A DNA stretch of 36,841 nucleotides, taken from contig SXKB01000150.1 of assembly GCA_005778215.1 (NCBI GenBank), forward strand, positions 1 through 36,841, in the 5' to 3' direction. A program made the translations under genes and the position numbers. The stretch comes from Actinomycetota bacterium (lineage in GTDB: Bacteria; Actinomycetota; Acidimicrobiia; Acidimicrobiales; Ilumatobacteraceae). Numbering within the stretch: the first letter of the stretch is position 1; every line of letters starts with the position of its first letter. This document shows, piece by piece, positions 1-36,841 of this stretch. Under the pieces are notes generated by a model. It ran no database searches. It was not told the origin of the DNA and saw only the letters and a program-made list of their open reading frames with translations.

Positions 1-1479
1 GCGGTCAGCGACGCTGCCACGGGCGACCTGGTGAGCCGACAGCAGTTCGAGGCCCAGGTGGCCACCTACGCCACCGCGCTCGCGGCCAAGGGTGTGCAGC
101 ACGGCGACCGCGTCGCCGTGCTGGTGCCGCCCGGCGTCGACCTGCTGGCCGTGGTGTACGCCTGTTGGCGAGTGGGTGCGGTCACCGTGGTGGCCGACCG
201 CGGCCTCGGCCTCCGCGGTCTCGGTGCCGCTGTACGGTCGGCGCGAGTTCGCCATGTGGTGGGCCCCACCGCCGCCATCGCTGCGGCTCGCACCCTGCGC
301 TGGGCACCCGGAGCGGCCACCATCTCGCTGTCGGCTCTGCACGACGCCACGCCGGTGGCGCGTCTCGCCGACGTGGCCGTCGCTGCACCGGCAGCACACC
401 AGCCCGCTGCGGTCGTGTTCACGTCGGGCGCCACCGGCCCGGCGAAGGGCGTGCGCTACACGTTCGCCCAACTGTGCGCCCAGCGCGACGCGGTACAGGC
501 GATGTACGGCATCACCGCCGACGACCGGTTCATCGCAGCCTTCGCTCCGTTCGCGGTGTTCGGCCCCGCGCTCGGCATCGCCACCGGCTTCGCCGACATG
601 GACGTCACGTCCCCCAGCACGCTCACGGCCGCCGCACTCGACGACGCATGCCACCGACTCGACGCGACGATGGTGTTCGCCTCTCCCGCCGCACTCGCCA
701 ACGTGGTGCGCACCGCGGCGCAGCCCACGCCCGCGCTCGCGAAGGTGCGGCTCGTGCTGTCCGCTGGCGCGCCGGTGCCCATCGAGACGCTGCGGCACGT
801 GGCCGCGCTGTGTCCCGCTGCCGCGCTGCACACGCCCTACGGCATGACCGAGGTGCTGCCGGTGGCCGACATCTCGCTCACCCAGCGCGCCACGGTCGAC
901 GGTCGAGGCGTGTGCGTGGGGCGCCCCGTACCGGGCTGCGACGTCCGCATCACCCCGGTCGACTCGGCGGACGCCCTTCGCAGCGGCATCACCGGCGAGG
1001 TGGTGGTGCGCACACCGTGGATGTCGTCGGGGTACGACCGGCTGTGGCGCACGCAGCACCTCGCCCGACCCGTGATCGACGGCCAGGTGTGGCACCGCAC
1101 CGGCGACGTGGGCCACGTCGACGCCGATGGCAACCTGTGGATCGAAGGGCGGGTGGTGCACCTGGTGCACACCGTCGACGGGCCGGTGTCGCCGGTGCCG
1201 CTGGAAGTGGCCGCCGAGACCGTGCCGGGCGTCGCCCGGGCCGCCGCGGTGGGCATCGGCCCGATCGGCGTGCAGCAGGTGGTGATGGTGGTGGAGGGCG
1301 AGCGCGACGAGCAGGCGTCGGCCGAGCTCACCGCGGCCGTGCGTGCCGCGGTGGCGCCGCAGCGCGTGGCCGCCGTGTGGACCGCCCGGTTGCCCGTCGA
1401 CATCCGGCACAACGCGAAGATCGATCGCACCGCGCTGGCCGCCACGATGGCCCGACGCCTCTCGGGACGTGCGCGATGA
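1..1479 (+). CDS. oleC: OleC-like AMP-dependent ligase (beta-lactone synthetase / fatty acid-CoA ligase family), 5' end truncated by window
   Basis: Frame is open to base 1 (AVSDAATGDLVSRQQFEAQV...), so GTG31 is probably not the true start. Adenylation motif VVFTSGATGPAKGV, and OleC-like FAPFAVFGPALGIATGFADMDVTSPS and LVLSAGAPVP...TPYGMTEVLPV. Overlaps oleD by ATGA. Confidence 0.85.
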   Translation, partial: AVSDAATGDLVSRQQFEAQVATYATALAAKGVQHGDRVAVLVPPGVDLLAVVYACWRVGAVTVVADRGLGLRGLGAAVRSARVRHVVGPTAAIAAARTLRWAPGAATISLSALHDATPVARLADVAVAAPAAHQPAAVVFTSGATGPAKGVRYTFAQLCAQRDAVQAMYGITADDRFIAAFAPFAVFGPALGIATGFADMDVTSPSTLTAAALDDACHRLDATMVFASPAALANVVRTAAQPTPALAKVRLVLSAGAPVPIETLRHVAALCPAAALHTPYGMTEVLPVADISLTQRATVDGRGVCVGRPVPGCDVRITPVDSADALRSGITGEVVVRTPWMSSGYDRLWRTQHLARPVIDGQVWHRTGDVGHVDADGNLWIEGRVVHLVHTVDGPVSPVPLEVAAETVPGVARAAAVGIGPIGVQQVVMVVEGERDEQASAELTAAVRAAVAPQRVAAVWTARLPVDIRHNAKIDRTALAATMARRLSGRAR

Positions 1480-2447
1480 AGGTGCTCGTCACCGGCGCCG
1501 GCAGCATGCTGATGGGCCAGTTGGCCGCTGCGCTCGTGGACCGCGGCGACACCGTGGTGTGTCTGCAGCGGCGGCCGTTGCAGCTGCCCGGTGTGCCGCT
1601 CGATGCCATGGTGCAGGGCGACGTGCGCCACACCGCCGACGTGCTCACCGCCGCACGCGGATGCGACGCCGTCGTGCACGGCGCTGCCCGGGTGGGCGTG
1701 GTCGGATCGTGGGACGACTTCCGCTCCGTGAACGTCGATGGCACCGCCAACGTGGTGCACGCCGCGCAGGCACTGGGCATCGACCGCGTGGTGCACGTGT
1801 CCACGCCGTCGGTGGCACACGCCGGCGAGTCGCTGGTGGGCGAAGGGGCCACTCCGGCCGTCACCGGCCGGTCGGGTGCGTACTACGCCGAGTCGAAGGC
1901 CATCGCCGAACGGGCCGCACTCGCCGCCGGTGTGGTCGCAGTGCGCCCACACCTGGTGTGGGGCCCGGGCGACACACAGCTCGTGGGCCGCATCGTCGAA
2001 CGTGCGCGTGCGGGCCGGCTGGCCATGGTGGGCAGCGGCAACGCGCTCATCGACAGCACCTACGTGGACAACGCCGTGAGCGCACTGGTGGCGGCACTCG
2101 ATGCCATCGGCCCGGGCGCTGCGTGTGCCGGCCAGGCGTACGTCATCGCCAACGGCGAGCCGCGCACGGTACGAGAGCTGATGGAGGGCATCTGCCGGGC
2201 GGCGGGCGTGCCGTTCTCGCCCCGTCGGGTGCCGCTGCCCGTCGCGAAGGGTGCCGGCGCCGTGGTGGAACGCCTGTGGCCCCGCGTGCGCGACGACGAG
2301 CCGCCCATCACCCGTTTCGTGGCCGAGCAACTCGGCACCGCCCACTGGTTCGACCCGCGGCCGGCGCAGCGCGACCTCGGCTGGTCGCCACACGTCACGC
2401 TCGACGAAGGCTTCGAGTTGTTGCGCGAGTCGTTCGCGTCGGCCTGA
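1476..2447 (+). CDS. oleD: OleD-like NAD(P)-dependent 2-alkyl-3-oxoalkanoate reductase (SDR/3-beta-HSD family)
   Basis: MKVLVTGAGSMLMGQLAAALVDRGD Rossmann motif, YYAESKAIAE (YxxxK), C-terminal DDEPPITRFVAEQLGTAHWFDPRPAQRDLGW typical of OleD; ATGA overlap with oleC. Confidence 0.85.
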   Translation: MKVLVTGAGSMLMGQLAAALVDRGDTVVCLQRRPLQLPGVPLDAMVQGDVRHTADVLTAARGCDAVVHGAARVGVVGSWDDFRSVNVDGTANVVHAAQALGIDRVVHVSTPSVAHAGESLVGEGATPAVTGRSGAYYAESKAIAERAALAAGVVAVRPHLVWGPGDTQLVGRIVERARAGRLAMVGSGNALIDSTYVDNAVSALVAALDAIGPGAACAGQAYVIANGEPRTVRELMEGICRAAGVPFSPRRVPLPVAKGAGAVVERLWPRVRDDEPPITRFVAEQLGTAHWFDPRPAQRDLGWSPHVTLDEGFELLRESFASA

Positions 2448-2452
2448 TCCGG

Positions 2453-2974
2453 TCAGCCCGGCAGCGTGCGCTCAGCCGCTGCGGCCGCCAGCCGTTCGGC
2501 CGCGGTGCGGCTGCCGGCGGTGACCGAGAAGTAGCCGTTCTCCACCTGCACGTACACCCGGTACTCCCCACCCAGGTCGACTCCGATGGCGTCGAGTCCC
2601 ACGCCGTCGACCGGTGCGATCTCCTGCTCCGCCGTGCCGGGCTGGGCGAACTGCGCGGGCGATGCGAGCTGCACCTGCACCGCCGTGGTGCCCACCTGCC
2701 ACTCGCACGCGTCGGCCGACAACGACGCCACGTCGCGCACCCGGCCGAGGAACGCGAGGTCGTCGTCGGTGAGCGCTGTGCACAGGTCGCCCCCGAACAT
2801 CGCGTCGGGTGGCAATGCGTCGGTGACGTCGGGCGGTTGCGTGTCGGCGGGCGGCGGCAACAGCGTGTCGGGTGCGGACGGCAGCGGCAGCGTGAGCCCC
2901 GAGACGTCGGTGGTGTCGGTGCCGCCGCTGCACGCGGCGAGCACCATCAACATCACCACCGCTCGACGCACCAT
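2453..2974 (-). CDS. Putative lipoprotein, DUF3558-like
   Basis: Signal peptide with lipobox LAAC; LCTALTDDDLAFLG and CEWQV pattern resembles DUF3558 lipoproteins. Confidence 0.6.
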   Translation of the reverse strand: MVRRAVVMLMVLAACSGGTDTTDVSGLTLPLPSAPDTLLPPPADTQPPDVTDALPPDAMFGGDLCTALTDDDLAFLGRVRDVASLSADACEWQVGTTAVQVQLASPAQFAQPGTAEQEIAPVDGVGLDAIGVDLGGEYRVYVQVENGYFSVTAGSRTAAERLAAAAAERTLPG

Positions 2975-3004
2975 CGGCCCCGAACCTAGCGGTTGGTCAC
3001 CGGC

Positions 3005-4591
3005 TCAGTGCGGCGTGTAGACCCCGAAGACCTCGCGAAGGGCATCGCTCACCTCGCCGAGAGTGGCGTTGGCGCGCAGCGCTTCCTTCATCGGGTACAG
3101 CACGTTCTGGGTGCCGCGAGCGGCTGCCTTCACGTCGTCGAGGCGTGCCTGCACCGCCGCGAGGTCGCGGTTGGCCTTGAACGCCGTGAGGCGCTCCTTC
3201 TGGCCGCGCTCGAGTTCGGGGTCGATGGGGAACACGTCGGGCTCGGGCTCGTTGTCGACCTTGAACTTGTTGACGCCCACGATGACGCGCTGGTCGTCGT
3301 CGATGCTCTTCGCGTACGAGTACGCGGCCTCCATGATCTCGTCCTGCTGGAAGCCGGCCTCGATGGCCTCCACCGCGCCGCCCATCTCGTCGATGCGCTG
3401 GATGTACTCCCATGCCAGCCGCTCCACCTCGTCGGTGAGCGTCTCGACGAAGTAGCTGCCGGCCAACGGGTCGGGCGTGTCGGCGATGCCGCTCTCGTAG
3501 CCGATGATCTGCTGGGTGCGCAGGGCGATGCGAGCGGCCCGCTCGGTGGGCAGGCTGAGCGCCTCGTCGTAACCGTTGGTGTGCAGGCTCTGCGTGCCAC
3601 CCATCACGGCCGCCATGCTCTGCACGGCGACGCGCACGATGTTGTTCTCGGGCTGCTGCGCGGTGAGGGTGCTGCCACCGGTCTGGGTGTGGAAGCGGAG
3701 CAGCTTGCTGCTCTCCTTCTTCGCACCGAAGCGCTCGCTCATCAGGCGGTACCAGATGCGGCGAGAGGCACGGAACTTCGCCACCTCTTCGAAGAAGTTG
3801 TTGTGCGCGTTCCAGAAGAAGCTGAGGCGCGGGGCGAAGTCGTCGACGTCGAGCCCGGCGGCGATGGCGGCCTCCACGTACGCGATGCCGTTCGCGATGG
3901 TGAACGCGATCTCCTGCACGGCGGTGCTGCCGGCTTCACGGATGTGGTAGCCGCTGATGGAGATGGTGTTCCATTTCGGCACGTGCTGGCTGCAGTACTC
4001 GAAGATGTTGGTGATGACCCGCATCGACGGCTTCGGCGGATACACGTAGGTGCCGCGTGCGATGTACTCCTTCAGCAGGTCGTTCTGGATGGTGCCGCTG
4101 ATGGCGCTGGCCGGCACGCCCTGCTCTTCGGCCACGAGCTCGTACATCAGCAGGAGGATGGCCGCCGTGGAGTTGATGGTCATCGACGTGCTCACCTTGT
4201 CGAGCGGCAGGCCGCCGAGCAACGTGCGCATGTCGTCGATGGAGTCGATGGCCACGCCCACCTTGCCCACTTCACCCTCGGCGCGTGGGTGGTCGCTGTC
4301 GTAGCCCATCTGCGTCGGCAGGTCGAAGGCGCAACTGAGGCCGGTCTGGCCGGCCTCCAGCAGGAACTTGAAGCGCTCGTTGGTGCTGGCCGCCGTGCCG
4401 AAGCCGGCGTACTGGCGCATCGTCCAGAGCTTGCCCCGGTACATCGTCGGGTACACACCGCGGGTGTACGGCGGGGTCCCCGGCGTGCCCAGCTGTGCGG
4501 CTGCGTCCCAGCCCGCCAGGTCGTCGGCGGTGTACAGGGGGCGCACCACGATGCCGCTGTCGGTGCGCGTGTCGTCGCTGTCGTTGCTCAC
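3005..4591 (-). CDS. Methylmalonyl-CoA mutase large (catalytic) subunit without fused B12-binding domain
   Basis: [92 protein letters not shown]; ends without DxHxxG cobalamin domain. Confidence 0.92.
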
Positions 4592-4680
4592 GGGTGCGAG
4601 CGTACGTCGGGCGGGTGTCCGTGGGCCATCCGACGGCGCGCTCGTCCACCCGGGGACGCCGGGTCGTGTACAACATCAGC

Positions 4681-5154
4681 ATGCTCATCACCCGCGCCCT
4701 GGGGGCATGCGCGCTCGCCGCGCTCGCCCTCGGTTGCAGCCAGGCCGACGAACCCGACGACGCGTTGCCGTTCGCCGAGCTGCGATCCGACCCCACCACG
4801 GCGCTCGACACGGGGCTCGGTTGGCTGGTGCAGGTGTACGAGCCCGACGACTGCATCCAGATCACGGACGGCACGCTGGCCACCGACTGCATCCCGGTCG
4901 ACGAACTGCGGACCGGCGGGATGCGCTACCGCGGTAACGGCACCCAACTCATCGTGTACGTGGTGACCGGCGAGGAGATCGGCTTCGGCGAGTGGAAGTC
5001 GGAGCAGACCAGCCTGGCCGCGTCGTTCGTGGAGGCAGCACCCGACGTGCACCTGGGCATCTTCCCCATCAACGGCGACGACGAAGTGATCCAGGTGCGA
5101 CTGCTCGACGACCTCGCCGAGCCGGTGCGCATCGAGGACCTGGGCGATCTCTGA
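4681..5154 (+). CDS. Putative lipoprotein of unknown function
   Basis: Start at MLITRALGACALAALALGC (lipobox); upstream portion of the longer ORF (4495) is Arg-rich and overlaps the opposite-strand mutase gene. Confidence 0.65.
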   Translation: MLITRALGACALAALALGCSQADEPDDALPFAELRSDPTTALDTGLGWLVQVYEPDDCIQITDGTLATDCIPVDELRTGGMRYRGNGTQLIVYVVTGEEIGFGEWKSEQTSLAASFVEAAPDVHLGIFPINGDDEVIQVRLLDDLAEPVRIEDLGDL

Positions 5155-5166
5155 GCGACGTGGCAG

Positions 5167-5556
5167 TCAGCGCGCCGCCACCACTGCGATCTCCATCTTC
5201 CACGACGGATTCGCCAGCGCGGGCACGGTGACGAGCGTGCTGGCCACTCGGCGACCCGACAGCGCCCGGTCACGGGCCTGCATGATCCACGGCAACGAGG
5301 CGAGATGGTCCACCACGACGTAGGTGGTGACCGACACCACGTCGGCCGGCGACATGTGCGCCTCGAGCAGGATCGCGGCGATGTTGGCCCACACCACGTC
5401 GGCCTGGTCCTGGATGCTCTCGGGTACCGAGCGATCGGGGGCGATGGGCACCACGCCGCTGGTGTGCAGCCAGGCTCGCGCGCCCTCGGTGAGCACGGCG
5501 TGTGCGTAGTTGGCGGCCGGCGGCGCGATGGTGGCGGGGGCGATCTCCTGGTTCAC
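5167..5556 (-). CDS. RidA/YjgF/UK114 family protein
   Basis: 129 aa; NYAHAVLTEGARAWLHTSGVVPIAPDRSVPESIQDQADVVWANIAAILLEAHMSPADVVSVTTYV matches the RidA fold pattern. Confidence 0.85.
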   Translation of the reverse strand: MNQEIAPATIAPPAANYAHAVLTEGARAWLHTSGVVPIAPDRSVPESIQDQADVVWANIAAILLEAHMSPADVVSVTTYVVVDHLASLPWIMQARDRALSGRRVASTLVTVPALANPSWKMEIAVVAAR

Positions 5557-5614
5557 GTCGTCAGTGTGTCATCCGGCGACGGACCGGGGAACCCTGTCGC
5601 GTAGGATCGCCGCC

Positions 5615-6430
5615 ATGAGCGTCACCGAGTCCGGCATCCGCACCATCGACGGGGTGGAGCTGACCCCGAAGGAAGTCCACCTCGAGCTGCCCACGCCGTT
5701 CGCCACCGTCGAGGAGGAGCGCCTGCACCGCAAGCAGAAGCTCGCCGCCGCGCTGCGCATCTTCGGCCGTGTCGGGTTCGGCGAGGGCGTCGCCGGTCAC
5801 ATCACCGTGCGCGACCCCGAGTTCCCCGAGTTGTTCTGGGTGAACCCGTTCGCGGTCAGCTTCCGCCACATCCGCGTCAGCGATCTCATCCTGGTCGACC
5901 ACGAGGGCAACGTCGTCTACGGCAGCCGTCCGGTGAACCGCGCGGCGTTCGTCATCCACTCCGCCGTGCACCAGGCGCGCCCCGACGTGATCGCCGCCGC
6001 GCACAGCCACAGCGTGCACGGCAAGGCGTTCAGCTCGCTCGGCATCGAGCTCGCCCCCATCACCCAGGACTCCTGCATCTTCTACCAGGACCACGTGGTG
6101 GTCACGGCCCAGCGCGGCCGGGTGCAGTTCGGCATCGAGGACGGGCGCGAACTGGTGGCCCAGTTCCCCACCGGGAAGGCCGCCATCCACCAGAACCACG
6201 GTCTGTTCACCGTGGGCAGCACCGTCGACGAGGCCGCGTTCTGGTTCCTCAGCATGGACCGCAGCTGCCAGGCGCAGTTGCTGGCGATGGCCGCGGGCAC
6301 GCCCGAACTCATCCCTCACGACGACGCCACCTACACGCGTGAGAACACGGCGTCGCCGATCGCCGGCTGGCTGAGCTTCCAGCCGCTGTGGCAGGAGATC
6401 TGCCGCACCGATCCCGACCTGTTCGACTGA
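5615..6430 (+). CDS. Class II aldolase/adducin family protein
   Basis: GFGEGVAGHITVRDPE, AAHSHSVHGKAFSSLG, IHQNHGLFTVG; start chosen at MSVTESGIRTIDG. Confidence 0.88.
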   Translation: MSVTESGIRTIDGVELTPKEVHLELPTPFATVEEERLHRKQKLAAALRIFGRVGFGEGVAGHITVRDPEFPELFWVNPFAVSFRHIRVSDLILVDHEGNVVYGSRPVNRAAFVIHSAVHQARPDVIAAAHSHSVHGKAFSSLGIELAPITQDSCIFYQDHVVVTAQRGRVQFGIEDGRELVAQFPTGKAAIHQNHGLFTVGSTVDEAAFWFLSMDRSCQAQLLAMAAGTPELIPHDDATYTRENTASPIAGWLSFQPLWQEICRTDPDLFD

Positions 6431-6451
6431 CTCCCGCGCGTCCGCGCCACC

Positions 6452-7339
6452 GTGCCCAGAACCCCTGCGCAGTTCGTGCGTACCGCCTCGCCCGAGGCGC
6501 TGTACGTGCTGTCCGGCATCGCGCAGTACTCGGGCGCGGTCATCGCCATCCAGTTGTTCGACGAGGGGCTCTCGCCGTCCACGGTGGCCGTGTTCCGCGT
6601 GCTGCTGGGCGCCATCCCGATCCTGCTGATCTCGTGGCACGGCCGACTGCCGTGGACCCGCGACGACCTGAAGGCGGCAGCGATCTTCGGCATCGTCACG
6701 GCGTTGATGAACATCTCGTTCTACAACGCAGCAGCGCGCCTGCCGCTGGGCAAGAGCGTGCTCATCGAGTTCATCGGTCCCATCGCCATCGCGGCCTACT
6801 ACACCCGCACACGCCGCAATGCCGCCGCGCTGGCGTTGGCCGTCAGCGGTGTCGCCGTGCTCTCGGGCGCCGAGATCGGCGGTGATCCGCTGGGCCTGTT
6901 CTTCATCTTCCTCGCGTCGGCGCTGTGGGCCGCCTACATCCTGCTCGGACGGCGCGTCGCGTCACTCGACCGCGGGCTCGACGGCCTGGGCGTGGGACTG
7001 GTGATCGGCGGGTTGGCCACGCTGCCCATCGGCTGGGCCGACGTGGCCGAGGTGCTCACCACGCCACGCCTGCTGTGGCTGTGCTTCCTCATCGGCCTGC
7101 TCTCGTCGGCCATCGGCTACGGCATCGACCAGGTGGTGCTGCGACGCATCCCGATGCGCCGGTTCGCGGTGCTGCTCGCGTTGCTCCCGGTGTCGGCCAT
7201 GGTGCTGGGCGCGGTCGCACTCGACCAGACGCCCACCCCGGTGGACCTGGTGGGTGCCGTGCTGGTGATCACCGGCGTCCTGGTGCAGGAGCGCGACGAA
7301 CTGGTGTCGCTGCCCGAGGAGCTGCCGGGATCGGTGTGA
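6452..7339 (+). CDS. EamA/DMT-family transporter (RhtA-like)
   Basis: 295 aa, about 10 hydrophobic segments, FYNAAARLPLGKSVLIEFIGPIAIAAYY typical of the EamA/RhtA family. Confidence 0.85.
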   Translation: MPRTPAQFVRTASPEALYVLSGIAQYSGAVIAIQLFDEGLSPSTVAVFRVLLGAIPILLISWHGRLPWTRDDLKAAAIFGIVTALMNISFYNAAARLPLGKSVLIEFIGPIAIAAYYTRTRRNAAALALAVSGVAVLSGAEIGGDPLGLFFIFLASALWAAYILLGRRVASLDRGLDGLGVGLVIGGLATLPIGWADVAEVLTTPRLLWLCFLIGLLSSAIGYGIDQVVLRRIPMRRFAVLLALLPVSAMVLGAVALDQTPTPVDLVGAVLVITGVLVQERDELVSLPEELPGSV

Positions 7340-7344
7340 CCTGA

Positions 7345-8508
7345 TCAGTGTGCGAGGCCGGGGGCGCAGAGACCCTCGAGCTCCTGCACGATGATGCGGT
7401 CACGGTTCGCGTAGGTGACCTCGTTGGCCGGGTCGGGGCGCAGCTTGAACGTGCGGAAGCTCATGTCGGTGGTGTCGACCGACAGGATGCGGCCGATGAG
7501 CGGCTCACCGATGCCGAGGATGACCTTGATGACCTCGAGCGCCTGGATGCTGCCCACGATGCCGGGCAGCACGCCCAGCACACCGGCCTCGGCGCAGCTG
7601 GGGGCCAGCTCGGCGGGCGGCGGCTCGGGCACCATGTCGCGGTAGGTGGGGCCCTGCAGCGGGTGGAACACGCTGACCATGCCCTCGAACCGGAAGATGC
7701 TGCCGTGCACCACGGGGATGCCCAGCTTCACGCTGGCGTCGTTGAGGAGGTAGCGGCTGGGGAAGTTGTCGGCGCCATCGACGATGACGTCGTAGCCGCT
7801 GATGATGTCGATGATGTTCGACGCATCGAGGCGGGTGTCGTAGGTGACCACGTTGACGTCGGGGTTCAGCAGCGTGAGGGTCTTCTTCGCACTGTCGACC
7901 TTGCGGTCGCCGACGCGGTCGAGGTTGTGCAGGATCTGGCGCTGCAGGTTGCTGGCGTCGACCTCGTCCATGTCGACGATGCCGATGGTGCCCACGCCGG
8001 CAGCGGCGAGGTACAGGGCCGACGGCGAACCGAGGCCGCCCGCACCGAGCATCAGCACCTTCGCCCCGAGCAGCTTCGCCTGGCCCTCGGTGCCCACCTC
8101 GGGCAGCAGCAGGTGGCGCATGTAGCGGTGCTTCTGGTCGGCGGTGAGGACCACCGGGGTCTTCCACGCGCGGCCTTCGTCCTTCCACTTGCCGAACCCG
8201 CCGGCCATGGACACGACGTCGGTGTAGCCGAGCTCCTGGAGGGTCTTCGCGGCGAACGCGCTGCGCACGCCACCGGCGCAGTACACGACCACCGAGGCGG
8301 TCTTGTCGAGCAGCTTGCCCTCCACCTGGGCCTCGAGGTGGCCGCGAGGGATGTGGAGTGCGCCGGGCAGTGCACCCTGGTCGTACTCGTCGGGCTCGCG
8401 CACGTCGAGCACGAGCGAACCCTTCGCGATGAGGTCGGCGGCACCGGCGGTGTCGACTTCGGTGATCTCGGCCTTGGCGGCGGAGAGGAGGTCACGGAAC
8501 GTTGCCAT
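7345..8508 (-). CDS. Rhodanese-ThiF/MoeB fusion (adenylyltransferase/sulfurtransferase, MoeZ/MoeB-like)
   Basis: N-terminal rhodanese (LVLDVREPDEYDQGALPGALHIPRG, VVVYCAGGVRS) followed by ThiF/E1 (RYMRHLLLPEVGTEGQAKLLGAKVLMLGAGGLGSP, DGADNFPSRYLLND). Confidence 0.9.
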   Translation of the reverse strand: MATFRDLLSAAKAEITEVDTAGAADLIAKGSLVLDVREPDEYDQGALPGALHIPRGHLEAQVEGKLLDKTASVVVYCAGGVRSAFAAKTLQELGYTDVVSMAGGFGKWKDEGRAWKTPVVLTADQKHRYMRHLLLPEVGTEGQAKLLGAKVLMLGAGGLGSPSALYLAAAGVGTIGIVDMDEVDASNLQRQILHNLDRVGDRKVDSAKKTLTLLNPDVNVVTYDTRLDASNIIDIISGYDVIVDGADNFPSRYLLNDASVKLGIPVVHGSIFRFEGMVSVFHPLQGPTYRDMVPEPPPAELAPSCAEAGVLGVLPGIVGSIQALEVIKVILGIGEPLIGRILSVDTTDMSFRTFKLRPDPANEVTYANRDRIIVQELEGLCAPGLAH

Positions 8509-8525
8509 GGCAAAAGACTACCGGA

Positions 8526-9299
8526 TCAGTCGGGATTCGCACACAGGGCCGGAATGGTCTCCGACAACGGCCCGAGCAGCAGCCGATCGGCGAACCGGTC
8601 CATCTTCGTCGGCTCACCGTTCGCGATGATCACCTTCGCACCGGCACTCTTCGCGCGCGGCACCACGTTGGCCGCCGGGAACACCGACAACGACGAACCG
8701 GCGGCGACGAGCAGGTCGCACCGCTCGGCCGCCGCGAGTGCAGCCTCGATGACCTCGGGCACGAGCGCCTGGCCGAACGAGATGGTGTCGCTCTTCAGGA
8801 TGCCGCCGCACAACTCGCACGGTGGATCCTCCTCCCCCGCCCGCACCCGGTCGAGCACCGACTGCATCGGGCGGCGGTCGTTGCAGCCCCAGCACCGCGA
8901 CCAGCGCATCGTGCCGTGCACCTCGATCACCTTGGCGGGATCGTGGCCGGCGCGTTGGTGCAGTTCGTCGATGTTCTGGGTGACGAGTGCCAGCAGCTGC
9001 CCGCGTCGCTCGAGTTCGACCAGCGAGTGGTGCGCCACGTTCGGCTGCGCCTCCCACGTGGTGGAGGTGAGCCGGTTGCGCCATGCCAGCTTCCGCAGCT
9101 CGGGGTCCTCGAGGTAGTGCTGCAACGTCGACGCCTTCTCGGCCGCCGGGTTCTTCGTCCACACCCCGTTCGGGCCACGGAAGTCGGGGATGCCCGAGTC
9201 GGTGCTGATGCCGGCACCGGTGAGCACCACGATGCGCTGCGCCGCCTGCACCCACTGCGCCGCCACGGAGAGATCGTCCATGCCGTCCAGTGTGCCCAA
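8526..9299 (-). CDS. NAD-dependent protein deacylase, sirtuin family
   Basis: VLTGAGISTDSGIPDFRG, TQNIDELHQRAG, VIEVHGTMRWSRCWGC...CELCGG (4-Cys zinc site), AAGSSLSVFPAA. An internal ATG (MDDLS) is an alternative start. Confidence 0.92.
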   Translation of the reverse strand: MGTLDGMDDLSVAAQWVQAAQRIVVLTGAGISTDSGIPDFRGPNGVWTKNPAAEKASTLQHYLEDPELRKLAWRNRLTSTTWEAQPNVAHHSLVELERRGQLLALVTQNIDELHQRAGHDPAKVIEVHGTMRWSRCWGCNDRRPMQSVLDRVRAGEEDPPCELCGGILKSDTISFGQALVPEVIEAALAAAERCDLLVAAGSSLSVFPAANVVPRAKSAGAKVIIANGEPTKMDRFADRLLLGPLSETIPALCANPD

Positions 9300-9441
9300 G
9301 GTGGCATGGCGTGTCGACGTGGAACGACGGTCACCGAGCGTTCATCTTCTCGGCCTCATCTCGCCGGCGTCTCGGGACGATCAACACAGTGCAGGACATC
9401 AATGCCACAGAACGCCCACCGGCGCACGGGAGCGCACCACC

Positions 9442-9921
9442 ATGAAGACCTCGATCCACCTCACCGCCACCATCGCAGCGACCGTCATCACCATCGGCAC
9501 GGCCGGCATCGCCGTGGCGTTGCGTGCCGACGACGTGCGGGTCGGCCGACCGACGATCACCCGCGTACGCGACGACGACCGGGACGACGAGCGCGGCGCC
9601 ACATCGCGCTGCCTCGCCCCGTCGCCGACACCTCCGACGAGCCCCAGCGCCAACGGTGACATGGCCCAGACCATCACCGTCACCATCGAACGGACCACGC
9701 TGCTCCGCGTCGATCGGCGGAACCGCATCACGGCTGCGGCCACGAACACCGGTTGCCGGCCGAGCAACGGCGACCGCGTGTACCTGATCTCGCCGTCGGG
9801 CACCTACACCGAGGTCACCGACGTCGACCTCGACGACATCGACTGGAAGGGCTCGTTCCGCACCATCGGCGGGTTCGAGCGGCAGTCGGGCAGGGCACGC
9901 CTGGACGATCGCGACCACTGA
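9442..9921 (+). CDS. Secreted protein of unknown function (paralog A of tandem pair)
   Basis: MKTSIHLTATIAATVITIGTAGIAVAL signal/TM segment; shares TNTGC-centred domain with the next gene. Confidence 0.6.
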   Translation: MKTSIHLTATIAATVITIGTAGIAVALRADDVRVGRPTITRVRDDDRDDERGATSRCLAPSPTPPTSPSANGDMAQTITVTIERTTLLRVDRRNRITAAATNTGCRPSNGDRVYLISPSGTYTEVTDVDLDDIDWKGSFRTIGGFERQSGRARLDDRDH

Positions 9922-10028
9922 GCGACACAGAAGTTGGTCAACTCCGGACGGTTCCGTGCCGATGAAAAGAGTGAGCACCACACCACGCCGGACACGCCGG
10001 CAGGTGCGCCTCGGCGGAGGGAAATGTC

Positions 10029-10463
10029 ATGGGACGCGTTGCGTTCACGACCAGATCGATCTTGGCGACCGCGCTCGCGGCCGTCGTCCTCACAGCGACC
10101 GGCGCCGCGTTCGCCGCGTCGACAGGCACCTCCCTCCCGCCTGTCGTGCAGCAACGCGAGCTGCCGGCGCTGCGAGAAGTCACGCCGTGCTGGGGCGGCA
10201 CGGACACCATCCTCGACACGGAGGGCGGGGATGCCGCCGTCACGCCGGTGGTACTGCGCGTCGAGCCCACGGCGCTGCTGAAAGTGGCCGCCGACGGCAC
10301 CGTGCTGGCGGCCGAGACCAACACCGGCTGCGCACCGCGACCGACCGACCTGCTGTACGTGGTGGCCGACGACGGTTCGCTCACCCCGGCAGAGGGCATC
10401 GATGTCGCCGCGGTGGCCTGGACCGGCGACTTCACCCAGTTCGGGTTCATCCCGCAGGGCTGA
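10029..10463 (+). CDS. Secreted protein of unknown function (paralog B of tandem pair)
   Basis: Signal peptide MGRVAFTTRSILATALAAVVLTATGAAFA; TALLKVAADGTVLAAETNTGCAPRPTDLLYVVADDGS...AVAWTGDF aligns with paralog A. Confidence 0.65.
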   Translation: MGRVAFTTRSILATALAAVVLTATGAAFAASTGTSLPPVVQQRELPALREVTPCWGGTDTILDTEGGDAAVTPVVLRVEPTALLKVAADGTVLAAETNTGCAPRPTDLLYVVADDGSLTPAEGIDVAAVAWTGDFTQFGFIPQG

Positions 10464-10549
10464 GCCGGACGGATTCTGCCGATCGCGGCAACTCGCCGTC
10501 CTCAGTGTGGTGACGACCCCCTCCCGTCGCATCACTCGAAGGGATCCGC

Positions 10550-11119
10550 ATGGCCGCATCGGACTTCACCCCCACCGACCCCACCCTGATGGTCGTGCCC
10601 TGGCACGACCCCGTGGTCGACGACCTCGGCTTCGACGTGCGCTCGTGTTACGTCGAGCAGTTCTGGCTCGGGGTACTGGGTCCGAGCGCAATGTGGGCGC
10701 TACGGCGCCTGGTCGCGGGGCTCGACCGCTTCCCACTCGGCTACGAGCTCGACCTCGACGAGACGGCGCACGAACTGGGCCTCTCGTACTCCACCGCCAC
10801 GTCGAGCACGTTCGTGCGGGCGCTGCAACGGTGCGTGATGTTCGGCGTCGCGCAACCCATCGCCGACGGGCTGGCCGTGCGCCGGCGACTGCCACCGGTG
10901 GCGGCGCGCCACCTCGCGCGCATGCCGGTGGCGTTGCAGCAACAGCACCGCACGTGGACTGTGCGCCGCACCGATCTGGACGACCTGACACGTGGGATGG
11001 CGCTCGCCCAGGCGATGGTGGCTGCAGGCGACGACCCGGAGGTGCTCGAACGTCAGTTGTTGGCCGTCGGCGTCTCGCCCGCCGCGGCCATCGAGGCCGC
11101 GGAACGGGTCAGCGCGTGA
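10550..11119 (+). CDS. Conserved hypothetical protein
   Basis: 189 aa ORF bounded by neighbouring genes with normal amino-acid composition for the genome; no family recognised. Confidence 0.6.
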   Translation: MAASDFTPTDPTLMVVPWHDPVVDDLGFDVRSCYVEQFWLGVLGPSAMWALRRLVAGLDRFPLGYELDLDETAHELGLSYSTATSSTFVRALQRCVMFGVAQPIADGLAVRRRLPPVAARHLARMPVALQQQHRTWTVRRTDLDDLTRGMALAQAMVAAGDDPEVLERQLLAVGVSPAAAIEAAERVSA

Positions 11120-11128
11120 GCGCCGCGA

Positions 11129-12571
<1,443 letters not shown>

Positions 12572-12677
12572 GGGCGACAGTCTGCCGGTCGCACGACCAC
12601 CGGGCCACCCCCGACGTGCGTTCCTCCGTTGCGTCTGCAATCATCAGCAGTTCGCTCGACGTGGACGGAGTACGGGA

Positions 12678-13445
12678 ATGCTGCAACGTCATTGGAAGAA
12701 GATCGTCATCGGCATCGTGGTCCTCGCGGTGCTCGTGCTCGGCGGCTCCTTCATCTACGCCAAGTTCATCAACCAGGCCGACGACGAGTTCAACAACGAC
12801 GACGTGCTCGACCGGCTGAACGGCACCACCACCGTGGTGGTCGACACCACCGGTACGCCCGACACGGCCACCGGCCCCACCGAACCAGCCGAGTCCACCA
12901 CCACGACACCCGCCGACACCGGCGTCGACGGCACCTGGACCATCGGCGCCGAGAGCGAGGTGGGCTACCGCGTCGACGAGACCATCAACGGCTTCGCCAC
13001 CACCGCGAACGGCCGCACGAACGCCATCACCGGCACGTTCGTCATCGCCGGCACCAGCGTGGAGTCGGGCGACTTCACCGTCGACATGACCACGTTCAAG
13101 AGCGACGAGAGCCGCCGCGACGGTCAGTTCAACGGTCGCATCATGTCGGTCGACGAGTTCCCGACCTCGACGTTCGTGCTCACCCAGCCGATCGAGTTCG
13201 GCGAGATCCCGGCCGACGGCGTCACCATCACCGCCAGCGCCACGGGCGACCTCACGCTGCGCGGCATCACGAAGCCGGTCACGTTCGACGTGCAGGCCAC
13301 GTTCGCCAACGGCCGCATCGGCGTGCTGGGTCAGATCCCGGTGGTGTTCGCCGACTTCGGCATCCCCAACCCGAGCATCGCCACCATCGCCACCGAGGAC
13401 AACGGCCTGCTCGAGTTCGTGCTCATCTTCGACCGCGCCACCTGA
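12678..13445 (+). CDS. YceI-family protein with N-terminal TM anchor and Thr/Pro-rich linker
   Basis: MLQRHWKKIVIGIVVLAVLVLGGSFIYAKF; GTWTIGAESEVGYRVDE...DMTTFKSDESRRDGQFNGRIMSVDEFPTSTFVLTQPI...GDLTLRGITKPVTFDVQA. Confidence 0.9.
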   Translation: MLQRHWKKIVIGIVVLAVLVLGGSFIYAKFINQADDEFNNDDVLDRLNGTTTVVVDTTGTPDTATGPTEPAESTTTTPADTGVDGTWTIGAESEVGYRVDETINGFATTANGRTNAITGTFVIAGTSVESGDFTVDMTTFKSDESRRDGQFNGRIMSVDEFPTSTFVLTQPIEFGEIPADGVTITASATGDLTLRGITKPVTFDVQATFANGRIGVLGQIPVVFADFGIPNPSIATIATEDNGLLEFVLIFDRAT

Positions 13446-13449
13446 CGGA

Positions 13450-15240
13450 TCACACGGAGGGCTGCGAACGAGCCCACGCGTCGGCCAGCGCGGCGTACTT
13501 GCCGCCCACGGCCATCAGTTCGTCGTGCGTGCCCAGCTCCACCAGCCGCGCGTGGTCGATGACGGCGATGCGGTCGGCGCGCCGCACGGTGCTGAGGCGG
13601 TGCGCCACCACGATGACGGCACGGCCCTCCATCAGCCGTTCGAGCGCGCGCTCCACCACGGCCTCGGTGCCGGGGTCGAGGTTGCTGGTGGCCTCGTCGA
13701 GCACCAGCACCGCAGGGTCCACCAACGCGGCGCGGGCCAACGACACCAGTTGCCGCTCCCCCGCCGACAGGCGTGAGCCGCGTTCGCGCACCTCGGTGTC
13801 GAGCCCTTCGGGGAACTCCTCGAACCGTTCCAGCGCGCCGATGGCCGTGAGCGCCTCTGCCACGTCGTCGTCGGTGGCGCCGGGGCGCGCGATGCGGATG
13901 TTGTCGCGGATGGTGCCGCCGAACAGGAAGCCCTCCTGCGGCACGACCACGACGCGCTCGCGCAGCGCGGCGAGCGACACCAGGCGCACGTCGACGTCGC
14001 CGTAGCTGACGTGCCCGGTGGTGGGGTCGTAGAGGCGGGACAGCAACTTGGCGAGCGTGCTCTTGCCGGCACCGGTAGGGCCGACCAGCGCGAGTCGCTC
14101 GCCCGGCTGCACGCTGATCGACACATCGTGCAGCGCCGGCCGGTCGGTGCCGTCGTAGGTGAACGTCACGCCGTGCGCCGACAACTCGCCTTCGGCAGGC
14201 AGCTCGACCGGGCGCGGGTGCTCGGCCACATCGGGCTCGGCGTCCATCAACCCGTACAGCTTGTGCAGCGACGCGGCGGCGCTCTGCACCGTGTTGTACA
14301 GCTGCGACAGCTGCTGCACCGGCTCGAACAGGTTGCCGAGCAGCAGCACGAACGCGGCCACGGTGCCGAACGCAACGGACCCGTTGTGCACCAGGAAGCC
14401 GCCCACACCGACGACGAGCGCGATGGAGGTGATGCCCGACCACTCCACCAGCCCGAAGTACCAGGTGCTCACCTTGACGCTGCGCAGGTGGCTGCCGTAG
14501 AGCGCCCGGTTCGAGGTCACGAACCGGCGGTGCTGCTCGGCCTCACGGCCGTAGGCCTGGATGACACGCACCCCGGTGATGCCCTCCTGGAGGTTGCCGA
14601 GGTTCGTGCCCACGCGTTCGCGCACGTCGAGGTACGCCACGTTCGACTGCCGCTGGAACCGCACGGAGGCGAACCCCAGCACCGGTGCCACGAACAGCAG
14701 CACCATCAACGTGAGCTGCCAGCTCATCACGGCCATCAGGATGAGTGTCATCACCAGCAGCAGACCGGCGGCGATGAACTGCAACAGGCCCCACTGGATG
14801 AGCTCGCCCATGCTCTCGATGTCGGCGGTCATGCGGCTCACCAGCACGCCGGCCTTGTTGCGGTCGAAGAACGCCATCGACTGCGCCTGCAGCTTGTCGA
14901 ACACCGTGACGCGCAGGTCGCGCAGGAAGCCTTCGCCGGCGCGGTTGATGGCCAGGTACTGCAGTCGACCCACCACGTACCCGACGACGACGGTGACCAG
15001 ATATCCCGCCACGGCGATGTTGAGCGCCTTCGCGCTGCTCTCGCCGATGCCGTGATCGAGGCCGAACTTCACGAACACGGGGCCCGCCACCGTGGCCGCC
15101 GTGGACGCACACACCAGTCCGATCGCCCAGTAGATGGTGCGCTTGTACGGCTGCGCGAACTGCAACGACCGACGGAGCACCCGACCGGTCTCGGCGCGAT
15201 CGAGGCGGTCCTCGTCGCTGATGGCACCTCCGGCCCACAT
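13450..15240 (-). CDS. ABC exporter half-transporter (TMD-NBD), canonical Walker B
   Basis: Walker A LVGPTGAGKSTLAKLL, signature LSAGERQLVSLARA, Walker B VLVLDEATS, H-loop VAHRLSTV; 596 aa; stop/start overlap with upstream partner. Confidence 0.92.
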   Translation of the reverse strand: MWAGGAISDEDRLDRAETGRVLRRSLQFAQPYKRTIYWAIGLVCASTAATVAGPVFVKFGLDHGIGESSAKALNIAVAGYLVTVVVGYVVGRLQYLAINRAGEGFLRDLRVTVFDKLQAQSMAFFDRNKAGVLVSRMTADIESMGELIQWGLLQFIAAGLLLVMTLILMAVMSWQLTLMVLLFVAPVLGFASVRFQRQSNVAYLDVRERVGTNLGNLQEGITGVRVIQAYGREAEQHRRFVTSNRALYGSHLRSVKVSTWYFGLVEWSGITSIALVVGVGGFLVHNGSVAFGTVAAFVLLLGNLFEPVQQLSQLYNTVQSAAASLHKLYGLMDAEPDVAEHPRPVELPAEGELSAHGVTFTYDGTDRPALHDVSISVQPGERLALVGPTGAGKSTLAKLLSRLYDPTTGHVSYGDVDVRLVSLAALRERVVVVPQEGFLFGGTIRDNIRIARPGATDDDVAEALTAIGALERFEEFPEGLDTEVRERGSRLSAGERQLVSLARAALVDPAVLVLDEATSNLDPGTEAVVERALERLMEGRAVIVVAHRLSTVRRADRIAVIDHARLVELGTHDELMAVGGKYAALADAWARSQPSV

Positions 15241-17030
15241 CAGCCACTCACCTCCGCATCGACGTCGTCGTCCTCCTCCATCAACGCCGCCAGCACCTCG
15301 CGGTACCGCTCGTTGGTGGCCAGCAGTTCGTCATGAGTGCCCGTTGCAGCGACCCCACCGTCGTCGAGCAGCACCACGGTGTCGGCCAACGCGATGGTGC
15401 CCGGGCGGTGTGCGATGACGATGGTGGTGCGACCGGTCATCACGGTGCGCATCGCCTCGCGGATCTCGTGCTCCTTCGACGGGTCGACGGCGCTCGTGGC
15501 GTCGTCGAGGATGAGCACCCGAGGGTTGGCGAGGATGGCGCGAGCCAGCGCGATGCGTTGCCGCTGGCCGCCGCTGAGCGAGTAGCCGCGTTCGCCGATC
15601 ATCGTGTCGTACCCATCGGGCAGCGCCACGATGAAGTCGTGCGCGCCCGACAGCCGGGCTGCTGCCTCCACGTCGGCGAGGTCGGCATCGGGGCGGGCGA
15701 ACGCGATGTTCGCGCCGACGGTGTCGTGGAACAGGAACGTGTCCTCGAACACCACCGACACCTCGCGGCGCAGTTCGGAGAGCCCCAGATCGCGCACGTC
15801 GACCCCGTCGACGAGCACCGCGCCGGCGTTGGCGTCGTAGAAGCGGATGAGCAGGCGCGCCACGGTGCTCTTGCCGCTGCCCGTGCCACCCACCACCGCC
15901 ACCGACGCGCCGGCGGGGATGTCGAGGTGGAAGTCGCGCAGCACCGGCGACTCGGTGCTGTAACCGAATGCCACGTGGTCGAACGACACCGCACCGACGG
16001 CGTCGCCCTGTGGCAGCGAACGCGGCTCGGCAGGGTCGGCCACCGCACGCACCGTGCTGAGCACCTCGTTCACGCGCAACAGGGCCGCGGCGGCACGCTG
16101 GCCGAACGCCACGGTCATGCCCAGGTTGCGCAACGGGAAGATGAGCAGACCGATGTACTGCATGAACTCCAGCATCTGGCCTTCGCTCATGTCGCCGTTC
16201 AGCACCCGGTGGCCACCCAGCGCGAGCACGGCGAGCAGACCGAGGTTGGGCAGCAGGTCGAGCGCCGGCAGGAAGGCGCTGCGCACCTTGGCGGCCTGCA
16301 GCGAGACGGTGCGGATGTCGTCGGCCTCGGTGCGGAGACGCTTCGCCGTCACTTCGTGGGCGCCGAAGCCCTTGATGACGCGTACGCCGCTCACGCTCTC
16401 CTCCACCACCGTGGCGAGCTGCGCCTGTTCCTGCTGCACGGCCAGCACCGCCGGGTGGATGCGACGTGAGAAGCGAGTGGCGAGCACGTTGAGGAACGGC
16501 AGCGGAGCGAGGGCCACCAGCGCCAGCATCGGCTGCTGCACGAACAGGATGACCACGATGGCCGACACCATCGCGAGGTTCGACGCAGTGATGGGGATCA
16601 TCACCACGAAGCCCTGGATCTGCAGCAGGTCGCTCGAGGCACGACTCATCAGCTGACCCGTCTGCGTGTGGTCGTGGTAGGCGACATGCAGCCGCAGGAT
16701 GTGGCCGAACAACTGCTCGCGCAGCTTGGTCTCGGTGAGGCGACTCTCGCGGAACGCGAACCACCGCCGCCACGCGGTGAACACGCCCGCGATGACCGCC
16801 ATGACCGCGATGAGGCTCGACCAGAACACCAGCGAGCCGCTGCCGAGGATGGCCCGGTCGACCGCCAGGCTGGTGAGCTTCGGCACCGCCACCTTCCCGG
16901 CGCTCCACAGGATGCCCACCACCATGCCGGCGAGCAGACCCGCCTTCTGCTCGGCGAGCATCGCCCGCAGCAGCTTCCATCCACCGGCACCGGGTGTCGG
17001 CTGTGCGCGCGTCCCGGACCGTTTCCCCAC
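15240..17030 (-). CDS. ABC exporter half-transporter (TMD-NBD), Walker B Glu replaced by Asp
   Basis: Walker A VVGGTGSGKSTVARLL, signature LSGGQRQRIALARA, Walker B VLILDDATS, H-loop IAHRPGTI; likely GTG start at 17030 (VGKRSGTRAQPTPGAGG). The longer ORF to 17675 runs through the repeat region and the opposite gene. Confidence 0.9.
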   Translation of the reverse strand: MGKRSGTRAQPTPGAGGWKLLRAMLAEQKAGLLAGMVVGILWSAGKVAVPKLTSLAVDRAILGSGSLVFWSSLIAVMAVIAGVFTAWRRWFAFRESRLTETKLREQLFGHILRLHVAYHDHTQTGQLMSRASSDLLQIQGFVVMIPITASNLAMVSAIVVILFVQQPMLALVALAPLPFLNVLATRFSRRIHPAVLAVQQEQAQLATVVEESVSGVRVIKGFGAHEVTAKRLRTEADDIRTVSLQAAKVRSAFLPALDLLPNLGLLAVLALGGHRVLNGDMSEGQMLEFMQYIGLLIFPLRNLGMTVAFGQRAAAALLRVNEVLSTVRAVADPAEPRSLPQGDAVGAVSFDHVAFGYSTESPVLRDFHLDIPAGASVAVVGGTGSGKSTVARLLIRFYDANAGAVLVDGVDVRDLGLSELRREVSVVFEDTFLFHDTVGANIAFARPDADLADVEAAARLSGAHDFIVALPDGYDTMIGERGYSLSGGQRQRIALARAILANPRVLILDDATSAVDPSKEHEIREAMRTVMTGRTTIVIAHRPGTIALADTVVLLDDGGVAATGTHDELLATNERYREVLAALMEEDDDVDAEVSG

Positions 17031-17093
17031 GACGTCGACCTTACGCCCGCGGTGTCGTTCCCGGAGAGCCGAATACCTCGGACCCGCCGGGTT

Positions 17094-17165
17094 TCTGGGC
17101 GTGATTCGTCCCGGTTCGGCATCTGGGCGCGATTCGTCCCGGAAACCGGGAAGAATCACGCCCGG
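17094..17165. repeat. Short repeat cluster: two direct 20-21-bp copies plus one inverted copy
   Basis: TCTGGGCGTGATTCGTCCCGG (17094-17114), TCTGGGCGCGATTCGTCCCGG (17122-17142), inverted CCGGGAAGAATCACGCCCGG (17146-17165). Confidence 0.85.
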
Positions 17166-17166
17166 T

Positions 17167-17691
17167 ATGCGTGGATTCCGGTCGAGGCAGCGGGTGGCGG
17201 CAGCCACCTTCGGCGTGCTGGTCCTCGCGGCCTGCACCAGCGACGAGGCCGGTCGGGAGCAGTGCGGCGCCGGTGCGTCCTGCTCGACGACGCCGACCGT
17301 GTTGGCGACACCACCGCCGATCGTCGGCGACGCGCCGCTCACACTGCGGCTCGAGCCGGCCAGTGTGCCCGCGGGCACCTCCACCGTCGCGGTGAGCCTG
17401 GCCGCGACCCGCACGACCGACGACGTCATCGGGCTGGCCGCCGGCCTCGCCTCCTGGGACGGCGAACGATGGGTCGAGGCACAGCCGTTGCTGCTCTGCA
17501 CCGGCGACCGCTGCCCCATCACCGAACTGCCCGACGACGCTGCGGTGCCGAGCCTGGGCCTGACGGCGGCACCGGGAGCACCTACTGCACTCGGCCTGCT
17601 GTCGGTCGGCGAGCTCACGCCCGGCTGGTATCGCATCGAGGTCGCCGGGGCGACCGCCGCGATGCTGCACGTCACCGCCGGCGAGGCGTGA
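17167..17691 (+). CDS. Putative lipoprotein of unknown function
   Basis: MRGFRSRQRVAAATFGVLVLAACTSDE lipobox; open frame to 17691. Confidence 0.65.
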   Translation: MRGFRSRQRVAAATFGVLVLAACTSDEAGREQCGAGASCSTTPTVLATPPPIVGDAPLTLRLEPASVPAGTSTVAVSLAATRTTDDVIGLAAGLASWDGERWVEAQPLLLCTGDRCPITELPDDAAVPSLGLTAAPGAPTALGLLSVGELTPGWYRIEVAGATAAMLHVTAGEA

Positions 17692-17748
17692 CGTCGATCT
17701 GCCAGCAGGTCGGACCGGGGACATCACCACGCCGAATACCATCACCGC

Positions 17749-18009
17749 ATGGGCTTCTTCTCGTGGGTGTTCGTCGGCCTCGTCGCGGGGCTCATCGGTC
17801 GATGGGTGACGCGTGACCAGAAGTCGGGCTGCCTCTACACCGTGGCCATCGGTGTGCTCGGCGCGGTCATCGGCGGGTGGCTGATGCAGGCCATCGACCA
17901 CAAGGGCGTCACCGAGTTCGGCATCCGCTCCGTGCTGGTCGCCGCGCTGGGTTCGATCCTGTTGCTGCTGGTGTTGCAGGCCATCGCCGGCCGCAAGCAA
18001 CGCCGCTGA
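17749..18009 (+). CDS. GlsB/YeaQ/YmgE family (transglycosylase-associated) membrane protein
   Basis: 86 aa, three hydrophobic segments, GLVAGLIGRWVTRD...TVAIGVLGAVIGGWL. Confidence 0.82.
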   Translation: MGFFSWVFVGLVAGLIGRWVTRDQKSGCLYTVAIGVLGAVIGGWLMQAIDHKGVTEFGIRSVLVAALGSILLLLVLQAIAGRKQRR

Positions 18010-18018
18010 CGGCCGGCA

Positions 18019-18375
18019 TCAGCCGCCGAGGAGGGTGCGGACCCGATCCTTCGGTCGGCCGATGATGGCCTTCTTCTTCGTCACCACGACCGGGCGCTGG
18101 AGCAGCTGCTTGTGCTTGACGAGCAGGTCGACCACCTGCTCGTCGGTCTGCGCATCGGCCTCCGTGAGGCCCAGCTTGGTCCACATGCTGTCACGACGCA
18201 CCAGGTCGGTGACCGGGTCCTCGAGCTTGGCGATGATGGAGCGCAGCGTGGCGGCATCGGGTGGCGTCTTCAGGTACAGCACGATCTCGGCATCGACACC
18301 GAGTTCCTTCGCAATGCTCACGGCATTGCTGGAGGAGTTTCAATTCGGGTTGTGGTAGATGGTCACGTCGGCCAT
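18019..18375 (-). CDS. ArsC-family arsenate-reductase-like protein, candidate selenoprotein (in-frame UGA at codon 12)
   Basis: ATG at 18375; translation with UGA=U: MADVTIYHNPNUNSSSNAVSIAKELGVDAEIVLYLKTPPDAATLRSIIAKLEDPVTDLVRRDSMWTKLGLTEADAQTDEQVVDLLVKHKQLLQRPVVVTKKKAIIGRPKDRVRTLLGG. UGA occupies 18342-18340, the ArsC Cys12 position; R60, R94 and R107 retained. Confidence 0.85.
18305..18336 (-). promoter_or_regulatory. Candidate bacterial SECIS (bSECIS) stem-loop
   Basis: Minus strand UCCU-CCA-GCAAUGC-CGUGA-GCAUUGC-GA-AGGA: 7-bp perfect upper stem, 4-bp lower stem, 5-nt apical loop with G at position 2, 18 nt between UGA and that G. Confidence 0.75.
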
Positions 18376-18472
18376 GCCCCGACCATAGTGCGCCCGGCCG
18401 CGGATCGTCCGTTCCCGCAACGATGTGACACCCCTGCCGTACGGTCCACCGCACGGCTTCCCCCCGTTTCGT

Positions 18473-18491
18473 CCCACCGGCAACCGGTGGG
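18473..18491. promoter_or_regulatory. Perfect hairpin in the 5' leader of the RadC-like gene
   Basis: CCCACCGG-CAA-CCGGTGGG, 8-bp arms, just upstream of a GGAGG ribosome-binding site. Confidence 0.5.
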
Positions 18492-18508
18492 TGCTCCTGG
18501 AGGACGCC

Positions 18509-18928
18509 ATGCATTCCATCCGCCTGCGCCGGCCGATGCCCATCCGTTGTGCCGACGACGCCATTTTCCTGCTCAGCCGGGCCATGCGGCACCCGCTCGA
18601 GTACGAGACCCTGGCCTTCTTCCTCGGCCACCACGAGCTCGGCGGCCGGGTCGTCGCGGTCACCGGCACCACTCGACCCGACATGCTCTTCGGCGTGCTC
18701 GACGTGATGTGCGTCGCCGCCAGCGAGGTGCCACGAGCCAACCGGCTGGTGATGGCCAGCGTTCGTCCTGATGGCGGGGTGCTCCCGGGCGACGTCGATC
18801 GATGGCTGGAGGCCAGCGCCCTCTGCGAGCTCTCCGACATCGAGCTCGTGGAGTGGTTCGTCATCGGGCCACACGGTCCCGAGTGCCCGCGAGCGCTGCT
18901 CGGCGAGCCCGAACGCTGGCCCCGATGA
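18509..18928 (+). CDS. RadC/JAB-like domain protein with degenerate metal site
   Basis: ATG preceded by GGAGG; NRLVMASVRPDGGVLPGDVDRWLEASALCELSDIELVEWFVIG aligns by eye with RadC VVLAHNHPSGEVTPSKADR...DHLIVG. Confidence 0.55.
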   Translation: MHSIRLRRPMPIRCADDAIFLLSRAMRHPLEYETLAFFLGHHELGGRVVAVTGTTRPDMLFGVLDVMCVAASEVPRANRLVMASVRPDGGVLPGDVDRWLEASALCELSDIELVEWFVIGPHGPECPRALLGEPERWPR

Positions 18929-18936
18929 GCCGGCCG

Positions 18937-19212
18937 TCAGCCCGCCGCGCGGCGCTGTGCGGGGCTCAGCCGCAGCCCGGCCGCCCGCAGGCGCCGCACC
19001 AGTTCGCGGCTCGGGGTGGGCACCGCGCCGCGGGCCACCATCTCGTCGTAGTACTCCTCGGGCACGTCGTAGTGGTCCCCGTGGAAGCCGCGACGCGGAA
19101 TGCCCACCGCCTCGGCGAACGCGTGCAGCTCGTCCAGGCTCTCGTCGCTCACCAGGTGGCTCCAGGTGCGACCGTGCAGGTGCCAGCGCGGCTCGTCGAT
19201 CAACACCGTCAT
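18937..19212 (-). CDS. DUF4031-family protein
   Basis: 91 aa; MTVLIDEPRWHLHGRTWSHLVSDESLDELHAFAEAVGIPRRGFHGDHYDVPEEYYDEMVARGA. Confidence 0.8.
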   Translation of the reverse strand: MTVLIDEPRWHLHGRTWSHLVSDESLDELHAFAEAVGIPRRGFHGDHYDVPEEYYDEMVARGAVPTPSRELVRRLRAAGLRLSPAQRRAAG

Positions 19213-19231
19213 CCCGCCATACCATCACACC

Positions 19232-19858
19232 ATGAGCACCCCCGAGGCAGCACTGCGCTCCACGTGGCACCAGTTGGCCGGCGGCCACCACCTCGACGTG
19301 CTCGACCACCTCCTCGCCCGGCACCGCGAGCCACATCGCCGCTATCACACCGCCACCCATGTGATGTGGGTGCTGCGCCACATCGACCACATCGTCGCGG
19401 CCGGCGTGCCCGACGACGTCGACCTGGGCGCGGTGCGGCTCGCGGCGCTGTGGCACGACGCGGTGTACGACCCCACCCGATCCGACAACGAGGCGGTGAG
19501 TGCGCAGTTGGCGGTCGATGCCGCCATCACGTTGGGCTGGCCTGTCGAACGCGCCGAGTCGGTGCGCCGGCTCGTGCTGGCCACCGCCGGGCACCGACCT
19601 GCCGCAGCCGACGAAGCGGTGCTGGTCGATGCCGATCTGGCCATCCTCGGTGCCGAGCCGAAGGACTATGCGGCGTACGTGCAGGGCGTGCGCGCCGAGT
19701 ACGCACACGTGCCCGACGATCAGTGGCGGGTGGGACGCGCCGCCGTGCTGCAGCAGTTCATCGACGCGCCCGTGCTGTTCCACACCGAGGTGGTCCAGCG
19801 CGAGCGCGGTGCACGGGCGCGGGCCAACCTCGCAGCCGAGATGGCGTCGTTGCGCTGA
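19232..19858 (+). CDS. HD-domain predicted metal-dependent phosphohydrolase
   Basis: HRRYHTATHVMWVL, LAALWHDAVYDPTRSDNE, DADLAILGAEPKDYAAYVQGVRAEYAHVPD. Confidence 0.82.
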   Translation: MSTPEAALRSTWHQLAGGHHLDVLDHLLARHREPHRRYHTATHVMWVLRHIDHIVAAGVPDDVDLGAVRLAALWHDAVYDPTRSDNEAVSAQLAVDAAITLGWPVERAESVRRLVLATAGHRPAAADEAVLVDADLAILGAEPKDYAAYVQGVRAEYAHVPDDQWRVGRAAVLQQFIDAPVLFHTEVVQRERGARARANLAAEMASLR

Positions 19859-19864
19859 CCCGGC

Positions 19865-20089
19865 TCAGTGCGCGCAGGCGCACGCGCCGCCGCAGCCGCC
19901 ACCGCTGGGTCGCGGTGCCGCAGCCGGCGTACCGGAACCCGACGCGCCCACGCTGGCGAACACGCTCAGCATCCGCACCGCGCCCTCGTGGCCCTGCGGG
20001 CACGTGGCGGGGTCGGAGGCCTCGCTCATGGGACGACGCACCTCGAAGGTGTCGTCGCACTCCTTGCACTTGAACTCGTACAGCGGCAT
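19865..20089 (-). CDS. FmdB-family zinc-ribbon protein
   Basis: MPLYEFKCKECDDTFEVRRPMSEASDPATCPQGHEGAVRMLSVFAS, Cys-rich tail GGGCGGACACAH. Confidence 0.85.
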   Translation of the reverse strand: MPLYEFKCKECDDTFEVRRPMSEASDPATCPQGHEGAVRMLSVFASVGASGSGTPAAAPRPSGGGCGGACACAH

Positions 20090-20130
20090 CGCTCCTCACT
20101 GTACCGCAGGCCTGTGGTTGACTGTCAGCC

Positions 20131-20415
20131 GTGAGCTCGGTCGCACCCCTCCCCACTCTCACTCCCGACACCGAGGAGGTCACCCAGACGGGTGAACCCA
20201 CGGCGGCGCACATCGTGAAGACCGATCCGGGCGAGAACGCGGCGGCGAAGGTGTTGGAGGCGCGCATCTACGGCACACCCCTCGAGGCGCTGTGCGGCTA
20301 CGTGTGGGTGCCCTCGCGCGACCCCAAGCAGTTGCCCATCTGCGAGGAGTGCAAGAGCATCTACGAGATGTACCGAGCCTTCAACGACGGACTCAACGAA
20401 CGCCCCGAGGAATGA
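20131..20415 (+). CDS. DUF3039-family protein
   Basis: KVLEARIYGTPLEALCGYVWVPSRDPKQLPICEECKSIYE. Confidence 0.8.
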   Translation: MSSVAPLPTLTPDTEEVTQTGEPTAAHIVKTDPGENAAAKVLEARIYGTPLEALCGYVWVPSRDPKQLPICEECKSIYEMYRAFNDGLNERPEE

Positions 20416-20900
20416 GCGAACTCGAAGGGCTGCGCATCCGCGAGGCGGTGCGCGCGCTGGTCCTCGACCCCGACGATCGCGTGCTGCTGGTGCGGTTCGA
20501 GTTCCCCGATGCGGGCACGCGGTGGGCGTTGCCAGGCGGCGGCCTGGAACCCGGCGAGTCCGACCACGACGCACTCCGTCGCGAACTCGACGAGGAGCTC
20601 GGCCTGGCCGACGCCGAGATCGGCCCGCACGTGTGGGACCGGCTGCACGTCATCCCGTTCATCGACGGCAAGTGGGACGGCCAACGCGAGCGCATCTACG
20701 TGGTCCGCACCCACGCCTTCGAACCCACGCCCCGGATGTCGTGGGACGAACTGCACGCCGAGTACTTGTTCGAGCTGCGTTGGTGGCACCCGCACGACCT
20801 GGCGGGTGGCCTGCCGGTGGCGCCGCGCCAACTGCACCTCCACCTCCACACGCTGTTGCGCGACGGCCCCCCGAATCGACCCGTCGACGTCGGCGTCTGA
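20412..20900 (+). CDS. NUDIX hydrolase
   Basis: Intact Nudix box GGLEPGESDHDALRRELDEELGL; ATGA overlap with previous gene. Confidence 0.9.
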   Translation: MSELEGLRIREAVRALVLDPDDRVLLVRFEFPDAGTRWALPGGGLEPGESDHDALRRELDEELGLADAEIGPHVWDRLHVIPFIDGKWDGQRERIYVVRTHAFEPTPRMSWDELHAEYLFELRWWHPHDLAGGLPVAPRQLHLHLHTLLRDGPPNRPVDVGV

Positions 20901-20917
20901 CGAATAGGGTCGACGCC

Positions 20918-21559
20918 GTGCCCAGCCCGTCGACCATCGCCGCCTTCGCCGCGGCGTCGTTCATCCTGCTCATCATCCCCGGCCCGGCGGTGCTGTACAT
21001 CGTGAACCGCAGCGTCAGCGACGGCCGGGAGGCCGGGCTGGCGGCAGTGGCAGGCCTCACGCTCGGCAACCTCGTGCACGCCGTGGCCGCCGCGGTGGGG
21101 TTGAGTGCCGTACTGGCCACGTCGGCCGCCGCGTTCAACACCGTCAAATGGCTCGGCGCCGGCTACCTCGTCTACGTCGGCGTTCGCACGCTCCTGCAGC
21201 CGCCCACCGAGATCGACCCCACGCAGCCAGGCGTGAGCCCGGTGAAGTCGTTCCGGCAGGGCATCGTGGTGAACGTGCTGAACCCGAAGGTGGCACTGTT
21301 CTTCCTGTCGTTCCTGCCGCAGTTCATCCAGCCCGAGCTCGGTCGACCCGGATTGCAGGCACTGGTGCTGGGCCTGGTGTTCGTGCTCATCGGCGCGTGC
21401 ACCGACGGCACCTACTCGCTGCTCGCGAGCGCCCTGCGCGACGTGCTGCTGCGCGGTCGGGCGTTGCCGTTCGTGCGGCGGTGGGTGGCCGGCGCGGTGT
21501 TCATCGGGCTCGGCGTGGTGGCCGCCACGGCGTCGGCGTCGAGCGCCCGGAAGTCGTGA
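20918..21559 (+). CDS. LysE/RhtB family amino-acid exporter
   Basis: FILLIIPGPAVLYIVNRSVSDGREAGLAAVAGLTLGNLVH; FRQGIVVNVLNPKVALFFLSFLPQF; GTG start. Confidence 0.9.
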   Translation: MPSPSTIAAFAAASFILLIIPGPAVLYIVNRSVSDGREAGLAAVAGLTLGNLVHAVAAAVGLSAVLATSAAAFNTVKWLGAGYLVYVGVRTLLQPPTEIDPTQPGVSPVKSFRQGIVVNVLNPKVALFFLSFLPQFIQPELGRPGLQALVLGLVFVLIGACTDGTYSLLASALRDVLLRGRALPFVRRWVAGAVFIGLGVVAATASASSARKS

Positions 21560-21828
21560 CCGACCCCTCCCCCGAGGAACTCGACGAGGTCGCCGCGCGG
21601 CTCGCGGCGCTCGACCGTCGGGGCAGCAGCTGGACTCGGGCGACGTTGCGACTGATCGACCAGTACCCGGGCATCGCCATGTCGGCACTCGCCCGCCAGA
21701 CCCGACTCGACCGAACGACGGTGAAGTCGAACGTGCAACGCCTGCTCGACCTGGGTGTGGTCGAGCGCGCCGGTACCGGCCATCGCCTCACATCGCTCGG
21801 TGCTTCGCTGTTGCGGACCCAGGGCTAG
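21556..21828 (+). CDS. Small winged-helix (MarR-like) DNA-binding protein
   Basis: IAMSALARQTRLDRTTVKSNVQRLLDLGVVERAGTGHRLTSLGASLL; GTGA overlap with the LysE gene. Confidence 0.7.
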   Translation: MTDPSPEELDEVAARLAALDRRGSSWTRATLRLIDQYPGIAMSALARQTRLDRTTVKSNVQRLLDLGVVERAGTGHRLTSLGASLLRTQG

Positions 21829-21837
21829 CTGGTTACC

Positions 21838-22785
21838 GTGCCCCGGGTGGCAGGTCCCATGTGCGTCGTCGGCGATTTCGCCTGGGACGTCCTCATCCGA
21901 ACCAACAGCGAACTCCTTCGTGGCGGCGACACGTTCGGCGAGGTGATGCTCACCCCCGGCGGCAGTGCGGCGAACGTGGCCGTGTGGGCCAGCCGGGCGG
22001 GGCAGCCCACCGAGTTCATCGGCAAGATCGGCCGCGACCGGTTCGGCCAGTTGGCCCAGGAGGACCTCGAACGCGAGAAGGTCACCGCGCACTTCGTGGA
22101 GTCGGAGGCACACCTCACCGGTTCGGTGGCCGTGTTCGTCGACCACACGGGCGAGCGCTCGATGGTGTCGGGCCACGGGGCCGACTTCTACCTGCTGCCG
22201 TCGGAGCTGCCGAAGGCGCCCATCATGGCGGCGCAGCACCTGCACCTCACCGCGTGGTCGTTCTTCATCGATCCGCCCCGCGCTGCCGCCCGCACTGCCG
22301 CGCTGCTCGCGCAGCGGTCGGGCGCGACGCTGTCGTTCGATCCGGGTTCGTTCCAGATGATCGGCGAGATGGGCGTCGACCACTTCCTGTCCGTCACCCA
22401 GGACCTGGGCATCGACATCCTCCTGCCGAACAAGGAGGAAGGCACCATGCTGACCGGTGGTCTCACCGAGCCGGTGGAGATCGCCGCAGCGTTGGCCGAG
22501 CTGTACCCGAAGGCGCTCATCATGCTGAAGCTCGATGCCGACGGGGCGCTCGTGTACGAGCAGGGCAACGCCACGCACATCCCGGCCGGTACCAACAACC
22601 TGGTCGACGCCACGGGCGCGGGCGATTCGTTCGCCGGTGGCTTCCTGGCGCACTACCTCGAGCACCGCGATGCGGTGGCGGCAGCCCGTTTCGCCACCAC
22701 CATCTCGGCATGGGTGATCGAGCACCTCGGCGCCCGGCCCGAGCCCGACGCCAAGCTCCGCGCCATCCTCACCCGCCGAACCTGA
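21838..22785 (+). CDS. PfkB-family carbohydrate kinase
   Basis: GGSAANVAVWASRAGQPTEFIGKIGRDRFG; NNLVDATGAGDSFAGGFLAHYL. Confidence 0.9.
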   Translation: MPRVAGPMCVVGDFAWDVLIRTNSELLRGGDTFGEVMLTPGGSAANVAVWASRAGQPTEFIGKIGRDRFGQLAQEDLEREKVTAHFVESEAHLTGSVAVFVDHTGERSMVSGHGADFYLLPSELPKAPIMAAQHLHLTAWSFFIDPPRAAARTAALLAQRSGATLSFDPGSFQMIGEMGVDHFLSVTQDLGIDILLPNKEEGTMLTGGLTEPVEIAAALAELYPKALIMLKLDADGALVYEQGNATHIPAGTNNLVDATGAGDSFAGGFLAHYLEHRDAVAAARFATTISAWVIEHLGARPEPDAKLRAILTRRT

Positions 22786-22809
22786 ATCCGCCCGGCAGCG
22801 GCCGACGCC

Positions 22810-23010
22810 TCAGACGACGGTGGCGCGTCCCAGCCCGCTGACGAGTTGGTTGAGCGGGCCGAGTTCGCGGTGCTGCCACTCGGGCGAGTCGCGCAGCGCG
22901 GGCTCCGCACACGAGACGTGGAGCACCTCGGTGCCGAGACGCACGACCTGTTCGGTGTCGCGCAGCCGGCAGCCACACAGTCGGCAGGTCGTCGGCGTGT
23001 CCGTGCTCAT
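22810..23010 (-). CDS. Small Cys-rich (zinc-binding-like) protein
   Basis: MSTDTPTTCRLCGCRLRDTEQVVRLGTEVLHVSCAEP; CxxCxC...C pattern. Confidence 0.55.
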   Translation of the reverse strand: MSTDTPTTCRLCGCRLRDTEQVVRLGTEVLHVSCAEPALRDSPEWQHRELGPLNQLVSGLGRATVV

Positions 23011-23058
23011 GCACGCAGCCTGCTCCTCCGCCGCGCTGCCGTCAACGGCATCCGGCGC

Positions 23059-23979
23059 TCAGGCGTCGGCGCGGAGCCGCTCGATCACCGGGGCGAACGC
23101 GTCGATGTCGCGCACGGAGTAGTACGTGATGCCCCATCGGTCGCGGCAGCGGCGCAGATGGTCGGCGATCTCGTCGTGGGTGCCGACCGCCAGGAACGGC
23201 GTGGTGCGCGCATCCTCGAGGGAGAGCCCGTCGACGTCGGCCACCAGTTCGCGACGCACCGACTCCGCGTCGTCGGTGACATCGACCACCTGCACCAGCG
23301 CGTTCAACTCCACCGGTCTTTCACGACCCGCTTCGTTGGCACGGATGTGCGCCACGGTCGCGTCGAGGCGTTCGGCCTGCCAGCGCACCTCGTGGCGATG
23401 ACCGTCGGGCAGGGTCTTGCCCAACATCATCAAGCCGATGATGTCGGCATGCCGCGCGGCGTGCGCCAACGCCACCTTGCCGTTCACCCCCGCCATGATG
23501 GGCAGACGGTCCTGCAGCGACCGCTGCGTGACGACCTCGGCAAGGTGGAAGTGCTCGCCGTCGGACGTGACGGTCTCGCCGTCGAACAACCGACGCAGGA
23601 TCTCGATCGACTCGGCCAGCCGCGCCTTGCGCACCGCCGGCGGGTCGAACGGTAATCCCATCGCGGCGTACTCGGTGAACGAGTGCCCCGCCCCCATGCC
23701 CAGCTCCACGCGGCCACCGGTGAGATGGTCGAGGTTGGCGTACTCCATGGCCAGCAGCACCGGGTGGTGGAAGTCGTTGTTGATGACGAGCGGGCCCACG
23801 CGCAACCTGGTGGTGGCCTCGGCCATCGCCAGCAACGGCAGCGTGGGACCCCACCCCGGGTTGAGGTGATCGAAGGTGTGGATCACGTCGAACCCGGCCG
23901 CTTCCGCCCGACGGGCCTGGTCGCGCAACTCATCGGGGGTACCGCCACGGGCCTGGTAGCCGAATCGGAACGGGAGCAT
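23059..23979 (-). CDS. LLM-class (F420-dependent) oxidoreductase
   Basis: MLPFRFGYQARGGTPDELRDQARRAEAAGFDVIHTFDHLNPGWGPTLPLLAMAEATTRLRVGPLVINNDFHHPVLLAMEYANLDHLTGGRVELGMGAG. Confidence 0.88.
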   Translation of the reverse strand: MLPFRFGYQARGGTPDELRDQARRAEAAGFDVIHTFDHLNPGWGPTLPLLAMAEATTRLRVGPLVINNDFHHPVLLAMEYANLDHLTGGRVELGMGAGHSFTEYAAMGLPFDPPAVRKARLAESIEILRRLFDGETVTSDGEHFHLAEVVTQRSLQDRLPIMAGVNGKVALAHAARHADIIGLMMLGKTLPDGHRHEVRWQAERLDATVAHIRANEAGRERPVELNALVQVVDVTDDAESVRRELVADVDGLSLEDARTTPFLAVGTHDEIADHLRRCRDRWGITYYSVRDIDAFAPVIERLRADA

Positions 23980-24050
23980 CCCCCGACAGTAGAACGCCTT
24001 GTCCGAAATCCGCTCGCGGCGCAGCGGCAGCCGCCGTAGCCTCGACATCC

Positions 24051-24944
24051 GTGTCCACCACTGTCGCCGCACCGTCCACCTCGCACATGACGACGACGGA
24101 CTGGGCTCGCTGGGCAGTGCCCGGCGCGGTGTGGGGCACGTCGTTCTTCTTCATCGCCGAAGCACTCGAGGCGTTCCCGGCCGCGCTCATCACGCCGATG
24201 CGCGTCCTGTTCGGGTTCCTCACGCTCGCCTGCTTCCCGGCGGCCCGCAACGGTCGAATCGAGAAGGTCGACCGCCCGCGAGTGGCGCTGCTGGGTGTGA
24301 TCTGGATGGCCATCCCGTTGTCGTTGTTCCCGTTCGCCGAGCAGCACGTGTCGTCGTCGGTGACCGGCATGCTCAACGGCGCGACACCCATCTTCGTCAC
24401 GGCCGTCGCAGCGTTCATGGCCCGACGTCTCCCCCGCCGTCAGGCCATCGTCGGCCTCACGATCGGGTTCCTCGGCGTGGTGCTCATCGCGTTGCCGTCG
24501 GGCGGCGGCGACAACTCGTGGTTCGGCATCGGCCTCATCTTCATCGCGCTCGTGTTCTACGGCTTCGCCCTCAACGTGGCCGTGCCGCTGCAGCAGAAGT
24601 ACGGCAGCATCCCGCTGATGTGGCGGGTACAGGGGGTGGCCTTCCTCCTCACCGCGCCGTTCGCCGTGCCGACGCTCGACGACGTGGAGTTCACCTGGAG
24701 TGCGTTCGGCGCAATGCTGGCGCTCGGCACCCTCGGTACCGCCCTCGCATACGTCACCATGGCGGCCAACGCCGGTCGGTTGGGCAGCAGTCGTGCGTCG
24801 GCGAGCGTGTACCTCATCCCCGTGGTGTCGTTGCTGTTGGGCGCGTTCGTGCGGCACGAGTCGGTGCAGGTGCTGTCGATCGCCGGGTGTGCGGTGGCGT
24901 TGGTGGGCGCCTACCTGGCCACCAGTACCCGCCAGTACCTGTGA
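24051..24944 (+). CDS. EamA/DMT-family transporter
   Basis: GAVWGTSFFFIAEALEAFPAALITPMRVLFG; duplicated EamA pattern; GTG start. Confidence 0.85.
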   Translation: MSTTVAAPSTSHMTTTDWARWAVPGAVWGTSFFFIAEALEAFPAALITPMRVLFGFLTLACFPAARNGRIEKVDRPRVALLGVIWMAIPLSLFPFAEQHVSSSVTGMLNGATPIFVTAVAAFMARRLPRRQAIVGLTIGFLGVVLIALPSGGGDNSWFGIGLIFIALVFYGFALNVAVPLQQKYGSIPLMWRVQGVAFLLTAPFAVPTLDDVEFTWSAFGAMLALGTLGTALAYVTMAANAGRLGSSRASASVYLIPVVSLLLGAFVRHESVQVLSIAGCAVALVGAYLATSTRQYL

Positions 24945-24986
24945 TCGAACTCGATTGAGCGGGCCGGTGACCTAAGGCCCTGAACA

Positions 24987-26642
24987 GTGTCGTCCCAGGT
25001 CACGCATCATGAACGCGTGGCCGACACCGCTCGTCGCACCTCACTCCGCTCGTTGGAGGAACTCGCCATTGCGGCGATCGACGTGCTGCCTCGCGCCAGC
25101 GTGATGGTGTTCGATCGCGATCTCCGCTACCGCATCGTGCGGGGCGGCGCCCTCCGCGAACAGGGGGTCCTGCCCGAGCAGTTGGAGGGCCACCTCGCCG
25201 TCGAAGCCCTCGGCGCGCAACGCTTCGCGTTCTACGAGCCGATGTACCGCGCTGCACTCGACGGCGACGTCACGTTGCGCGAGATGCCGTCACTGCGCGG
25301 CGAACAGACCTTCCTCGTCCGTGTCGGGCCACTGCGCGACGCCGACGGCGAGTTGCTCGGCGGCGTGGCGATCGCAGTGGACATCACCGAGCAGAAGCAG
25401 GCGGAGCGGTGGCTCACCACCTTGGTGGACGGGGCACCCGACGCGGCGGTGGTCGCCGACGACCACGGTGTCATCGTGCTGGTGAACGAGCAGACGGTGT
25501 CGATGTTCGGCTACACCGCCGATGAACTCGTCGGCAAGAACGTGGACGAACTCGTGCCGGCCGAGCTTCGTCCGAGGCACGCCGAGCTGCGCAACGAACT
25601 CACCGCGTCCGATGGTTGGTCACGCTCGACGATCGACGTGACGGCATGCCGCAAGGACAACACCACGTTCCCCGCAGAGGTGTCGTTGAGCGTGTTGCGG
25701 ATGGGCACGAGCCGATTGGTCTACGCAGCGGTGCGCGACATCTCGCAACGACTGCATCTGGAGGAGGAGTCGGCGTTCCTCGCCGCTGTGGTGCGCGAGA
25801 GCGACGACGCCATCATCGGAGGTTCCATCGACGGCCTGATCGTGAGTTGGAACCTCGGCGCCGAACGTCTCTACGGCTACCGCGCCGATGAGGCGATCGG
25901 TTGCTCCGCCACGATCCTGTCGCCTGACCCCGACTCCGACGAGATCCTCGACATCGTGCGGCGTGTGCGAGCCGGCGAACGGGTGAAGGTCACCGAGACG
26001 ACGCGACGGCGCAAGGACGGATCCATCGTCGAAGTGGCGTTGTCGGTGTCGCCGGTGTCCGATGCACGTGGACGAGTGGTGGGTCTCTCCACCATTGCCC
26101 GCGACATCAGCGAACAGCATCGTTACCAGCGCCTGTTGAAGGACCTCGCCGAGCACGACGCACTCACGGGTGCGTTGAACGTGCGACGGCTCGACGCTGC
26201 GCTGGCCGAGCAGACGGCGTTGTGCCGACGTCACGGCGAGCACGCCGTACTGCTCAGCCTGGACCTCGACGACTTCAAGCACATCAACGACACCTTCGGC
26301 CACCATGCGGGCGACGTCGCCCTGAAGGACCTCGTCGCCACCGTGACCCCCCGCCTCCGTTCGAGCGACGTGTTCGCACGCATCGGCGGCGACGAGTTCG
26401 TGGCGCTGCTGCGGCACACCGACCTTGCCGCCGGCAGAGCGATCGCCGAGGACCTGCGGAGCCGCGTCGCCGAAGTGACCGTCGAGGGATCGGAGGGCGA
26501 GCTGCACCTGGCCGTGAGCATCGGCGTGGTGGCCATCGACGACTGCGCCGATGGCGAGGAGGCTCGTTCGCTCGCCGACGCAGCGCTGTACGCGGAGAAG
26601 GCGTCCCGCCACGAGCTCCCGCGTCGTCCGCCCGTGCGTTGA
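24987..26642 (+). CDS. Multi-PAS diguanylate cyclase (GGDEF, no EAL)
   Basis: Repeated PAS segments (e.g. GAPDAAVVADDHGVIVLVNEQTVSMFGYTADELVGKN); HDALTGALNVRRLD...RSSDVFARIGGDEFVALLRH. Confidence 0.92.
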   Translation: MSSQVTHHERVADTARRTSLRSLEELAIAAIDVLPRASVMVFDRDLRYRIVRGGALREQGVLPEQLEGHLAVEALGAQRFAFYEPMYRAALDGDVTLREMPSLRGEQTFLVRVGPLRDADGELLGGVAIAVDITEQKQAERWLTTLVDGAPDAAVVADDHGVIVLVNEQTVSMFGYTADELVGKNVDELVPAELRPRHAELRNELTASDGWSRSTIDVTACRKDNTTFPAEVSLSVLRMGTSRLVYAAVRDISQRLHLEEESAFLAAVVRESDDAIIGGSIDGLIVSWNLGAERLYGYRADEAIGCSATILSPDPDSDEILDIVRRVRAGERVKVTETTRRRKDGSIVEVALSVSPVSDARGRVVGLSTIARDISEQHRYQRLLKDLAEHDALTGALNVRRLDAALAEQTALCRRHGEHAVLLSLDLDDFKHINDTFGHHAGDVALKDLVATVTPRLRSSDVFARIGGDEFVALLRHTDLAAGRAIAEDLRSRVAEVTVEGSEGELHLAVSIGVVAIDDCADGEEARSLADAALYAEKASRHELPRRPPVR

Positions 26643-26644
26643 CG

Positions 26645-29600
26645 TCAGCGGAAGTCGCGACTGGCGGTGCTGGCCGGCACCGCCAACGCGGTGAGTTCCT
26701 CGGCCACGATGTTGATGACACCTTCGGCGCGTTCGAGGCGGCCGCGCACCAGCAGTGCGGCGGCACCACGCGCCACCGTGCGATACCTCGCCCAGCACCC
26801 CTTCGACACCACCACGTTGATGAGCCCGGTCTCGTCCTCGAGGTTCATGAACGTGGTGCCCTGCGCGGTCATCGGCCGCTGCCGGTGGGTGACCACGCCC
26901 GCCACCAGCACCCGGGTGCGCGGCTCACAGTGCCACAGCCCGGCCGAGGTGACCACCCCGTGCGCGGCCAGTTGGTCGCGCAGGAACTGCGTGGGATGCC
27001 CGTTCGGCGCCACGCCGGTGGCCCACAGGTCGGCGACGGCAGTCTCCACCGGATCCATGCCCGGCAGCCGCGGTGCCTGCTGCCCCACCACCACCCCCTC
27101 CACCCGGTCGGGGCCCGACTGCACGGCGGCACCGACCGCCCACAGCGCGGCCCGACGTTCCAGCCCGAGGCATTCCTCGAACGCACCCGCGGTGGCCAAC
27201 GCTTCGAGCTGGGCGAGGTCGAGCTCGGGCACCCGGCGCACGAGATCCTCCAGCGATGCGTACGGGCGACCGGTTGCGATGCGCTCGGCGAGTTCCTTGC
27301 CGATGCCGCGCACGCTCTGCAGCCCCAGCCGCACCGCCACTCCGCCCACGCTGTCGTCGCACGGTTCGAGCGTGGCCGCGGCCAGGGATCCGTTGAGATC
27401 GGGTGAGCGCACCACCACCCCGTGCCGGCGCGCGTCCTGACACAGCGTGTGCGGGCTCCAGAACCCCATCGGCTGCGCGTTGAGCAGCGCTGCGCAGAAC
27501 GCCGCCGGTTCGTGGAACTTGATCCACGACGACGCGTACACCAGGTAGCTGAACGACACCGAGTGGCTCTCGGGGAAGCCGTAGTTCGCGAACGCCGCCA
27601 TCTTCACGAAGATCTCCTCGGCCACCTCGCCGGTGATGCCACGCTCGGCCATCCCGTCGAACAACCGCTGCTTCAACCGCTCCATCCGTGCCCGGCTGCG
27701 CTTCGACCCCATCGCCTGGCGCAACTGGTCGGCCTCGGCAGGTGTGAACCCGGCGACGTCGATGGCCATCTGCATCAACTGCTCCTGGAACAACGGCACA
27801 CCGAGGGTCTTGCCCAGGGAGTTCTCGAGCAGCGGATGCAGATAGGTGATCGGCTCCTGTCCGTTGCGGCGACGGATGTAGGGATGCACCGACCCGCCCT
27901 GAATGGGACCGGGGCGGATGAGCGCGACCTCCACCACCAGGTCGTAGAACCGGCGCGGCTTCAGCCGGGGCAGGGTGGCCATCTGCGCTCGCGACTCGAT
28001 CTGGAAGACGCCCCCCGTGTCGGCCCGGCAGAGCATGGCGTACACGTCGTCCTCCTGCGGGATGGTGGCGAGGTCGACCTCGTAGCCGCGGTGCTCGCGG
28101 ATGAGGTCGACCGCGTAGTGCAACGCGCTGAGCATGCCCAGGCCGAGCAGGTCGAACTTCACCAGGCCGGCGGCGGCGCAGTCGTCCTTGTCCCACTGCA
28201 GCACGCTGCGCCGATCCATGCGCCCCCACTCCACCGGGCACACCTCGATGACCGGCCGGTCGCAGATGACCATGCCGCCCGAGTGGATACCGAGGTGCCG
28301 TGGCGCGTCCTCGATCTCGGCCGCCAGTTCGAGCACGGCCTCGGGCCCGTCGTGGTCGGGCATCGACGCCGTGGTGGCCACCGTGCCCCACGCGTCCATC
28401 TGTTTGCTCCACGCATCCTGCTGGCCGGTGGCGTAACCGAGCGCCTTCGCCATGTCGCGCACCGACGAACGGGCTCGATACGTGATGACGTTGGCCACCT
28501 GCGCGGTGTGGTGGCGGCCGTAGCGCTCGTACACGTACTGGATGACCTCTTCACGACGATCGCTCTCGATGTCGAGGTCGATGTCGGGCGGGCCGTCGCG
28601 CTCGGTGGACAGGAACCGTTCGAACAGCAGCCCGAGCGACACGGCGTCGGCCTTGGTGATGCCGAGTGCGTAGCAGGCGGCGCTGTTGGCGGCGCTGCCC
28701 CGCCCCTGGCAGTAGATGTCGGCGCGGTTGCAGAACTCGACGATGTCCCACACGACGAGGAAGTAGCCGGCGAACCCGAGGTGCTCGATGACGTCGAGTT
28801 CGTGGTCGATGGTGCGCCATGCCCGCGCCCGCAGCGACAGGTCCTCGTGCGGCGCGGGCCGTTCGCCGTAGCGACGCCGACCGCCGGCCTCCACCAGCAC
28901 GCGTAGGTACTGCATCTCGCTGAGCGGGGCACCGTCGGGGCCGGGCGGGCACGGGTACGGCGGCAGGCTGGGCGCCACCAACGACAGGTCGAACGCCGCC
29001 GCCCGTCCCACTTCGGCCGCGAGTTCCACCACGCCGGGATAGCGGGCGAACCGCCGCGCCTGTTCGCCACCGCTGCGCAGGTGGGCACCGGCCGACGCCG
29101 GCAACCACGGATCGAGTTCGTCGAGACTGCGTCGCGCCCGCACCGCCGCCACCGCCGTGGCCAAGCGGCGCTGCGCCGGCGTGGCGTAGTGCACGTTGTT
29201 GGTGGCCACCACCCCCACGTCGTGCCGTGCCGCCAGTTCGGCCAGGGCGTCGTTGCGCACGGAGTCCATCGGGTGGCCGTGGTCCCACAACTCCACCAAC
29301 ACCCGGTCGCGGCCGAACAGGTCGACGAGGTGTCGCAACTCGCGCCCTGCTGCCGCGGGCCCTTCGGCCACCAGCGCGGCCGGCACCGCGCCCTTGCGGC
29401 AACCGGTGAGCACCCAGCCGTGACCGCGCACGGCATCGGCGATGTCGAGCAGCCCGAACTGCGGCACCCCCTTCTCGCCGGCGAGGTGGCCGAGGCTCAA
29501 CGCGCGGGCGAGCCGTGCGTACCCGGTGGGGCCGTCGGCCAGCACCACCAGGTGCTGGCCGTGGGGGTCGGGGGCGTGCGTGTCGGGCAGCATGCCGGTG

Positions 29601-30061
29601 GCCACCTGCTGCTGGGTGTCGGCCTCGGTGCGCGCTCGCCGGCCGGTGACACCCGGGGTGAGGGTGATCTCGGTGCCGAACACGGTGGGCAGCCCCACGG
29701 CTCGCGCCGCCTCGGCGAAGCGCACGATGCCGTAGAACCCGTCGTGGTCGGTGAGCGCCAACGCCTCCAGGCCCAGGCGTGCCGCTTCCTCCACCAACTG
29801 TTCGGGGTGCGACGCCCCGTCGAGGACCGAGAAGTTGCTGTGGCAGTGCAACTCGGCGTACGGCACGTGCACCGGGTCGGGCCGCCAGTGCGGCTGGGTG
29901 ATGTCGGGATCGGGCTCGTACGGCTGGCGTTTGCGCCCCCACGCCGGCCCGTCACCGCCGGCGTTCCACGACGGCGAACCGGGGGCGCGCCCGTCCTTGC
30001 CTCGTCCGGACAGAAGTCGTTCGACCTCCGACCACGGCATCGACGGATTGTTGAACCCCAT
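26645..30061 (-). CDS. dnaE2: Error-prone DNA polymerase III alpha-type (DnaE2)
   Basis: PHP domain [91 protein letters not shown]; 1138 aa; LexA-like box upstream. Confidence 0.95.
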   Translation of the reverse strand: [1138 protein letters not shown]

Positions 30062-30078
30062 GGGAGTTCGCGACGATA

Positions 30079-30094
30079 TCGAACACCTGTTCGA
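30079..30094. promoter_or_regulatory. LexA/SOS box upstream of dnaE2
   Basis: TCGAACACCTGTTCGA, 7-bp perfect inverted arms, 18-33 nt upstream of the dnaE2 ATG. Confidence 0.85.
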
Positions 30095-30123
30095 CCCGCA
30101 AGAGGTCGATCACATCGCCCGGA

Positions 30124-31107
30124 TCAGGGGGTCCAGCGGTATCGCACGTCGGGGCAACGTTCCTCGTTGCCCTGGCCGTCGGTGAACTCCTCGGCCACGA
30201 ACCCGTGCCGCTCGTAGAAGCGCCGCGCGGCGCCGTTCGACTGGAACGCCCACAACTGCAACCCCTCGGCGCCACGCCGCTTGGCCAACTCCATGAACCG
30301 ATCGCCGAGGCCGCGGCCCATCCACGACGGGTCGAGATAGAGGTGCTCGATCCACGAACCGTCGCGGTCGTGCGACAGCACCAGGAACCCGGTGATCACG
30401 CCGTCGAGGTCGGCCACCCACATGTCGGTGTGCCCCACCACCTCGTCGGCCATCCACCGTCGCATCGAGGCCAGGTCGTGCACGATGGGCACCTCGGGCA
30501 GGCCGAACAGCCGTGACCGCACGTACACGTGCACGCATTCGCGGGACTCGTTGGTGCGGGCCGTGCGCAGGGAGGGCTCGCCGGGCTGCAGGGCACGCAG
30601 CGCACCCTCGAGGCCCGGTTCGGTGGTGGCGATGGCCTGGTGCCACTGGAACCAGCGCACCTCCTGGCTCTCGGCCGGCGGCGGGGTGGGCGGCACGTGC
30701 GGCGCTTCCACCAGGTAGCGCACGTCGAGATGGGTGTGCTTGCGCGGCCCCGGGTGCACGTCGACGTGCACGAGCACCGGCCCACCCTCGGGGAACGACA
30801 CCGGCAACCCGGTCTCCTCCCCCGCTTCACGCAGCGCGCCGTCCCACGGCTGTTCACCGTCGTCGACATGACCCCCCGGCTGCAGCCAGAGGCCGAGCCG
30901 TTTGTGCTGGTGGAGCAGCACACGACTGCGGTCCGTGGTCACGAGGATGGCCGAACCGGTGACGTGCACCGGGCTCGCGGTCTCCGAACAGGGCCGTTCG
31001 AGCCCCTCGTAGAGGCGCTGGAAGTCGACCATGGCCTGCCGTTCGCGGGCATCCACCGGGCGGCGGGCCGCCACGGCGGCGAGGAGGTCGAGACGGTCGT
31101 CGGGCAT
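30124..31107 (-). CDS. NUDIX hydrolase - GNAT acetyltransferase fusion
   Basis: Nudix box GHVDDGEQPWDGALREAGEETGL, then GNAT-like WIEHLYLDPSWMGRGLGDRFMELAKRRG...LWAFQSNGAARRFYERHGFV; start chosen at MPDDRLDLL. Confidence 0.85.
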   Translation of the reverse strand: MPDDRLDLLAAVAARRPVDARERQAMVDFQRLYEGLERPCSETASPVHVTGSAILVTTDRSRVLLHQHKRLGLWLQPGGHVDDGEQPWDGALREAGEETGLPVSFPEGGPVLVHVDVHPGPRKHTHLDVRYLVEAPHVPPTPPPAESQEVRWFQWHQAIATTEPGLEGALRALQPGEPSLRTARTNESRECVHVYVRSRLFGLPEVPIVHDLASMRRWMADEVVGHTDMWVADLDGVITGFLVLSHDRDGSWIEHLYLDPSWMGRGLGDRFMELAKRRGAEGLQLWAFQSNGAARRFYERHGFVAEEFTDGQGNEERCPDVRYRWTP

Positions 31108-31273
31108 CACCCCACCGTAGGCCGTGTGTCGTCGACCCACGTCAGTGATCGTGCACGACATCGTCAAAATCACCGCTTCAGTCCCCTTCGGAACGCGCCG
31201 ATAGTGACTTCGAACGGTGCAGTTCCGGCAAACCGGCCGGGCTGGAGCACCCCGAGGCGGAAGAACTGCAACT

Positions 31274-32053
31274 ATGGAACCCGACGCACAACTCGCTCCC
31301 CGAGTGCTGCTGGCCGTGGGCGACCCGAACCTTCGGCGCATCGCCTCCTCTGCCCTGCGTTCACGTGGTTACTCCGTGAGCGCCACCACCGAGGAAGACG
31401 CTGCACTGACCCTCGCCCGCTCGTTCTCCCCCGACGTGGTGATGGTCGACCTCGAACTGCCCAGCCCCGAAGGCGGCAACCTGTTCGACACGATGCGCGC
31501 CCTCACCGACGCCTACATCGTCGGCATTGCATCCCCCGATGCCGACAATGCCCGCATCCGCGCCCTGCGCGCCGGCGCCGACGACGTGGTGTCCGCCGAC
31601 CTCAACCCCGACGAGCTCGCCGCCCGTTGCCAGGCGCTGCTGCGCCGGCCGCGCCAACTGCACGCCCGCTGGGATCCGATGCAGGCCTCGGTCATCAGCC
31701 TCGGTCCGCTCACGGTGGACGTGGGCCGCAAGGAGATCCGCGTGCACGACGCCGACGTGCCGGTCACGCGCATCGAGTTCGCGCTGTTCGAGCAGCTCTG
31801 CCGCCGTCCTGCCGAGGTGTGCTCGCGCACCGAGCTGCTGGAAGAGGTGTGGGGCCCGAACTGGGTGGGCGACACCCATGTGGTCGACGTGCACCTCAGC
31901 AACCTGCGCCGCAAGCTGCAGCAGCGGGCGCCCGAGCTGCGTTTCATCCACACCGTGCGCGGCGTGGGCTTCCGTCTCAGCAACGATCTGTTGCGTGCCG
32001 CCGAGCACGATCACGATCACGAGGACGACGGCCACGAGCTGATCTCGGCCTGA
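31274..32053 (+). CDS. OmpR/PhoB-family response regulator, atypical receiver, His/Asp-rich C-terminus
   Basis: Receiver with VVMVDLELPSPEGG; wHTH TRIEFALFEQLCRRPAEVCSRTELLEEVWGPNWVGDTHVVDVHLSNLRRKL...HTVRGVGFRL; tail EHDHDHEDDGHE. Confidence 0.88.
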   Translation: MEPDAQLAPRVLLAVGDPNLRRIASSALRSRGYSVSATTEEDAALTLARSFSPDVVMVDLELPSPEGGNLFDTMRALTDAYIVGIASPDADNARIRALRAGADDVVSADLNPDELAARCQALLRRPRQLHARWDPMQASVISLGPLTVDVGRKEIRVHDADVPVTRIEFALFEQLCRRPAEVCSRTELLEEVWGPNWVGDTHVVDVHLSNLRRKLQQRAPELRFIHTVRGVGFRLSNDLLRAAEHDHDHEDDGHELISA

Positions 32054-32080
32054 GTTCGTCCACCGCCCGGGTGGCGCGAT

Positions 32081-32200
32081 GACCCGTTTCGGACCCACGG
32101 GTGTGAAACCCGTCAGCGATGACGGGAAACGGACCCGTGGGTGGGGAACCCGTCAGGGATGTCGGGAAACGGACCCGACGTGTGGGCGGGTGCGGGTCAG
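32081..32200. repeat. About 40-bp tandem repeat (2 full diverged units plus a partial third) containing nested inverted repeats
   Basis: Units at 32081-32120, 32121-32160, 32161-32200; units 1 and 2 share about 30/40 positions; core palindrome CCCACGGGT-N6-CCCGTCA-GCGA-TGACGGG-N6-ACCCGTGGG at 32094-32141. Confidence 0.8.
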
Positions 32201-33801
32201 CGGTACTCGGCGGTGAGCCACCAGCGGCCGCGCTCGACGCCCACCAGCAGCAGTCGCCCCGATCGGGTGAGCAGTTGGAAACGGGCGGTGCGCCGCGCTC
32301 GGGCAGGGTCCCACCAGCGTTCGTCGACGGGCCACGGCCCGGCCCACGACTGCACCGCCTCCGCCGAGCCGCCCATCTGCACGGTGACGGGTGCGGCCGA
32401 CACCGTGCCGCGACCGCTGACCGCGACCGCGGCGCCCGCGGCGTCGAGCACCTCGATGGCCCGCGCCGGCGCGTGCACCACCGCGGGCGACGGTGCCGGC
32501 AGGCTGCCGGGCCACGGCGTGCCACGGTCGGCGAGCCGCTCGGCCGGATCGACAAGGTCGGCCGTGGCCGCCGCCACCCAACGATGCGAGTCGTGCGGCT
32601 GGCGACCGCCGTGCACCGCCGGCACCAGCACCTGCTGCTCCCCCGCCAGCGCCACCAACCGGGCCACGGCGCGCACCGCCCAGTCGTCGGCCTGTGTGCG
32701 GCCGCCCCACAGGCCGAGTTGCACCCCGTCGTCGCCGCGCACCTCCACCGGGTCGAGGCGCAGCAACGCCACCCCGGCGGTGAGATCGTCGAGTTGCACC
32801 CACGCGTCGAGTTGCCACCGCACCCGTTCGACCATCGCCGCCACGCTGAGCCCGCTGCTGCGATGCCAGTGCCGTTCGGTGCGTTCGCCGTGCTCGGTCT
32901 CGGCCACCACCTGCAATCGGGTGCACACCCGGCCGTCGGCGGCCAGTGCGCCCACCAGTTCCTCGGCCAGTTGCCGGGCGACGAACACGAGCGCATCGGT
33001 GTGCTGCACCGGCGGTTCGAACACCCGCTGCGCGTGCAGGCCGCTGGGCGGGTCGTGCGTGCCGGGCAGGCGATCGTCGCCGCCGGCGGCGATGCGGTGG
33101 GCGAACGCACCGAGTGGGCCGAAACGGGCCGTCACATCGGCGGCCGGGAGCGCCGCAAGGGCGCCGAGCTGGTGCAGCCCGAGGCGGTGCAGCAGATGGA
33201 CGAAGTCGGCCGGCACGCCGGCCACCTCGGTGAGCAACGACACGGGCAGCCCGCGGAGGAACTCGGCCGTCGCAGCGCCCCCGGCCGACACCACGGCGGG
33301 CGCGCCGGCCGCAGCGGCGCGGCGGGCGGCGATACCGGCAGCGAACCGACCGTCGGCCACGCCCATGCCGAGCGAGCCGACGGCCGCCAGTGACCGGCCC
33401 ATGGCCTCGGCGGCCGTGGCCGTCACCTTCGCCGCCATCGACGCCTCGCCACCGAAGTAGCGGGCCGGACCGCGAGCCACGAACGTGAGCGTGCCGGGCT
33501 CGGTGACCTCCACCCGCGGCACTATCGCCCCCACGGCCCGCACCACCTGTTCGAAGGCCCGAGCGTCGCGAGCCGGGTCGTGTGGCTCGATGCGCACGTG
33601 CGGGCACCGCGACTGGGCGTCACGCCGGCGCTGACCGAGCGCCACCCCGTCGGCGACCGCCGCCAACGAATGCGCGACCACGCGGTTGGCGTGCACCACG
33701 GCGACCGGCTCGTCGGCGGCGGCATCGGCCACCACCACCGGCCAGTGCGGACACCACAGCACCCCCAGCCGCGGCACGTCGGGACGAGCGACGCGAGCCA
33801 C
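32197..33801 (-). CDS. imuB: ImuB-like (catalytically degenerate Y-family) mutasome protein
   Basis: LGVLWCPHWPVVVADAAADEPVAVVHANRVVAHSLAAVADGVALGQRRRDAQSRCPHV; PARYFGGEASMAAKV; C-terminal beta-clamp-like QLGLWGG. Confidence 0.88.
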   Translation of the reverse strand: MARVARPDVPRLGVLWCPHWPVVVADAAADEPVAVVHANRVVAHSLAAVADGVALGQRRRDAQSRCPHVRIEPHDPARDARAFEQVVRAVGAIVPRVEVTEPGTLTFVARGPARYFGGEASMAAKVTATAAEAMGRSLAAVGSLGMGVADGRFAAGIAARRAAAAGAPAVVSAGGAATAEFLRGLPVSLLTEVAGVPADFVHLLHRLGLHQLGALAALPAADVTARFGPLGAFAHRIAAGGDDRLPGTHDPPSGLHAQRVFEPPVQHTDALVFVARQLAEELVGALAADGRVCTRLQVVAETEHGERTERHWHRSSGLSVAAMVERVRWQLDAWVQLDDLTAGVALLRLDPVEVRGDDGVQLGLWGGRTQADDWAVRAVARLVALAGEQQVLVPAVHGGRQPHDSHRWVAAATADLVDPAERLADRGTPWPGSLPAPSPAVVHAPARAIEVLDAAGAAVAVSGRGTVSAAPVTVQMGGSAEAVQSWAGPWPVDERWWDPARARRTARFQLLTRSGRLLLVGVERGRWWLTAEYR

Positions 33802-33804
33802 GGC

Positions 33805-34545
33805 TCACCCGGTGCGCCGCAACGGCGTCACCATGCCGTCGACGGTGGGTTCACATGCACGCAGTTGGCCATCGACGGCCGGGAGCCAGCAGTCGAGCCG
33901 CCGTTCCTGCGGCACCCGCCGACCCGTCAGAGCGAGCTGCGCACGGCGAGCCTGCGCCACCCCGTGCCCGTCGCCCAGGCCCACCCAGGTGGCTGCCGCG
34001 CATTCGAACCGCAGGTCGGCACCGAACACCGGGGCCCCCACCGTGACGGCCATGGCGCCACGCGCCTGCAGGCGCGCCACCAGACGGCGGGCGGTGGCCG
34101 GGCGCACCTGTTGAGTGCCGGGGCCGAGCAGCACCACGTCGAACCCATCGATGCATGCGGCGAGCAGGTCGCCCCACACCTCGTCGTCGAACGGCTGCAC
34201 AGCGCCGTCGGCGTCGACCGGTTCGGTGACGGCCACCAGCCGTTCGAGCACCACGCCGGCCTCGGCCGCGGCGGCGAGCCCCAGCGACGGCATGCCGGCC
34301 ACGGCCACCCATGCCCCCTGTTGCGACGGGCCGGCGGCCACGGCCAGTGCGAGGGTGACGGCGGCGGCGCCGACGCATCCCACGACGCTGCCGCGCTGCA
34401 CCGCGCACTGGGGCACCAGCGGGGCGAAGACCGGCAGCAACGGCAGCGTGCGTGCCTGCGCCGCCGTGGCCGACCCTGCCCGGGTGACGAGCCCACGGCC
34501 GGCGAGGTCGGCGAGTTGCGTGGGGTTCGTCACTCGTGCCGCCAT
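33805..34545 (-). CDS. ImuA'-like RecA-related mutasome protein
   Basis: Immediately upstream of and cotranscribable with imuB; RecA-like core GSVVGCVGAAAVTLALAVAA...GAWVAVAGMPSLGLAAAAEAGVVLERLVAVTEP; SOS box upstream. Confidence 0.75.
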   Translation of the reverse strand: MAARVTNPTQLADLAGRGLVTRAGSATAAQARTLPLLPVFAPLVPQCAVQRGSVVGCVGAAAVTLALAVAAGPSQQGAWVAVAGMPSLGLAAAAEAGVVLERLVAVTEPVDADGAVQPFDDEVWGDLLAACIDGFDVVLLGPGTQQVRPATARRLVARLQARGAMAVTVGAPVFGADLRFECAAATWVGLGDGHGVAQARRAQLALTGRRVPQERRLDCWLPAVDGQLRACEPTVDGMVTPLRRTG

Positions 34546-34557
34546 GTCGCCACTGTA

Positions 34558-34573
34558 TCGAACAGGTGTTCGC
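34558..34573. promoter_or_regulatory. LexA/SOS box upstream of imuA'-imuB
   Basis: TCGAACAGGTGTTCGC, 15 of 16 identical to the reverse complement of the dnaE2 box, 13-28 nt upstream of the imuA' start. Confidence 0.8.
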
Positions 34574-34619
34574 TTCGTCCAGAGCCCGTCCGCACCTCGG
34601 CGACGGCCGCGGGGAGCCG

Positions 34620-35477
34620 TCAGGCGCCGGCGCGAGGAGTGAGCGAGTCGCCCGAGGCCAACTGCTCGGCGAACTCCCGAGCCGAGCCGGCGAAGTGCGT
34701 GGCACCCAGCGCCAAGGCGTGCTCGCGCCCTTCGACCGCGTTGCCGCCCACCACGATGGACACCCCCGGCACGGCCTCACGCAGCGCAGCACACAGGGCA
34801 GGGGCCGCTTCGGCGCCTTCCGGCGAACTGATCGACACGCCGATCGCTGCCAGGCCCGGCGACAGCAGTGCGGCGGACACGAACGATTCGGTGGGCATGT
34901 CGGCCCCGAGGTCGGAGACCTCCCAGCCCTCGCCGCGCAGCAGATCGGCCAGCATCGACGTCGGCAGCGAATGCCGCTCGCCGGACGGTGAACCGATGAG
35001 CACGTGACCTCGCGTGCGACCACGACGGGCGAAGCGTGGCCCGAGTCGACCGATGAGTCGCTGGGCGATGCCCGTGGCGCGGTGCTCCACGGCGATGTCG
35101 AGTTCGCCCGCGGCCCACCGCTCACCGATGCGGCGCATCGCCGGAGTGATGACGTCGAGGTAGATCTCGTCGAGGTCGGCACCCGCAGCCAGGGCCGCTT
35201 CCACCACGCCCCACGCGCCGGCACTGTCACCGGCGACGAGGCGCGACTCCAGCCGCGACGCCCACGGAGCACGTCGCTTCGGCTGCTCGGTGGAGGCTGC
35301 CGCTGACGCACCGTCGCGGAACGCCTGCAGGTCGGCCTGGGTGACGTGCCACGAACCGCCCACCTTCACTGCGGGCAGCACACCGAGCCGCACGTAGCGG
35401 TACGCCGTCATGTAGTGCACGCCGAGCAGCTCGGCGGCCTCGTGCAAGGTGAGATCGGTGTCGCTCACTGAGACCAA
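34620..35477 (-). CDS. HTH (excisionase/HTH_17-type) plus B12-binding-domain regulator, CarH/LitR-like architecture
   Basis: LTLHEAAELLGVHYMTAYRYVRLGVLPAVKVGGSWHVTQADLQAFRDG; helical domain with W-AAGELDIAV-EH (Wx9EH); B12-domain core VLIGSPSGERHSLPTSMLADLLRGEGWEVSDLGADMPTESF. The GTG at MSDTDLTLHE is an alternative start. Confidence 0.85.
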   Translation of the reverse strand: MVSVSDTDLTLHEAAELLGVHYMTAYRYVRLGVLPAVKVGGSWHVTQADLQAFRDGASAAASTEQPKRRAPWASRLESRLVAGDSAGAWGVVEAALAAGADLDEIYLDVITPAMRRIGERWAAGELDIAVEHRATGIAQRLIGRLGPRFARRGRTRGHVLIGSPSGERHSLPTSMLADLLRGEGWEVSDLGADMPTESFVSAALLSPGLAAIGVSISSPEGAEAAPALCAALREAVPGVSIVVGGNAVEGREHALALGATHFAGSAREFAEQLASGDSLTPRAGA

Positions 35478-35496
35478 CGTAGGTTCGCCGGGTCAC

Positions 35497-35513
35497 CGCT
35501 GCGTAACGCAGCG
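35497..35513. promoter_or_regulatory. Perfect palindrome upstream of the B12-domain regulator gene (candidate operator)
   Basis: CGCTGCG-TAA-CGCAGCG, 7-bp arms, 20-36 nt upstream of the longest start. Confidence 0.5.
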
Positions 35514-35532
35514 AGGCAATTCCTCACGGTGG

Positions 35533-35991
35533 TCAGTGGCTGGCCTTCCACTTCGCGAGGGCCGCACGGCTGCGCTCGACCAGCACGGCGGGCACGCGAC
35601 GCAGGTACTCGGCCTCGGCCGGGCTGGCGCCGTCGGCCACCGCAGCAGCGCCCGAGTCGGCGGCCGCTTCGGGCACCAGGTCCTCGAACGTCGGCAGCTC
35701 CATGCCCGGCTTCCAGTACTGGTACAGGTCGCGCACCACGTCGTCGAGGCCCTCGGCCGTGTAGCCCTTCGCCACGTCGACCGTGATGATGTTGCCGAAC
35801 ACGTGCACGTTGGCCACCTGGCCGGTCTCGAGCAGACGGCGGGCCAGCGTGGCCGCCGGGCGGTTGCCCGTGGCCTGCGCCACCGACGAGAACTCCTCGT
35901 GGCCCATGCCCGTGAGGTTGCGGTTGGCTTCGTAGCGCACCACACCCTTGGTACGACTCGGCTTGGCGACGACGGCGATCTGCTGACCCAT
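35533..35991 (-). CDS. Protein with NifU/Nfu N-terminal-like domain
   Basis: MGQQIAVVAKPSRTKGVVRYEANRNLTGMGHEEFSSVAQATGNRPAATLARRLLETGQVANVHVFGNIITVDV resembles Nfu N-terminal pattern. Confidence 0.55.
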   Translation of the reverse strand: MGQQIAVVAKPSRTKGVVRYEANRNLTGMGHEEFSSVAQATGNRPAATLARRLLETGQVANVHVFGNIITVDVAKGYTAEGLDDVVRDLYQYWKPGMELPTFEDLVPEAAADSGAAAVADGASPAEAEYLRRVPAVLVERSRAALAKWKASH

Positions 35992-36050
35992 GCGCGTCAG
36001 CGTAGTAGGGGCATCCGCTCCGACGAAGCCCAGACGCGTACGATCGTCGT

Positions 36051-36841
36051 GTGATCGAGCATCACCAGATCGGCGACACGATGTGGATCGACGTCGTCGA
36101 CCCCACCGACGAGGAACTCGCGGGCCTCGCCACGGAGCGCCACCTCGCTCGTCGCACGTTCGACGAGGCACACCGTCGTGCAGCTCGGCCGACGATGCAT
36201 CGCTACGACGACCACACCTACGTGGTGGCGTTCAGCGGGTCGCTGGCCGAGATCGACATGTACCTGGGCGACCACTGGTTCATCACCATCCGTCGCCACG
36301 ATGCCGAGGGTCGCGAGTGGGCACCGACCGGCGCCATCGAACGCGGGCGCCGAGCCGTCAAACCCGACCGGATGACGCCCGGCATGATGCTCGCGCTGGT
36401 GCTCGACGATCTGGTCGACGGCTACTTCGACACGGCCGATGTGCTGGAGGACCGCCTGGAGGAGATCGAGGACCGCATCTTCGAGGAGGACGGCGACGGC
36501 CAGGTGCAGTTGCGCACCGAGCGAGGCGTGCAGCAGGAACTGTTCGAGGTGCGCCGCGAGTTGCTGCTGTTGCGTCGCGCCGTGTCACCGCTGCGCGAGG
36601 TGCTGTCGCAGATCCTGCGCAACGAGGTGCGCCAGATCGAGGGCGAGGCGCTCGTCGTGTGCCGCGACACGTTCGACAAGCTGCTGCGTGCGATCGACAT
36701 CGTCGACGAACTCCGCGAACTCGTGGGCAACGCCGTGGAGGCACATCTCGCCGTGACGAGCAACCAGATGAACATGGTGATGAAGCAACTCACCGCATGG
36801 GGCTCCATCGTGTTCGGCGCCACGCTCATCGCCGGCATCTA
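36051..36841 (+). CDS. CorA-like divalent cation transporter, 3' truncated by window
   Basis: Frame from GTG 36051 is open to the window end: VIEHHQIGDTMWIDVVDPTDEELAGLA...SNQMNMVMKQLTAWGSIVFGATLIAGI(Y); the GMN motif is expected just beyond the end. Confidence 0.85.
   Translation, partial: MIEHHQIGDTMWIDVVDPTDEELAGLATERHLARRTFDEAHRRAARPTMHRYDDHTYVVAFSGSLAEIDMYLGDHWFITIRRHDAEGREWAPTGAIERGRRAVKPDRMTPGMMLALVLDDLVDGYFDTADVLEDRLEEIEDRIFEEDGDGQVQLRTERGVQQELFEVRRELLLLRRAVSPLREVLSQILRNEVRQIEGEALVVCRDTFDKLLRAIDIVDELRELVGNAVEAHLAVTSNQMNMVMKQLTAWGSIVFGATLIAGI

Follow-up and report, generated by a model that had tools for sequence, protein, structure and literature searches.

Regulator gene and domain architecture

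The window, meaning the whole stretch of 36,841 nucleotides that was analysed, belongs to an Acidimicrobiia MAG, and the open reading frame 34620-35477 (minus strand) within it is a genuine gene. Pfam domains support the gene as drawn by an earlier sequence-only reading. The start needs correction: since TTG 35477 falls within the −10 of what appears to be a leaderless promoter, GTG 35468 is the likelier start, which gives a protein of 282 aa.

34620..35468, minus strand: B12-binding HTH_17 regulator gene, GTG start at 35468, 282 aa
35313..35453, minus strand: HTH_17/excisionase-type DNA-binding domain, residues 9-55 (Pfam, 45.3 bits, cutoff 27)
35043..35258, minus strand: B12-binding_2 helical cap domain, residues 74-145 (59.2 bits), with GxxW (G118-W121) and EH (131-132)
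34662..35006, minus strand: Rossmann B12-binding domain, residues 158-272 (51.5 bits), with GxxH (H169) and GxxxP (G191-P195)

All three domain scores exceed the Pfam cutoffs, and the HTH also scores above the cutoff of the NCBIfam excisionase-type model TIGR01764. No MerR family in Pfam or NCBIfam matches the regulator at E ≤ 0.001, only HTH_17 and excise being reported, which bears out the excisionase-type N-terminus proposed from sequence.

Cobalamin-domain signature and ligand residues

According to an alignment of 81 proteins including the window's regulator, W121, E131, H132, H169, G118, G191, and P195 are invariant (81/81), and G166 is kept in 78 of them. The regulator thereby carries all four motifs of the SignatureFinder light-responsive cobalamin domain (CBD) signature, namely GxxW (G118xxW121), EH (E131H132), GxxH (G166xxH169), and GxxxP (G191xxxP195). 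This signature was checked experimentally on four proteins plus a negative control and is present in 1561 of 128,000 CBDs (PMC11796333). Such invariance means that W121, E131, H132, and H169 are not there by chance. The strings W121-x9-E131-H132 and E167-R168-H169-S-L-P are present just as previously described, and the loss of Wx9EH in orthologs, named beforehand as the outcome that would count against the reading, is seen in none of the 81 proteins. Position 172, the final Gly of ExHxxG, is Pro, Ala, Val, or Ser throughout the alignment and never Gly, and H169 is the predicted lower axial ligand. On the DNA-binding side, H21-Y22-M23-T24 is invariant, as is the whole recognition-helix stretch HYMT(A/V)YRY apart from its A/V position.

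The part of the earlier claim that did not hold is the identification of the EH histidine as the light-relevant one. In CarH, it is His132, located next to the Trp (W+1), that moves onto the cobalt once light has acted (PMC10442372, PMC11796333), so the EH histidine is a signature residue rather than the light-state ligand. The W+1 position is occupied by Ala122 in the regulator and mostly by Ala, Glu, or Ser in homologues, with His in 6 of 81; in the tree, the rhodopsin-linked homologues retain His after Trp. CtMerR, SasPcob, and AbDPcob have Arg, Gln, and Tyr there, respectively, and all three still respond to light (PMC11796333). As for TtCarH, its H132A variant stays mostly tetrameric even in light (PMC10442372), and therefore the output of the Ala-bearing regulator may differ.

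Predicted structure and nearest solved relatives

When a profile of 37 homologues was searched against solved chains, the best matches were SasPcob (4.5e-38), CtMerR (2e-29), and AbDPcob (5.9e-28), followed by methionine synthase, with CarH at 1.4e-18. By sequence, the closest solved cobalamin domains are thus verified green-light receptors, CarH ranking lower. The AlphaFold model of the regulator has a mean pLDDT of 92 and a pTM of 0.74, the latter value making the arrangement of HTH and CBD uncertain; its best Foldseek matches are SasPcob, CtMerR, and full-length CarH.

The same searches bear on whether the protein might be an ordinary corrinoid carrier or an excisionase. Methionine synthase (MetH) and methyltransferase corrinoid proteins do match the CBD, but light-responsive CBDs score best, the window's locus has no methyltransferase neighbour, and the HTH is fused to the CBD throughout the regulator family, which together make this explanation highly improbable.

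Promoter of the regulator gene

Two promoter features precede the gene.

35500..35507, minus strand: GTTACGCA, conserved −35-region element (putative operator/−35), inside the inverted repeat CGCTGCGTTACGCAGCG (35513-35497)
35476..35481, minus strand: TACGTT, predicted −10 (leaderless), separated from the element by 18 bp and from the GTG by 7 nt

When 60 non-redundant upstream regions were searched for motifs by EM, GC-C-GTCACGCA emerged in ~60% of them, far more often than in shuffled sequences, and a −10-like TANNNT lies 5-8 nt before the start at 41 of 79 loci (4.9 in shuffles). Of the 25 cases scored, 24 have 18 bp between element and −10. The composite GTYACGCA-N18-TANNNT occurs once in the source genome, at the regulator gene, and has 22 matches in 100 relatives, 8 of which are the regulator promoter (G000, G002, G005, G007, G013, G026, G047, and G053). 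Among the remaining matches no common gene recurs except in the congeneric pair G045/G060, and the exact composite is missing from many family members that have the regulator. Because the pattern was derived from these very promoters, only its absence elsewhere counts as independent evidence. Upstream regions also show a 10-bp periodicity (17 lags tested, mononucleotide shuffles as control), with z reaching 4.8 at lag 10 and 5.9 at lag 20 for nine distant members, and 4.5 at lag 10 for the imu set, the signal being weak in any single sequence. In CarH, the operator consists of 11-bp repeats over the −35 (PMC9304148).

Two shorter strings were rejected. Matches to GCRCRRTYACGCA also occur in genomes without the regulator, and the same is true for GCTGMGTTACGCA with 1 mismatch, which is no more frequent than in the reversed control. 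Such short motifs are non-specific and also fit common codons (GTG ATC GTG).

GTYACGCA might instead simply serve an alternative sigma factor as its −35, in which case the regulator gene need not be autoregulated. The fixed 18-bp spacing and the position of some homologues directly after a sigma-70 gene would suit this possibility, which we regard as doubtful though deserving consideration: the composite stands at no other gene in the source genome and at no common gene in relatives save the one congeneric pair, and the 10-bp periodicity also argues for an operator. At L034, L058, L073, and L082 the homologue lies directly 3′ of a sigma-70 gene whose product comprises regions 1.2-4 (by Pfam for L058, by similarity for the others).

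Homologues, gene neighbourhoods, and genome background

A scan of bacterial genome contigs retained 80 related loci. Actinobacterial MAGs account for nearly all of these, and many belong to the Ilumatobacteraceae or Acidimicrobiaceae. The imuA′-adjacent proteins form one clade in the tree (72 rows, support 81/98), except for the short-contig row L141. Outside this clade, HYQT(A/V)YRW proteins are encoded divergently from Bac_rhodopsin genes at 4 loci, in G024, G029, G034, and G039. The L132 homologue is divergent from an adjoining photolyase-related gene, and in L034 and L082 such a gene lies ~2.5-3 kb from the homologue. At L215:7034-11411, the homologue and an IDI-2-like gene (so read by eye; Pfam reports FMN_dh) point away from each other, and genes for phytoene synthase and a CrtI-like oxidoreductase come next. 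Several other homologues have no light-related neighbour, e.g., L204 beside a phosphofructokinase-like gene (by eye).

Some further observations concern the family as a whole. HTH_17-CBD paralogues at L131, L137, L138, and L139, divergent from microbial rhodopsin genes, have ~10-bp intergenic repeats. The regulator orthologues G057:C1:28793-29611 and G023:C26:28191-29006 each contain one in-frame stop, possibly decay or an assembly error. Open reading frames of larger proteins, sometimes paired, on G010:C97, G010:C157, G014:C26, and G009:C463 have an HTH 40-54% identical to that of the regulator.

As for the cofactor, the window's genome encodes a CobA-type adenosyltransferase, which would supply AdoCbl, and the window itself holds methylmalonyl-CoA mutase, an AdoCbl enzyme (3005-4591, minus strand); a search of the genus yielded no adenosyltransferase of the PduO type. 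Neither phytoene synthase nor rhodopsin is detectable in the source genome, which is 75% complete. In family genomes ≥90% complete, with presence sets read by hand, the DPRP photolyase-related gene occurs in 24 of 29 genomes with any HTH-CBD homologue versus 4 of 16 without (uncorrected for phylogeny). No shared motif was found upstream of the DPRP genes, so this co-occurrence comes without operator support.

These data also bear on the idea of a sensor of AdoCbl level, which would respond to the cofactor itself, with light sensitivity as a by-product. The source organism makes and uses AdoCbl, the regulator occurs in genomes that have neither rhodopsin nor phytoene synthase, some homologues lack a light-gene neighbour, and Ala replaces His132. 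However, the invariant adenosyl-cap residues are those that define light-responsive CBDs, other homologues neighbour rhodopsin, photolyase-related, and carotenoid genes, and the co-occurrence with the photolyase-related gene points the same way, which leaves a pure metabolite sensor unlikely.

Mutasome locus

The regulator gene lies between a conserved gene of its own strand and the mutasome genes.

35533..35991, minus strand: conserved 152-aa gene upstream of the regulator, no Pfam/NCBIfam match
34559..34572, unstranded: LexA box (palindromic) preceding imuA′, past the 3′ end of the regulator gene
33805..34545, minus strand: imuA′ (NF058630, above cutoff)
32197..33801, minus strand: imuB, Y-family polymerase-like (IMS domain)
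30124..31341, minus strand: NUDIX + GNAT protein between imuB and dnaE2 (domain matches)
30080..30093, unstranded: LexA box before dnaE2
26645..30061, minus strand: dnaE2 error-prone polymerase (PRK05672, 1434.7 bits)

A PAS-GGDEF protein adjoins dnaE2 (24987-26642, plus strand). The LexA boxes before imuA′ and dnaE2 represent 2 matches against 0.03 expected.

Light-gated read-through from the regulator's own promoter, or direct binding, could in principle add a light input to imuA′B. Regulator and mutasome adjoin on the same strand at all imu-clade loci whose flank is long enough, the median gap to imuA′ being 51 bp (46 loci) with no terminator-like site between the two. However, a LexA box precedes imuA′ in 55 of 63 loci and the regulator in none of the 63, the promoter element of the regulator is almost never present upstream of imuA′, and an inserted gene parts the two in 15 loci. 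In the congeners G001, G003, G004, and G009, which lack the regulator, the flanking genes are directly adjacent and the mutasome is intact at the same site. All family genomes ≥90% complete have ImuB, whether or not they carry the regulator. In addition, the upstream neighbour is conserved to a similar degree, and therefore the collinearity may be passive. In summary, the adjacency is real yet unexplained, no sign was found that the regulator controls the mutasome genes, and such control seems rather unlikely. The position upstream of imuA′, imuB, and dnaE2 was thus read correctly from sequence, whereas the suggested UV/SOS link is weak, imuA′ having its own LexA box and the regulator none. 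At L024, L031, L033, L037, L041, L049, L053, and L060, the gene between regulator and imuA′ is a ~450-aa SGETAP-motif gene on the other strand.

Judged by titles and abstracts, searches within an open-access library turned up no paper that links ImuB/DnaE2 to cobalamin or a photoreceptor, or CarH to rhodopsin. It is a speculative and improbable scenario that light opens an autorepressed regulator promoter and read-through over the LexA-controlled imuA′B primes translesion mutagenesis in freshwater actinobacteria.

Proposed mechanism and significance

Domain architecture, the invariant signature, the fold prediction, the conserved promoter element, and the light-gene context of homologues all support an AdoCbl-dependent light-sensing transcription regulator, similar to CarH/CtMerR with HTH_17 replacing MerR. 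We consider this reading, also put forward from sequence alone, probably correct; in its favour are the signature, the relatedness to green-light receptors, the AlphaFold fold match, and the rhodopsin, photolyase-related, and carotenoid neighbours.

We infer that in the dark AdoCbl would be bound and held by the lower ligand His169, its adenosyl group capped by Trp121, Glu131, and His132. The cofactor would drive assembly, which would bring several HTH domains together on a short operator that overlaps the −35 in the regulator's own leaderless promoter. This promoter would thereby be repressed, i.e., the gene would be autoregulated. Green or blue light would then break the Co-C bond by photolysis, the change in oligomeric state would loosen the assembly, and the regulator promoter would open. 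Because Ala occupies the CarH His132 position, the expected light state, like that of CtMerR, is aquo/hydroxocobalamin that lacks bis-His ligation.

What is new here is the HTH_17 variant of a B12 light regulator, its promoter element, and the rhodopsin-linked paralogues with 10-bp repeats. Verified B12 photoreception would thereby extend to a family built on HTH_17 that is common in Acidimicrobiia, with lake metagenomes as the source of many members. The paralogues divergent from rhodopsin genes are a candidate switch for rhodopsin, photolyase-related, and carotenoid genes in these bacteria. Sequence supports light sensing and probable self-control, but not mutasome control. The natural Ala/Glu/Ser/His variation at the bis-His position offers a way to probe the role of that ligand.

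Comparison with known systems

Among the photocobilins SasPcob and AbDPcob (PDB 8J2W/8J2Y), SasPcob is the nearest solved CBD in sequence, and AbDPcob comes from an Acidimicrobiaceae bacterium. The regulator, however, carries an HTH instead of the biliverdin-binding domain, for which it has no room since the protein ends after the CBD. BldC of Streptomyces can be likened by description, since its small MerR-like HTH recognizes direct repeats in head-to-tail order (PMC5859096), but it has no cobalamin domain.

CtMerR of Chloracidobacterium thermophilum (PDB 8JBS/8JBT), which reportedly goes from tetramer to monomer in light (PMC11796333), shares with the regulator a DNA-binding domain plus a light-responsive CBD with the same four motifs, and neither has His at the His132 position (Arg in CtMerR, Ala in the regulator). 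The sequence match (2e-29), however, covers the CBD alone, and the CtMerR N-terminus is described as MerR-type.

Shared with CarH/LitR (Thermus CarH, PDB 5C8D/E/F) are the order of DNA-binding domain, cap, and Rossmann domain, Wx9EH, the predicted axial His, an element over the −35, and, as far as the model tells, the fold. In contrast, CarH has a MerR domain where the regulator has HTH_17, His132 where it has Ala122, and 11-bp repeats where it has 10-bp periodicity. The NCBIfam CarH model NF052513 gives 56.7 bits against a cutoff of 400, over residues 73-269 (the CBD part) only. By these three marks, i.e., no MerR domain, a score below cutoff, and Ala for His132, the regulator is not a CarH equivalog; while not a member of the CarH family by test, it is in function probably a CarH-like B12 light regulator.
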